A stretch of 64,000 nt of DNA from Oceanimonas smirnovii ATCC BAA-899. Its GTDB lineage: Bacteria > Pseudomonadota > Gammaproteobacteria > Enterobacterales > Aeromonadaceae. Shown here one piece after another: positions 1 to 64,000 of the stretch. The translations under genes were made by a program, and so were the position numbers. Below the pieces are notes generated by a model. That model did no database searches. It saw only the letters and a list, made by a program, of their open reading frames with translations, and was not told the DNA's origin. Every line of letters starts with the position of its first letter. Position 1 is the first letter of the stretch. The stretch is from assembly GCF_000381965.1 (NCBI RefSeq), contig NZ_KB908466.1, positions 1 to 64,000 of the forward strand. The letters are read 5' to 3'.

Positions 1-267
1 GGAACCAGTGTGAATCGTCCAGGACGTTTGAGTAAAGCGGGTAACGCCTATCTGCGCTCAGCACTGTTTATGCCAGCGATGAGTGCAGTGAGACATGATG
101 CACGCGCTAAGGCGTTTTATGAGGCCCTGATAGCCCGAGGAAAGAAAAAGATACAGGCCTTATGCGCAGTCATGAGGAAGTACCTCACCGGCTTGTGGGC
201 CTGTATCAGAACGGGAACCATGTTTGATTCGACGTTGCTCTTCAGCGAAGAACACATTCAGGCTTGA
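1..267 (+). CDS. IS110-family transposase, C-terminal part (cut by window edge)
   Basis: The reading frame is open from the first base and ends with TGA at 265-267, so only about 88 C-terminal codons are visible. The residues GRLSKAGNAYLRSALFMPA match the conserved start of the IS116/IS110/IS902 transposase C-terminal domain, where a GR-S-GN-LR motif carries the catalytic serine region. The GTG at base 10 is internal to the protein and is not a start. IS110 elements use a DEDD/serine transposase guided by a bridge RNA and have no long terminal inverted repeats, so the element end between 268 and 305 cannot be fixed by eye. The stop lies only 38 bases from the trxB stop on the other strand, so the element sits just downstream of trxB without disrupting it. 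Confidence 0.85.
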   Translation, partial: GTSVNRPGRLSKAGNAYLRSALFMPAMSAVRHDARAKAFYEALIARGKKKIQALCAVMRKYLTGLWACIRTGTMFDSTLLFSEEHIQA

Positions 268-305
268 ATTTACGTCAAAACAGAGTATCTACGCAGCTTC
301 CAGCT

Positions 306-1847
<1,542 letters not shown>

Positions 1848-2363
1848 ATGAGCCAAAGGATGGATGAAGTGTTGGATGCGAACAACCGCCCCTTAAAGGA
1901 ACTCGACCGGATTGACCGCAACATACTTAACGAACTGCAGCAAGATGGCCGCATCTCCAATGTGGAGTTGTCCAAGCGCGTTGGACTGAGCCCTACTCCT
2001 TGTCTGGAGCGAGTGCGCCGGCTGGAGCGTCAGGGATACATTGAAGGCTATACCGCCATTCTTAACCCGCAGTTTCTTGATGCATCACTGCTGGTATTCG
2101 TGGAAATTACCCTGAACCGCGGCACACCCGATGTGTTTGACGAGTTCAATGACGCCGTGCAGAAGCTGGAAGAAATTCAGGAGTGTCACCTGGTATCCGG
2201 TGACTTTGACTACCTGCTGAAAACCCGGGTGGCCGATATGTCTGCCTACCGCAAGTTACTGGGGGAAACCCTGCTGCGTTTGCCCGGGGTGAATGACACC
2301 CGCACCTATGTGGTGATGGAAGAGGTGAAGCAGAGCAACCGGCTGGTAATCAATACCCGTTAA
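1848..2363 (+). CDS. lrp: Leucine-responsive regulatory protein Lrp
   Basis: Global DNA-binding regulator of amino-acid metabolism that responds to leucine. From DLDRIDRN-type residues to the C-terminus it is nearly identical to E. coli Lrp. It has the N-terminal helix-turn-helix (ISNVELSKRVGLSPTP), a linker, and the RAM/ligand domain ending EEVKQSNRLVINTR. The start is uncertain. ATG 1848 (171 aa) has a weak GGA 11 bases upstream. ATG 1860 (167 aa, nearest the usual 164) has AGG directly touching it. A TTG at 1788 has no ribosome site. The gene lies upstream of ftsK as in enterics. Confidence 0.96.
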   Translation: MSQRMDEVLDANNRPLKELDRIDRNILNELQQDGRISNVELSKRVGLSPTPCLERVRRLERQGYIEGYTAILNPQFLDASLLVFVEITLNRGTPDVFDEFNDAVQKLEEIQECHLVSGDFDYLLKTRVADMSAYRKLLGETLLRLPGVNDTRTYVVMEEVKQSNRLVINTR

Positions 2364-2426
2364 GCTGTGCTAAAGTATGCCGCTCTGGTATTTTGATGCC
2401 GGCGGGACGGGAAGATTATCATTCAG

Positions 2427-2452
2427 CGAGCGGCCCCGGCCGCTCGTTTGTC
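2427..2452 (+). terminator. Probable terminator after lrp
   Basis: An 8-bp GC-rich stem (CGAGCGGC with GCCGCTCG) around a CCCG loop is followed by a broken T stretch (TTTGTCGTTGT). The weak T tract makes termination probable but not certain. Confidence 0.5.
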
Positions 2453-2534
2453 GTTGTATTAACCATGGTGACGACTTTTTCCGTCGCATTCCCCTGATAT
2501 TCTGAGCACAATCATCACAACGAGGAGCGGACGT

Positions 2535-5090
2535 TTGGCGGAGAAAAAGCTGTTTACTCCCATGTCTGGTTTGCAGCGTCTTTTTGAGGCTGGGCTGATA
2601 GCCATCATTCTACTGGCCGTATTTATGATGCTGTCACTGGTTTCCTATCACCCGTCGGATCCGGGCTGGTCACAGACTGCCCGTGGCGCAGACATCAGTA
2701 ACGCAGCCGGCCCTGCGGGGGCCTGGCTGGCCGACATTCTGCAGTTTGTATTCGGGTTCTCAGCCTATCTGCTGCCACCTTTTATGGTGTTTGTGGGCTG
2801 GATTACCCTGTGGCGGCCCAAGGGACTGATCGACATCTGCTACCTGACCCTGAGCCTGCGTATCATCGGCTTTCTGATGGTGTTGCTCAGTTTGCTGGCG
2901 CTGGCCAGCATGAACATAGGTGACATCTATTATTTTTCAGCGGGTGGCCTGATAGGAGACATGCTGGCCGGTACCCTGAGCCCGGTATTTGGTACCCTGG
3001 GAACCACTCTGGTGTTGCTTTGTTGTCTGGCCACCGGCATTACTTTTTTTACCGGCTGGTCCTGGCTGCTGATTGTAGAGCGTCTGGGAGCCATGGTAAT
3101 GGAAGCCCCCAACTGGCTGTCGACCTTGCCGGCACGCATCGCTGACTGGCAAACCCGCCGTCAGGGCGATGATGCGCCGGTGCCGGCCGCCGCAGTGCCT
3201 GCTGCTGCTCAGCTCCGTGAACCGGACGCTGCCAGGGCCGGCTTCAGTGGCTGGCAGCGCTTTCGTGAGCGCCTCGGCAAGCAGGACAGTGACAAGCATG
3301 ATGACAATGAAGCCGGGCAGGATGATCCGCTGCTGGCTCCCATGCCTGAACCTTCCGCACGGCGCACTCTTATCAGTAAAAAAACGCCACCGCAGCGCCG
3401 GGAGCCGGTACTGCAGATGGCTGATGACGATGACAGCGAGCTGCCACTGGCCACGCTGGCCGAGAGCAACGGCTGGATGGATGATGACGACGATGACGAA
3501 CTGGATTTGCCCTGGGCCGGTGAGGAAGACACACCAGCACCGGTTGCACAAAAGCCCGCCGCGGCACCGGTATCCAGGCCCCGCAACAGTGAACTGACGA
3601 CCTTGCCGGATGTGACGCTGCTGGATCCGCCCAAGCCACGTCAGCATGAAGTGAGTGAAGAAGAGCTGGAGCGCATTGCCCGGCTGGTGGAAGCCAAACT
3701 GGCTGACTATAACGTGCAGGCTAATGTGGTGGGCGTGTATCCGGGGCCTGTGATCACCCGCTTTGAACTGGATCTGGCCCCCGGGGTCAAGGTCAGCAAA
3801 ATTACCAACCTGGCCCGGGATCTGGCCCGCTCCCTGTCTGCCATCAGCGTGCGGGTGGTGGAAGTGATCCCCGGCAAGCCTTATGTGGGACTGGAGCTGC
3901 CCAATACCCGCCGTGAAACCGTCTATTTGCGGGAGGTGATTGACAGCGACCTGTTTCACAGCAGTAAGCACCCGCTTACCATGGTGCTGGGGCAGGACAT
4001 AGCCGGCGATCCTGTGGTGGTGAATCTGGCCAAAATGCCTCACGTGCTGGTGGCCGGTACCACCGGCTCGGGCAAGTCGGTGGGGGTGAACGTCATGATA
4101 CTGTCCATGCTGTTCAAGGCCACGCCGGAAGACGTGCGTTTTATCATGATCGACCCCAAAATGCTGGAGCTGTCGGTGTATGAGGGTATTCCGCACCTGC
4201 TCACCGAAGTGGTCACCGACATGAAGGAAGCGGCCAATGCCCTGCGCTGGTGCGTGGGCGAGATGGAACGCCGCTACAAGCTGATGTCGGCCATGGGAGT
4301 GCGTAACCTCAAGGGCTTCAACACCAAGGTACAGGACGCCATTGATGCCGGAGAACCTTTGCGGGATCCGCTGTGGCAGCCCACTCAGTCCATGGACACT
4401 TATCCGCCGGCGCTGGAAAAGCTGCCCCATATTGTGGTGGTGATCGACGAATTTGCCGACATGATGATGATAGTGGGCAAAAAGGTGGAAGAGCTGATTG
4501 CCCGTATCGCCCAGAAGGCCCGGGCGGCCGGTATTCATCTGGTGCTGGCCACTCAGCGCCCGTCGGTGGATGTGATCACCGGTCTTATCAAGGCCAACAT
4601 ACCCACCCGTATGTCGTTCCAGGTGTCGAGCAAAATTGACTCCCGCACCATTCTCGATCAGCAGGGGGCTGAGTCCTTGCTGGGCATGGGGGACATGCTC
4701 TATATGCCCGCCGGCGACAGCAACCCCACCCGGGTGCACGGTGCCTTTGTGGACGATCACGAGGTGCACAAGGTGGTAGCGGCCTGGAAGGAGCGGGGCG
4801 AGCCGGATTATATTGAAGATATTCTTAACGGCGATGTGGGGGCCGACGGCCTTCTGCCCGGTGAAGCGCCGGAAGGCGGTGATGGCGAACTGGACGAGTT
4901 ATTTGATCATGCGGTGGCTTTTGTCGCTGAGACGCGCCGCGGCTCTACCTCCAGTGTGCAGCGCAAGTTCAAGATAGGCTATAACAGGGCTGCCCGCATT
5001 ATCGAGCAGATGGAAGCCCAGGGCATTGTCAGCCCGGCGGGCAGCAACGGCCAACGAGAAGTGCTGGCACCACCGCCGGCCAGGGGATAA
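2535..5090 (+). CDS. ftsK: DNA translocase FtsK
   Basis: Division-septum protein that anchors in the inner membrane and pumps chromosome termini towards dif for XerCD resolution. It starts at TTG 2535 behind GAGGAGCGG. Residues 15-190 hold the transmembrane segments. A linker of about 190 residues follows, with an acidic patch ([19 protein letters not shown]). The motor then has Walker A GTTGSGKS near residue 507 and Walker [12 protein letters not shown]. The C-terminal gamma winged helix ([19 protein letters not shown]) reads polar KOPS-type sequences. At 851 residues it is far shorter than E. coli FtsK (1329), the difference being in the linker, as in many non-enteric species. lolA follows after 3 bases, so the two are probably cotranscribed. 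Confidence 0.97.
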
Positions 5091-5093
5091 CCA

Positions 5094-5702
5094 ATGAAAA
5101 AAGTAATAATGGCAGGAATGATGCTGTGGTCTGCCAGCACTCAGGTGCTGGCGGACGCAGCGACGGATCTGCAACAGAAGCTGTCGGCGCTGGGGCGCTT
5201 TTCTGCCGATTTTACTCAGCAGGTCTACGATGAAAGCGGTGAGCCCATGCAGACCGCCGAGGGCAGCATGCAGCTGGCGCGGCCGGACCGCTTTCGCTGG
5301 CACACCACCTCGCCCGACGAGAGCCTGATTGTGTCTGACGGCACCGATGTGTGGATGTACGACCCCTTTGTGGAGCAGGTGAGCATAGTGCCTTTGGAGC
5401 AGGCGGTGCAGAATACGCCGTTTTTGCTGATCTCCGGTGGTGATAAGGCCCGCTGGCAGAACTATCGCATCAGCGAGCAGAATGACACTTATGTGGTGAC
5501 CAGCAAGGATCCGGCGGAGCTTATTCAGCGCTTTACGCTGCGCTTTGATAATCAGGGCCGGCTGGCGCGTTTTACCGTGGTGGAGTCCGGCGGCCAGCGC
5601 AGCGAATTTACCCTGAGTGAATTTAATACCAGCCCTGAGCTTGCCGCCAACGCCTTTCGTTTTACCCCGCTGGCGGGCGTAATGGTGGACGATCAGCGCT
5701 GA
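5094..5702 (+). CDS. lolA: Outer-membrane lipoprotein carrier LolA
   Basis: Periplasmic chaperone that takes lipoproteins from LolCDE to LolB. The signal peptide is MKKVIMAGMM..QVLA with likely cleavage after residue 20 (VLA-D). The mature part has the LolA signatures FSADFTQ, PDRFRWH and LIVSDGTDVWMYDPFVEQV, the last forming part of the hydrophobic lipid-binding barrel. The length of 202 residues fits the family (about 203). It lies 3 bases after ftsK and upstream of rarA, the standard gammaproteobacterial order. Confidence 0.96.
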   Translation: MKKVIMAGMMLWSASTQVLADAATDLQQKLSALGRFSADFTQQVYDESGEPMQTAEGSMQLARPDRFRWHTTSPDESLIVSDGTDVWMYDPFVEQVSIVPLEQAVQNTPFLLISGGDKARWQNYRISEQNDTYVVTSKDPAELIQRFTLRFDNQGRLARFTVVESGGQRSEFTLSEFNTSPELAANAFRFTPLAGVMVDDQR

Positions 5703-5784
5703 GGTGGCATGAGCCCGGCATGCAAAGCGACAGCGGGGTTGCGCTACGCCGACACGCTTCAAGCCCCTCCATGGGACGCTCGGT

Positions 5785-5833
5785 AAATGCCTTCCCTGGC
5801 ATTTGACGGTCGGCTTCGGCAATCCCCGTTGCC
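5785..5833. repeat. Two small hairpins in the lolA-rarA spacer
   Basis: AAATGCC-N6-GGCATTT (5785-5804) and GGCAA-N6-TTGCC (5818-5833) stand side by side in a 198-base spacer of GC-rich, repeat-like composition. No T tract follows, so this is not a clear terminator. It may be a copy of a dispersed palindromic intergenic element. Confidence 0.4.
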
Positions 5834-5900
5834 GCTTCGTGTCGCCGACGAAAGTGCACTATGCAGCAAACGGCACTTTGTTTTATGTGGATGAAATACC

Positions 5901-7232
5901 ATGAGTACCCTGAGTCTGGACTTTGAGCAGGACGACTTTCGCCCGCTGGCGGCACGGATGCGCCCGGCGCGCATTGAGCAGTATCTCGGTCAGCAGCACA
6001 TTCTGGGGCCGGGCAAGCCTCTGCGCCGGGCGCTTGAAAGCGGTCACTGTCATTCCATGATTTTGTGGGGGCCGCCGGGTACCGGTAAAACCACACTGGC
6101 GGAGCTGGTGGCCCACTACTGCGATGCCCAGGTGGAGCGGGTCTCGGCGGTGACCTCGGGGGTGAAGGACATTCGCGCCGCCATCGAGCGCGCCCGGGAG
6201 TACAAGCTGGCGGGCCGGCGTACTATTTTGTTTGTGGACGAGGTGCACCGCTTCAACAAGTCTCAGCAGGATGCTTTTCTGCCCCATATTGAAGACGGCA
6301 CCGTCACCTTTATTGGTGCCACCACCGAAAACCCTTCTTTTGAACTGAACAATGCATTGCTGTCCCGGGCCCGGGTCTACTTGCTCAAGCGTCTGGAAAC
6401 CGCCGATGTGGAAGCCATGATCGAGCAGGCGCTGAACGATGAACGCGGTCTGGCGGGACAGGGTATCAAGCTTGCCGACGGCGTTCAGCGGGCACTGGCA
6501 GAGCTGGTGGACGGCGACGGCCGCAAGGCGCTCAACTATCTGGAGCTGCTGGCGGACATGGCCGGGGAGCACAACGGTGAGCGCTGTATCGACAAGGCAT
6601 TGCTGGCGGAAGTGACCGGCGAGCGGCTGGCCCGGTTCGATAATCAGGGCGACCTGTATTACGATCTGATCTCCGCCATTCACAAGTCCATTCGTGGCTC
6701 TAATCCCGATGCGGGTCTGTACTGGTATGCCCGCATGATCACGGCTGGCTGCGATCCGCTTTATATTGCCCGCCGGCTGCTGGCCATTGCTTCGGAAGAT
6801 GTCGGCCTGGCTGATCCCAAGGCCATGGAGGTGGCGCTGGCTGCCTGGGACTGCTTTACCCGGGTGGGGCCGGCAGAAGGGGAGCGGGCCATTGCCCAGG
6901 CCATTGTTTATCTGGCCTGCGCGCCCAAGAGTAACGCCCTTTACACCGCCTGGAAGGCGGCGCTGCAGGATGCCCGCGAGCTGCCCGATTTTGAGGTGCC
7001 GGTGCATTTACGCAACGCCCCCACCAAACTGATGAAAGCGCTGGGCCATGGTGCCGAATACCGCTATGCCCATAACGAGCCGGGTGCTTATGCCGCCGGC
7101 GAAACCTATCTGCCCGAAGCCATGATGGGGCGGCGCTATTATATGCCCAACGAGCGGGGCTTTGAGCAGAAAATTCAGGCTAAGCTCGATTACCTCAGCC
7201 AGCTTGACCAACAGGCCAAAGGTGGTTCCTGA
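5901..7232 (+). CDS. rarA: Replication-associated recombination protein RarA (MgsA), AAA+ ATPase
   Basis: Clamp-loader-like ATPase that acts at stalled replication forks. Walker A GPPGTGKT is at residues 57-64, Walker B is [11 protein letters not shown], and sensor 1 is GATTENPSF. The C-terminal tetramerisation part includes [17 protein letters not shown]. The length of 443 residues is close to E. coli RarA (447). It lies between lolA and serS as in enterics. Confidence 0.95.
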
Positions 7233-7350
7233 ACAAAGCAGCTGCGCTCAGGATCTGCGTTCTTGGCCCGTTGCGGCCGATGCTGATAAACTGTAGCAGA
7301 ACTCATTCAACCCCTTTGGCGTGCAAACGCATCACACGAATTTAAGGTAA

Positions 7351-8652
<1,302 letters not shown>

Positions 8653-8674
8653 GTTGGTTTTTCAGTTAACCAAG

Positions 8675-8698
8675 CCGGGGTCTGACCCCGGTTTTTTT
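8675..8698 (+). terminator. Rho-independent terminator of serS
   Basis: A perfect 7-bp stem, CCGGGGT with ACCCCGG around CTG, is followed by seven T residues. Confidence 0.9.
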
Positions 8699-8816
8699 AT
8701 GCCTGAAAAATATAAATTCGTTTTAACTCGGTTTCTGATGATGTGATCTCACCGTGAAATGGCCGTATTGCAATGTATAAAACTGTTGGCTGACTAACCT
8801 TTGGCATCATATTTTG

Positions 8817-8844
8817 TTGAGTGTGTTAACGTCATGTGTATAAT
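8817..8844 (+). promoter_or_regulatory. Sigma-70 promoter of the AbgT-type transporter
   Basis: TTGAGT, a 16-base spacer and a perfect TATAAT with TGTG just upstream. The predicted start near 8851 would give a leader of about 98 bases. The rest of the 296-base serS-transporter gap holds only the serS terminator and AT-rich sequence. Confidence 0.6.
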
Positions 8845-8948
8845 CCACCGGAATTTTTAACCTGGCCGGCATATACGGTTACTTATAACTTTTGTTATGA
8901 AGTATTGTGCTGTCGGTGCCTGCGTCTATCCCGATGGAGAATTTCGAC

Positions 8949-10559
8949 ATGACGTCATCCTCAACCCGCTGTGATGGTAATCAACGCCAGCAGCCAGCCC
9001 CTAACAAAGGCGGCTTCACCCGCTTTCTCGATACGGTAGAGTGGCTGGGTAACCTGTTACCCCATCCCATTACCCTGTTTGCCATCTTCTGTGCCGTCAT
9101 TTTGCTGGCATCCGGTGTGGCTGGTTATTTTGAAGTGAGCGTGGCGGATCCCCGGCCGGAAGGTGCCCCGGGCCGGGCCGCCGATGGCATGATTACCGTG
9201 GTCAGCCTGCTTAACGGCGAAGGGCTGGCGCGCATTGTAGGCAGTCTGGTGAGCAACTTTACTGGTTTCGCTCCTCTTGGCACCGTGCTGGTGGCGCTGC
9301 TGGGCGTCGGTGTGGCCGAGCATTCCGGACTGCTGTCGGCAGCCATGCGGGCGTTGGTGATGAATGCTTCACGGCGTATGGTTACCGTGACCGTAGTATT
9401 TGCCGGTATTGTTTCCAATACTGCGGCTGAGCTTGGTTATGTCGTCTTGATCCCGCTGGCGGCCATGATCTTTCATTCTCTGGGGCGTCATCCTCTTGCC
9501 GGTCTGGCTGCGGCCTTTGCTGGTGTATCCGGCGGTTACAGTGCCAACCTCTTGTTGGGTACAGTCGATCCGCTGTTGTCAGGCATTACTCAAACTGCCG
9601 CTCGCATCATTGATCCTGTCTATGTGGTAGGGCCCGAAGTGAATTGGTATTTCATGTTTATCAGCACCTTTGTGATTTCCATTCTGGGTGCGCTGGTAAC
9701 GGAAAAACTGGTGGAGCCCAAGCTGGGAGAGTATCGCAGTGAAGAGGCTGGGGATCTCAGTGAAAACCAGGACATGGGCAGGGTAACGTCAGCGGAAAAG
9801 CGCGCTCTCAAGGGAGCCGGTCTGGCGGCCCTGGCGGTGTGTGCTGTGCTGGCGTTGACCATAGTGCCCGAGAGCGGTGTATTACGGCATCCGGTGACCG
9901 GAGCCGTGGCCGGCTCGCCGTTCCTTAAAGGCATAGTGGTATTTATTTTTGTGTTTTTTGCCATTCCGGGCTTTGTGTACGGCCGCATGATGGGCACCAT
10001 GAAAAGTGACCGGGACGTGATTGATGCCATGTCTAAAAGCATGAGCTCCATGGGCATGTACATAGTACTGGTGTTCTTTGCCGCCCAGTTTGTGGCTTTT
10101 TTCAGCTGGACCAACTTTGGTACTGTCATTGCGGTGCAGGGTGCTACTCTGCTGCAGAGCCTGGGACTGACCGGCCCTGTACTGTTGCTGTGCTTTATTG
10201 TTGTCTGTGGCTTTATCAATTTGATGATAGGCTCAGCCTCAGCTCAGTGGGCAGTAACGGCACCGATTTTTGTACCCATGCTGATGCTGGTGGGCTACTC
10301 GCCGGAGGTAGTACAGGCGGCCTATCGCATTGGTGACTCCACTACCAATATCATTACCCCCATGATGAGCTACTTCGGCTTGATCATGGCAGTGGCCACC
10401 CGTTACAAGAAAGACATGGGCATAGGCACCCTGATGGCCATGATGCTGCCTTACTCCATGGTATTTATTGTGGGCTGGTCTGTGCTCTTCTATCTGTGGG
10501 TATTTGTATTTGGTCTGCCGGTAGGGCCGGGAGCGGCTACCTATTACAACGGTCTTTAA
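8949..10559 (+). CDS. AbgT-family transporter (p-aminobenzoyl-glutamate type)
   Basis: Inner-membrane transporter of the AbgT family. E. coli AbgT takes up p-aminobenzoyl-glutamate, and some relatives export sulfonamides. Family signatures seen are the N-terminal FLDTVEWLGNLLPHPITLF, the LLGVGVAEHSGLLSA turn, AELGYVVLIPLAA and the C-terminal RIGDSTTNIITPMMSYFG. About 11-13 hydrophobic segments are visible. ATG 8949 (536 aa) is chosen because GGAGA lies 8 bases upstream. A GTG at 8907 would add 14 unlikely residues. No abgAB hydrolase genes are nearby, so the substrate is unknown. Confidence 0.88.
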   Translation: MTSSSTRCDGNQRQQPAPNKGGFTRFLDTVEWLGNLLPHPITLFAIFCAVILLASGVAGYFEVSVADPRPEGAPGRAADGMITVVSLLNGEGLARIVGSLVSNFTGFAPLGTVLVALLGVGVAEHSGLLSAAMRALVMNASRRMVTVTVVFAGIVSNTAAELGYVVLIPLAAMIFHSLGRHPLAGLAAAFAGVSGGYSANLLLGTVDPLLSGITQTAARIIDPVYVVGPEVNWYFMFISTFVISILGALVTEKLVEPKLGEYRSEEAGDLSENQDMGRVTSAEKRALKGAGLAALAVCAVLALTIVPESGVLRHPVTGAVAGSPFLKGIVVFIFVFFAIPGFVYGRMMGTMKSDRDVIDAMSKSMSSMGMYIVLVFFAAQFVAFFSWTNFGTVIAVQGATLLQSLGLTGPVLLLCFIVVCGFINLMIGSASAQWAVTAPIFVPMLMLVGYSPEVVQAAYRIGDSTTNIITPMMSYFGLIMAVATRYKKDMGIGTLMAMMLPYSMVFIVGWSVLFYLWVFVFGLPVGPGAATYYNGL

Positions 10560-10724
10560 CATCGTATAAAGTGCCGGATCCGGTGCGATGTGTTTCGCAC
10601 CGGTGCTCATCTTTGTTCAGCGGTTAGTTTGATATTGAATGAACTTTATCCGCTTTTTCGTCGCCTTTTACCAAACGTGTTTGATAGAATGCGCGGCAAT
10701 CAGGAGGGCTTCGGCACTAACATG

Positions 10725-11213
10725 ATGGTTTGGATAGATTTTGTAATACTCGGCATTATCGGCCTGTCGGCCCTCATCAGCCTGGTCCGCGGCTTCGTCA
10801 AGGAAGCCATGTCACTCGCCACCTGGGTGGCTGCCTTTTTTATTGCCAGTCGCTTTTATGCCGACCTGGCAGTATTTCTCGATATCAAAGACCCGCTTTT
10901 TCGCAATGGGGCTGCCATTGCCATTTTGTTTGTGCTTACCCTGATCCTGGGTGCTCTGGTCAACTACATTATCGGCGAGCTGGTCACCCGCACCGGCCTG
11001 TCGGGCACTGATCGAGTGCTGGGCGTCTGTTTTGGCGCCGTGCGTGGCGTTTTTATTGTGGCCGCGCTGCTGCTGTTAACCGATACCATGACTGCTTTTT
11101 CCCACAGCCCGTGGTGGAAGGAGTCGGTACTCATTCCCGAGTTTGGCATCGTTATTCAGTGGTTTTTTAATATGCTGCAGAATTCATCCAGCTTCTTACC
11201 CCCCAAGCTATAG
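10725..11213 (+). CDS. cvpA: Colicin V production protein CvpA
   Basis: Inner-membrane protein of about four transmembrane segments, needed for colicin V secretion and envelope homeostasis in E. coli. It begins [18 protein letters not shown] and keeps the family core [19 protein letters not shown], ending SSSFLPPKL. Starting at the second of two adjacent ATGs (10722 and 10725) gives 162 residues, the E. coli length. AGGAGG lies at 10702-10707, somewhat far. purF follows 20 bases later, the same cvpA-purF operon as in enterics. Confidence 0.93.
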
Positions 11214-11233
11214 TAATTCGAGGAAATTTTCAC

Positions 11234-12754
11234 ATGTGTGGGATAGTCGGTATACAAGGTACGACCCCGGTCAACCAGGCGCTTTACGACGCGCTCACAG
11301 TGCTTCAGCACAGAGGACAGGATGCCGCCGGCATCGTGACCATCTCCGGTAACAACTTCCGTCAGCGCAAGGCCAATGGGCTGGTCCGGGATGTGTTTGA
11401 AGAGCGTCACATGGAGCGTCTTATCGGAAACGTCGGCATTGGTCATGTGCGCTATCCCACCGCCGGCAGCAGCAGTGTGGCTCAGGCTCAGCCTTTTTAT
11501 GTGAACTCTCCCTTTGGTATTGCGCTGGCCCACAACGGCAATCTGACCAATGCCGCCGAGCTGAAGGAAGAGCAGTTCCGGGTAGCCCGACGTCATATCA
11601 ACACCACCTCTGATTCTGAGGTATTGATTAACGTACTGGCTCATGAGTTGGATCAGCAGACTCAAAAGCTGCACCTGGAGCCGGAGCATGTGTTTGCTGC
11701 GGTAGCCAAAATACATGAAAAGGTTCGCGGCGCGTATGCTGCCGTTGCAGTGATCATCGGCCACGGCATGGTGGCGTTCCGCGATCCCAACGGCATTCGT
11801 CCGCTGGTACTGGGTAAACGTGATGCTGAAGACGGCAGCACCGAGTATATGGTGGCCTCGGAAAGTGTGGCGCTGGATGCGGTAGGCTTTGAGCTGGTAC
11901 GCGATGTAGCGCCTGGTGAAGCGGTTTATATTACCGAGCAGAATGAGCTCTTTACCGAGCAGTGCGCCGCTGAGCCCGAGCACAACTCCTGTATTTTTGA
12001 ATATGTATACTTTGCCCGCCCGGACTCCTTTATTGATAAGGTCTCTGTCTATGCTGCCCGTGTGCGTATGGGGCAGAAGCTGGGTGCCAAAATTGCCCGT
12101 GAGTGGGAAGACCTGAACATTGATGTGGTGATTCCCATTCCGGAAACGTCCTGCGACATCGCCCTGGAAATTGCCCACAATCTTCAGCTGCCTTATCGCC
12201 AGGGTTTTGTGAAAAACCGCTATATCGGCCGTACCTTTATTATGCCCGGTCAGCAGCAGCGCCGGCAGTCGGTGCGCCGCAAGCTGAATGCCATTCCGTC
12301 GGAATTTGCCGGCAAGAATGTACTGCTGGTGGATGACTCCATCGTACGCGGCACTACCTCCGAGCAGATCATTGAAATGGCCCGGGATGCGGGAGCCAAG
12401 AAGGTGTATTTTGCTTCGGCTGCCCCGGAAATCCGTTTTCCCAACGTGTACGGCATCGATATGCCTTCCGTCAACGAGCTGATCGCTTATGGCCGCGAGT
12501 CGGATGAGATTTGCAAGCTGATTGGCGCCGACGGCCTGATTTTTCAGGATCTGGAAGACCTGGAAGATGCGGTGCGTTATTTCAATCCCGAGCTGCGCCG
12601 CTTTGAAACCTCCGTGTTTACCGGCGAATACGTGACTCAGGATGTTAACCAGGAATATCTGGATGCCCTGAACGCCTTGCGTAACGATACTGCCAAACAG
12701 CAGGACTGCATCGACAACAGTCATCTGGAAATATATAACGAAGGTCAGTCCTGA
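11234..12754 (+). CDS. purF: Amidophosphoribosyltransferase PurF
   Basis: First committed enzyme of purine synthesis; it makes 5-phosphoribosylamine from PRPP and glutamine. The protein begins MCGIVGIQG, so Cys2 becomes the N-terminal nucleophile of the glutaminase domain and there is no propeptide. The C-terminal phosphoribosyltransferase domain has the PRPP loop [14 protein letters not shown]. Length is 506 residues (E. coli 505). It is the second gene of the cvpA-purF pair and is closed by a strong terminator. A CAAACgtGTTTG palindrome upstream of cvpA (10672-10683) is only distantly like a PurR box. Confidence 0.98.
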
Positions 12755-12761
12755 CCATAAG

Positions 12762-12786
12762 AAAGCCGGGGAGTTCCCCGGCTTTT
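12762..12786. terminator. Bidirectional terminator between purF and the Yip1-type gene
   Basis: AAAGCCGGGG and CCCCGGCTTT form a 10-bp stem around AGTT, with A and T flanks on either side, suiting the two convergent genes. Confidence 0.85.
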
Positions 12787-12804
12787 AATGCCATCAGCAG
12801 AGGG

Positions 12805-13404
12805 TCAGTGAGTATAGATGGGGCCCAGCCCCCAGCTCCATACAATGACCGAGCCCACCATAATACACACCAGCAAAACCAGCCCGCAGGTCACCACAGA
12901 GCTTGCATAGATAAAGCCCCGCTCCTCAGGAATGTGCATGATAATGGGGACGCCGGAATACAGCAGATAGACCGAGTAGGCCAGCCCGGCCAGGCCCACC
13001 AGCATCAGGAATATCGGCTCGGGATAAAGCACAGCCAGCCCTGTCATAAACAGGGGGGTGGCAGTGTAGGCAGCCAGCTCCAGACTTTGGGTAAAGGTAG
13101 GACTGGCGCCAAAGGTCTTGGCCATCCAGAAAGTGAGGTAGGCGAGCGCAAACACACCGGCAATTAAGGTGAAGTACATGCCCACTGACATGAACAGGGC
13201 GCTGCCCGTGGTCATCATGATGGTGTTCTGGGTGCCAAAGTGCCAGCCAATCAGGGTGGCAGAGATAAAAGTACAGACTGAAGGGATCAGGGCGATGAAC
13301 GCCAGATGGGTCAGGCTGTAAGACAGGCTTTCATGGTGGTCGTCTATGGTATGCCACTCATCCTTGGGGTGGGCATACAAACCCCAGATGTGGTTCAAAA
13401 TCAT
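12805..13404 (-). CDS. Yip1-domain inner-membrane protein (YohC-like)
   Basis: Integral membrane protein of 199 residues with five hydrophobic segments. It opens MILNHIWGLYAHPKDEW, a motif typical of the Yip1/YohC family, whose molecular role is not established. Start 13404 follows GGGGGA at proper spacing. A longer frame to 13458 has no ribosome site. It stands alone between convergent purF and a divergent cyclic-di-GMP enzyme gene, so context gives no function. Confidence 0.75.
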   Translation of the reverse strand: MILNHIWGLYAHPKDEWHTIDDHHESLSYSLTHLAFIALIPSVCTFISATLIGWHFGTQNTIMMTTGSALFMSVGMYFTLIAGVFALAYLTFWMAKTFGASPTFTQSLELAAYTATPLFMTGLAVLYPEPIFLMLVGLAGLAYSVYLLYSGVPIIMHIPEERGFIYASSVVTCGLVLLVCIMVGSVIVWSWGLGPIYTH

Positions 13405-13667
13405 GGCTCTTTCCCCCAAATTCATTAAAGCCGGCTGGCTTGATAGCAGCGAGTGCAATGAGTTTGCGTTATCCCGCCTCTGATTAGTTATTGGTCACGC
13501 ATTGACTGGCGTCAAGTTTTTCTACGTATAAACCACAATAATCAGTTTTCGCTAATTTAAAATCCCCGCCAGCAGAGAGGATTGCTTAGGGAGCGTCAGC
13601 CTTGTCTGATAAACTGCGTGTTTTGTGGCTTTGACCCGCAATATCAGCCGTAAGTGCTGGTGACTTT

Positions 13668-16349
13668 ATGCGGTTCATACTATGTTTTTTCATCCTTTGT
13701 CACCGTTTGAGACACATGCTCATCACCGTTATGCAACAGGCCGTTATTCTGCTGGCCATGGGCTGGGCCCTGACGCTGAATATGCGCAAGGCTCGCCATC
13801 ATCCTCATTTGCAAGTGTTTACTACCGGCTTCTGGTTCGGGCTGGCTGCGCTGGTATGTATGCTGCAGCCTTTTCATGTGGCCCCCGGCGTGTTGCTGGA
13901 TGCGCGCAATGGCGTGCTGTTTGTGGCAGGCCTGTTTGGTGGTCCGGTATCAGCAGGCATGGCAGCCCTGATTGCCGGTCTGTTCCGGTATGGTATTGGC
14001 GGCGACGGTGCGTTCACCGGCACGGTGAATATCGTGCTGTCGGTGCTGCTGGGGCTTGGCTTTCGCTATGGTGTGAACCGTCAGTGGCTGAAGGTTAACA
14101 TTTTTCATTTGTTGCCGGTGACGCTGCTGCTGCATACCAGTACGCTGGCAGTCATCGCCAGCCTGCTCAACGTGCAGGACAGGCTGACGTTGCTTGCCTA
14201 CTTGTGGCCTTTTCTCGCAGTGATGGTGCCGTTGACGGTAATTCTTGCGCTTATTCTGCAAGATGCGGCTCTCAGGCAGCAGGAGCAGGACAGGCTCAAG
14301 AGCAGCGAGTCCCGGTTGCGGGCCATTACTTCCGCTTTGCCTGATTTGATGTTTGTGATGGATGAAGATGGTCGGTACCTGGAAGCCATGGCATCCAATG
14401 CGTCCCTGCTTTATCCGGTCAATGACAGTGTCATTGGCAGACGAGTACACGACTTGTTTGAGCCGGTGCAGGCAAACCGCTTTGTCGCCTTTATCCGTCA
14501 AACACTTAACAGCCAGAAAACTCAGCGGCTTGAATATGAGCTTAATACTCACGACGGAATGCGTATATTTGAAAGTCAGGCGCAGGTGATGGACAGGGGA
14601 GAGGGCAGTAAGCCCGCCGTCGTGATCCTTACCCGTGACATTACCCAGCGCCTGCAGAATGAAACGGAGCTGCGTATTGCCGCCACTGCTTTTGAGGGCT
14701 TTGAAGGCATGATGATTACCGATGCCGACAAAAAAATATTACGGGTAAACCGTGCCTTTACCGACATTACCGGTTTCAGCAGCGACGACGTAATTGGCAA
14801 AACGCCGTCCATTCTCAGCTCGGGCCAGCATAGCCGGGACTTTTATCAGCACATGTGGCAAAGCATTAACGAGCATAACCACTGGCAGGGCGAGATTATC
14901 AACAAGCGCAAGTCTGGCCAGGTTTATCCGCAGTGGCTGTCTGTAAGTGCGGTACGGGATAAACACCAGCATATTACCCATTATGTGGCGTCCATTACCG
15001 ACATTACCCAACAGAAGAAAGACGCAGAACGTATCAACCATCTGGCCTTTTATGATGAAGTGACCGGCTTGCCCAACCGTCGTTTTTTACATGAACGTCT
15101 GCAGCACTACCTGTCCGGAGAGAGGCAGGAAAGTGCCGGCCTGATTTTTATTGATCTGGATAATTTCAAGGCCATTAATGATCTCTGGGGGCTGCCGGTG
15201 GGTGACGAACTGCTGCGCCAGGCTGCCCGCCGCCTGAGCCGGCCGTTGCGCCAGCAAGATATGGTTGCCCGCCTGGGCGGCGATGAGTTTGTGGTACTGC
15301 TATCCGGCTTACCCACTGAGCAAGCCGCCGCCGCCACCGAGCTGGAAGCAGTCGGGCTCAGGTTACTGACATTACTGGAGCAGGCCTACACTCATGAAGG
15401 TCATCAGCTCAAATGCAGTGCCAGCCTGGGGGTGGTACTGCTTAATGACTCAAGCGCGACCGCCGACGAGCTGGTACAGCAGGCAGAGCTGGCCATGTAT
15501 GACGCCAAGTCTGGCGGCCGGGGCAAGCTGCGCTTTTTTGATCCGAAAATGCAGGAAGCGGTAGCCCAGCGTTTACTGCTACAGCAGGATATCAGTCGTG
15601 GTCTGGATCATGGTGAGTTTATTGCTTACTTTCAGCCTCAGTTTGACTATCAGGGGCATATCACCGGCGCTGAAGCGCTGGCCCGCTGGGAACACCCTGA
15701 GCAGGGCTTGCTGGCACCGGGGGCGTTTATTGAAGTAGCCGAGCAGGCCGGTCTGATGAACCGTATCGACAGAGAGGTATTGCACCACGCCTGCTCTTAC
15801 ATGGCTGCCTGGGCGGAGCTGTCTGCAGCAACCAGTTTTACCCTGTCGGTGAATATCAGTGCTGCCCGTTTGTATCAGCCAGAGTTTATTGATGATGTAT
15901 TAGCCATATTCAGGCAAACCGGCGTCGATCCTGCACGGATAAAGCTGGAAATTACCGAGTCGATGTTGCTGAATGATATGCCGATGGCGATTGGGCGCAT
16001 GCAGATACTGAAACAGCACGGCGTACGTTTTGCCATTGATGATTTTGGGACCGGCTATTCTTCGTTGCTGTATCTGCAGCAGTTGCCTCTGGATCAGCTG
16101 AAAATTGATCAGTCCTTTGTGCGGGCTCTGCCCGATAACAACAGCCTGAATATTATTAAAGCCATTATTGCACTGGCTCACAGCCTGAAACTGGAAGTCA
16201 TCGCGGAAGGGGTGGAAACCGAAGCTCAGCGGCAGTTGCTCTATCAGCATGGCTGTGAACACTATCAGGGCTATCTGCTGGCCAGGCCCAAGCCGGCAGA
16301 CCAGCTGGAAGCCCGGCTACAACAGCAGTTATGCACCCGGGTCAGCTAG
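13668..16349 (+). CDS. 5TM-LytS sensor, PAS-PAS-GGDEF-EAL cyclic-di-GMP enzyme
   Basis: Membrane-bound regulator of cyclic-di-GMP. Residues 17-200 form a LytS/YhcK-type five-helix receptor (the region around VAPGVLLDARNGVLFVAGLFG). Two PAS domains follow (about 210-330 and 335-450). The GGDEF domain has an intact RLGGDEF near 537 and an RxxD inhibitory site (RQQD) five residues before it. The EAL domain has EAL at 669, DDFGTGYSS at 791 and EGVET. All catalytic signatures are present, so it could both make and break cyclic-di-GMP; which activity dominates cannot be told. ATG 13716 is an alternative start that would remove 16 residues. Its last 21 bases overlap the convergent gene. Confidence 0.88.
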   Translation: MRFILCFFILCHRLRHMLITVMQQAVILLAMGWALTLNMRKARHHPHLQVFTTGFWFGLAALVCMLQPFHVAPGVLLDARNGVLFVAGLFGGPVSAGMAALIAGLFRYGIGGDGAFTGTVNIVLSVLLGLGFRYGVNRQWLKVNIFHLLPVTLLLHTSTLAVIASLLNVQDRLTLLAYLWPFLAVMVPLTVILALILQDAALRQQEQDRLKSSESRLRAITSALPDLMFVMDEDGRYLEAMASNASLLYPVNDSVIGRRVHDLFEPVQANRFVAFIRQTLNSQKTQRLEYELNTHDGMRIFESQAQVMDRGEGSKPAVVILTRDITQRLQNETELRIAATAFEGFEGMMITDADKKILRVNRAFTDITGFSSDDVIGKTPSILSSGQHSRDFYQHMWQSINEHNHWQGEIINKRKSGQVYPQWLSVSAVRDKHQHITHYVASITDITQQKKDAERINHLAFYDEVTGLPNRRFLHERLQHYLSGERQESAGLIFIDLDNFKAINDLWGLPVGDELLRQAARRLSRPLRQQDMVARLGGDEFVVLLSGLPTEQAAAATELEAVGLRLLTLLEQAYTHEGHQLKCSASLGVVLLNDSSATADELVQQAELAMYDAKSGGRGKLRFFDPKMQEAVAQRLLLQQDISRGLDHGEFIAYFQPQFDYQGHITGAEALARWEHPEQGLLAPGAFIEVAEQAGLMNRIDREVLHHACSYMAAWAELSAATSFTLSVNISAARLYQPEFIDDVLAIFRQTGVDPARIKLEITESMLLNDMPMAIGRMQILKQHGVRFAIDDFGTGYSSLLYLQQLPLDQLKIDQSFVRALPDNNSLNIIKAIIALAHSLKLEVIAEGVETEAQRQLLYQHGCEHYQGYLLARPKPADQLEARLQQQLCTRVS

Positions 16350-17900
16350 CACGGCTCTGTTACGCCCCTGTTGTTTGGCCTGATACAAGGCCTTGTCGGC
16401 ACGCTTGAGGGCGTCTGTTATGGAGTCTGCCGGATCACAATAAGTAACGCCCAGCGAAATGCTGATTTGACCTACCAGCTCAACTGAGGTCGCCTGCACC
16501 TGGTGCCGCAGCCGCTCTGCTACGTCCAGTGCATTGCTGGCGCTGGTACCTGGCAGAAATATCATAAACTCTTCGCCACCGCTGCGGCACAGCACATCAT
16601 TGCGACGAGCCTGATGCTGCATAATGCCGGCCAGCTGTCTGATGACCTGGTCACCGCTGTCATGACCAAACCGATCATTCACACTCTTAAAGTGATCAAT
16701 ATCCAGTGCGATCAGAGAAAATGGCACCTGCTCTTTCTGAAAATGATCCAGCGCCTGCTGCATCCCCCTGCGGTTCAGCAAGCCGGTGAGGGCATCGGTA
16801 TGGCTGTCGGTATGCAACTGGTGAATGCGCTCATTCAGCAGTCCGATGCCACGCAGTATGGCCTGTTTAAGCTGGGCCGCCTCAAAATACCAGGAAGACA
16901 CACCGGTAATATCCGTTTGAGCGCTTTGTCGGTTCATCAGGCCGGCGGAGGTAGCCAGTTGCCGCAGTGGCTGTGAAATAAACAGGGCCGACAGCCAGAT
17001 ACCGGCCAGGGTCAGCAGCCCGACGGGGACGCTTTTCAGCACTACCTGTAACAGATGCTCTTTGATGCCCGCCAGAGTAGCGGCCTTTGGCCGCTGGGCC
17101 ACTATGCCCCAGCCAGTGCTGTTAACCGGTGCAAAGCCGGCCAGCATATCGGTTCCTGCGGAATTTATCACCTGATGTGCATGTTCCTGTCCTTGCAGTA
17201 CTTCATCTATGGCCGGATTACCGCTGACGCGTTCGCCAATACGGGCAGGATCAGGGTGATAAATCAGTGTTTTGTTACGATCAACCACATACAGGTAAGA
17301 GCCATCCTGGTAGTAATGCCTGCCGAGTAACTCTCCCAGCATATTGCTTTGTTTCAGGTAAATGGTGCCGGAAATATACCCGAGATACTCACCGCTGGCG
17401 GCAAACACCGGGTGTGACAGACTGACAATATAATTCCCTGACGGTGATACAAAGGGATCTGTAATGAGTGGTGCCCTGGCTTTTAAGGACTGCAGGGCAC
17501 TGGCAGAGCTGAGCCTGAGCCCCTTAACCTGCAAGGTATCCGGTGAGGTGGCCACAATTACCCCTTTTGCATTAACCACAACCACCGAGTTAAAGGTATT
17601 TGTCTGCTCATGCAGCCGGCGCGCTTCCGCCATCAGGGCTGACTCATCGTTCATTCGGGTGACCAGCTCAGCAGCACTGTAAGCCAGCTGCTGCCGGGTG
17701 GAGTGAATCACACTGTCCGTCACTTCTGCCAGCTTGGCCGCATAGGCCCGGTTGGCCTCCAGCGTGTTGTTGATAAGCAGGGTACGCTGTACCTCGTAGG
17801 TGGCATAAAACGTATTGAACAGGGTGATCACTACGCTGAAGATAGCCATGGCCAGCATTAAATTACGAAGGTTTAGCCGGGGCAGGGGACGGAAGGACAT
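16329..17900 (-). CDS. Diguanylate cyclase with periplasmic Cache sensor
   Basis: Likely makes cyclic-di-GMP in response to an external ligand. One N-terminal transmembrane helix (about 13-33) is followed by a periplasmic double-Cache-like region (about 35-285, with VVVNAKGVIVATSPD and LYVVDRNKTLIYHPDP). A second helix (about 295-315) leads to a GGDEF domain with RSGGEEF near residue 440. RRND five residues before it fits the RxxD feedback site. No EAL domain is present. The gene is convergent with the GGDEF-EAL gene, overlapping by 21 bases, so the two may antagonise each other's expression or share a pathway. Confidence 0.88.
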   Translation of the reverse strand: MSFRPLPRLNLRNLMLAMAIFSVVITLFNTFYATYEVQRTLLINNTLEANRAYAAKLAEVTDSVIHSTRQQLAYSAAELVTRMNDESALMAEARRLHEQTNTFNSVVVVNAKGVIVATSPDTLQVKGLRLSSASALQSLKARAPLITDPFVSPSGNYIVSLSHPVFAASGEYLGYISGTIYLKQSNMLGELLGRHYYQDGSYLYVVDRNKTLIYHPDPARIGERVSGNPAIDEVLQGQEHAHQVINSAGTDMLAGFAPVNSTGWGIVAQRPKAATLAGIKEHLLQVVLKSVPVGLLTLAGIWLSALFISQPLRQLATSAGLMNRQSAQTDITGVSSWYFEAAQLKQAILRGIGLLNERIHQLHTDSHTDALTGLLNRRGMQQALDHFQKEQVPFSLIALDIDHFKSVNDRFGHDSGDQVIRQLAGIMQHQARRNDVLCRSGGEEFMIFLPGTSASNALDVAERLRHQVQATSVELVGQISISLGVTYCDPADSITDALKRADKALYQAKQQGRNRAVLADPGA

Positions 17901-18063
17901 TAATACTGAACCTATGAACGGGCGTTATTTGAGCCTGATGATAATCTGACAGGGATACTAATGAAATTTGCCCGCTGTGGCCACCCTGGCTGACCTTGTA
18001 TAATAAATATTGGTATGACCAGCCTGCCGGCAACAGAAGAGAAAACCCGGATTACCAAAACAA

Positions 18064-18085
18064 AAAGGCCCCTTGCGGGGCCTTT
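18064..18085 (-). terminator. Terminator of ssrA
   Basis: AAAGGCCCC and GGGGCCTTT pair around TTGC. On the minus strand the stem is followed by TTTTTGTTTT, a few bases after the CCA end of tmRNA. Confidence 0.88.
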
Positions 18086-18094
18086 CCAATCGAT

Positions 18095-18455
18095 TGGTGG
18101 AGCTGGCGGGAGTTGAACCCGCGTCCGAAAAACCTACGTCGTCGGTACTACATGCTTAGTCAGTCATTAAATTCGCCAGCTGCTGCGGACTGACACGCCA
18201 CAGACAGACTATCCTGAATTGGTTTTAACGCTTCAACCGTCAGGCACGGCATCCACGCGATCCTGTGAAGGATGACCTTCCGATTCCCTAAGTCACAGGC
18301 AAGCTAGGGCAGAAGGGCTCTCTGCAGGTTATTAAGCTGCGAGTGCGTAGTTTTCGTCGTTTGCGACTATTTTTTTGCGATTTTTTTACGAGGCCTATCG
18401 CACCTCGGCATGCACCTTGGAGTTCGAGAATCTCGTCGAATCCTGAATCAGCCCC
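18095..18455 (-). ncRNA. ssrA: Transfer-messenger RNA (tmRNA)
   Basis: Rescues stalled ribosomes with SmpB and tags the nascent protein for proteolysis. On the minus strand the RNA runs from GGGGCTGATTCAGGATTCGA to a tRNA-Ala-like end with GGTTCAACTCCCGCC and CCA encoded, 361 nt. The tag frame at 18332-18364 reads ANDENYALAA then TAA, identical to the E. coli tag. smpB lies directly upstream on the same strand. Confidence 0.97.
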
Positions 18456-18466
18456 AAGTACAGATT

Positions 18467-18485
18467 GATGATATTGCATATCATC
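18467..18485. repeat. Perfect palindrome between smpB and ssrA
   Basis: GATGATAT-TGC-ATATCATC, 8-bp arms. It lies 12 bases upstream of the tmRNA 5' end, in the core promoter zone, inside the 48-base smpB-ssrA gap. It could be an operator or an RNA hairpin at the end of the smpB message. Confidence 0.5.
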
Positions 18486-18503
18486 GTTAAACACAAGAGG
18501 GGT

Positions 18504-18989
18504 CTAGCGGCCCTTGTGTTTCATCATACGTGCTTTTTCCCGCTTCCAGTCGCGCTCCTTCACGTCCTGGCGCTTGTCGTGGGCTTTTTTACCCTTTACC
18601 AGGCCTATCTCTGCCTTGACCCAGGATTTGGACCAGTACAGGGACAGCGGTACCAGGGTATAACCTTCCCGCTCAATCAGGCCGGTGAGACGGTCCAGTT
18701 CCCGTTTGTGCAGTAACAGTTTGCGGTTGCGCATGGGATCGCATACCACATGGGTTGATGCCATATTCAGCGGGTTGATGGTGGCGGCAAACAGAAAGGC
18801 CTCACCATTTCGCATAAATACATAGGCATCACCAATGTTGGCCTTGCCGGCCCGTAGCGCCTTGACTTCCCAACCCTGGAGCTCAAGCCCCGCCTCAAAT
18901 TTTTCCTCAATGGAATATTCGTGCCGTGCCTTGCGGTTAACCGCAATGGTATTGGAGCCGGGTTTCTTTTTGGTTTTGTTTTTTGCCAT
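18504..18989 (-). CDS. smpB: SsrA-binding protein SmpB
   Basis: Binds tmRNA and the ribosome in trans-translation. The 161-residue protein has the beta-barrel core ([40 protein letters not shown]) and the basic C-terminal tail with [18 protein letters not shown], which mimics the codon-anticodon duplex in the decoding site. Length matches E. coli (160). It is placed immediately upstream of ssrA on the same strand. Confidence 0.97.
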
Positions 18990-19126
18990 AGTGAAATCAT
19001 TATACGGTGACCAATGACGCTTTGGAATTAGTGAACTGGCGACCGGTTGTTTTTTGAACGATTGTCTCAGGTGAGCTTGCTGGCCAGAAGTGTTAAAATC
19101 ACCGAGTCAGAATGCCAGGAGAGGTT

Positions 19127-19576
19127 ATGCCAAGTATTACCCGAAGCGCACTGGTGATGTTCAGTGCCAAGCAAATGTATGAGCTGGTCAATAATGTCGA
19201 TGATTATCCGCAGTTTTTGCCCGGATGTGTGGCCAGCCGGGTAGTGGAGCAGAGTGAGCACAGCATTACCGCCGCACTCGACGTGGCCAAGGCTGGCATT
19301 CGAAAAACGTTTACTACCCGCAATCGTCTCGAAAAAGACCATAAAATTAATGTGGAACTGGTAGACGGGCCTTTTAAATCCCTGAATGGTGGCTGGACTT
19401 TTATTCCGCTGGATGAAGATGCCTGCAAGGTTGAGCTGAAACTGCACTTCGAGTTCAAGTCACGACTGGTAGAGCTGGCGTTTGGCGGCATTTTCAAGGA
19501 GCTGGCCAATGCCATGGTGCATGCATTCAGTGAACGGGCTCGGGAGGTTTACGGCAGTGAATCTTATTCAGGTTGA
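19127..19576 (+). CDS. ratA: START-domain protein RatA / coenzyme Q-binding type
   Basis: Small SRPBCC/START-fold protein, called RatA toxin in E. coli (reported to block 70S assembly) and related to the ubiquinone-binding COQ10 proteins. Signatures are RSALVMFSAKQMYELVNNVD, DYPQFLPGC and the C-terminal FSERAREVYG. ATG 19127 behind AGGAGAGG gives 149 residues; an earlier ATG at 19112 is unsupported. Its end overlaps ratB by 20 bases. Confidence 0.92.
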   Translation: MPSITRSALVMFSAKQMYELVNNVDDYPQFLPGCVASRVVEQSEHSITAALDVAKAGIRKTFTTRNRLEKDHKINVELVDGPFKSLNGGWTFIPLDEDACKVELKLHFEFKSRLVELAFGGIFKELANAMVHAFSERAREVYGSESYSG

Positions 19577-19895
19577 GGTGGTTTATGCGCTGCCCGATAA
19601 ACAAACGGTGCTGAGCCTGCGGGTCCCGCCAACGGCTACCGTGCAGGAGATCATTGAGCAGTCCGGTATTTTACGCCAGTTTCCCGACATTGATCTTGAG
19701 CGCAATGCGGTGGGCATTTTCAGTCGTCAGGTCAGGCTGGAGCAGAGCGTAAATGAAGGTGATCGCATAGAGATATATCGGCCTCTGCTGGCCGATCCAA
19801 AAGAAATCCGGCGTCGGCGCGCCGAACAGGCCAAGGAAGAAGGACGGGCTGATAAAGTGACCGGCGGCCGGCCAGATCCGAAGCGCCGCCAGTAA
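19557..19895 (+). CDS. ratB: RnfH-family ubiquitin-like protein RatB
   Basis: Ubiquitin-fold (RnfH) protein of unknown precise role, always next to ratA. The GTG start at 19557 lies inside ratA, 9 bases after GGGAGG, and yields VNLIQVEVVYALPDKQ, aligning with E. coli RatB. A longer frame from 19482 is in ratA's shadow. The family core DRIEIYRPLLADPKEIRRRR is present, followed by a basic tail. Length is 112 residues. The pair is closed by a bidirectional terminator. Confidence 0.9.
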   Translation: MNLIQVEVVYALPDKQTVLSLRVPPTATVQEIIEQSGILRQFPDIDLERNAVGIFSRQVRLEQSVNEGDRIEIYRPLLADPKEIRRRRAEQAKEEGRADKVTGGRPDPKRRQ

Positions 19896-19901
19896 CATGA
19901 T

Positions 19902-19927
19902 AAAAAGAAGCCGTCAGGCTTCTTTTT
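19902..19927. terminator. Bidirectional terminator between ratB and bamE
   Basis: AAAAAGAAGCC and GGCTTCTTTTT form an 11-bp stem around GTCA, serving both convergent genes. Confidence 0.9.
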
Positions 19928-19930
19928 CAG

Positions 19931-20269
19931 TTAAAGGCCCTGATGAAAGTCGTCGGGCAGTTCAAAGTCACCGCTCATGGTGGCCAGACCATCATTGATA
20001 AAGTCCAGCACCAGCCGCTTTTGCTCGGTGTCGCCCCGGCCAGGCTTGAAGTAATAAATGTAGACCCAGCGATCGTGATTAAAACCGTCGAGACTCATGG
20101 GGTTACCCAGCAGAAAACGCACCTGCTCTTTGGTCATGCCCTGACGAAGCTGGGCTACCTGCTTTTCTTCCAGGTAATTACCCTGGGGAATATCCACTTT
20201 GTAAACCAGACCACAGCCGGTGAGAGGAAGGGCGAGAAACAGAGGTAATATCAAGCTTTTGAGTTGCAT
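19931..20269 (-). CDS. bamE: Outer-membrane assembly lipoprotein BamE
   Basis: Accessory lipoprotein of the Bam complex that inserts beta-barrel proteins into the outer membrane. The lipobox LTGC puts the lipidated cysteine at residue 19. The SmpA/OmlA domain shows QGNYLEEKQVAQLRQGMT and VRFLLGNPM. Start 20269 (112 aa, E. coli 113) is chosen because it puts the signal peptide at the N-terminus; AAGGA lies about 11 bases upstream. A longer frame to 20413 adds 48 residues with no family match. Confidence 0.95.
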   Translation of the reverse strand: MQLKSLILPLFLALPLTGCGLVYKVDIPQGNYLEEKQVAQLRQGMTKEQVRFLLGNPMSLDGFNHDRWVYIYYFKPGRGDTEQKRLVLDFINDGLATMSGDFELPDDFHQGL

Positions 20270-20444
20270 AGGGAGTGTTGTCCTTAAAATTCTGAAAGCA
20301 TCATAGCGGCTGCCGGTTTCGATGTAAAAGACAGACCGGTACCAAAGCCAATGGTTCCCTTTAGAGACATGGTTATTTACCCCCGGCTGTCTTACTATTT
20401 CAGGCTGATACACTGCTTCACTCTTTATGCTATGGGAGCTGGTT

Positions 20445-21203
20445 ATGACTAAACACGTATTTCATCTGGGTATTACCGATGAGGATCTGCGGGGGGCTGC
20501 CGTGGCGATTATTCCCGGTGATCCTGAGCGGGTAGAGCGGATTGCCGGCTACCTTGCCAATCCGCACAAGCTGGCCAGTAAGCGGGAGTTTACTTCCTGG
20601 CTGGGGGAGCTTGACGGCAAGCCGGTAGTAGTGTGCTCCACCGGCATTGGCGGACCTTCTACTTCCATTGCGGTAGAAGAGCTGGCGCAGTTGGGCGTGC
20701 GTACCTTTTTGCGGGTGGGCACCACGGGTGCCATTCAGCCCAATGTGGAGGTGGGCGATACCATCGTCACCACCGGGGCCGTGCGTCTGGACGGTGCCAG
20801 CACACACTTTGCACCCATGGAATTTCCGGCGGTCGCCGATTTTGACTGCACCTGTGCCCTGGTGGATGCGGCCCGCGAGCTGGGCGTCACACCTCATGTG
20901 GGCATTACCGCCTCGTCCGATACCTTTTATCCCGGACAGGAACGTTACGACACTTACGCCGCCCATGTGGTACGCCGTTTTCAGGGCAGCATGAAAGAGT
21001 GGCAGTCCATGGGCGTACTGAACTATGAGATGGAATCAGCCACCCTGTTTACCATGTGTGCCAGCCAGGGGCTGAAAGCCGGCTGTGTGGCCGGCGTGAT
21101 AGTTAACCGCACCAAGCAGGAGATTCCTGACGAAAATACCATGAAAAATACCGAGCAAAGGGCCATTGAAATTGTGGTGGGAGCCGCCCGCCGGCTGGTG
21201 TGA
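20445..21203 (+). CDS. udp: Uridine phosphorylase Udp
   Basis: Splits uridine with phosphate into uracil and ribose-1-phosphate in pyrimidine salvage. The 252 residues (E. coli 253) include the phosphate-binding [38 protein letters not shown] and the nucleoside-binding [13 protein letters not shown] 20445 follows GGGAG. The stop at 21203 directly abuts the recN stop on the other strand, with no spacer. Confidence 0.96.
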
Positions 21204-22868
21204 TCAGCACACTAGCAGTTCCCGCGCGTTGGCCAACGTATTGTCGGTAATGCGGTTGCCGCCCAGCAGCCGGGCCAGTTCCTGCAGCCGGTGCTGCTCG
21301 TCCAGCTCCTGCATGCGGGTTTCAGTATGGTCGGCATCGCTGCTCTTGCTCACAAAAAAGTGCTGGTGGCCGTTGCCTGCTACCTGGGGCAGGTGTGTAA
21401 TCACCAGTACCTGGGTAGACTCGCCCAGCTGGCGCAGCAGTTTGCCTACCACGGCGGCGGTGGGGCCGCTGACGCCCACATCCACCTCATCAAAAATCAG
21501 CGTCGGGGTTTCCACTTTCTGTGCGGTAATCACCTGAATTGCCAGGCTGATGCGTGACAGCTCACCGCCGGAGGCCACTTTGGCCAGCGGGCTCAGGGGC
21601 TGGCCCGGGTTGGTGCTCACCAGAAACTCGACCCTGTCGATGCCAAGGGGTGAAAAGCCCGCTGCTGCATCTGCGTGCACCTCTATTTCAAAACGGCCCT
21701 TTTCCATGCTGAGCTGGTGCAGGCTTTGGGTGATTTTCTTGTTCAGGGTAGCGGCGTAGCGCTGGCGGCTTTGGCTCAGGCGCTCGGCAGCCTGAATAAA
21801 ACCGGCTTTGGCTTGCTCCACTTCCTCGTCAAGATGCTCCAGCCGATGGCTGCTTTCATCCATATTGGCCAGCCTGGCTTTCAGCTCCTGATGAAAACCA
21901 TGGAGTTCAGCTGCAGGTACATGATGCTTGCGGGACAGCTCCATCAGTTTGCTCATGCGGCTTTCCACCTCATGCAGGCGCTCCGGATCCAGCTCCAGCC
22001 GATCCAGATAGCGGCTCAGCTCATTGTGACTTTCTTCCAGCTGGATCAAGCCGGCTTCTGCCATTTCCAGCACCGGTGCCAGCTGCGCATCCATAGTCAC
22101 CAGCTCGTTCAGGGTTTTCAGGCCCTGACGTACCAGCTGCAGGGCATTGGTTTCATCGTTGTCGGCCAGCACATCCATCACCAGCTGGCAGTCGGTGACC
22201 AGCTCAGCCCCGTTGGACAGCCGCTTGTGCTCGGCTTCCAGCTCAGGAAATTCGTCTTCGGCCAGGGCCAGCTCGTCGAGCTCGGCCACCTGGTATTCCA
22301 GCAACTGGCGTTCTGCCTGCCATTTTTCCTGCTCTTCCTGCAGTCGTTTGCGTTCATTACTGAGCTGACGCCAGTGCTGATAATTGCGGCTGACGCCATT
22401 GACCAGTTGATGATGTCCGGCGTAGGCGTCGAGCAGGGCTCGCTGATGATCGGGCTTTTGCAGCTCCTGATGAGCATGCTGACCGTGAATATTGATAAGC
22501 AGGGCACCCAGTGCCTTGAGCTGCGACAAGGGCACGGGCGTGCCGTTAATGTAGCCGCGGGAGCGGCCTTCCCGGCTCAGAGTACGGCGCAGAATGCATT
22601 CATCCTGCTCGTCCAGCTCCTGCTCGCTAAGCCAGGCTTTTACCCGGGGAAGTTTGTCGATGCGAAAGCGGGCGCTGATGTCGGCCTTGTCGGCACCGGG
22701 GCGTACCGAGTCGGCGTCGGCCCGCTCTCCCAGGGCAAGGGCCAGGGCATCGATAGCAATGGATTTACCGGCACCGGTTTCACCGGTAATGCTGGTCATG
22801 CCCTGGCGCAAGTCCAGCTCAAGAAAGGAAACAATGGCAAAATTGCTGATGGTGAGCTGAAGCAACAT
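21204..22868 (-). CDS. recN: DNA repair protein RecN
   Basis: SMC-like ATPase that helps join broken DNA ends during double-strand break repair; a strongly SOS-induced gene in E. coli. Walker A GETGAGKS is at residues 29-36, a long coiled coil fills the middle, and the signature VASGGELSRISLAIQ plus Walker B LIFDEVDVGVSG lie near the end. Length is 554 residues (E. coli 553). Start 22868 is preceded by AGGGGA; a longer frame runs back into the LexA boxes and is rejected. Tandem LexA sites at 22896-22931 indicate SOS control. Confidence 0.97.
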   Translation of the reverse strand: MLLQLTISNFAIVSFLELDLRQGMTSITGETGAGKSIAIDALALALGERADADSVRPGADKADISARFRIDKLPRVKAWLSEQELDEQDECILRRTLSREGRSRGYINGTPVPLSQLKALGALLINIHGQHAHQELQKPDHQRALLDAYAGHHQLVNGVSRNYQHWRQLSNERKRLQEEQEKWQAERQLLEYQVAELDELALAEDEFPELEAEHKRLSNGAELVTDCQLVMDVLADNDETNALQLVRQGLKTLNELVTMDAQLAPVLEMAEAGLIQLEESHNELSRYLDRLELDPERLHEVESRMSKLMELSRKHHVPAAELHGFHQELKARLANMDESSHRLEHLDEEVEQAKAGFIQAAERLSQSRQRYAATLNKKITQSLHQLSMEKGRFEIEVHADAAAGFSPLGIDRVEFLVSTNPGQPLSPLAKVASGGELSRISLAIQVITAQKVETPTLIFDEVDVGVSGPTAAVVGKLLRQLGESTQVLVITHLPQVAGNGHQHFFVSKSSDADHTETRMQELDEQHRLQELARLLGGNRITDNTLANARELLVC

Positions 22869-22895
22869 GGAGATTCCCCTGCAACAAAAAGAATG

Positions 22896-22911
22896 CTGTA
22901 TGGGAATACAG
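22896..22911. promoter_or_regulatory. LexA box 1 of recN
   Basis: CTGTATGGGAATACAG has the required CTGT-N8-ACAG spacing. It lies 28 bases upstream of the recN start codon. Confidence 0.85.
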
Positions 22912-22915
22912 TATA

Positions 22916-22931
22916 CTGTAGTTTTATACAG
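22916..22931. promoter_or_regulatory. LexA box 2 of recN
   Basis: CTGTAGTTTTATACAG is a second CTGT-N8-ACAG site with its centre exactly 20 bases from box 1, placing both on one face of the helix. TATACT between the boxes on the minus strand could be the promoter -10. Confidence 0.85.
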
Positions 22932-22938
22932 TGCAAGC

Positions 22939-23823
22939 TCAGAACAGTTTACTGCCCCAGCCCAGTTTGCTGCGCAGCACTTCAAAATAGCTGTGGCCAC
23001 GGGGGTGCAACAGCTTCAGCCGGTGCGGGCTCTTGTTAATGTGAATTTCATCGCCGGGCTGCACTGCCAGTGAGACATGGCCGTCGCAGCTGACCAGCAT
23101 GTGTTCGCTCTTGTTGGCGGGGGAGAGCACCATTTTGATCTGGGCGTCGGCGTCAATAACGATGGGCCGGCAGCTCAGGGTGTGCGGAAACATGGGCACC
23201 AGGGTAATGGCGTTGAGGTTGGGAGTGAGAATAGGGCCGCCCGCAGACAGCGAATAGGCGGTGGAGCCGGTGGGGGTGGCCACTATCATGCCGTCGGCAC
23301 GCTGGCTGTACATAAAGTGGCCGTTAATATAGACCTCAAACTCTATCATGTGAGCAATTTTGCCCGGATGCAGCACGGCTTCGTTCATGGCAGTGTTGCT
23401 GGCCTTGAGCTGACCGTGACGGTGCACCTGCGCTTCCAGCAGAAAGCGATGTTCGGTTTGATAATCACCGGCCAGCAACCGCTCCAGCGGCTGTTCAAAA
23501 CTGTCGGGAGACAAGTCGGTCAGAAAGCCCAGATTGCCCCGGTTAACCCCCACCACCGCAACATCAAAGCGTGACAGCACCCGGGCTGAACCCAGCATAT
23601 TACCGTCGCCGCCCACTACAATGGCCAGATCGGCGCGTTCGCCCAGCTCCACCATTTCCAGCAGTTCAGCGTCATCCAGCCCCAGCTGTTCGCCTACCCG
23701 GCGCTCTATCACTACATTCAGGCCCAGTTGGTCGAGATAACGGTACAGTGCCACCAGCGTTTGGTTGGCCCCTTTATGATCCGGCTTGCCGATAAGAGCA
23801 ATGGTATTGAAATCGGTATCCAT
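22939..23823 (-). CDS. nadK: NAD kinase NadK
   Basis: Phosphorylates NAD to NADP. The 294 residues (E. coli 292) include the NAD-kinase signature [26 protein letters not shown] and the donor-site [19 protein letters not shown] 23823 ([14 protein letters not shown]) is used. The open frame extends much further upstream but only as grpE antisense. Downstream lies recN, whose LexA-controlled promoter starts just after the nadK stop. It is divergent from grpE, the same arrangement as in E. coli. Confidence 0.97.
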
Positions 23824-23934
23824 TAATTGCGTTCCCGCTGGCCGTGTTGTTCGGTAAAAGTGAATATTCATCATTCTAATCAGAGTCTTGCCCTTGTACC
23901 AGCGCCGGTCTTGCAAGTCTGTCGGGTTTTCCCC

Positions 23935-23962
23935 CTTGAAAAGCATACTGACACCCCCATAT
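23935..23962 (+). promoter_or_regulatory. Sigma-32 heat-shock promoter of grpE
   Basis: CTTGAAA, a 13-base spacer and CCCCATAT match the RpoH consensus without mismatch. It lies 36 bases upstream of the grpE start. Confidence 0.88.
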
Positions 23963-23997
23963 AGGCTGCAGGCTAATTGATACTCACGGGAGACGAG

Positions 23998-24600
23998 ATG
24001 AGCAGCAAGCAGAATCAGGTAGACCAGGAGCAGGAGCTTCAGACCGAACAGGAGCAGCACGCCGCCGCTGAGGCAGAGCTGCAGGAAGGTACTCAGGCCG
24101 ATGCCGCCCTGGTAGCCGAGCTTGAGAAAAAGCTGGCCGAGGCAGAAGCCGCCGCCAAAACCGAAAAGGACACCGCCCTTCGTGCCGTGGCGGAAATGGA
24201 AAATATTCGTCGCCGTGCCGCTCAGGACGTCGAAAAAGCCCAGAAGTTTGCACTGGAAAAGTTTGTGAACGAGCTGCTGCCGGTGATCGACAGCCTGGAG
24301 CGGGCTATTGAGCACACCAGCGATGAAACTGATGCTTTTAAAGCGGTACACGAAGGGGTGGAGCTGACCCTGAAGTCGTTGATAAGTGCAGTAGAAAAAT
24401 TTGGTGTCGCGCAAATCGATCCTCAGGGCCAGCCTTTTGATCCCAACAAGCATCAGGCCATGAGCATGGTGGAAAGTGACGAAGTGGCCCCCAATGCGGT
24501 GCTGGCCGTCATGATGAAAGGCTATGAGCTGAACGGTCGTGTGCTGCGCCCCGCCATGGTGATGGTGGCCAAGGGCCCGGCTATCGACACTCAGGCCTGA
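23998..24600 (+). CDS. grpE: Nucleotide exchange factor GrpE
   Basis: Releases ADP from DnaK. The 200-residue protein has a long N-terminal coiled coil (about 15-90, Glu/Ala/Lys-rich), the [15 protein letters not shown] stretch, and the C-terminal beta domain with [19 protein letters not shown] and [17 protein letters not shown] 23998 follows GGGAGACGAG; an ATA-type upstream start is not credible. It has a perfect sigma-32 promoter and is followed by dnaK, which has its own. Confidence 0.97.
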
Positions 24601-24634
24601 GCCGGTCTTCTGAACAAAAAAATGTGACTGTCGT

Positions 24635-24663
24635 CTTGAAAGCCGCGACCGGCAGCCACATAT
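24635..24663 (+). promoter_or_regulatory. Sigma-32 promoter of dnaK
   Basis: CTTGAAA, a 14-base spacer and CCACATAT (one mismatch from CCCCATnT). It would give dnaK a leader of about 55 bases. Confidence 0.78.
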
Positions 24664-24726
24664 AGACGTTAACGCGAAATACCTAAAACGTTTGTTACCG
24701 AATTTGTAATATCAAGAGAGGATTCT

Positions 24727-26649
24727 ATGGGTAAAATCATCGGCATCGATCTGGGTACCACCAACTCCTGCGTTGCGATCCTGGATGGGGATACTCCACG
24801 GGTCATTGAAAACGCCGAGGGTGCCCGCACCACTCCCTCCATCATTGCTTATACCGATGATGGCGAAACCCTGGTAGGTCAGCCGGCCAAGCGCCAGGCG
24901 GTGACCAACCCCAAAAACACTCTGTTTGCCATCAAGCGTCTGATTGGCCGTCGTTTTGAAGATGAAGAAGTGCAGCGTGACATCAAGATCATGCCCTTTA
25001 ACATCGTGAACGCCGACAACGGTGACGCCTGGGTAGAAGCCAAAGACAAGAAAATGGCACCGCCTCAGGTGTCTGCCGAAGTGCTGAAAAAAATGAAGAA
25101 AACCGCCGAAGACTACCTCGGCGAGCCGGTGACCGAAGCCGTTATTACCGTGCCGGCTTACTTCAACGATGCCCAGCGTCAGGCCACCAAAGACGCCGGC
25201 CGCATTGCCGGTCTGGATGTAAAGCGCATCATTAACGAGCCGACCGCTGCTGCTTTTGCTTACGGTGTGAACAAGTCCAAGGGCGACCGCAAAGTCGCGG
25301 TGTACGACCTGGGCGGTGGTACCTTTGATATCTCCATCATCGAAATCGATGACATGGACGGTGAAAAGACCTTTGAAGTACTGGCTACCAACGGTGACAC
25401 ACACCTGGGTGGTGAAGACTTTGATAACCGTCTGATCAACTACCTGGTGGACGAGTTCAAACGTGAGCAGGGCTTTGATCTGCGTAACGACATGCTGGCG
25501 CTGCAGCGGCTGAAAGAAGCCGCCGAAAAAGCCAAGTGCGAGCTGTCTTCCGCGCAGCAGACTGAAGTAAACCTGCCTTACATCACGGCAGACGCTTCCG
25601 GTCCCAAGCACCTGAACATCAAGGTGACCCGTGCCAAGCTGGAGTCGCTGGTAGAAGACATGGTCAAGAAGTCTCTGGATCCGGTGCGTACCGCGCTGCA
25701 GGATGCGGGTCTGTCTGTGTCCGACATTGATGACGTGATCCTGGTGGGCGGTCAGACTCGTATGCCGTTGGTGCAAAAGGCCGTGAGCGACTTCTTCGGC
25801 AAAGAGCCGCGTAAAGACGTGAACCCCGATGAAGCCGTGGCTGTGGGTGCTGCCATTCAGGGTGCCGTATTGTCCGGTGACAAGAAAGACGTGCTGCTGC
25901 TCGACGTAACTCCGCTGTCTCTGGGTATCGAGACCATGGGCGGTGTGATGACGGCACTGATTGAGAAGAACACCACGATTCCGACCAAAAAGTCTCAGGT
26001 GTTCTCTACCGCTGACGACAACCAGTCTGCCGTGACCATTCACGTCATTCAGGGTGAGCGCAAGCGGGCTGCCGATAACAAATCGCTGGGTCAGTTTAAT
26101 CTGGAAGGCATTCGTCCGGCGCCCCGTGGTCTGCCGCAAATCGAGGTCACCTTTGACATTGACGCCGACGGTATTCTGCACGTGTCCGCCAAAGACAAGG
26201 ACACCGGCAAGGAGCAGAAGATCACCATTCAGGCCTCTTCCGGTCTGAGCGAGGAAGAGATCGAAGCCATGGTGCGTGCCGCCGAAGCCAACGCCGCCGA
26301 CGACAAGAAGTTCGAGGAGCTGGTGACAGCACGCAACCAGGCTGACGGTCTGGCTCATGCTACCCGCAAGCAGCTGGAAGAAGCCGGTGATGCTCTGGCC
26401 GCCGACGACAAGAGCGCTATTGAGTCTGCTCTGAGCGACCTGGAAACCGCCGTTCGTGGTGAAGACAAGGCCGAGATTGAAGCCAAGCAACAGGCGCTGC
26501 TGGAAGCCTCCCAGAAGCTGATGGAGGCCGCTCAGGCCCAGGCGCAGTCTCAGGCTCAGGATGCGGGCACTCAGGATGCCGGTAACAAGAAAGCCGATGA
26601 TGATGTTGTGGATGCCGAGTTCGAAGAAGTCAAAGACGACAAAAAATAA
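24727..26649 (+). CDS. dnaK: Chaperone DnaK (Hsp70)
   Basis: ATP-driven folding chaperone working with DnaJ and GrpE. The N-terminal ATPase domain has [25 protein letters not shown] and [11 protein letters not shown]. The linker [15 protein letters not shown] leads to the substrate domain and an Ala/Gln-rich tail ending with the EEVKDDKK motif. Length is 640 residues (E. coli 638). GAGAGGA precedes the ATG. It is flanked by grpE and dnaJ under heat-shock promoters. Confidence 0.99.
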
Positions 26650-26678
26650 GGCAACCCCGGCGCACAGACGCTGACAGT

Positions 26679-26704
26679 GCGGGCGTTGGGATACCAACGC
26701 CCGC
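26679..26704 (+). terminator. Strong hairpin between dnaK and dnaJ
   Basis: A perfect 11-bp stem, GCGGGCGTTGG with CCAACGCCCGC around GATA, followed by CTTTGTGTT. The weak T tract suggests partial termination or mRNA 3'-end protection that lowers dnaJ relative to dnaK. Confidence 0.6.
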
Positions 26705-26737
26705 CTTTGTGTTAATCAGCAGGTAAACACGCAAGCT

Positions 26738-27871
26738 ATGTCGAAACGAGATTATTATGAAGTGCTCGGGGTTTCCAAGGGAGCCGACGAGCGCGAAATC
26801 AAGAAAGCCTACAAGCGAATGGCGATGAAATATCATCCTGATCGCAACAAGGATGATGCCGACGCGGCCGATAAATTCAAGGAAGCCACGGAAGCCTATG
26901 AAGTGCTGACTGACGCCCAGAAGCGGGCCGCCTACGACCAGTTTGGCCACGATGCGGTTAATGGTCAGCACGGTGGTCAGGGTGGCTTTGGTGGCGGTGC
27001 CGATTTCAGTGATATTTTCGGTGACGTATTCGGCGACATCTTTGGCGGTGGCCGTGGCCGGCAGCAGCGCGCTGCCCGCGGGTCGGATCTGCGCTACAAC
27101 ATGGAGCTGACCCTGGAAGAGGCGGTCAGGGGCGTGACCAAAGAGATCAAGGTACCCACACTGGTGGGCTGTGATGTCTGTGACGGCAGCGGTGCCAAGC
27201 CCGGTACTCAGGCCAAAACCTGTCCCACCTGTCATGGTCACGGCCAGGTACAGATGCGCCAGGGTTTCTTCACCGTACAGCAGCCTTGCCCCCATTGTCG
27301 TGGCAAGGGCAAGGTGGTCAGTGACCCCTGCACCAAGTGTCATGGTGAAGGCCGCTATCAGAAAACCAAGACCCTGTCGGTGAAAATTCCGGCCGGTGTC
27401 GACACCGGTGATCGCATTCGTCTGTCCGGTGAAGGCGAAGCGGGTGAGTCTGGCGCCCCGGCAGGTGATCTGTATGTGCAGATGCACGTGCGCGATCACG
27501 ATATCTTTGTGCGGGACGGCAACAACCTGTTCTGCGAGGTACCCATCAGCTATAGCGCGGCTGCGCTGGGGGGCGAGGTGGAAGTGCCGACCCTGGATGG
27601 CCGGGTTAAACTGAAGATTCCGGCTGAAACCCAGACCGGACGCATGTTCCGGCTCAAGGGCAAGGGCGTACGCTCAGCGCGTAACGGTCAGCTTGGCGAT
27701 CTGGTGTGCAAGGTCTATATCGAAACGCCGGTAAACCTGACCGACGAGCAGAAAGAGCTGCTGCGTCAGCTGGAAGAATCCTGTGGTGGCTCTGCCGCCA
27801 AAAAGCACAGACCCAAGTCTGAAGGCTTTTTTGACGGGGTAAAGCGTTTCTTTGACGATTTGACCCGTTAA
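26738..27871 (+). CDS. dnaJ: Chaperone DnaJ (Hsp40)
   Basis: Delivers substrates to DnaK and stimulates its ATPase. The J domain at residues 1-70 contains the HPD motif (YHPDRNKDD). It is followed by a Gly/Phe-rich stretch, then four CxxCxGxG zinc repeats ([32 protein letters not shown]), and C-terminal substrate domains. Length is 377 residues (E. coli 376). It lies downstream of dnaK, separated by an 11-bp hairpin. Confidence 0.98.
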
Positions 27872-27933
27872 GCCTGCTGTATTAGGGTGGATAACTGACC
27901 ACCGGCTTGCAGCCGCCAAACAATAAGCGATCT

Positions 27934-27964
27934 GAGCCCTGTTCCGGCAGGGCTCTTGTTATTT
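27934..27964 (+). terminator. Terminator after dnaJ
   Basis: GAGCCCTG and CAGGGCTC pair around TTCCGG, followed by TTGTTATTT. Confidence 0.75.
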
Positions 27965-27994
27965 CAGTAGTTCGAAAGGAACCGGGTTTCCATT

Positions 27995-28471
27995 ATGACA
28001 CAAACACCGATGACCATTCGTGGTGCGCAAAAACTGCGTGAAGAGCTGGATCACCTCAAGTCCGTGCGTCGCCCGCAAATTATTGAAGCGATTGCCGAGG
28101 CCAGAGAGCATGGCGATCTGAAAGAGAATGCTGAATATCACGCCGCCCGTGAGCAGCAGGGATTTTGTGAAGGTCGCATTCAGGAAATTGAAGCCAAGCT
28201 GTCCAATGCCCAGATTATTGATGTAACCCGCATGCCCAAAAACGGCAAGGTCATCTTTGGTTCTACCGTGACGCTGTTCCGGGTGAATGACGAGCAGGAA
28301 ATTACCTATCGCATCGTGGGAGACGACGAATCTGATATCAAAGCCAATCTGATTTCCGTCAATTCACCAATTGCCCGTGGTTTGATCGGCAAGGAAGAAG
28401 ACGATGTGGCAGTGATCAAGACCCCTGCTGGTGAAGTGGAATACGAGATTATCAAGATCGAGTATCTGTAA
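27995..28471 (+). CDS. greA: Transcription elongation factor GreA
   Basis: Rescues backtracked RNA polymerase by stimulating cleavage of the RNA 3' end. The N-terminal coiled coil (residues 10-75) carries the acidic tip region [19 protein letters not shown]. The C-terminal FKBP-like domain ends with [21 protein letters not shown]. Length is 158 residues, the same as E. coli. The sequence [18 protein letters not shown] shows a few extra N-terminal residues, so the second ATG (MTIRG, 28010) is a possible start. Confidence 0.96.
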
Positions 28472-28475
28472 GTAA

Positions 28476-29081
28476 TTACGAAGCAGCCTCGTCAGGCTGC
28501 TTCGTTGTTTTGTTCAGCTCTCTGATAAACCCTCTGAAGACGAACTCCGACAATACCAGTCGCTCTGCCACTGCCAGTTCAAACGTCACACTGGTCAGCC
28601 AGAACTGATTCCCTCTGTGCTGGCGCACCAGCGTCATACTCAGTGGAATGGTCAGCTCCGTGTTCAGCTTCATCAGTACGTTGCGTGTTGCTCGATGAGC
28701 AAATAAACAGCGGCGTGACAAAAGCCTCATGCCATTGACCGATAAGTCCTGAATATCGGCCGCCACTCTTTTACCGTTCCGATAGACCAGGCTCAGGCCT
28801 TCCGGCGCAGGAAGCCGCCAGGCGCGGGGATGAAGACCGTCAGAGGTGATAAGCGGTGCTGTCAGTTGCGCTTCGTTTAACTGGGCGGGCAGCTGCACCG
28901 GAAAGTGCAGCACCTGATTATTCAGTTCCATGCGCAGCTCCAGTGCCGAGGCTTTTTCCAGCAGAGCACGCAGGCTGGCATCCATCGCTATCATTAAAGG
29001 TACATCTGTACGATCAGCCGAGTCGCGGAACAGCCCTGCCAGCATGGCAAGCTCGTCGTCATCGAGATATTTGTCAGACAT
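28476..29081 (-). CDS. PilZ-like cyclic-di-GMP receptor candidate
   Basis: A 201-residue soluble protein. The C-terminal half resembles a PilZ domain: PRAWRLPAP stands where PilZ proteins have RRxxxR, and DLSVNGMRLL at residues 112-121 fits the (D/N)xSxxG motif. The first arginine of the usual pair is replaced by proline, so ligand binding is uncertain. The N-terminal 80 residues have no family I recognise. Its stop lies within the greA terminator hairpin, 4 bases after greA. Two cyclic-di-GMP enzymes lie elsewhere in the window, but nothing links them to this gene. Confidence 0.65.
   Translation of the reverse strand: MSDKYLDDDELAMLAGLFRDSADRTDVPLMIAMDASLRALLEKASALELRMELNNQVLHFPVQLPAQLNEAQLTAPLITSDGLHPRAWRLPAPEGLSLVYRNGKRVAADIQDLSVNGMRLLSRRCLFAHRATRNVLMKLNTELTIPLSMTLVRQHRGNQFWLTSVTFELAVAERLVLSEFVFRGFIRELNKTTKQPDEAAS
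28478..28510. terminator. Terminator of greA overlapping the 3' end of the PilZ-like gene
   Basis: ACGAAGCAGCC and GGCTGCTTCGT form an 11-bp stem around TCGTCA, followed by TGTTTTG on the + strand. The left arm is also the last codons of the minus-strand gene. Confidence 0.75.
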
Positions 29082-29195
29082 GATAATGGCACCTGAAATA
29101 CACTGTTAAAGCGTAGGTGCAATGGCGCGAAGAAAGAAAGGTAAAAACAGCAGTAACAGCAGGCGAAGCCTGACAAGGCCTCGCCATGGAGCAGG

Positions 29196-29492
29196 TTAGC
29201 CCCGGGGCAAAATAATTTTACGCTGCTCACTCTGACGATAGATGGTCAGCATATGGCCAATGCTCTGTACCTTGATGGCACCGGTTTCGCGTACAATGGC
29301 GTCCATGATCAGCTGTTTGACTTCCCTGTCTTCGGCGGCAACCTTTACCTTGATCAGTTCGTGATGGTTCAGGGCCAGGTCAATCTCGGCCAGAACACCT
29401 TCGGTCAGGCCATGCTGGCCAAGCAACACCACCGGCTTCAGGCTGTGAGCCAGTCCTTTCAGGTATTGTTTTTGCTTATTGTTCAGGGTCAT
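29196..29492 (-). CDS. yhbY: Ribosome assembly RNA-binding protein YhbY
   Basis: Small CRM-domain protein associated with pre-50S subunits. It begins MTLNNKQKQYLKGLAHSL and contains the GQHGLTEGVLAEID loop, which is the CRM GxxG-type RNA-binding feature. Length is 98 residues (E. coli 97). The ribosome-binding site is weak. It is divergent from rlmE, as in enterics. Confidence 0.95.
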   Translation of the reverse strand: MTLNNKQKQYLKGLAHSLKPVVLLGQHGLTEGVLAEIDLALNHHELIKVKVAAEDREVKQLIMDAIVRETGAIKVQSIGHMLTIYRQSEQRKIILPRG

Positions 29493-29515
29493 TGCAAAAT
29501 GCTTCAGTTAATCAG

Positions 29516-29544
29516 GTTGAAAGGGGGCTATTGTACCCCCATCT
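29516..29544 (+). promoter_or_regulatory. Sigma-32 promoter of rlmE-ftsH
   Basis: GTTGAAA, a 14-base spacer and a perfect CCCCATCT. It is placed 33 bases before rlmE; the same operon is under RpoH control in E. coli. Confidence 0.82.
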
Positions 29545-29577
29545 AGACACTAATGGTAATAGCAGAGCGACAAATTA

Positions 29578-30207
29578 ATGGGCAAAAAGAAACGTTCGGC
29601 CAGCTCAACCCGCTGGCTGAAAGAGCACTTTGACGATAAATATGTACAACAGGCACAAAAGAAGGGCCTGCGCTCGCGTGCCGTATTCAAGCTGGAAGAG
29701 TTACAGGGGCGGGACAAACTGCTGCGTGCTGGCATGACGGTGGTGGATCTGGGGGCTGCTCCGGGCGGCTGGAGCCAGTATGCCACCGAACAGGTCGGTC
29801 AGAGCGGCAAAGTTATTGCCTGCGATATTCTGCCCATGGATCCCATTGCCGGTGTTGACTTTCTGCAGGGTGATTTTCGTGAAGAAGCGGTTCTCAATGC
29901 CTTGCTTGAACGGGTAGGGGACGATAAGGTCGACGTATTGCTGTCGGACATGGCACCGAACATGAGCGGCACGCCGGAAGTAGACCAGCCAAGAGCCATG
30001 TATCTGGTGGAGCTGGCACTGGATATGTGCCGTGAGGTGCTGGCGTCCAGAGGCAGCTTTGTGGTGAAAGTATTCCAGGGGGCCGGATTTGATGAATTTC
30101 TCAGCGAGGTACGCCGGTCTTTTGCTACGGTCAAGGTAAGAAAACCCGACTCTTCGCGGCCCAGATCCCGAGAAGTCTACATTGTGGCTACAGGTTTTAA
30201 ACTGTAG
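29578..30207 (+). CDS. rlmE: 23S rRNA 2'-O-methyltransferase RlmE (FtsJ/RrmJ)
   Basis: Heat-shock enzyme that methylates U2552 of 23S rRNA in late 50S assembly. The S-adenosylmethionine motif [15 protein letters not shown], the catalytic aspartate region [12 protein letters not shown] and the lysine in SFVVKVFQG are present. Length is 209 residues, as in E. coli. It is the first gene of a heat-shock operon with ftsH 44 bases downstream. Confidence 0.97.
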
Positions 30208-30251
30208 TACCCTGTTTCTGTCATAAACTGTCAGCCGGTGAGGTTAGTAAT

Positions 30252-32198
30252 TTGAGTGACATGGCGAAAAATTTGATCCTGTGGTTGGTCATTGCCGTGG
30301 TGTTGATGTCCGTATTTCAGAGCTTCAGCCCAGGTGAACCGTCCGGCCGCCAGACGGATTATTCCACTTTTGTACAGGAAGTGGCTCAGGGCCAGATCCG
30401 CGAAGTGCGGATGGATGGTCAGACCATCAACGGCGTTAAGCGAAGTGGTGATCGTTTTACCACCATAATGCCTTCTGAAGATCCTCAGCTGCTCAACGAT
30501 CTGCTTAACAATAATGTGCGGGTAGTGGGTGAGAAGCCGGAAGAACCAAGCCTGCTGACGTCCATCTTTATTTCCTGGTTCCCCATGTTGCTGCTGATCG
30601 GCGTCTGGGTATTCTTTATGCGCCAGATGCAAGGTGGTGGCGGTAAGGGTGCCATGACCTTTGGCAAGAGCAAGGCGCGGCTGATGGGTGAAGATCAGGT
30701 GAAAACCACCTTCGCCGATGTGGCCGGCTGTGATGAAGCCAAGGAAGACGTAAAAGAGCTGGTGGATTATCTGCGTGATCCCAGTCGCTTTCAGAAGCTG
30801 GGTGGTCGCATTCCTACCGGTATTCTGCTGGTGGGCCCGCCCGGTACCGGTAAAACCCTGCTGGCCAAGGCCATTGCCGGTGAAGCCAAGGTGCCGTTCT
30901 TTACCATTTCCGGTTCTGACTTTGTTGAGATGTTCGTAGGTGTAGGTGCATCCCGTGTGCGCGACATGTTTGAACAGGCCAAAAAGTCGGCCCCCTGCAT
31001 CATTTTTATCGATGAAATCGATGCGGTAGGCCGTCAGCGTGGTGCCGGTCTGGGTGGTGGTCACGATGAGCGTGAGCAGACCCTGAACCAGATGCTGGTT
31101 GAAATGGACGGCTTTGAAGGTAACGAAGGCGTGATTGTCATTGCCGCTACCAACCGTCCCGACGTGCTTGACCCGGCACTGCTGCGTCCGGGCCGTTTCG
31201 ACCGCCAGGTAGTGGTAGGCCTGCCCGATGTGCGTGGCCGTGAGCAAATCCTTAAGGTGCATATGCGTCGCGTGCCCCTGGGTGATGACGTAGAGCCGTC
31301 ACTGATTGCCCGTGGTACACCCGGCTTCAGTGGTGCAGATCTGGCCAACCTGGTGAACGAGGCTGCCCTGTTCGCTGCCCGTGGTGGTCGCCGTCTGGTG
31401 TCCATGGAAGAGTTTGAAAAAGCCAAAGACAAGATCATGATGGGTGCCGAGCGCCGCTCCATGGTGATGTCCGAGTCCGAGAAGGAAATGACGGCTTATC
31501 ATGAAGCCGGCCATGCCATAGTGGGCCGCGTGGTGCCCGAGCACGATCCCGTGTACAAGGTGTCCATTATTCCCCGTGGCCGGGCTCTGGGTGTGACCAT
31601 GTATTTGCCCGAGCAGGACAGATTCAGCTACAGCAAGCAGCATCTGGAGTCGATGATTTCCAGTCTGTATGGCGGTCGTCTGGCCGAAGAAATTATCTAC
31701 GGCTTTGACAAGGTGACCACAGGGGCATCCAACGATATCGAGCGGGCCACTGAAATTGCCCACAAGATGGTAACTCAGTGGGGTCTGTCCGAGAAAATGG
31801 GTCCTTTGCTGTATGCAGAAGAAGAGGGTGAGGTGTTCCTCGGACGCAGTGCCGCCAAGAGCAAGCACATGTCTGATGAAACCGCCAAGCTGATTGATGC
31901 GGAAGTGAAAGAAGTGATTGAGCGTAATTTCCAGCGCGCCAAGCAAATTCTTCATGACAACATCGATATTCTGCATGCCATGAAAGATGCGCTGATGAAG
32001 TACGAGACCATTGACGCTCACCAGATCGATGATCTGATGGCGCGTCGGGATGTACGTCCGCCTGCCGACTGGAAAGACGAGCATGGCAACAAGCCTCAGG
32101 GGCCTGCCGCCGGGACCGGCGACAAAAAGGAAGAGGATGATGAGCAGAAAGTGTCGTCTCCCGACCTGAACAAGCCCGGTGATGCCACCAGCAATTAA
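30252..32198 (+). CDS. ftsH: ATP-dependent zinc metalloprotease FtsH
   Basis: Membrane AAA+ protease that degrades RpoH, LpxC and damaged membrane proteins. Two N-terminal transmembrane helices flank a periplasmic domain. Walker A is GPPGTGKT, the SRH region is [20 protein letters not shown], and the zinc site is HEAGH. TTG 30252 lies 8 bases after GTGAGG; ATG 30261 (starting MAKNLILWL, as E. coli is usually annotated) is the alternative. The length is 648 residues from the TTG. It is cotranscribed with rlmE and closed by a strong terminator. Confidence 0.98.
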
Positions 32199-32214
32199 AC
32201 TTTTATGATAAATT

Positions 32215-32249
32215 AAGCCCCGGTCATGGTTACCGGGGCTTTTTATTTT
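32215..32249 (+). terminator. Terminator after ftsH
   Basis: AAGCCCCGGT and ACCGGGGCTT form a 10-bp stem around CATGGTT, followed by TTTATTTT. Confidence 0.9.
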
Positions 32250-32265
32250 CAGGACACTCTGCTTT

Positions 32266-33108
32266 ATGTTGTTATCTTCTTCTACTCGTACGCTGGATCT
32301 TTCTACCCCACAGATTATGGGGGTGCTGAATATTACACCCGATTCTTTTTCTGATGGTGGCCGTTACCATGGTGAGGATGCCGCGTTGCGTCACGCCCTG
32401 CAGATGGTGACCGATGGTGCCACCATCATTGACGTAGGCGGAGAGTCAACCCGCCCCGGGGCCGATGAGGTGGCTGCACAGGAAGAGCTGGAGCGGGTGG
32501 TACCTGTGATTGAACGGCTGCGGGCCGAGCTGGATTGCTGGATATCCGTGGACACCAGTAAGGCGGCAGTGATGGGCGAGGCGGTAAACGCCGGCGCTGA
32601 CTTGATCAACGACATTCGCGCCCTGCGTGAACCGGGCGCACTGGAAACCGCCGCTGCCAGTGGTGCGGCGGTTTGCCTGATGCATATGCAGGGCCAGCCT
32701 CGTACCATGCAACAGGCACCGGATTATGCCAATGTGATTGCCGAGGTGGCGGAGTTTCTGGCGGCACAGGTGGCCGCTTGCGAAGCCGCCGGCATTTCCC
32801 GGGAACGCATTTGCCTGGATCCCGGCTATGGCTTTGGCAAGTCTCTGGAGCATAACTATGAATTGCTGGGGCGGGTAGGTGAGCTGCACCGGCTGAGTCT
32901 GCCGCTGCTGGCAGGCATGTCCCGCAAATCCATGCTGGGGCAGCTGCTGAATCGGGAAGTCAACGAGCGTCTGGCCGGGACCCTGTCGGCCCACCTGTTT
33001 GCGGTGGCACAGGGAGTACAGATTGTGCGGGTACACGACGTTAAGGAAATGGCAGACGCCCTGCGCGTATGGCGTAAGGCAGCACATTATCAGGAACAGT
33101 TTTTATGA
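32266..33108 (+). CDS. folP: Dihydropteroate synthase FolP
   Basis: Joins p-aminobenzoate to dihydropterin pyrophosphate in folate synthesis; the sulfonamide target. Signatures are [41 protein letters not shown] and the C-terminal RVHDV. Length is 280 residues (E. coli 282). It overlaps glmM by 4 bases (ATGA), so the two are translationally coupled. Confidence 0.97.
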
Positions 33109-34433
33109 GCAGAAAATACTTTGGTACTGACGGCATTCGTGGCCGGGTAGGTGAATACCCCATTACGCCTGAATTCGTGATGAAGCTGGGCTGGGCTGCC
33201 GGTAAGGTGCTGTCGCAGACGGGTACCAAAAAGGTACTGATTGGCAAGGATACCCGTATTTCCGGCTATATGCTGGAGTCAGCGCTGGAAGCAGGCTTGT
33301 CTGCTGCCGGTCTGCAGGCAGCGCTGCTTGGCCCCATGCCGACTCCGGCCATTGCCTACCTCACCCGAACTTTCAGAGCCGAGGCGGGCATTGTGATCAG
33401 TGCTTCACACAATCCTTATTATGACAACGGCATCAAGTTCTTCTCTCACGATGGCACCAAGCTGCCCGACGAAGTAGAGCTTGCCATTGAAGCCATGCTC
33501 GATCAGCCCATGGACTGTGTGCCGTCGGATCAGCTGGGAAAAGCCAGCCGCATCAATGATGCGGCCGGCCGGTATATCGAATTTTGTAAAAGTACTTTTC
33601 CGTCCGGTCTGCATCTGGACGGCCTGACCATAGTGCTGGACTGTGCCCACGGTGCTACCTATCACATAGCACCGGCGGTATTTGAAGAGCTGGGGGCAAA
33701 GGTGATTCGTACCGGTGGCAACCCCAATGGCCTCAACATTAATGACGGTGTCGGCTCCACTGCACCGGCAGCGTTGCAGGCAGCGGTGCTGGCGCATAAC
33801 GCGGATTTGGGTATTGCCTTTGACGGCGACGGCGATCGTCTGGCCATGGTGGATCATACCGGTGCCCTGATCGACGGTGATGAAATTCTTTACATTATCG
33901 CCCGGGATGCACAGCAGCGGGGCAAGCTGCAGGGCGGAGTGGTTGGCACCCTGATGACCAATATGGCGCTGGAGCTGGCCCTGGCCGATCTGAATATTCC
34001 CTTTGAACGGGCAAAAGTCGGGGATCGCTATGTAATGGAGTTGCTCAAGGAGCATGGCTGGAAACTGGGTGGCGAAAACTCCGGCCATATTATCAGCCTG
34101 GATCACAACAGCACCGGCGACGGCATTGTCGCGGCGCTGCAGGTCATGCGGGCGCTGCTGAACAGTGGCGGTAACCTGGCGCAACTGCGCAATGGTCTGA
34201 CGCTGTTCCCGCAGGTACTGATCAATGTGCGCTATGCTGCCGGCACCGATCCGCTGGCCGATGCAGACGTAAAACAGCGGGTGGCCGCCGCGGAAGCCGA
34301 GCTGGCCGGCAATGGCCGGGTGCTGCTGAGAAAGTCGGGCACTGAGCCGCTCATTCGGGTGATGGCAGAAGGGGCTGACGAGTCGCAGGTGCGCCGCCTG
34401 GCGGAGCATATCGCCGAAGCGATACCGGCCTGA
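33105..34433 (+). CDS. glmM: Phosphoglucosamine mutase GlmM
   Basis: Converts glucosamine-6-phosphate to glucosamine-1-phosphate for peptidoglycan and lipopolysaccharide. The active phosphoserine lies in [12 protein letters not shown] (Ser101). The metal loop is AFDGDGDRL and the phosphate loop near the end is [12 protein letters not shown]. Length is 442 residues (E. coli 445). It is the second gene of the folP-glmM pair. Confidence 0.98.
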
Positions 34434-34640
34434 CCGGCTTCGCCGGAGCTTTAACGGCTTCGCCGTAGCTGTAAGCTCGCCCGGCTGCGCCGAGGCTGGA
34501 AGCTGTCAGCTGTAAGCAACCCGACCGGGTTTTGGCATTCATACGGGCAACTGAGATATATAACCGTATGCGGAGCCTTTAAACCACTTCGGGCGGCTGA
34601 ACGCTTACAGCTTATAGCTTACAGCTTGGGTTAAACGGTT
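34434..34640. repeat. Repeat-rich spacer after glmM
   Basis: The 353-base glmM-secG gap holds no gene. 34435-34516 carries three degenerate units of the type CGGCTTCGCCGnAGCTnTAA. The last unit ends in AAGCTGTCAGCTGTAAG (34500-34516). An inverted arm, GCTTACAGCTTATAGCTTACAGC, occupies 34603-34625 and could pair with the AGCTGTAAGC units. The same 17-base core recurs at 42087-42103. It looks like a dispersed non-coding repeat. The rest of the gap holds the secG promoter. Confidence 0.6.
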
Positions 34641-34698
34641 GTTGAATCATCGCTTTGCCGGCTTTTTATGCAGTCGGCAGTTTTTTTTGAAATTGCGC

Positions 34699-34727
34699 TT
34701 GTATCCGGATGAGGGTATGGCTAGTAT
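34699..34727 (+). promoter_or_regulatory. Sigma-70 promoter of secG
   Basis: TTGTAT, a 17-base spacer and TAGTAT. It lies 59 bases before the secG start and follows a T8 tract at 34681-34688. Confidence 0.5.
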
Positions 34728-34786
34728 TAGCCCCGCTCCCAAGGGCAGAGTGGTCCGGGACGCAAGCGCCAACCAAAGGTAGCAAC

Positions 34787-35125
34787 ATGTACGAGATTCT
34801 TTTGGTGGTGTACCTGCTGATTTCACTGACCTTGATAGGTCTGGTGCTGATACAGCAAGGAAAAGGTGCAGACATGGGCGCCTCTTTCGGAGCAGGTGCA
34901 TCCAATACAGTATTCGGATCCAGCGGTTCAGGTAACTTCCTGACCAAAACGACCACACTTCTGGCAGCTGGGTTCTTTGTGGTCAGCCTGGTGCTTGGTA
35001 ACTTGTCTACCAACGCAGCCAAGCAAAGCAGTGAGTGGGAAGACCTGTCGGCTCCCGAAGTTATAGAAGCTCCTGCTCAGAACGACGTGCCTGTTACTGG
35101 TAACAGCAGCGACGTTCCGCAATAA
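34787..35125 (+). CDS. secG: Preprotein translocase subunit SecG
   Basis: Small membrane subunit of the SecYEG channel. Two transmembrane helices (about 3-22 and 54-73) flank the conserved cytosolic loop VLIQQGKGADMGASFGAG and FGSSGSGNFL. ATG 34787 follows AAAGGT and gives 112 residues (E. coli 110); the frame upstream of it lies in promoter sequence. tRNA-Leu begins 7 bases after the stop, as in E. coli, so the tRNA is probably processed from the secG transcript. Confidence 0.96.
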   Translation: MYEILLVVYLLISLTLIGLVLIQQGKGADMGASFGAGASNTVFGSSGSGNFLTKTTTLLAAGFFVVSLVLGNLSTNAAKQSSEWEDLSAPEVIEAPAQNDVPVTGNSSDVPQ

Positions 35126-35132
35126 AGTTTTA

Positions 35133-35219
35133 GCCGAGGTGGTGGAATTGGTAGACACGCTATCTTGAGGGGGTAGTGCCCGTATGGGCGTGCGGGTTCA
35201 AGTCCCGCTCTCGGCACCA
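35133..35219 (+). tRNA. leuU: tRNA-Leu (anticodon GAG)
   Basis: An 87-base class II tRNA with acceptor GCCGAGG/CTCGGC, loop TTGAGGG giving anticodon GAG, a long variable arm, GGTTCAAGTCC T arm, and encoded CCA. It sits downstream of secG like E. coli leuU. Confidence 0.96.
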
Positions 35220-35231
35220 ATTTATAGACAG

Positions 35232-35260
35232 TTGAGAAGTTAGCTCAATTTGACTATAAT
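35232..35260 (+). promoter_or_regulatory. Promoter of tRNA-fMet and the rimP-nusA-infB operon
   Basis: TTGAGA, a 17-base spacer and a perfect TATAAT, then a GC-rich stretch (CTCGCACG) at the start point, typical of stringently controlled stable-RNA promoters. Confidence 0.75.
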
Positions 35261-35276
35261 CTCGCACGATTTCGGA

Positions 35277-35353
<77 letters not shown>

Positions 35354-35420
35354 ATTTCACGTTCGTCGTCTGCTCACGATGAATGGTCGCTGCGAGGCGA
35401 CAATCAGGGTACAGGTGAAT

Positions 35421-35448
35421 AGCCCCGATTTGAAAATCGGGGCTTTTT
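35421..35448 (+). terminator. Terminator between tRNA-fMet and rimP
   Basis: AGCCCCGATT and AATCGGGGCT form a 10-bp stem around TGAA, followed by T5. Read-through would be needed for the operon genes unless another promoter lies in 35449-35532. Confidence 0.85.
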
Positions 35449-35532
35449 GTTATCTGTATTCCGGCATTGGCAGGATCAATGCACTTTAAACTGGGCTGCG
35501 AGCCCTTTTTTTGTTTTTGAAGGGGGGTAGCT

Positions 35533-35991
35533 TTGGCTACATTGGAACAACGATTAACCGAAATGCTCAGTGAGCCGGTTGCGGCCCTGGGCTTTGAGCT
35601 GCTGGGGCTCGAGTATATTCGCGCCGGCCGGCATTCGACGCTGCGGCTGTACATCGACAGCGAGAAGGGCATCGATGTCAATGATTGTGCCGAAGTCAGC
35701 CGGCAGGTAAGCGCCGTGCTGGATGTGGAAGATCCCATTTCCACCGAGTATGATCTGGAAGTCTCATCCCCGGGGCTCGCACGACCCTTGTTCAAGCCGG
35801 CCCACTATCAGGCCATTATCGGTCAGGAAGCCGAACTGGCATTGCGTATGGCAGTGAATAATCGCCGTAAACTCAAGGGCACAGTGGTGTCTGCTGACGA
35901 CACCATGGTCCGGCTCGAGGTGAATGGCCAGGAGTTTCCTGTGGCCTACGCCAACATTCAAAAAGCAAATCTGGTTCCGAATTTTGACTGA
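35533..35991 (+). CDS. rimP: Ribosome maturation factor RimP
   Basis: Assists late 30S assembly. The TTG start at 35533 follows a run of AGGGGGG. The 152-residue product contains [35 protein letters not shown] and [14 protein letters not shown], all typical of the family. The N-terminal alpha/beta domain is followed by an Sm-like C-terminal domain. It is the first protein gene of the rimP-nusA-infB cluster, 14 bases before nusA. Confidence 0.96.
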
Positions 35992-36005
35992 CGAGGCCAT
36001 CGGAC

Positions 36006-37508
36006 ATGAATAAAGAAATATTGCTGGTTGTAGACGCCGTTTCCAACGAAAAGGCGGTGCCTCGCGAAAAAATCTTTGAGGCGCTGGAAACCGCGCTGGC
36101 TACGGCCACCAAGAAAAAATATGACGGCGACATCGACGTTCGGGTTGCCATTGATCGTAAAAGCGGTGACTTCGACACTTTCCGCCGCTGGCAGGTAGTA
36201 GAAAATCAGGAAGCCCTGACTAACCCTTACCGGGAAATCACCCTGGAAGCGGCTCAGATTGATGAGCCGGAAATTGAAGTGGGTGATTATGTTGAAGATC
36301 AGATTGAATCTGTCGTCTTTGACCGCATTACTACTCAGACCGCCAAACAGGTTATCGTGCAGAAAGTACGTGAAGCCGAACGCATGCAGGTGGTGGAGCA
36401 GTTCCAGGATCAGGAAGGCGAAATCATTACCGGCGTGGTAAAAAAGGCCACCCGCGATAACGTGATTCTGGACCTGGGCAACAACGCCGAGGCAGTGATC
36501 TTCCGTGAAGATTTGCTGCCTCGTGAGTCGTTCCGCTCCGGTGACCGGGTGCGTGGTCTGCTCTATGCGGTTCGCCCCGAAGCCCGTGGTGCCCAGCTGT
36601 TTGTCAGCCGTTCCAGCCCGGACTTTCTGAAAGAGCTGTTCCGCATTGAAGTGCCGGAAATTGGCGAAGAAATCATTGAAATCATGGCCGCCGCCCGGGA
36701 TCCGGGCAGCCGTGCCAAGATAGCGGTTAAAACCAACGATCGCCGTATCGATCCCATCGGTGCTTGTGTGGGCATGCGTGGTGCCCGGGTGCAGGCAGTA
36801 TCCGGCGAGCTTGGCGGTGAGCGCGTAGACATAGTGCTGTGGGATGACAACCCGGCCCAGTTCGTGATCAATGCCATGGCTCCGGCGGATGTGGCGTCCA
36901 TTATCGTGGACGAAGATGCCCACTCCATGGACATCGCCGTGGAAGCGGGCAACCTGGCTCAGGCAATTGGTCGTAATGGTCAGAACGTGCGTCTGGCGTC
37001 TCAGCTCACCGGCTGGGAGCTGAACGTGATGACCGATGAAGATCTGGCGCAAAAGCACCAGGCTGAAAACGACAAGACCATGAATTTGTTCGTGAACAAC
37101 CTGGACATTGACGACGACTTCGCTGCTCTGCTGGTGGGTGAAGGTTTCTCCACTCTGGAGGAGATTGCCTATGTGCCTGTCAGTGAGCTGCTGAGCGTAG
37201 AAGGGCTGGATGAAGACACGGTTGAAGAGCTGCGTACTCGAGCCAAAGATGCACTGACTACCAAAGCACTGGCCCAGGAAGAATCTTTTGAAGGGGTAGA
37301 GCCGGCAGACGATCTGCTGGGGCTGCCTGGAATGACCCGCGAACTGGCTTATCAGCTGGCTGGCCGCGGTGTTGCGGATCTGGAAGAGCTGGCAGAGCAG
37401 GGCATTGATGACCTTGAAGGCATTGAAGGTCTGGACGAAGCCCAGGCGGGCGAACTCATCATGGCTGCCCGTAATATCTGCTGGTTCGGAGAACAGAACC
37501 AGGAATAA
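36006..37508 (+). CDS. nusA: Transcription termination/antitermination factor NusA
   Basis: Binds RNA polymerase and nascent RNA, controlling pausing, termination and antitermination. Domains in order: N-terminal polymerase-binding (1-125), S1 (135-200), two KH domains (about 230-345, with [14 protein letters not shown] and [18 protein letters not shown]), and two acidic C-terminal repeats (365-495). Length is 500 residues (E. coli 495). It starts behind GAGG, directly between rimP and infB. Confidence 0.98.
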
Positions 37509-37527
37509 GATCATCGGAGGTAAATGA

Positions 37528-40212
37528 ATGGCAGAAGTATCATTAACGCAACTTGCCAGTGACATCGACACGCCGGTTGATCGTCTGATCCAGCAGTTTC
37601 GTGAGGCGGGCATGGAGAAATCCGGTAACGATTCCGTTTCTGAAACTGAAAAAGCCGCTCTGCTTGCTCATCTTAAAAAGCAGCACGGTGGCAATGACGA
37701 TAAAGAACCCAAACGGATGACCCTGCAGCGTAAAACCATCAGTACCCTCAGTGTTCAGGGTGCCGGTGGCAAGAACAAGGCAGTGCAGGTAGAAGTGCGC
37801 AAGAAGCGCACCTATGTAAGACGTGACGCGCTCGAAGAGCAGCGTCGTGAAGAGGAAGAAAAGGCGCGCCAGGAAGCCGAGGCTCAGGCGCGTCGTGAGG
37901 CCGAGGAAGCGGCCAAACGAGAAGCAGCCGAACAAGCCAAGCGTGCAGCCGAAGAAAAGGCCAAACGTGAAGCTGAAGAAAAAGCTCGTCAGGCTCAGCT
38001 GCAGGCTCAGAAAAACACCGAGCAGGGGGCAGCCCCGAAAAGCAAAGAGCAGAAAAAGGCGGACGACATGGCCAAGCGCGAAGAAGAAAAACTCAAACAG
38101 CAGCGCGAACAGGAAGCACTGCGCAAAGCCGAGCTGGAAGCCCAGCAAAAGGCAGAAGAAGTGCGCAAGCTAGCAGAAGAAAATGAAAAACGCTGGGCGG
38201 AAGAAGCGGCCAAAAAGCCGGAAGACGCCGACTATCATGTCACCACCAATCAGCACGCCCGTGCGGCTGAAGATGAGGCCGACAAGAGCGAAGAGCAGAA
38301 AGCCCGTCGCACCGGTGGCAAGAAACGCAAGGGTGGCAAGACCAAGGAAGACAGGGAAAACCGCGAAAGCCGCAATGAGCGTCAGCGCAAGGGCAAACGC
38401 GCCAAGGTAATGACGCCCAAGTCCATGAAGCACGGCTTCCAGAAACCGGCTCAGCCGGTAACCCGTGAAGTGGAAATTGGTGAAACCATCACTGTTGCCG
38501 AGCTGGCTAACCGCATGGCAGTAAAAGGTGCCGAAGTCATCAAAACCATGATGAAGATGGGTGCCATGGTGACCATCAACCAGGTGATCGATCAGGAAAC
38601 TGCTCAGCTGGTGGCCGAAGAAATGGGTCACAAGGTGGTGCTGCGTCGTGAAAACGAGCTGGAAGAGCGGGTACTGTCTGATCGTGATACTGACGCTGAG
38701 CGTAAGACCCGTGCTCCTGTGGTGACCATTATGGGCCACGTTGACCACGGCAAAACCTCTACTCTCGACTACATTCGTCGTACCAAGGTAGCGTCTGGTG
38801 AGGCCGGTGGTATTACTCAGCATATCGGTGCCTATCATGTAGAAACCGAGAACGGCATGATCACCTTCCTGGATACCCCGGGACACGCGGCCTTTACCTC
38901 CATGCGGGCCCGCGGTGCCAAGGCTACCGATATCGTAGTGCTGGTGGTGGCGGCCGATGACGGTGTGATGCCGCAAACCATTGAAGCCATTCAGCACGCC
39001 AAGGCCGCTGAAGTGCCGCTGATTGTGGCGGTAAACAAGATGGACAAGCCGGAAGCCGATCCGGATCGAGTCAAGAGCGAACTGTCCCAGCACGGCGTTA
39101 TGTCGGAAGAGTGGGGCGGCGAGAACATGTTTGTTCATATTTCTGCCAAGGCCGGTACCGGCATTGACGAGCTGCTGGAAGCCATTCTGCTGCAGGCCGA
39201 AGTACTGGAACTGACTGCAGTATATGACGCCATGGCCTCTGGCGTGGTGATTGAATCCCGTCTCGACAAGGGGCGTGGACCGGTTGCTACCGTGCTGGTA
39301 CAAGACGGTACTCTGCATCAGGGCGACATCGTACTGTGTGGCCTGGAATATGGCCGGGTACGTGCCATGAAGGATGAGCTGGGCCGCGAAGTAAAATCCG
39401 CCGGTCCGTCCATTCCGGTGGAAATTCTGGGTCTGTCCGGCGTGCCCACTGCCGGTGATGAAGCCACTGTTGTGCGGGACGAGAAGAAAGCCCGTGAAGT
39501 GGCACTGTACCGCCAGGGCAAGTTCCGCGAAGTCAAGCTGGCCCGTCAGCAAAAAGCCAAGCTGGAGAACATGTTCGCCAACATGAACGAAGGCGAAGTG
39601 GCCGAGGTGAACCTGGTACTGAAAGCAGACGTACAGGGTTCTATCGAAGCTATTGCCGATTCGCTGATGAAACTGTCCACCGACGAAGTGAAGGTGAAGA
39701 TAGTTGGCTCCGGCGTGGGTGGCATCACCGAAACCGACGCCAGCCTGGCTGCGGCGTCCAACGCCATCATTCTGGGCTTTAACGTGCGTGCCGATGCCTC
39801 TGCCCGCCGCATGATTGAAGCGGAAGAGATTGACCTGCGCTACTACAGCGTTATCTATGAGCTGCTGGATGAAGTGAAGCAGGCCATGACCGGCATGCTG
39901 GCTCCTGAGTTCAAGCAGGAAATCATCGGTCTGGCGGAAGTGCGGGACGTGTTCCGCTCACCCAAACTGGGTGCTATCGCCGGCTGTATGGTGACCGAAG
40001 GTAACGTCAAGCGCAGCAACCCGATCCGCGTGCTGCGTGACAACGTGGTGATTTACGAAGGCGAGCTGGAGTCTCTGCGTCGCTTCAAGGATGACGTTCA
40101 GGAAGTGCGTAACGGCATGGAATGCGGCATCGGCGTGAAGAACTACAATGACGTACGAGTAGGCGACCAGATCGAGGTTTATCAGATTGTGGAAGTACAG
40201 CGCACCCTGTAA
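37528..40212 (+). CDS. infB: Translation initiation factor IF-2
   Basis: GTPase that brings initiator tRNA to the 30S subunit. A small N-terminal IF2-N domain (1-50) precedes a long, highly charged Glu/Lys/Arg/Ala linker (about 95-290). A second IF2-N domain and the GTPase follow, with [18 protein letters not shown] and VNKMDK, then beta-barrel and C1/C2 domains. Length is 894 residues (E. coli 890). The repetitive linker gives long open shadow frames on both strands. Confidence 0.98.
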
Positions 40213-40248
40213 GGTGGCGGTGAACCACGTCTGAACACAGTAATCAAC

Positions 40249-40275
40249 GGGGGCCGGCAGGCCCCCTTTGTCTTG
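40249..40275 (+). terminator. Hairpin between infB and rbfA
   Basis: GGGGGCC and GGCCCCC pair around GGCA, followed by TTTGTCTT. Likely partial terminator or processing site, as rbfA follows 10 bases later. Confidence 0.6.
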
Positions 40276-40285
40276 GAAGTAAAGT

Positions 40286-40690
40286 ATGGCCAGAGAATTC
40301 AGCCGAACCCGCCGGGTAGGTCAGGAACTGCAAAAAGAAATTGCCGTTATCCTGCAGCGGGAAATCAAAGACGAGCGTCTGGGCATGGTCACCGTCTCCG
40401 GTGTGGAAGTGTCCCGTGATCTCAATTATGCAAAAGTGTTTGTGACCTTTCTCGACAACGATGCCGAGCGGGTAGAGCAGGGCATGGAAGTACTGAAAGA
40501 AGCCAGCGGTTATATTCGCAGCCTGGTGGCCAAGGCCATGCGCCTGCGGGTCACCCCCGAGCTGCGCTTCTCCTATGACCAGAGCCTGGTGGAAGGCATG
40601 CGTATCTCCACCCTGGTGTCGAGCACGGTGGAAGAAGACAAGCGCCGCAGTGCCGGCCGCAACGATGAAGACGAGAAGGAGCAGGACTGA
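40286..40690 (+). CDS. rbfA: Ribosome-binding factor A
   Basis: KH-fold protein needed for 16S rRNA 5' end maturation and cold adaptation. The 134 residues (E. coli 133) include [31 protein letters not shown] and [20 protein letters not shown], ending in an acidic tail. truB begins 1 base after its stop. Confidence 0.97.
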
Positions 40691-40691
40691 G

Positions 40692-41627
40692 ATGGGGCGT
40701 CAGCGACGTTTTCGCGGCCGTGAGGTAGACGGCATTTTGCTGCTCGACAAGCCGGCGGGCATCACATCCAACGATGCCCTGCAGCAGGTCAAGCGCATCT
40801 ATGCCGCCGCCAAGGCCGGCCACACAGGAGCACTGGATCCGCTGGCTACCGGCATGCTGCCGATCTGTCTGGGTGAGGCCACCAAGTTTTCCCAGTTTTT
40901 GCTCGATGCCGACAAGCGCTACCGGGTGGTGGCAAAACTGGGCGAGCGGACCGACACCAGCGACGCCGACGGCGAAGTGGTTGAGACCCGTCCAGTCAAT
41001 GTGTCCACCGGCGAGCTGATTGAAGCCCTGGATCATTTCCGCGGCGACATCATGCAGGTGCCGTCCATGTACTCAGCGCTCAAATATCAGGGCAAGCCCC
41101 TGTACCAGTACGCCCGGGAAGGCATAGAAGTACCCCGGGAAGCGCGCCCCATCACGGTATTTGAGCTCAAGCTCATTCGCTTTGAAGGGGACGAAGTGGA
41201 GCTGGAAGTACATTGCAGCAAGGGCACCTACATTCGTACCATAGTGGACGATCTGGGTGAGCGCCTGGGTTGCGGTGCCCACGTTGCCGTGCTGCGCCGG
41301 CTGGCGGTAGCCGGTTATCCGGCGGAGCGCATGCTGACCCTTGAGCAGCTGCAGTGCATTCTCGATAACTGCAAGGCCAATGACATTTCACCCCGGCTGG
41401 AGCTGGATCCGCTGCTGCTGCCCATGGATACCGCTGTGCAGAGTCTGCCGGAAGTGAACCTGTCCGAGCTGGTGGCGGGTTATCTGCTGCACGGCCAGGC
41501 GGTGCAGGTGTCCGGCGCGCCCCTCGACGGCTTTGTGCGCATGACGGTGGGCGATGACCGCCGCTTTGTCGGTGTCGGTGAAATCGACGATGACGGCAAG
41601 GTAGCGCCGCGCCGTCTGGTACGTTAA
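40692..41627 (+). CDS. truB: tRNA pseudouridine(55) synthase TruB
   Basis: Makes pseudouridine 55 in the T loop of tRNAs. The catalytic aspartate is in [18 protein letters not shown]. Further signatures are [19 protein letters not shown], the [13 protein letters not shown] motif and a C-terminal PUA-like domain. ATG 40692 gives 311 residues (E. coli 314). The upstream extension overlaps rbfA in another frame and is rejected. Almost certainly cotranscribed with rbfA. Confidence 0.97.
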
Positions 41628-41741
41628 TTGACGGTGATTTAAGGTTGCCAAGTGCGCCTTTGCTGGTAGAATGCCGTCCTTCCTTCCGGCTGAATTAGTG
41701 ATCGGCTGGAATTCATTCATGCTTATTTTGGAGTAGACACA

Positions 41742-42011
41742 ATGTCACTAAATGCTGAAACCAAAGCCCAGATCGTTGCCGAATTCGCCCGTGGCGAAGG
41801 CGACACCGGCTCTCCCGAAGTGCAGGTAGCTCTGCTGAGCGCCCAGATCAACCACCTGCAGGGCCACTTCAAGCAGCACATCCACGATCACCACAGCCGT
41901 CGCGGTCTGCTGCGCATGGTATCCCAGCGTCGTAACCTGCTGGACTACCTGAAGCGTAAAGACGTAGAGCGCTACCGTGACCTGATCAGCAAGCTGGGCC
42001 TGCGTCGTTAA
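41742..42011 (+). CDS. rpsO: 30S ribosomal protein S15
   Basis: Primary 16S rRNA-binding protein of the small subunit. The 89 residues, the E. coli length, include [41 protein letters not shown] and end LRR. TTTTGGAG precedes the ATG. It is followed by a strong terminator and then pnp, the rpsO-pnp order of E. coli. Confidence 0.98.
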
Positions 42012-42030
42012 TCGACTCCAAAGCCTTGTT

Positions 42031-42057
42031 AAAAAGGGAGCCTCGGCTCCCTTTTTT
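42031..42057 (+). terminator. Terminator of rpsO
   Basis: AAAAAGGGAGC and GCTCCCTTTTT pair around CTCG, followed by T. It lies in the position of the E. coli rpsO t1 terminator. Confidence 0.9.
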
Positions 42058-42069
42058 AATGCCCGTAAA

Positions 42070-42104
42070 ACATGGCTTGAAGCCATAAGCTGTCAGCTGT
42101 AAGT
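42070..42104. repeat. Second copy of the AGCTGTCAGCTGTAAG repeat, in the rpsO-pnp spacer
   Basis: AAGCTGTCAGCTGTAAG at 42087-42103 is identical to 34500-34516. It is preceded by the small palindrome ATGGCTTGAAGCCAT (42072-42086). Confidence 0.55.
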
Positions 42105-42225
42105 CAAACAAGTCTACCGCTTCCTGCTTCCCGCTGTTTTCTGTTTGTCATTCTGTCCTTTAAACAGGAATCAAGTATACTGTGCCGGCGTATTAAAGAA
42201 TCAAACAATTAAAGGAATCTACCGC

Positions 42226-44373
42226 GTGAATCCTATCGTAAAGACCTTCCAGTACGGTCAGCATACCGTTACTCTTGAAACCGGCGTGATTGCCCGCCAG
42301 GCCACCGCCGCTGTCATGGCCAGCATCGACGACACTTCCGTGCTGGTGAGTGTGGTTGGCAAGCGTGAAGCCGACGAAAGCCGCGACTTCTTTCCGCTCA
42401 CGGTGAACTACCAGGAGCGTACCTACGCCGCCGGCCGTATTCCCGGCAGCTTCTTCAAGCGTGAAGGCCGCCCCACCGAAGGCGAAACACTGACTGCGCG
42501 TCTGATTGACCGCCCCATTCGTCCGCTGTTTCCCGAAGGATTCAAAAACGAAGTTCAGGTGATTGCCACCGTGGTTTCCGCCAACCCGGAAATTGCCCCG
42601 GACATTATCTCCATGCTGGGCACCTCTGCGGCTCTTGCCATCTCCGGCATTCCCTTCGCCGGCCCCATCGGTGCCGCCCGCGTAGGTTACATGAACGGTG
42701 AATACGTGCTGAACCCCAGCATCAGCGAGCTGAAAGACAGCCAGCTGGATCTGGTGGTGGCCGGTACTGCCGGTGCCGTGCTGATGGTAGAGTCCGAAGC
42801 CTCCGTTCTGCCCGAAGATGTGATGCTGGGTGCCGTTATGTACGGTCACGAGCAGCTGCAAACCGCCGTGAACGCCATAAACGAATTTGCTGCCGAAGTG
42901 GGCACTCAGCCCTGGGACTGGCAGCCCAAAGCCGAAAACGAAGCGCTCAAGGCCAAAATTGCCGAGCTGGCCTCTGCCGAGCTGGGTGAAGCCTATCGCA
43001 TCACCGACAAGACCGCCCGTCGTGACGCTATCTCCGACATCAAGGCCAAGGTTCAGGCTGCCATTCTGACCGACACCCCGGAAGCGGAAATCAAGGATAT
43101 TCAGGAGCTGCTGGGCAAGCTGGAAAAAACCATTGTGCGTGGTCGTGTGGTACGCGGTGAGCCCCGCATCGACGGCCGTGAGCCCGATATGATCCGCGCC
43201 CTGAACGTGGCCACCGGCCTGCTGCCCCGTGCCCATGGCTCTGCCCTGTTTACCCGTGGTGAAACTCAGGCGCTGGTTGCCGCTACCCTGGGCACAGAGC
43301 GTGATGCTCAGCTGATTGACGAGCTGACCGGTGAGCGCGCCAACCGCTTTATGCTGCACTATAACTTCCCTCCCTACTGTGTGGGCGAGACCGGCATGGT
43401 CGGCAGCCCCAAGCGTCGTGAAATTGGTCATGGCCGTCTGGCCAAGCGCGGCGTTGCCGCCGTGATGCCGAGCCAGGAAGAGTTCCCGTACACAGTGCGT
43501 GTGGTGTCCGAGATCACCGAGTCCAACGGCTCTTCCTCCATGGCGTCTGTGTGTGGTACTTCACTGGCCCTGATGGACGCCGGTGTGCCGATCAAGGCGT
43601 CGGTGGCCGGTATCGCCATGGGTCTGGTAAAAGAAGAAGAAGGCTTTGTGGTACTGTCCGACATTCTGGGTGATGAAGACCACCTGGGCGACATGGACTT
43701 CAAGGTGGCCGGTACCAACGAGGGTGTGACTGCCCTGCAGATGGACATCAAGATCGAAGGCATCACCAAAGAGATCATGGAAGTGGCCCTGAAGCAGGCC
43801 CGCAATGCTCGTCTGCACATTCTGAAAGTGATGGATGAAGCCCTGCAGGCCCCCCGTGCCGATATCTCCGACTTTGCCCCGCGCATTCACACCATCAAGA
43901 TCAACCCCGAGAAGATCCGTGATGTGATTGGCAAGGGCGGCGCTACCATTCGCGCCCTGACCGAAGAAACTGGCACCACCATTGAGCTGGATGACAACGG
44001 CATTGTGAAAATTGCCGCTGTTGACGGTGAAGCCGCCAAACTGGCCATTCACCGCATTGAGCAGCTGACCGCCGAAGTGGAAAGCGGCACCATCTATGAA
44101 GGTCAGGTGGTGCGTCTGGCCGACTTCGGTGCCTTTGTTAACATTCTGCCCGGCAAGGACGGTCTGGTACACATTTCCCAGATCACCGAAGAGCGGGTGA
44201 AAAATGTGTCCGATCACCTGAAAGTGGGTGACAAGGTCAAGGTGAAGGTACTGGAAGTGGACCGTCAGGGTCGCATTCGTCTGTCCATCAAGGAAGCCAA
44301 CAAGCCGGAAGAGGCAGAAGCCGCGCCGGCCGCCGAGGCAACCGAAGAGCCCAAGACCGACAGCGCCGAATAA
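42226..44373 (+). CDS. pnp: Polyribonucleotide nucleotidyltransferase (PNPase)
   Basis: Phosphorolytic 3'-5' exoribonuclease, core of the RNA degradosome. The GTG start at 42226 follows AAAGGA at 9 bases and gives [20 protein letters not shown], aligning with E. coli. Two RNase PH-like domains ([33 protein letters not shown]) are followed by KH ([15 protein letters not shown]) and S1 ([18 protein letters not shown]) domains. Length is 715 residues (E. coli 711). In E. coli the leader is cut by RNase III for autoregulation; the 214-base spacer here leaves room for the same. Confidence 0.98.
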
Positions 44374-44391
44374 GCCTGAGCAATAACACCG

Positions 44392-44421
44392 AAAGCCGGG
44401 GAAATTTTCTCCGGCTTTTTT
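44392..44421 (+). terminator. Terminator of pnp
   Basis: AAAGCCGG and CCGGCTTT pair around an A/T-rich loop, followed by T residues. Confidence 0.85.
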
Positions 44422-44507
44422 GTATCTGTTGCCTATGTAAAGCTGCTTGCCAATTGGCAGGCGGCTTTGCACAATGAAACCACTTTCAGCAAAAGGAACC
44501 CATTTTC

Positions 44508-45143
44508 ATGGAGCTGGCAGATTACCGACGTGAATACCTGCAGGGCGGTCTGCGCCGCAATGACCTGCCCGACGCCCCCCTTGCCTTGTTTGAAACCTGG
44601 ATGCAGCAGGCCATTGCTGCCGGTGTGCCCGATCCTACCGCCATGGTAGTGGGCACAGTAGACGAGCAGGGACAGCCTTATCAGCGTATTGTGCTGCTCA
44701 AGCAGGTGGATGAGCAGGGCTTTGTGTTTTACACCAATATGGGCAGCCGCAAGGCCGCACACCTGAACACGAATCCGCGTATCAGCCTGCTGTTTCCCTG
44801 GCACTCACTGGAGCGTCAGGTGCATGTCACCGGCCGGGTGGAAAAGCTCGCCGCCACCGAGGTGATGAAATATTTCTCCAGCCGGCCCAAAGACAGCCAG
44901 ATTGGTGCCTGGGTGTCAAAGCAATCATCCCGCATTTCAGCCCGCGGTCTGCTGGAAGCCAAGTTTCTGGAAATGAAGCAGAAGTTTGCCAGCGGTGAAG
45001 TGCCACTGCCGAGCTTCTGGGGCGGTTTCAGAGTGAAGTTCGACTCGGTGGAATTCTGGCAGGGCGGAGCCAACCGGTTGCATGACCGCTTTATTTATCA
45101 GCGCGAACATGATGGTTGGGTCATTTCCCGCCTGGCACCCTGA
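44508..45143 (+). CDS. pdxH: Pyridoxine/pyridoxamine 5'-phosphate oxidase PdxH
   Basis: FMN enzyme making pyridoxal 5'-phosphate. The 211 residues (E. coli 218) include [54 protein letters not shown] and the C-terminal [13 protein letters not shown] plus ISRLAP. It stands downstream of the pnp terminator with a GNAT gene 17 bases after it. Confidence 0.97.
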
Positions 45144-45160
45144 ATATGTGAGAGGCTGGC

Positions 45161-45655
45161 ATGCTGATCTGCAGAACCGAGCGTCCCGGTGATGGCGACG
45201 AGATAGACGAGGTGGTGTTTGCCGCCTTTAACCGCCCTGACGAGGCGGATCTGGTGCTGTCCCTGCGCGAGCAGGGGGCCATTACCGTCAGTCAGGTAGC
45301 GGAATACGAGGGGGCCATTATCGGCCACCTGGCCATGAGTCCGGTGCTGGTAAACGGTGAAGACATCGGCTGGCTGGGGCTGGCGCCGGTGAGCGTGTGG
45401 CCCGACTGCCAGAATCAGGGGGTGGGCACCGAGATGATCCGCGAAGCCATTCAGGCCGCCAGCGACTTTGACTGGGCCGGCATAGTGGTGCTGGGCAATC
45501 CGGCCTATTATCAGCGTTTCGGCTTTCGTCCGGCCAGCGAGCTGGGGCTGAGCTGTCCTTATCCTGATGCCGGCGATGCCTTTATGGCACTGGCCTTAAA
45601 GCAGCCTGCACCCACCGGTCTGGTGACCTACCACCCAGCCTTTGAGCAGCTGTAA
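45161..45655 (+). CDS. GNAT-family N-acetyltransferase (YhbS-like)
   Basis: A 164-residue acetyltransferase of the GNAT fold. The acetyl-CoA loop is QNQGVGTEMIREAI, preceded by LGLAPVSVWPD and followed by GNPAYYQRFGFRPASE, the layout of the YhbS group. The substrate is not known. It is probably cotranscribed with pdxH, 17 bases upstream. Its last codons (CAGCTGTAAGAGCTGACAG) resemble the dispersed repeat seen at 34500 and 42087, perhaps by chance. Confidence 0.85.
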   Translation: MLICRTERPGDGDEIDEVVFAAFNRPDEADLVLSLREQGAITVSQVAEYEGAIIGHLAMSPVLVNGEDIGWLGLAPVSVWPDCQNQGVGTEMIREAIQAASDFDWAGIVVLGNPAYYQRFGFRPASELGLSCPYPDAGDAFMALALKQPAPTGLVTYHPAFEQL

Positions 45656-45795
45656 GAGCTGACAGGTATTTCCTGAGACACTCGAAGCTGGCTGACATAG
45701 CTTGCCGGCGAAGTGCAACAGCACTGATACTTCACATTGTGCCCCTTGCAGGGGCATAATACTCACCAACTTTATGCCCCCGTTGCGAGTTTTTC

Positions 45796-46938
45796 ATGCA
45801 CAGCCCACTCAACCTGGATATCGAGCACTTTCTGGCCCACGACTGGCAGCGCAAACCGTGTCTGTTCAAGGCCGCCCTGCCGGGCTTTGAAGACCCCTTA
45901 AGTCCCGACGAGCTGGCCGGCCTGGCGCTGGAGCCCCATATTGAGTCCCGCCGGGTGTGGCGTGAGCAGGAACTCTGGCAGGCGGAAACCGGGCCCTTTG
46001 ACAGCTACGATCATCTGGGGGAAACCGACTGGACCCTGCTGGTGCAGGCGGTGAACCAGTGGCATCCGGGCGTACAGGACCTGGCCGAGCTGTTCCGGTT
46101 TATTCCCGGCTGGCGCTTTGATGATGTGATGGTGAGCTTCTCCACCCCCGGTGGCGGTGTGGGCCCCCATATCGACCAATACGGTGTTTTTATTCTGCAG
46201 GGCAGTGGCAGCCGTCGCTGGCGGGTAGGGGAGCGCCAGAGCCTGCGCGAATTTGCAGCCCACGGTGCTCTGCGCCACTGCGATGACTTTGAAGCAGTGA
46301 TCGACGAAGTGCTGCAGCCCGGCGACATGATTTATATTCCGCCCGGCTGCCCCCACGAGGGCTATGCCGACACACCGGCCATGAACTACTCCATCGGATT
46401 TCGTGCCCCCGACGCCAAAGATCTGTTCTCCGGCTTTGCTGATCATCTGCTGGCTCATGTGGATATTACGCCGCGGTTTGATGATGCCGGCATGGCGGCC
46501 GCCAGCGCTCATGGCCGTCTCGATAGCAGCGTAATGACGCAGGTAAAAGGCCTGATGCAGGAGCTGCTGAACGACGACGCCCGCCTTAATGACTGGTTTG
46601 GCGAAATGATCTCGGAAGCCAGGCATGATCTCGATCTGGAAGTGGCCGAGCCGGCCTACAGTCTGGAAGAACTGGTGCTGCGGCTGGATCATGGTGACCA
46701 TCTCTACCGCCTGGGCGGGGTGCGCTGTTTCTACCATGAAGGCAGCGAGAACGTCTTTTATCTTGACGGTGACCGTTATCAGCTGGCCGAGCCTGATACT
46801 GATGCCATTGCCCTGCTGTGCGATCAGGCTCGCATCTGCGGCCCGGAAGTGGCCTGCCTGAAAGAACCCCGTAATCTGCTCGACTGCCTGCTGCCGCTGG
46901 TGAACCAGGGCTACTGGTATTTTGAGGAAGACGAATAA
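45796..46938 (+). CDS. roxA: 50S ribosomal protein L16 arginine hydroxylase RoxA (YcfD)
   Basis: JmjC-type 2-oxoglutarate/iron oxygenase. E. coli YcfD hydroxylates Arg81 of ribosomal protein L16. The iron ligands fall exactly where they do in E. coli: His125 and Asp127 in GPHIDQYGVF, His187 in GCPHEGYAD. The C-terminal dimerisation and winged-helix parts follow, ending GYWYFEEDE. Length is 380 residues (E. coli 373). Its stop overlaps the start of the next gene (TAATG). It is located beside yjtD and the threonine operon here, unlike in E. coli. Confidence 0.94.
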   Translation: MHSPLNLDIEHFLAHDWQRKPCLFKAALPGFEDPLSPDELAGLALEPHIESRRVWREQELWQAETGPFDSYDHLGETDWTLLVQAVNQWHPGVQDLAELFRFIPGWRFDDVMVSFSTPGGGVGPHIDQYGVFILQGSGSRRWRVGERQSLREFAAHGALRHCDDFEAVIDEVLQPGDMIYIPPGCPHEGYADTPAMNYSIGFRAPDAKDLFSGFADHLLAHVDITPRFDDAGMAAASAHGRLDSSVMTQVKGLMQELLNDDARLNDWFGEMISEARHDLDLEVAEPAYSLEELVLRLDHGDHLYRLGGVRCFYHEGSENVFYLDGDRYQLAEPDTDAIALLCDQARICGPEVACLKEPRNLLDCLLPLVNQGYWYFEEDE

Positions 46939-47642
46939 TGGCGGTGGAGCTTTACTTCGTGCTGGAATCGCCGGCGCGCCCCGAGAACGTGGGGGCTGCC
47001 GCCAGGGCCATGAAGACAATGGGCTTTGAGCGCATGCGGGTGATTAACAGCCGGGTGCATGAGCAGGATGAAGCGGGCTGGGTGGCCCACGGTGCGCAGG
47101 AGATTCTGGCGCAGGCCGAGCATTTTCCCTCCCTGGCCGAGGGGCTGGCCGACATGGATCTGGTGATTGCCACCACGGCCCGCCGGCGTGGCCGCTATCA
47201 GCACTATCTGACGCCCCGTGAGGCGGTGACCCAGATCAATAACAAAGTGGTACACAAGGTCGCCATACTGTTTGGCTGCGAGGAGTCGGGCCTCAGCAAC
47301 GAGCATCTGGCCCAGGCCGATATCATCAGTTACCTGCCGCTCAAGGTGAGCTATCCGTCACTCAATCTGGGTCAGGCCATCATGCTCTATGCCTGGGAGC
47401 TGAGCCAGGGACTGACACCAGAAAGCGCGCAAAAAAACAACGGTCAGACCGAAAGCGCTCAGCTTCGTGTGTTGCAGCAAAAAACAGAGCAATTACTGAG
47501 TAAGGTGGGAGTTTCCCAGCAGGAAAAACTGGCTGAATGGGTTAAAGACCGGTTGCCTGTGCTGGAGCAGCGCGATCTGAACCTGCTGCACCTGCTCTGC
47601 AAGGACCTTGAGCGGGCCCTCAAACCCGGGGAGCCAGGTTGA
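46938..47642 (+). CDS. yjtD: SPOUT-family RNA methyltransferase YjtD (LasT, TrmJ-like)
   Basis: Putative tRNA/rRNA methyltransferase of the TrmH/TrmJ type. Motif 1 is PENVGAAARAMKTMGF, motif 2 FGCEESGLSNEHL, motif 3 SYPSLNLGQAIMLYAWEL, forming the trefoil knot. A C-terminal helical extension contains LEQRDLNLLHLLCKD. Length is 234 residues (E. coli YjtD 228). Its target has not been settled, to my knowledge. It is translationally coupled to roxA by a one-base overlap and lies immediately upstream of thrL, as in E. coli. Confidence 0.9.
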   Translation: MAVELYFVLESPARPENVGAAARAMKTMGFERMRVINSRVHEQDEAGWVAHGAQEILAQAEHFPSLAEGLADMDLVIATTARRRGRYQHYLTPREAVTQINNKVVHKVAILFGCEESGLSNEHLAQADIISYLPLKVSYPSLNLGQAIMLYAWELSQGLTPESAQKNNGQTESAQLRVLQQKTEQLLSKVGVSQQEKLAEWVKDRLPVLEQRDLNLLHLLCKDLERALKPGEPG

Positions 47643-47697
47643 CAAGTCCGCAGCCACAGGGTATTGCTATGCCATTCGTTGTTACAGGTTGTATGTC

Positions 47698-47769
47698 ATG
47701 CTGCACTCCATCCGCACCACCACCATTATTATTACCGGCACCACCATGAGTGGCACCGGGGCGGGCTGA
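47698..47769 (+). CDS. thrL: Threonine operon leader peptide ThrL
   Basis: A 23-codon frame, too short for ordinary gene calling: ATG 47698 to TGA 47769. It contains 7 threonine (all ACC) and 4 isoleucine codons (RTTTIIITGTT in the middle) and ends GTGAG; E. coli ThrL ends GNGAG. AGG stands 9 bases before the ATG. A Rho-independent attenuator follows 30 bases later and thrA after that. Ribosome stalling at Thr or Ile codons would prevent the terminator, so both amino acids feed back on the operon. Confidence 0.93.
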   Translation: MLHSIRTTTIIITGTTMSGTGAG

Positions 47770-47798
47770 TGCGCTGACGACAAACAAAATTTGAATCG

Positions 47799-47834
47799 AA
47801 AAGCCCGTGTCCCCATCAGATACGGGCTTTTTTA
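47799..47834 (+). terminator. Attenuator of the threonine operon
   Basis: AAAAGCCCGT and ACGGGCTTTT form a 10-bp stem around a 13-base loop, followed by TTT. It lies between thrL and thrA. Confidence 0.9.
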
Positions 47835-47855
47835 GTTTTACACAGGGAGTAATGA

Positions 47856-50312
47856 ATGCGAGTCCTGAAATTTGGCGGTACATCGCTGGCAAATGCCGAG
47901 CGGTTCGATACCGTGGCCGATATCGTGGTCAACAATCAGCGCCAGTCCCAGGTGGCACTGGTGTTGTCGGCCCCGGCCAAGGTTACCAATCATCTGGTGG
48001 CCGTGGTGGAGCAGACCATTCGCGGCCTGGAAGCGGCCCCGGTACTGAAAGACATAGAGCAGATCTTTCACGGCATTATCGACGGACTCAAGAGCAAGTA
48101 CGCCGGTCTGGATGACGCTGCTCTCAAGATAACCGTAGAGCGGGAGCTGAACCAGCTGACCCGGCTACTGCAGGGTGTCAGCCTGCTGCAACAGTGCCCC
48201 GACAATATTCAGGCCCGCATTCTCAGCCGGGGCGAAGCCCTGTCCATCGCCACCATGAGCGAGCTGTTGCGCACCCGCGGTGAGCAGGTGGAAGTGATAG
48301 TGCCGCAGGACATGCTGCTGGGTGAAGGCAGTGTGCTGGAAGCGCAGGTTAATATTGAAGTCTCCCGTCAGCGGTTTATCGACAAGGGCCTGCGCAGCGA
48401 CTGCGTCTACCTGATGCCGGGCTTTACCGCCGGTAACGAAAAGGGCGAGACCGTTATTCTCGGCCGTAACGGCTCCGATTATTCTGCCGCTGTCCTGGCT
48501 GCCTGTGTGGGCGCCGAGTGCTGCGAAATCTGGACCGATGTGGACGGCGTGTACAACTGCGATCCGCGCCTGGTGCCCGATGCCAAGCTGCTGCGCCAGC
48601 TGTCCTACAAGGAAGCCATGGAGCTGTCCTATTTCGGTGCCAAGGTACTGCATCCGAAAACCATAGCGCCCATCGCCCAGTTTCATATTCCCTGTCTTAT
48701 CAAGAACACCGGCAATCCCCAGGGCGAAGGCTCGCTGATCGGCCCCGAATGCAGCGACGACGATCTGCAGGTAAAAGGTATTTCCGATCTGGCCGGCATG
48801 ACCATGATCAACATCTCCGGCCCCGGCATGAAGGGCATGGTGGGCATGGCCGGCCGGCTGTTCTCCTGTATTTCCCGCGCCGGTGCCAGCATAGTGCTGA
48901 TCACCCAGAGCTCCTCGGAATACAGTGTCAGCTTCTGTATTCACACCTTTGACAAGCAAAAGGTGCAAAAGGCCATTGCCAACGAATTTGCGCTGGAGTT
49001 CAAAAACAAGCTGCTGGAGCCGCTGGATGTCATCGACGATCTGGCCATTATCTCTCTGGTGGGGGATCGCATGCGTACCGTGCGGGGCGTGTCGGCCCGC
49101 TTCTTTAACTCCCTTGCCGAGGCTTCCATCAATATCGTGGCCATTGCGCAGGGCTCCAGCGAGCGTTCCATCTCGGCGGTGATTGGTAAAGAGAAGGTCA
49201 CCGAAGCGATCAAGGCCTGTCACCAGAACTTTTTCTCCAGCCGCCAGTTTATTGATGTATTCCTGGTAGGCTGTGGCGGCGTGGGCGGCGCTTTGCTGGA
49301 GCAGATCCGCCGGCAGCAGCCGGTGCTGGAAGCGCAGGACATCGGCATTCGGGTAGTGGGTATTGCCAACTCCCGCAAGATGCTGCTGGATCGCAATGGC
49401 ATCAGCCTGAATGACTGGCGTGATCAGCTGGAGCTGGCTCAGGAGAGTTTCAGTCTGGAGCGGGTTACCCGGCTGGTGGAAGACAGCCATCTGATCAACC
49501 CGGTACTGGTGGACTGCACCACCAGTGACGTTATTGCCGATCAGTATGCCGACTTTTTGTCCGCCGGCTTCCATGTGGTTACTCCGAACAAAAAGGCCAA
49601 CACCGCCAGCCTGGACTACTACCGCGAGCTGCGCCGCTCGGCCCGCTCCACCCGCCGCAAGTTTCTGTATGAAACCAACGTGGGCGCGGGTTTGCCGGTG
49701 ATTGAAAACCTGCAGAACCTGATCCGCGCCGGTGATCAGCTCAAGGCCTTTGGCGGCATTCTCTCCGGCTCCCTGTCTTACATCTTTGGCAAACTGGACG
49801 ACGGCATGAGCTTTGCCGAAGCCACTCGTATTGCCCGGGAAAATGGCTTTACCGAGCCGGACCCACGGGATGACCTGAACGGCATGGACGTGGCCCGCAA
49901 GCTGCTGATCCTGGCCCGGGAAGCGGGCATGGAGCTGGATCTCGACGATATCGAGGTGGAGCAGGCGCTGCCGCCGGGCTTTGATGCCAGCGGCGATATC
50001 GAGACCTTTATGGCTCGTCTGCCACAAGCCGATGCCTGGTTTGCCGAGAAAACCGCCGAAGCGGGCGAGGGCAAAGTACTGCGCTATGTGGGTGCCATTG
50101 AGGACGGTAAATGCAAGGTTGTGATCAAGGCCGTGGACGGGGATGATCCCCTGTTCAAGGTGAAAGACGGCGAAAATGCCCTGGCGTTTTACACCCAGTA
50201 TTACCAGCCCATTCCGCTGGTGCTGCGGGGCTATGGTGCCGGTGCCGATGTGACCGCAGCCGGCGTGTTCGCCGACCTGTTGCGCACCCATAACTGGAAG
50301 CAGGAGATTTAA
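47856..50312 (+). CDS. thrA: Bifunctional aspartokinase I / homoserine dehydrogenase I
   Basis: Catalyses steps 1 and 3 of threonine synthesis: phosphorylation of aspartate and reduction of aspartate semialdehyde to homoserine. The kinase domain opens [12 protein letters not shown] and has [15 protein letters not shown]. Two ACT domains (about 315-460) sense threonine. The dehydrogenase domain begins [16 protein letters not shown] near 465, with [12 protein letters not shown] and [17 protein letters not shown]. Length is 818 residues (E. coli 820). The stop is followed without a gap by thrB. Confidence 0.98.
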
Positions 50313-51269
50313 ATGAGTGTTGTAGCCTATGCGCCGGCCTCTACCGCCAACGTCAGTGTTGGGTTTGATGTGCTGGGGGCTGCGCTGGCCCCCCTCGACG
50401 GCTCCCTGCTGGGAGACCGCGTGCTGGTGGAAAATGCCAGCGGCGAATTTCAGCTCACCAACGCCGGCCCCTATGCCCAAAAGCTGCCGGAAGACCATAC
50501 CCAGAACATCGTTTACGATTGCTGGCTGGCTTATGAACAGGCCCTCGACAAAAAGGGCCTGGCGCGCAAGCCGCTGACCATGACTCTGGAAAAGAACCTG
50601 CCGGTGGGCTCGGGGCTGGGCTCCAGTGCCACCAGCATTGTTGCCGCCTTTGTGGCGCTGAATGCCTTTTATGACAACGCCATGAGCGAGCATGAGCTGA
50701 TGCTGCTGATGGGCGAGCTGGAAGGCCAGATTTCCGGTTCCATCCACTACGACAACGTGGCCCCCTGCCATCTGGGCGGCATGCAGCTGGTGCTGGACGA
50801 AGCCGGCGTGGTCAGCCAGACCCTGCCGTCCTTTGAGGAATGGTACTGGGTGGTGTGCTACCCGGGCATTGCCGTGTCTACCTCTGCCGCCCGGGAAATT
50901 CTGCCGGCCCAGTATCGTCGTCAGGACTGCCTGGAATACGGCCGCCGGCTGGCGGGTTTTGTGCACGCCAGCCACACCGGCCAGGAAAAACTGGCCGCCG
51001 CCATGTTGAAAGACGTGATTGCCGAGCCCTACCGCGCCCAGCTGATCCCGGGCTTTAATGCAGTGCGTGAGCATGCTGCCGCCATGGGCGCATTGGCCAC
51101 CGGCATTTCCGGCAGTGGTCCCACCGTGTTTACGGTGATGAAGGATCTGCATCAGGCAGAGAAACTGCAGGCCTGGCTGGCCGACCACTTTATTCAGAAT
51201 CAGGATGGCTTTTGCCACATTTGCAAACTCGACGCCGAAGGCGCACGAGTCACAGGAACCAGACTATGA
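50313..51269 (+). CDS. thrB: Homoserine kinase ThrB
   Basis: Phosphorylates homoserine. GHMP-kinase fold with the ATP loop [16 protein letters not shown], the N-terminal [17 protein letters not shown] and the C-terminal [11 protein letters not shown]. Length is 318 residues (E. coli 310). It begins directly after the thrA stop and overlaps thrC by 4 bases, so the three genes are translationally coupled. Confidence 0.98.
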
Positions 51270-52540
51270 AGTTGTACAACATCAAGGATAATGCAGAAAC
51301 CATCAATTTTGCCGGGGCCGTCAAACAGGGTCTGGGCCGCGGCCAGGGCCTGTTCTTTCCGGAGCAGTTAAGCCCGCTGGCCAATGTGGATGCCTTGCTG
51401 GAGCAGCCATTGGTGCCGCGCTCCGTGGCCATTCTGCAGCATCTTATCGGTGACGAGATCCCACAAGACACCCTGACCGCCATGGTGGAGCAGGCCTTTA
51501 CCTTCCCGGCACCGCTGGTGAAGGTGGACGATCACACCTACGCCCTGGAGCTGTTCCACGGCCCGACCCTGGCGTTCAAGGACTTCGGCGGCCGTTTTAT
51601 GGCCCAGTGCCTGGCCACTTTGCGCAGCGACGGCAAGATCACCATTCTGACTGCCACCTCCGGCGACACCGGTGCCGCCGTGGCTCATGCTTTCTATGGT
51701 CTGCCCAATATCGACGTGGTTATTCTGTATCCCGAGGGCAAAATCAGCCCGTTGCAGGAAAAGCTGTTCACTACACTTGGGGGCAACATTCGCACCTTTG
51801 CGGTACAGGGCGACTTCGACGCCTGTCAGGCGCTGGTGAAGCAGGCTTTTGACGATGAAGAGCTGAAGGCCGCCGTGGGTCTGAACTCCGCCAACTCCAT
51901 TAACATCAGCCGGCTGCTGGCCCAGGTGTGCTACTACTTTGAAGCCGTGGCCGAGCTGCCCGCCGAGCAACGTCACAAGGCAGTGATTTCCGTGCCGTCC
52001 GGCAACTTCGGTAACCTGACTGCCGGACTCATCGCCAAGGCCATCGGCCTGCCGGTGAAGCGCTTTGTGGCCGCCACCAACGCCAACGATACGGTGCCGC
52101 GCTATCTGCAAAGCGGGGACTGGGCACCCAACGCCACTGTGGCTACTTTGTCCAACGCCATGGACGTCAGTCGTCCCAACAACTGGCCGCGAGTGGAAGA
52201 GCTGTGCCGGGTCAAGGGCTGGGAGCTGTCTGATATCGCCTCCGGCATGCTCAACGACGAGCAGACCGAAGATGCGCTCAAACGTCTGTTTGCACAGGGT
52301 TACCTGTGCGAGCCCCACGGTGCCATCGCCTGGGATCTGCTTAACAAGGAGCGGGGCAAGGACGAAGTGGGCATTTTTCTGTGTACTGCCCATCCGGCCA
52401 AGTTCAAGGAAAGTGTTGACCGTATTCTGGAGCAGGATGTTGAACTGCCGGGACCACTGGCCAAGCATAATGCCATGGAGTCCCTGTCCGAGACCATTGC
52501 TGCCGATTTCGCCGTGCTGAAAGCGAAAATGATGGGCTGA
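51266..52540 (+). CDS. thrC: Threonine synthase ThrC
   Basis: PLP enzyme converting phosphohomoserine to threonine. The PLP lysine lies in [15 protein letters not shown], and the phosphate-binding regions are [15 protein letters not shown] and [15 protein letters not shown] 51266 (MKLYNIKDN) gives 424 residues (E. coli 428); the longer frame from 51212 is inside thrB and rejected. It ends the operon before a strong terminator. Confidence 0.98.
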
Positions 52541-52560
52541 GGCCAACACCTTTAGTCTGT

Positions 52561-52590
52561 AAAAATGCCGGGCAAGCCCGGCATTTTTTT
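52561..52590 (+). terminator. Terminator of the thr operon
   Basis: AAAAATGCCGGG and CCCGGCATTTTT pair around CAAG, followed by TT. Confidence 0.9.
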
Positions 52591-52629
52591 GCTATTCCCT
52601 AATCCCCATTCCCTATTCCCCTTATTCTT

Positions 52630-52647
52630 TGTAAGCGATCTCTCAAA
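52630..52647 (+). promoter_or_regulatory. Possible GacA/UvrY box upstream of the CsrB-like RNA
   Basis: TGTAAG-N6-CTCAAA compared with the Gac box TGTAAG-N6-CTTACA: first half perfect, second half 4 of 6. It lies about 165 bases before the predicted RNA start, the distance usual for GacA-activated csr/rsm RNA genes. Confidence 0.5.
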
Positions 52648-52770
52648 GCAGTCTGGGAAAAGGCGCTTTTGATATATGGTTTTAGCTGCATCTTTTTATA
52701 AGTATATGAATTTTAATGCTTTTAATTTTAAGGTTGAAATCTGAGCAGTCAGGTTCGTGCCTGGCCTGCA

Positions 52771-52798
52771 TTGCTCCCGGAACAGGGTAAGGTATAGT
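52771..52798 (+). promoter_or_regulatory. Predicted promoter of the CsrB-like RNA
   Basis: TTGCTC, a 16-base spacer and TATAGT. The start would be near 52805. Confidence 0.55.
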
Positions 52799-52804
52799 TA
52801 TTTC

Positions 52805-53084
52805 CAGAAGGAACACAGTGCTGGCAGGCAAGCCGGCAGCCAGGAACGGCAAAGGACAAGGTCCGGGAAGACCAAGGGGACAGGCAAGGGAACGCCAAGG
52901 GATACCTTCAGGACGAAGCGGTTGGTTGCAGGAGCGCAGCCATTCATGGAAGAGCCAGGGACAAGCCCGACGGAGCGGGAAAGGGGAAGACCCGGAGCGG
53001 TCAGGTCAGGGAATGCAGGGAGCAACTCAGGTTCAGGAAGGAGCCGACGACACCAAAAGGGGCAGCCACTGGCTGCCCCTTTTC
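52805..53084 (+). ncRNA. csrB: CsrB-family CsrA-sequestering small RNA (candidate)
   Basis: About 280 nt carrying 19 GGA triplets between 52810 and 53042, most as AGGA, AGGGA or GGGA. Several sit in loops of short stems, the preferred CsrA site: GGTC-CGGGAA-GACC (52860-52873), CTTC-AGGAC-GAAG, and GGTTGC-AGGAGC-GCAGCC. It ends with a very strong terminator and has its own promoter. A 110-codon frame crosses it but is a low-complexity Gly/Arg/Ser-rich translation without family likeness, so RNA is the better reading. The role, by family, is to bind and titrate the translational regulator CsrA. It could equally be named csrC. Exact ends are inferred. Confidence 0.85.
53055..53083 (+). terminator. 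Terminator of the CsrB-like RNA
   Basis: AAAAGGGGCAGCC and GGCTGCCCCTTTT form a perfect 13-bp stem around ACT. On the minus strand it lies just after the end of the hydrolase gene and could serve that gene too only if positioned downstream, which it is (gene ends at 53093). Confidence 0.92.
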
Positions 53085-53092
53085 TATGACGC

Positions 53093-54112
53093 TCACATGG
53101 CCGGCGGCTGAATATCCAGCTCGTCCACAAAGCGCTCTACCGTCAGCTCCGCCTGTTTGATCTCATCAAACAGGGCAATATGGCAGATGGCATCGCCTTC
53201 ATTCACCAGCGGCATGGTCAGGCTGCCAATCACAATACCGCTGCGCGGAGCCACAATAAGACACTGCTCGGCTCCCAAAGGAGCGCTGATAGTCCCCAGA
53301 ATATCCCCCTTGCGAATACGATCTCCCAGCCGTACCTTGAGGTGCAGCAGGCCGTCGTGCTCGGCCCGTATCCAGGTACTGCTACGGGCAATAATGGCCT
53401 CGCTGGCAGACTTGACCGTGCTGCTTTTCAGCATGCCCAGGCCACGCATCACGCGAATCACGCCACGCACGCCCGCCTTGATGGGCAAAGGGTCAAAGCG
53501 CAGTGCCTCACCGGCCTCATAGAGGATCACCGGCACCCCCTGAGCTTCTGCCACTGCCCTGAGTGAGCCATCGCGAATGCTGGCATCAAGAATAATGGGT
53601 GCACCAAAATTTTCTGCCATTTGCCGGGTTACCGGGCAGTCGAGCTGAGCCCGTATCTGGGGCAGATTGGCCCTGTGAATGGCCCCCGTGTGCAAGTCGA
53701 TAATATGACTGCATTTGCTGACAATTTCATTGACAAAAAAGTGCGCCACCCGGGCCCCCAGCGAGCCTTTTTCCGAGCCGGGAAAACAGCGATTCAGATC
53801 GCGCCGATCCGGCAGATAGCGTGATTTGTGAATAAAACCAAATACGTTGACCACAGGCACGGCCACCAGAGTGCCTTTCAGCCGGGCCGGATTGATTTTC
53901 GCCAGCACCTGATTGACTACTTCAATACCGTTCAGTTCATCACCGTGAATGGCGGCACACAGCAACAACACCGGCCCCGGCTGCTTGCCGTTCACTACTT
54001 CCACCGGTACTGTCAGTGGCGACTGGGTATAAAGCTGGGCCAGCGCCAGCTGCATGGTCCGGCGCTGGCCTGCCGGCACTGACTGACCCGCCAGTTCAAA
54101 GTGATGGCTCAT
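53093..54112 (-). CDS. Succinylglutamate desuccinylase / aspartoacylase-family zinc hydrolase
   Basis: M14-type zinc amidohydrolase of 339 residues. Zinc and catalytic motifs are HGDELNG (HxxE) and DLHTGA, with NRCFPGSEKG between them. The C-terminal part is a beta-barrel extension (ERSSTWIRAEHDGLL-like region, then RSGIVIG). It does not look like AstE of arginine catabolism, and no ast genes are near. It starts inside the last codon of rimK (ATG/TGA overlap), so the two are co-translated. By context it may act on glutamate or amino-acid conjugates made by RimK; this is inference. Confidence 0.82.
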   Translation of the reverse strand: MSHHFELAGQSVPAGQRRTMQLALAQLYTQSPLTVPVEVVNGKQPGPVLLLCAAIHGDELNGIEVVNQVLAKINPARLKGTLVAVPVVNVFGFIHKSRYLPDRRDLNRCFPGSEKGSLGARVAHFFVNEIVSKCSHIIDLHTGAIHRANLPQIRAQLDCPVTRQMAENFGAPIILDASIRDGSLRAVAEAQGVPVILYEAGEALRFDPLPIKAGVRGVIRVMRGLGMLKSSTVKSASEAIIARSSTWIRAEHDGLLHLKVRLGDRIRKGDILGTISAPLGAEQCLIVAPRSGIVIGSLTMPLVNEGDAICHIALFDEIKQAELTVERFVDELDIQPPAM

Positions 54113-55014
54113 CAGCCTCGCTCCCGGCTGCGGGTTTTGCGGTGCAGATTTTTCTCAATATGCTCTACAATCAGCTCGGCCACATCTTTCCCGGTTGCCT
54201 TTTCAATGCCTTCCAGACCGGGAGAAGAGTTTACTTCCATCACCAGAGGGCCACGGCTGGATCGCAACAAGTCTACTCCGGCCACTTGCAGTCCCATGGC
54301 CTTGGCCGATGCTACCGCAGTTTTGCGTTCTTCGGGCGTAATACGCACCAGCCGGGCTTCCCCGCCTCTGTGCAGGTTTGAGCGAAATTCACCTTCCTGA
54401 GCCTGACGCTTCATGGCTGCAATGACTTTGTCGCCCAGCACAAAGCAGCGAATATCGGCACCTCCGGCTTCTTCAATAAATTCCTGCACCATGATATTGG
54501 CCTTGAGGCCCATAAAAGCTTCCAGCACGCTTTCTGCCGCCTTGCGGGTTTCTGCCAGCACCACACCAATACCCTGAGTGCCTTCCAGCAGTTTAATGAC
54601 CAGAGGGGCACCGCCCACCATCTTGATAAGGTCGGGCACATCATCGGGTTTGCAGGCAAAGCCGGTGATTGGCATGCCTACGCCATGGCCCGACAGCACC
54701 TGCAGTGAACGCAGCTTGTCCCGGGAGCGGCTGATGGCGGCCGAATGATTGAGCGAATAGCAGCCCATCATTTCAAACTGGCGCAGCACGGCGGTGCCAT
54801 AAAAGGTCACAGAGGCACCAATACGGGGAATGATGGCGTCAAACTGATCCAGATCCTGCCCTTTATAATGAATGGATGGCTTGTTATCGTTAATGTTCAT
54901 ATAACAGCGCAACACGTCGATCACAGTGACCTCGTGGCCGCGGGCCTCGGCGGCCTCACGCAGTCGGCGAGTGGAATATAAAGACGGATTACGGGACAGA
55001 ATGGCAATTTTCAT
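54112..55014 (-). CDS. rimK: RimK: ribosomal protein S6 glutamate ligase family
   Basis: ATP-grasp ligase that adds glutamates to the C-terminus of ribosomal protein S6 in E. coli and can make poly-glutamate. The 300 residues, as in E. coli, include [40 protein letters not shown] (ATP-grasp core), and [15 protein letters not shown] (metal site). It is the first gene of a two-gene operon with the zinc hydrolase. The 284 bases upstream, shared with acnA on the other strand, show no clear site. Confidence 0.94.
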
Positions 55015-55298
55015 GGGTAGCGCGGTTCTCTTGACGTGATGTGCCTGACGGCGAAATTCGGCTCACTATCTACGCCAATGCAGCCTTGCATTCCAGCAAG
55101 AAAATCCGCAGTTCAGACACAAAAAATTTGTTTGCTTTGCCCGGCACCAGGCACAAGAGCAATTTCAGCGGTCAGTCATTGTCGCAGAGCAGATTGCCGG
55201 CCCTGCCACCATGAACCATACTCTAGTCCTAATTGTTTGATATTCCCAAAAAATATTCATAAAGCGGTACGCCGCGAGCAAAATAATGAGGAGGAGCC

Positions 55299-57992
55299 AT
55301 GAGTTCCGATGCGAACAAAAGCAAGCAGTCATTGCAGGCCGGAAAACAGCAGTTTCATTATTTTTCCATTACTCCCTCACTGTCTCAGTTACCCAAGTCC
55401 CTTAAGGTACTGACCGAAAACCTGCTGCGTTATGGCGGTGACAGCCTGGCCGGCGATCTGCAGGCCATGGAGGACTGGCTGAAACAGGGCCGCTGCGAGC
55501 ATGAAATCGCCTTTCGTCCGGTGCGGGTGCTGATGCAGGACTTTACCGGCGTGCCGGCGGTGGTGGATCTGGCGGCCATGCGCGAAGCGGTGAAGCGGCT
55601 GGGAGGAAAGGTAGAAAAGGTAAATCCTCAGTCGGCGGTAGATCTGGTAATAGATCATTCGGTGATGGTGGACGAGTTTGCGACTCCTGAGGCCTTTGCC
55701 GCCAACGTAGACATGGAAATGGCTCGTAACGGCGAACGTTACGCCTTTTTGCGCTGGGGCCAGCAAACCTTTGATAATTTCAGAGTGGTGCCCCCCGGCA
55801 CCGGCATCTGTCATCAGGTTAACCTGGAATATCTGGGCCAGACGGTATGGCAGCAAAAAACAGACGACGGTACCCTGGCCTGTCCGGATACGCTGGTGGG
55901 TACCGACTCCCACACCACCATGATCAACGCCCTTGGCGTGCTGGGCTGGGGAGTGGGCGGCATTGAAGCTGAAGCTGCCATGCTGGGTCAGCCGGTGTCC
56001 ATGCGCATTCCCGAGGTGGTGGGCTTTAAACTCACCGGTGCCCTGCGGGAAGGCATTACTGCCACGGATCTGGTATTAACCGTCACCGAAATGCTGCGTA
56101 ACCACGGCGTGGTAGGCAAGTTTGTGGAATTTTACGGTGACGGTCTGGCCAGCCTGCCGCTGGCAGACAGAGCCACCATTGCCAATATGGCCCCGGAATA
56201 CGGTGCCACCTGCGGCTTTTTCCCGGTGGATGAAGAAACCCTGCGCTATCTGCGCCTGACCGGCAGGGACGAAGACCATATCGAACTGGTTGAGGCGTAC
56301 ACCAAGGCGCAGGGCCTGTGGCGCAACCCGGGTGATGAGCCGGTCTTTACCGACACCCTTGAACTCGACATGGGCAAGGTGGAAGCCTGTCTGGCCGGTC
56401 CCAAGCGGCCTCAGGACAGAGTGGCCCTGGAGCAAGTGCCGGACGCCTTTACTCTGGCCCATGAGCAGACCGTCAGCCAGCAGGCCGAAAGCCGGCTGGA
56501 AGGTGAGGGCGGCCAGACCGCCGTAGGCTATGAGCAGGCACAGCAGGGCACCGCCTTTACCCTGAACGGCAACACCCATCACCTGCGCGACGGCGCTGTG
56601 GTGATTGCCGCCATTACTTCCTGTACCAACACCTCCAACCCCAGTGTGCTGATGGCCGCCGGCCTGATGGCCAAAGCGGCGGTAGCAAAAGGCCTCACCC
56701 GGGCCCCCTGGGTGAAAAGCTCACTGGCACCGGGCTCAAAGGTGGTTACCGACTATCTCAAGGCCGCCGGCATGATGCCGGCGCTGGAGCAGCTGGGCTT
56801 TCATCTGGTGGGTTATGGCTGCACCACCTGTATCGGCAACTCGGGGCCGCTGCCCGAGCCCATTGAAGCGGCCATTCGTCAGGACGATATCACAGTGGCA
56901 TCTGTGCTGTCGGGCAACCGCAACTTTGAGGGCCGCATTCATCCGCTGGTGAAAACCAACTGGCTGGCGTCACCGCCTCTGGTAGTGGCTTATGCGCTTG
57001 CGGGCAACATGAAGGTGGATCTGACCAAAGACCCGCTCGGGCAAGACAAAAACGGCAAGCCGGTTTACCTGAAAGACATCTGGCCGTCACAACAGCAAGT
57101 GGCCGAGGCGGTGGCCAAGGTGAAAACCGAGATGTTCAGCAAGGAGTATGCCGCCGTGTTTGACGGCGACGAACGCTGGCAGGCCATTAAGGTAACCGGC
57201 AGTGCCACCTTTGACTGGCAGCAGGACTCTTCCTACATTCGTCATCCGCCGTTCTTCAGCGAGATGCAGGCCGAGCCCGAAGCGGTCACCGATATTGAGT
57301 CGGCCCGGGTGCTGGCACTGCTGGGGGACTCGGTGACCACGGATCACATTTCGCCGGCGGGCAGCATCAAGGCCGACAGCCCGGCGGGCCAGTACCTGCA
57401 GTCACTGGGCATAGCGCGCAAGGACTTCAACTCCTACGGCTCCCGGCGGGGCAACCATGAGGTGATGATGCGGGGCACCTTTGCCAATATCCGTATTCGC
57501 AACCTGATGCTGGACGGTGTGGAAGGCGGCGAAACCCGGCATTATCCCAGTGGTGAGCAGCTGTCCATTTATGATGCCGCCATGCGTTATCAGGACGAAG
57601 GCGTGCCCTTGGTGGTGGTGGCCGGCAAGGAGTACGGTACCGGCTCCAGCCGGGACTGGGCCGCCAAGGGCACCCGGCTGCTGGGGGTACGGGCGGTCAT
57701 TGCCCGCTCTTATGAGCGGATTCACCGCTCCAACCTGATCGGTATGGGGGTATTGCCGCTGGAGTTTACCGGCAACGACCATGCTGAAAGCCTGGGCCTG
57801 ACCGGCGAAGAGCAATTGTCCATTCGTGGCCTGAGCCAGCTTGAGCCCGGTTGTACACTGACGGTGGCCATTACCGGTGCCGATGGCAAGGAGCGGGAAA
57901 TAGAGGCGCTGTGCCGTATCGATACGCAGGACGAAATGACCTACTATCGCCACGGCGGCATACTGCACTATGTGATCCGCAATATGCTGTAG
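55299..57992 (+). CDS. acnA: Aconitate hydratase AcnA
   Basis: Iron-sulfur enzyme of the citric acid cycle interconverting citrate and isocitrate. Cluster ligands are Cys442 ([11 protein letters not shown]), Cys508 and Cys511 ([12 protein letters not shown]). The substrate domain at the end has [16 protein letters not shown]. Length is 897 residues (E. coli AcnA 891), with the AcnA-type N-terminal domain order rather than that of AcnB. GAGGAG precedes the ATG. Confidence 0.97.
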
Positions 57993-58053
57993 GCCCCAAT
58001 TTATTGGGGCAATAGTGTCGCGTGTTTGCTGATTTGCCCGGCTGAAGCCGGGC
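57993..58053. terminator. Two hairpins between convergent acnA and modE
   Basis: GCCCCAA-TTTA-TTGGGGC (57993-58010) and GCCCGGC-TGAA-GCCGGGC (58036-58053). Neither has a good T tract on either strand. The second, with its flank GCCGGGCCTACATC, looks like a common palindromic intergenic repeat and may act as a transcript end. Confidence 0.5.
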
Positions 58054-58068
58054 CTACATCAAGTTAGT

Positions 58069-58878
58069 TCAGTTTTCCAGCGTGGCCAGAATAACCTGAT
58101 CCGGACTGAAGCAAGCGGTGGCGTGCTCGCCTTCAGCAGGCAATGGCTCGTCAACAGGGCGCAGGGCGCAGATGTCGCCGCCCTGATCCAGAGTGAGTAT
58201 TACTTCATTAAACCGGTCACCGGCAATCACCTGCTGCACTACACCCGACAGGCTGTTACTGCTGTGCACCGGATCCCTTTCAATGCTGACCCAGGGCGCC
58301 TTGATCAGCGCCAGCACCTCCTTGCCCGGCGCCAGCCCCAGACGCTGGCAACTGCGCTCGGTAATATCGGCCAGAATATGTGCACCGCCATTCAGCGTCA
58401 GGCTCACTTGATGGCTGAGGTCGTCTCGTCCCACCGACTGCACATAAGCAAAAAACTGGTTGCGGGCACTGGTTTGCAGGCCAAAGCGGGACACCACCGC
58501 CAGCAGGCTGTCGAGAGACGCATTTTCATCCTGCAGGGCATCCACCGCCATGCGTTCAATGCGGTTCAGCAGTCCGTAGATTTTCAGAACACGGTTGCCA
58601 TAATCGGTTAACCGGGCACCACCGCCGCCCTTGCCGCCGGCCCCACTGGTTACCAGAGGCTGATCTGCCAGCTCGTTCATCTCTTTAACCGCATCCCAGG
58701 CGGTTTTATAGCTGATGCCAGCCGCTTTGGCCCCTTTGCTGATAGAGCCTTCCCGCTGAATTTCTTCCAGCAGGCGTACTCGTCTTGGAGTAATAAACAG
58801 GCGGCCCTGCTGTTGCAGGCTCAGCAATATATCCAGTTCCACGGTGCTCCTCGTGTTGTTCGGCTGACGAGTGGCCAT
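58069..58878 (-). CDS. modE: Molybdate-responsive regulator ModE
   Basis: Molybdate-sensing DNA-binding protein that represses modABC. The N-terminal winged helix (RRVRLLEEIQREGSISKGAK, then ISYKTAWDAVKEMN) is followed by two Mop/TOBE molybdate-binding repeats (about 130-190 and 200-265, with SARNQFFAYV and LTLNGGAHILADIT). Length is 269 residues (E. coli 262). GGAG precedes ATG 58878. It is divergent from modA; two ModE-like operators fill the gap, one 14 bases upstream of its start, suggesting autoregulation. Confidence 0.95.
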   Translation of the reverse strand: MATRQPNNTRSTVELDILLSLQQQGRLFITPRRVRLLEEIQREGSISKGAKAAGISYKTAWDAVKEMNELADQPLVTSGAGGKGGGGARLTDYGNRVLKIYGLLNRIERMAVDALQDENASLDSLLAVVSRFGLQTSARNQFFAYVQSVGRDDLSHQVSLTLNGGAHILADITERSCQRLGLAPGKEVLALIKAPWVSIERDPVHSSNSLSGVVQQVIAGDRFNEVILTLDQGGDICALRPVDEPLPAEGEHATACFSPDQVILATLEN

Positions 58879-58891
58879 GATACTCCAATAC

Positions 58892-58915
58892 CGTTGTATT
58901 TTTGATTATATAGCG
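58892..58915. promoter_or_regulatory. ModE operator 1
   Basis: CGTTGTATT-N6-TATATAGCG against the E. coli modA operator CGTTATATT-N6-TACATAACG: 8 of 9 and 7 of 9 matches with the same spacing. Confidence 0.75.
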
Positions 58916-58927
58916 ATACATTTATAT

Positions 58928-58951
58928 CGCTGTATAACAAATTACATAACC
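58928..58951. promoter_or_regulatory. ModE operator 2
   Basis: CGCTGTATA-N6-TACATAACC: 6 of 9 and 8 of 9 matches to the same consensus. It is 17 bases before the modA start. Between the operators, AGCGATA-N6-TATCGCT (58912-58931) is a further perfect palindrome overlapping both. Confidence 0.75.
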
Positions 58952-58968
58952 CTGAAGGACCAAACCTT

Positions 58969-59724
58969 ATGTCAACGCTTCGTACCGCATCTGTGCTGAT
59001 GTGCACCCTGGGCGCGTCCATGCCGGCTCTGGCCGATGAAATCAAGGTAGCGGTGGCCGCCAACTTTCTCGATGCCATTACCACCCTGGGAGAGCAGTTT
59101 GAGCAAACGTCCGGTCACAAGGTGTTGATCTCGTCCGGCTCTACCGGCAAGCTGTATGCCCAGATCCAGAACGAAGCGCCCTTTGATGTGTTTTTTGCCG
59201 CCGACGACAAGCGTCCCGAGCTGCTGGAGCAGGAGAACGCCATTGTGCCCGGCTCGCGCTTTACCTATGCCATGGGCACCCTGGTGCTGTGGAGCCCCGA
59301 TGACAAGCTGATCGATAATGATCTGACGGTGCTGAAAAACGGTGATTTCAGGTTTCTGGCGGTGGCCAACCCGGTGACCGCCCCTTATGGACGCGCCGCG
59401 CAGCAAGTGCTCACCGGTATGGGGCTGTGGCAAGACTTCAGCAAAAAAATGGTACGGGGCGAAAACATCGGTCAGACCTACCAGTATGTCTACAGCCGCA
59501 ATGCCGATCTGGGCTTTGTGGCCAAGTCTCAGGTATTCAGCCAGGACGAATATGCCGACGGCTCCTGGTGGGAAGTGCCGGCAGAGCTGTATTCACCCAT
59601 AGTACAGCAGGCGGTACAGCTGACCGACTCTGCCGCGGCCACCGAGCTGCTGGAGTTTGTGCGTTCCGAACAAGGCCTCAAGGTGATCCACGCCTACGGC
59701 TACGGCACCGAAGCGGCCAACTGA
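58969..59724 (+). CDS. modA: Molybdate-binding periplasmic protein ModA
   Basis: Captures molybdate or tungstate for the ModBC transporter. The signal peptide ends ALA at residue 22. The mature protein shows VAVAANFLDAITTLGEQFEQ, ISSGSTGKLYAQI, the anion-contacting APFDVFFAADDKRP and NPVTAPYGRAAQQVL. Length is 251 residues (E. coli 257). modB begins 1 base after the stop. Confidence 0.96.
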   Translation: MSTLRTASVLMCTLGASMPALADEIKVAVAANFLDAITTLGEQFEQTSGHKVLISSGSTGKLYAQIQNEAPFDVFFAADDKRPELLEQENAIVPGSRFTYAMGTLVLWSPDDKLIDNDLTVLKNGDFRFLAVANPVTAPYGRAAQQVLTGMGLWQDFSKKMVRGENIGQTYQYVYSRNADLGFVAKSQVFSQDEYADGSWWEVPAELYSPIVQQAVQLTDSAAATELLEFVRSEQGLKVIHAYGYGTEAAN

Positions 59725-59725
59725 G

Positions 59726-60406
59726 ATGCTGGCCCCTCAGGATATGGCAGCGTTGACTCTGACGCTGCGGCTGGCAGGCGTCACTGTGCTGGTGTTGCTG
59801 GCGCTGGGCACGCCGCTGGCCTGGTGGCTGAGCCAGACCCAAAGCCGGCTGAAAACCGCCATTGAGGCGGTGGTGGCACTGCCGCTGGTATTGCCGCCCA
59901 CCGTGCTGGGGTTTTATCTGTTATTGTCACTCGGCCCCCATGGAGTGATTGGCGGTTTGTCCAAAGCCATGGGGGGCAGCAGTCTGGCCTTTACCTTTAC
60001 CGGCCTGGTGATTGGCTCGGCGTTTTATTCACTGCCCTTTGTGGTGCAGCCGCTGCAGGGGGCTTTTGAGTCGTTGGGGCGGCGACCGCTGGAAGTGGCC
60101 GCCACCCTGGGTGCTTCGCCGCTCAATCGGTTTGTGACCGTGGCCATGCCGCTGGCCCGCCGTGGGTTTCTTACCGCCATTGTGCTGGGTTTTGCCCACA
60201 CATTGGGGGAATTTGGCGTGGTGCTGATGTTGGGGGGCAATATTCCCGGTGCCACTCAGGTGATCTCCATCGCCATTTATGATCACGTTGAAATGCTGCA
60301 ATACAGCCAGGCGCATTTGCTGTCGGGGCTGCTGCTGGTGCTGTCATTCAGTATTCTGATGGCGGTATATATGCTTAATCGTCGCTTTTCGGTGGTACAC
60401 CCATGA
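59726..60406 (+). CDS. modB: Molybdate ABC transporter permease ModB
   Basis: Inner-membrane channel subunit with five to six transmembrane helices. LPLVLPPTVLGFYLLL is a ModB signature, and EVAATLGASPLNRFVTVAMP is the EAA loop that docks the ATPase. Length is 226 residues (E. coli 229). It starts one base after modA and overlaps modC by 4 bases. Confidence 0.96.
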   Translation: MLAPQDMAALTLTLRLAGVTVLVLLALGTPLAWWLSQTQSRLKTAIEAVVALPLVLPPTVLGFYLLLSLGPHGVIGGLSKAMGGSSLAFTFTGLVIGSAFYSLPFVVQPLQGAFESLGRRPLEVAATLGASPLNRFVTVAMPLARRGFLTAIVLGFAHTLGEFGVVLMLGGNIPGATQVISIAIYDHVEMLQYSQAHLLSGLLLVLSFSILMAVYMLNRRFSVVHP

Positions 60407-61464
60407 TCAAGGCGCAGTTTCAGCTTATGCGGCCAGGGTTTCGCCTGGATGCCGCCTTTGCACAGCCGGCCACTGGCGTGACTGCGCTGTTTGGCCCTTC
60501 TGGCTGCGGCAAAACCACGCTGCTGCGCTGCCTTGCCGGGCTGGAAAAAGCCGAGGGCGAGCTGTGGCTGGGGGAGCAGTGCATACAGCAAGGCAGGCGG
60601 TCGGTGCCGGTGCATCAGCGTCGTTTTGGCTATGTGTTTCAGGAGGCCAGCCTGTTTGCCCATCTGTCGGTGCGCAACAATCTGGCTTATGGCTGGCGGC
60701 GTTTACCCAAGGGACAGCCGCGACCGGACTTTGATGAAGTGGTGGGCTGGCTGGGACTGGAGCACTTGCTTGACCAGAGTGCCGCCTCGCTTTCTGGCGG
60801 TCAGCGTCAGCGGGTGGCCATTGGCCGGGCTTTGCTGACGGCACCGCGCTTGCTGCTGCTCGATGAGCCGCTGTCGGCGCTGGATACGCAGGCCAAGCGG
60901 GAGATACTGCCCTGGATTGAAGGTCTGGCAGAGCGCGCCGGTGTGCCGGTATTTTATGTCACTCATGCGCCGGAAGAGGTGGAGCGACTGGCTGACAGGG
61001 TGATTTTTATGCAGGACGGACGCACCACCCGCATGGAGTCATTGCAGCAGGCCATGGCACGGCCCGATTCACCGCTGTTTGTGGAGCAGGGCGCGGCCAG
61101 CATGATTGACGGCCATCTGAACGACGAGCTGGCCGATGGCCGTACGCCTTTTGTGTTCAACGATCAGACCCTGTGGCTGGTGCATGCACGCAAGCCCGGC
61201 GGCAAGGGGGCCAGAGTCAGGGTGCTGGCGTCGGATGTGAGCCTGGCGCTGGTGCCGGTAGCAGGTATTTCTGTGCTGAACCAGTTGCCGGTGACTTTGC
61301 GGGCACTGCACAGTGTGCAAGAGGGCAGGGTACTGGCCGACTGTGAGCTGAACGGCGGCCAGCGGCTGCTGGCCGAGGTATCTGCCTGGTCGGCAAATCA
61401 GCTGGGCCTGCATCAGGGCATGAGATGTTATGCCCTGATAAAAGCCGTGGCGCTGGTGAACTGA
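60403..61464 (+). CDS. modC: Molybdate ABC transporter ATPase ModC
   Basis: Powers molybdate import. Walker A GPSGCGKTT, signature LSGGQRQRVAIGRAL, Walker B LLLLDEPLSALD and switch histidine YVTHAPEEVERLADR are present. The C-terminal TOBE/Mop domain (about 290-350) can bind molybdate and inhibit transport. Length is 353 residues (E. coli 352). Only 2 bases separate its stop from the convergent rpiA stop, and no terminator is visible, so the transcripts probably overlap. Confidence 0.96.
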   Translation: MIKAQFQLMRPGFRLDAAFAQPATGVTALFGPSGCGKTTLLRCLAGLEKAEGELWLGEQCIQQGRRSVPVHQRRFGYVFQEASLFAHLSVRNNLAYGWRRLPKGQPRPDFDEVVGWLGLEHLLDQSAASLSGGQRQRVAIGRALLTAPRLLLLDEPLSALDTQAKREILPWIEGLAERAGVPVFYVTHAPEEVERLADRVIFMQDGRTTRMESLQQAMARPDSPLFVEQGAASMIDGHLNDELADGRTPFVFNDQTLWLVHARKPGGKGARVRVLASDVSLALVPVAGISVLNQLPVTLRALHSVQEGRVLADCELNGGQRLLAEVSAWSANQLGLHQGMRCYALIKAVALVN

Positions 61465-61466
61465 TC

Positions 61467-62126
61467 TTAAGCGCTCTTGCGCACTACGCCGTCGGCGGTG
61501 CCGATCAGCAGCACATCGGCACCGCGCTCTGCAAACAGGCCGTTGGTGACCACACCCACAATGCCATTGATGCGGGTTTCGAGTTCACGGGGCGCGGTAA
61601 TGCGCAGACCATGCACATCCAGAATATGGTTGCCGTTATCGGTTACTACGCCTTGCCGGTAAACCGGGGTGCCCCCGAGGCGGGCGAGTTCCCGGGCCAC
61701 ATATTCCCGGGCCATGGGGATCACTTCCACCGGCAGGGGGAATGTTCCCAGCACGTCCACGGTTTTGGTGCCGTCCACAATGCATACGAACTTGCCGGCC
61801 ACAGCGGCCACAATTTTTTCCCGGGTCAGGGCCGCACCGCCGCCCTTGATCATGGCCATGGAGCCGTCGATTTCATCGGCACCATCCACATAGACGTCGA
61901 GCTCGCTGATGTCGTTGAGATCAAATACCGGAATGCCCAGATCTTTCAGGCGCAGGGTGGAAGCCTCTGAGCTGGAAACGGCACCCTTGATTTGATCCTT
62001 GATGGAGCCGAGGGCATCGATAAAGTGATTTACGGTAGAGCCGGTGCCCACACCAACAATGCTGCCCGGGGTTACGAACTCGAGTGCCGCCCAGCCGGCG
62101 GCTTTTTTCATTTCGTCTTGTGTCAT
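61467..62126 (-). CDS. rpiA: Ribose-5-phosphate isomerase A
   Basis: Interconverts ribose-5-phosphate and ribulose-5-phosphate in the pentose phosphate pathway. The 219 residues, as in E. coli, include [40 protein letters not shown] and [16 protein letters not shown]. The start at 62126 matches E. coli (MTQDEMKKA) with AGGAG about 12 bases upstream. An ATG at 62147 is rejected because an extended -10 (TGCTATAAT, 62159-62164) puts the transcript start about there. That promoter lies in the short gap after ygfA. Confidence 0.97.
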
Positions 62127-62193
62127 GGCTGTGCTGTTCTCCTGCATAAGTGGCGCGCATTATAGCAAAGCCGGCCCCGCTTGCATGGGGCTT

Positions 62194-62772
62194 TTACCAG
62201 CGCCAGTGCCGGCCTGGAGTCAGCAGCTCGGGCAGGGGCACGTCCCAGTGGTCGACAGGAATGGCGGGCAACTGCTGGCAGTCGTGGGCCAGGCCCACCG
62301 GGCGCGGGCCTGTGCCCTGATGCCAGCCGGCCAGGGTGCGGTCATAAAAACCGCCGCCCATGCCAATGCGGTTGCCGGCAGCGTCAAAGGCCACCAGGGG
62401 GGTGTAAATCACATCAAGCTGCTGCTTGGGCAACAGCAGGCGAATATCGAGGCGGGGCTCGGGAATGCCAAAGCGATTGGCGATCAGCTGAGCGTCCGGA
62501 TCGTAACGCAAAAACATCAGATGCCCGGGGCTGAAGTGATGCAGCACCGGCAGGTACACCTGAGCGCCCTGAGACCAGTACCAGTTGATTAAAGGATGAG
62601 GGTCGAGCTCACCGTCATTGGCCAGATACAGCGCCACCTTGCCGGCCTGTGCCAGGTGTGGCGTGGCGGCAACTCTGTCTTTGATGGCATGAGCAGCAGC
62701 TTGTTGTTCGGTGCGGCTCAGCCGGCGGCGGGCTTCCCGAATCTGCTGGCGAATATGGTGGCGTTCAGTCAC
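62194..62772 (-). CDS. ygfA: 5-formyltetrahydrofolate cyclo-ligase
   Basis: Converts 5-formyltetrahydrofolate to methenyltetrahydrofolate. The ATP and folate signatures are IRQQIREARRRLS at the start, VALYLANDGELDPHPLI, and RIGMGGGFYDRTLA near the end. The GTG at 62772 follows GGAG by 8-9 bases and gives 192 residues. The TTG at 62793 is a less likely start. In E. coli it is cotranscribed with 6S RNA; here a VF530 gene lies between them. Confidence 0.92.
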   Translation of the reverse strand: MTERHHIRQQIREARRRLSRTEQQAAAHAIKDRVAATPHLAQAGKVALYLANDGELDPHPLINWYWSQGAQVYLPVLHHFSPGHLMFLRYDPDAQLIANRFGIPEPRLDIRLLLPKQQLDVIYTPLVAFDAAGNRIGMGGGFYDRTLAGWHQGTGPRPVGLAHDCQQLPAIPVDHWDVPLPELLTPGRHWRW

Positions 62773-62789
62773 TGGCTCACTCCAATATA

Positions 62790-63020
62790 TCAACGGTTCC
62801 AGGGGCTGTTTTTAAGATGAAGATACAGGGTTTCCACCTGAGTGCGGGCCCAGGGCGTGCGGCGCAAAAATTTCAGGCTCGACTTGATGCTGGGATCGTT
62901 TTTAAAACAGTTGATATTGACCCGGCGGGCCAGCTCGTCCCAGCCGTATTTTTCTACCAGCTCTGTCAGCAGGCGTTCAAGGGTAATGCCGTGCAGGGGG
63001 TTGTTGGGTTGTTGGTTCAT
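62790..63020 (-). CDS. VF530-family DNA-binding protein (DUF2132)
   Basis: A 76-residue protein with the VF530 signature: [39 protein letters not shown] and TPWARTQVE. The founding member from Vibrio fischeri has a solved helical fold and is annotated as DNA-binding; its biological role is not known to me. ATG 63020 is chosen over 63062, which would overlap the 6S terminator. It is located between 6S RNA and ygfA on the same strand, 17 bases before ygfA. Confidence 0.85.
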
Positions 63021-63048
63021 GGCCGCGGCCCTGTTGATAAACATAAAC

Positions 63049-63074
63049 AAAAAGACCGGCAAGCCGGTCTTTTT
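63049..63074 (-). terminator. Terminator after 6S RNA
   Basis: AAAAAGACCGG and CCGGTCTTTTT pair around CAAG. It stands a few bases after the 6S 3' end and before the VF530 gene, so VF530-ygfA depends on read-through or another promoter. Confidence 0.88.
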
Positions 63075-63081
63075 AAATAGG

Positions 63082-63258
63082 GTCCCAGGGTGCCGTTGCG
63101 AGTGTTAGTCCTTGAACCCGTCGGTTCAAGGCGGAACTCCGGTATCCGCCGCAGGCGTCTCGGTCGGGCCGAGCATGCTCAATAGCGAATAACACGGCGT
63201 TCCTGTGCTGTTGATATCGGCTCAGGGACACCACTCACTGACGCACACCCCAGGGAAA
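63082..63258 (-). ncRNA. ssrS: 6S RNA
   Basis: Regulator that binds sigma-70 RNA polymerase in stationary phase. On the minus strand the ends pair (TTCCCTGGG with CCCTGGGA). The conserved TGAGCCGATAT and GAGCATGCTCGG segments flank the central bubble, and the CCTTGAACC/GGTTCAAGG hairpin is present near the 3' side. Length is about 177 nt (E. coli 184); the exact ends are inferred. It lies between zapA and ygfA as in E. coli. Confidence 0.93.
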
Positions 63259-63274
63259 ACAAATTGTACGGACC

Positions 63275-63574
63275 TCAGCCAACCTTACTGGCCAGTGCCT
63301 CTTCAATAGTATGCTGAAGCATCTTGATGCGTTTGTCCATGGCGTCAGCATATTGGTGGTTTTTGTCTTTTTCAAGCTCAAGCTCGTGGCAGACATTCAG
63401 TGCCAGCATAATGGCAATTTGTTCATTGGATGCCGGCTTGCCGCTTTCACGGAATTTGCGAATACGCTCGTTGAGCATATCAGCTGCCCGGTGCAGTGAA
63501 TCTTCCTGCCCGGCAGGACAGGCCACCTTATAAGGGCGCCCGAGAATAACGATGTCGATTGCCGCTGTGGTCAT
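63275..63574 (-). CDS. zapA: Cell division protein ZapA
   Basis: Bundles FtsZ filaments at the Z ring. The N-terminal globular part (IDIVILGRPYKVACPAGQ) leads to a C-terminal coiled coil (about 50-95). Start 63574 follows GAGGACC and gives 99 residues (E. coli 109); the longer frame is intergenic. It is divergent from ygfB as in E. coli. Confidence 0.93.
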   Translation of the reverse strand: MTTAAIDIVILGRPYKVACPAGQEDSLHRAADMLNERIRKFRESGKPASNEQIAIMLALNVCHELELEKDKNHQYADAMDKRIKMLQHTIEEALASKVG

Positions 63575-63718
63575 GTGGTCCTCAGGTGGCTTGCAATGAG
63601 CAAAATAATGTCCCGCGAATATATAGTGGCACACCAGAACTTTCAAGGGGTTGCTGGTCTGCATCCGGTGACGGTGCTAGGATCTGCATTAATTCTAGTA
63701 CTTATGGTCGAGTAAACA

Positions 63719-64000
63719 ATGAACAATAGCGCCCGCCTTAATTATGATGCCTTTACCACTCTGCTGGAGCAGCACAATATGGTGGTGACCGCCGCCGAAG
63801 TGCATGGCGTCATTTGCGGCCTTATCGGGGGAGGCATGGCACGGGACGATGTGCGCTGGCAACAGCATTTCAACGACCTGCTCAATGACGGCTTCGGCCT
63901 GCCCGCCGAGCTGAAAAAAGCCGTTAACCTGCTGTTTAACCGGGTTTATGATGATCTGCTTGATCAAACCCGCTTTGAACTGCTGCTGCCCGACGATGAA
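63719..64000 (+). CDS. ygfB: YgfB/UPF0149-family protein, N-terminal part
   Basis: Begins at ATG 63719 (MNNSARLNYDAFTTLLEQ) and stays open to the right edge, so 94 codons are visible. The VTAAEVHGVICGLIGGGM stretch matches the UPF0149 signature (E. coli TPAEMHGLISGMICGG), as does the ELLLPDDE segment. The function is not well established. It is followed in E. coli by pepP-ubiH; those genes would lie outside the window. Confidence 0.88.
   Translation, partial: MNNSARLNYDAFTTLLEQHNMVVTAAEVHGVICGLIGGGMARDDVRWQQHFNDLLNDGFGLPAELKKAVNLLFNRVYDDLLDQTRFELLLPDDE

Follow-up and report, generated by a model that had tools for sequence, protein, structure and literature searches.

The window (the whole 64-kb stretch of DNA that was analyzed) contains, on the 3' side of thrC and on the same strand, a putative promoter, a GGA-rich region and a rho-independent terminator (Table 1). 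A hairpin followed by a run of T's divides thrC from these features, and a similar hairpin is visible after thrC in Oceanimonas-type relatives. Between this hairpin and an upstream inverted repeat lies an ATTCCCC-rich tract (52590-52625), a 22-nt piece of which (52600-52621) is repeated exactly at G000:C1:71786 and in G003:C23. On the other side, on the minus strand, is a gene (53093-54112) for an AstE/AspA-domain protein that adjoins rimK; it passes a Pfam domain cut-off and no NCBIfam equivalog cut-off. The terminator of the RNA gene is possibly bidirectional and could also serve the opposing gene. A sequence-only reading of this DNA had proposed a CsrB-type RNA here, based on 19 GGA triplets in about 235 bases, several of them in the loops of short stems, a terminator with a 13-bp stem, a TTGCTC-N16-TATAGT promoter and a TGTAAG-N6-CTCAAA box. 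All of these are present, the box ~165 bp 5' of the expected start.

Table 1. Predicted features of the thrC-linked RNA locus (positions in the window).
Feature	Position	Strand	Remarks
thrC terminator	52566..52590	+	GC-rich hairpin + T7; identified by eye; divides thrC from the RNA gene
UvrY/GacA-type inverted repeat, TTGTAAGCGATCTCTCAA	52629..52646	+	predicted; in the 18-nt register of the E. coli site, 52630-52647
IHF-like site position	52699..52711	+	position conserved in relatives; 2 mismatches in the window copy
Promoter, TTGCTC-N16-TATAGT	52771..52798	+	from sequence; TTGCTC 52771-52776, TATAGT 52793-52798
CsrB-type small RNA gene (predicted)	52805..53083	+	~279 nt; start inferred from the -10; end = T run
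Rho-independent terminator	53055..53083	+	13-bp stem, 3-nt loop; arms AAAAGGGGCAGCC (53055-53067) and GGCTGCCCCTTTT (53071-53083)

The GGA triplets, all at 52810-53042, and the predicted fold set this region apart. In 1000 mononucleotide shuffles of the predicted RNA, the GGA count always stayed below 19 (mean 10.9, SD 2.5, maximum 18), and the highest count per 235 nt elsewhere in the window, in steps of 5, is 11 on the plus strand and 12 on the minus strand. The shuffle test covered 16 of the 17 thrC-linked sequences that we found. In five of the 16, the window copy not among these, one or more of 1000 shuffles had as many GGAs as observed or more, because the RNAs are purine-rich. Folding of 52805-53085 gives a structure better than those of all 200 dinucleotide shuffles (z = -2.97).

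A consensus fold of the 17 thrC-linked sequences, restricted to 12 local hairpins with 56 pairs, points to conservation of the structure. Consensus pairs are kept in 95.5% of the cells of the alignment, a percentage that is favored because the fold was derived from the same alignment. Changes on both sides of a pair, which occur in 22 of the 56, are better evidence, and their count can be inflated by the relatedness of the sequences. None of 500 shuffles matched the percentage paired or the double changes; for the number of pair types, two shuffles did so. Slid controls paired in at most 47.3% of cells. The weakest helix (helix 6) is paired in 77.9% of cells and the terminator helix (helix 12) in 100%. 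In the region shared with the window copy, each of the eight internal hairpins carries a GGA in its loop in 14 or more of the 17 sequences, and 15 of the 19 window GGAs occur in 14 or more of these sequences. We conclude that the predicted window RNA is non-coding, with a conserved secondary structure.

The window RNA is related to known CsrB RNAs, despite having no Rfam match at its position at the gathering threshold. In a relaxed search of 52500-53300, the best match is CsrB (RF00018), over the full length of the model (1-356), at 25.8 bits (E = 4e-5), below the gathering score of 71 bits. By itself this match says little, because at E ≤ 10 RF00018 also matches 8 of 14 control genomes, some of them archaeal; at E ≤ 0.01, E. 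coli is the only control genome matched. All 17 thrC-linked copies match RF00018 at E ≤ 0.01, and one of them (G013, 76.1 bits) is over the cut-off. We also built a covariance model, R1, for which the 3' half of each of the 17 thrC-linked RNAs was the only input, and searched it with stricter filters in 75 genomes of the family, sorting the matches by score (complete at the top). R1 recovers the 17 RNAs at 120.8-161.9 bits and, from 94.7 bits down, further csrB-like genes, both in the genus and in the family, including csrB genes with RF00018 scores as high as 131.7 bits. It matches at E ≤ 1e-4 in at least 68 of the 75 genomes, and outside the genus there is no match above 83.4 bits. The gap in R1 scores sharply separates the thrC type, which 17 of the 23 genus genomes have. 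Based on this evidence, which goes beyond the Rfam threshold, we conclude that the predicted RNA is homologous to recognized csrB genes.

Taken with the conserved promoter, box, GGA loops and terminator, the covariation, and the frameshifts described below, the covariance match supports the original CsrB-type reading. We regard it as almost certain that ~52805-53083 on the plus strand is a stand-alone CsrB-type small RNA gene. As sequence features, it has its own promoter with a UvrY/GacA-type inverted repeat and its own intrinsic terminator.

The genome has two CsrB-like genes besides the predicted window RNA, which thus makes a third. RF00018 scores these two at 84.1 and 46.6 bits; they are at G000:C5 and G000:C8, and R1 finds them as well. 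At E ≤ 0.01, R1 has six matches in this genome: the three CsrB-like RNAs, the reverse strand of the window terminator (31.2 bits) and two weak matches (25.1 and 21.7 bits). The two siblings have the same box, GGA design and 3' segment as the window RNA and differ from it in belonging to separate synteny groups. By their flanking genes, the RNAs of the genus form three groups: one beside sseA-like and DUF2007-like genes, one beside a dac-like gene (and an MGMT-like gene where found) and one beside thrC. We take the names sseA-like, DUF2007-like, dac-like and MGMT-like from a reading of the ORFs rather than from a family test. A weak third RF00018 match in one genus genome (L122 in G017, 23.3 bits) was taken as chance: its GGAs never exceed 8 per 250 nt, and even with 5 mismatches allowed it has no box. 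Elsewhere, CsrB matches occur in other arrangements: five in tandem, ~700 nt apart, at G033:C1:4533806-4536939, and overlapping partial matches at G025:C1:595028-595758.

In a tree of 60 RNAs, the 17 thrC copies lie on one side of a branch with support of 100/100, with the caveat that long branches join an Aeromonas-type row to the thrC group. The tree was midpoint-rooted and left out L122 and the MGMT/dac-locus copies of G005, G014 and G015. The two other locus groups were not recovered as single groups, and the tree leaves the source sibling of the thrC copy undistinguished. The simplest account is that the thrC copy probably arose once, when a csrB-type gene was duplicated into the 3' flank of thrC in an ancestor of the genus.

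The location beside thrC is typical of the genus. The RNA adjoins thrC, on its 3' side and on the same strand, in 17 of the 21 congeneric genomes with a located thrC. No CsrB-type RNA was found in the thrC flank of the other four (G005, G011, G014, G017), and thrC itself was not found at E ≤ 1e-50 in G009 and G022, which are two of the six genus genomes without the thrC-linked RNA. When 41 genomes were searched at the DNA level, relatives of the window RNA turned up in the same genus. Named matches to the RNA are to Oceanimonas, Zobellella and Oceanisphaera. Because a similar RF00018 search gave the window copy itself no better than E = 0.0021, scans for GGA density, the box and R1 were added outside the genus. 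There, 52 thrC loci were located and 24 were examined. None of the 24 has the RNA beside it: the flanks have no CsrB match, at most 11 GGAs per 250 nt (vs 19) and a best box with 5 mismatches. The sequence-only reading had taken thrC to be a non-standard location. This holds at the 24 loci outside the genus, but within the genus the 3' flank of thrC is the usual site. It is well supported that the predicted RNA is a divergent, lineage-specific Csr RNA paralogue at a lineage-specific site, and that its kind of RNA is already known.

The surroundings of the RNA vary. In L042-L045 and L050, the RNA is kept while the downstream neighbor changes: the gene after it starts MSQALDELLTLL... and is presumably TesB-like, instead of AstE-like. 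In L047-L049, repeated GGACACCCATC / GATGGGTGTCC units that resemble a dispersed palindromic repeat lie between thrC and the RNA. A motif scan of genome contigs gave 15 stretches, 12 of them labeled Oceanimonas, Oceanisphaera or Zobellella. L078, labeled an uncultured Aeromonas MAG, has what looks by eye like a CsrB-type gene. Two stretches are Lachnospiraceae MAGs (L065, L068), and in L065 no GGA-rich RNA was seen by eye around the motif match. A search of a plasmid collection gave no match and was uninformative.

Upstream of the RNA, a box, TTGTAAGAGATCTCTCAA, is found with 0-3 mismatches at 145-147 bp before the -10 in all 17 thrC-linked loci (146 bp in the window), in a search that covered 135-160 bp before the -10. 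It matches the inverted repeat TGTGAGAGATCTCTTACA, the UvrY site of E. coli csrB, which is described as centered at -183/-182 (PMC4682653, in part). Across the genome of the window, the pattern TGTRNGMGATCTCTYA matches exactly at three places, and each of the CsrB-like RNAs has one of them upstream. As these same sites served to write the pattern, the finding is the absence of further ones; ~0.05 sites are expected by chance by our own arithmetic, and a backward control of the pattern found no sites in this genome. At sibling loci in other genus genomes the box is often present, and it is weak or missing at several (L030, L118, L017, L018). At the sseA-like locus of L017, L018, L021 and L030, the box is altered (TTGTAAGAGATCCGCCCG in three) or there is none within 5 mismatches; the genomes of these loci (G005, G014, G011 and G017) are also without the thrC copy. 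Between box and promoter, an IHF-like site at a fixed position has a perfect consensus in 4 of the 17 loci and is poor in the window. The best binding of UvrY to csrB is reported to need IHF (PMC4682653, in part), and a UvrY consensus at sRNA promoters has been described as not clearly understood (PMC7250320, in part).

The window copy is shorter than its relatives at the 5' end. It is without ~80 nt (77-86 by alignment) that are present in all 16 relatives, so its promoter abuts sequence that is internal in them. The loss may be a specialization or the start of decay. We propose, tentatively and with somewhat less than even confidence, that the thrC-linked RNAs are a genus-specific third group of Csr RNAs, almost all below the Rfam threshold, and that the copy in this species shed a 5' GGA domain and thereby became a specialized CsrA sponge with a capacity or turnover unlike that of its two siblings. 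Decay is possible because all relatives have the missing ~80 nt: the window copy could be a former CsrB-type gene whose 5' domain is gone and which is disappearing from this species. It also has the fewest GGAs of the 16 copies counted (19 vs 22-28 in the 15 others), and four congeneric genomes have no copy beside thrC. However, the box, its spacing, the -10, the hairpins and the terminator are intact, which speaks for a functional copy; the closest relatives are 85-88% identical to it over the remaining part, and most of its GGAs are conserved, as noted above. We therefore consider decay improbable.

Two other explanations are still less probable. Because the RNA is 3' of thrC and on the same strand in 17 genomes, it could be derived from the thrC 3' UTR, or be a riboregulator of thrC, and not a CsrA sponge. 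This is very unlikely: thrC ends in a separate terminator, the RNA is preceded by a box and promoter of its own, the two paralogues that share this box sit at unrelated loci in the same genome, and csrB-type genes are found away from thrC elsewhere in the family, for example in G077. To a small protein gene, read as 110 codons from a GTG at 52757 (to 53089), 97 codons from 52818 or 110 codons on the minus strand, we give almost no credence and reject it, because each of the 16 relatives has 1-12 frameshifting indels relative to the window copy (gap placement being aligner-dependent) and a Pfam search of the three overlapping ORFs gave no match. The sequence-only reading had anticipated that the GTG ORF would be miscalled, and had named conservation of the 110-codon protein as evidence against an RNA; the frameshifts run counter to such conservation. 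All three forward frames are indeed stop-free in the 285 nt after the -10, but stops are scarce in GGA-rich RNA by composition, and open frames mean little, because one forward frame is free of stops in 5 of the 16 relatives too. Conservation instead tracks paired columns and GGAs, and the ORFs extend into the terminator.

The window RNA is like E. coli CsrB (RF00018) in its full-length covariance match, GGA hairpin loops, conserved 3' GCAGGGAGCA segment, terminator and far-upstream UvrY inverted repeat. It differs in length (~279 nt vs 369 nt) and in location, as E. coli csrB is between syd and yqcC. Several paralogues in conserved synteny groups are also described in Vibrio (CsrB/C/D of V. 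cholerae, PMC6550530, in part; csrB1-4 of V. tasmaniensis, PMC6262261, in part), where the several RNAs of a species are explained by duplication and relocation (PMC6262261, in part). The three Csr RNAs of V. cholerae are reported to be not fully redundant, and each has a predicted VarA site (PMC6550530, in part). The genus-specific loci in Vibrio are different from the thrC, sseA-like and dac/MGMT-like loci described here. Pf1 of Pseudoalteromonas is, like the window RNA, a genus-restricted CsrB-type RNA, and has ~21 GGAs, a GacA-type site and little similarity to E. coli CsrB; it is reported to bind CsrA and to affect glycogen (PMC9927453, in part). Unlike the window RNA, which is known from sequence, Pf1 has been bench-tested, and it is not a thrC-linked third paralogue (PMC9927453, in part). 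Literature searches found nothing joining Oceanimonas with csrB or csrA, Zobellella with csrA, or Oceanisphaera with csrB, and among papers pairing CsrB with thrC, none concerns this locus, judged by titles and the openings of abstracts.

The genome encodes the partners that such an RNA would need. CsrA is encoded once. UvrY shares 74% identity with its E. coli counterpart and scores 422 bits in the NCBIfam UvrY/SirA/GacA equivalog (cut-off 280), and BarA scores 1213 bits in its equivalog (cut-off 890). We postulate that UvrY, phosphorylated by BarA, would bind the inverted repeat (52629-52647), with the AT-rich spacer probably bent by IHF, and would activate the promoter. The ~279-nt RNA would present at least 8 GGA-bearing hairpin loops and single-stranded GGAs, could bind several CsrA dimers and so draw CsrA off its mRNA targets. 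By this route, the predicted RNA very probably sequesters CsrA.

If so, the Csr circuit in these related marine Aeromonadaceae probably has three RNAs, of which the Rfam cut-off reports one in the genome of the window. The box, occurring once per RNA in this genome, could be a simple marker for Csr RNAs that are too divergent for the curated model. We suspect that the window copy could also serve as a natural 5' truncation for testing how the size of a Csr RNA affects its capacity for CsrA. Other Rfam matches in the window are to tmRNA (18095-18455, minus strand), 6S RNA (63078-63259, minus strand), an S15 leader (41682-41798, plus strand), a rimP leader (35388-35512, plus strand) and two tRNAs.
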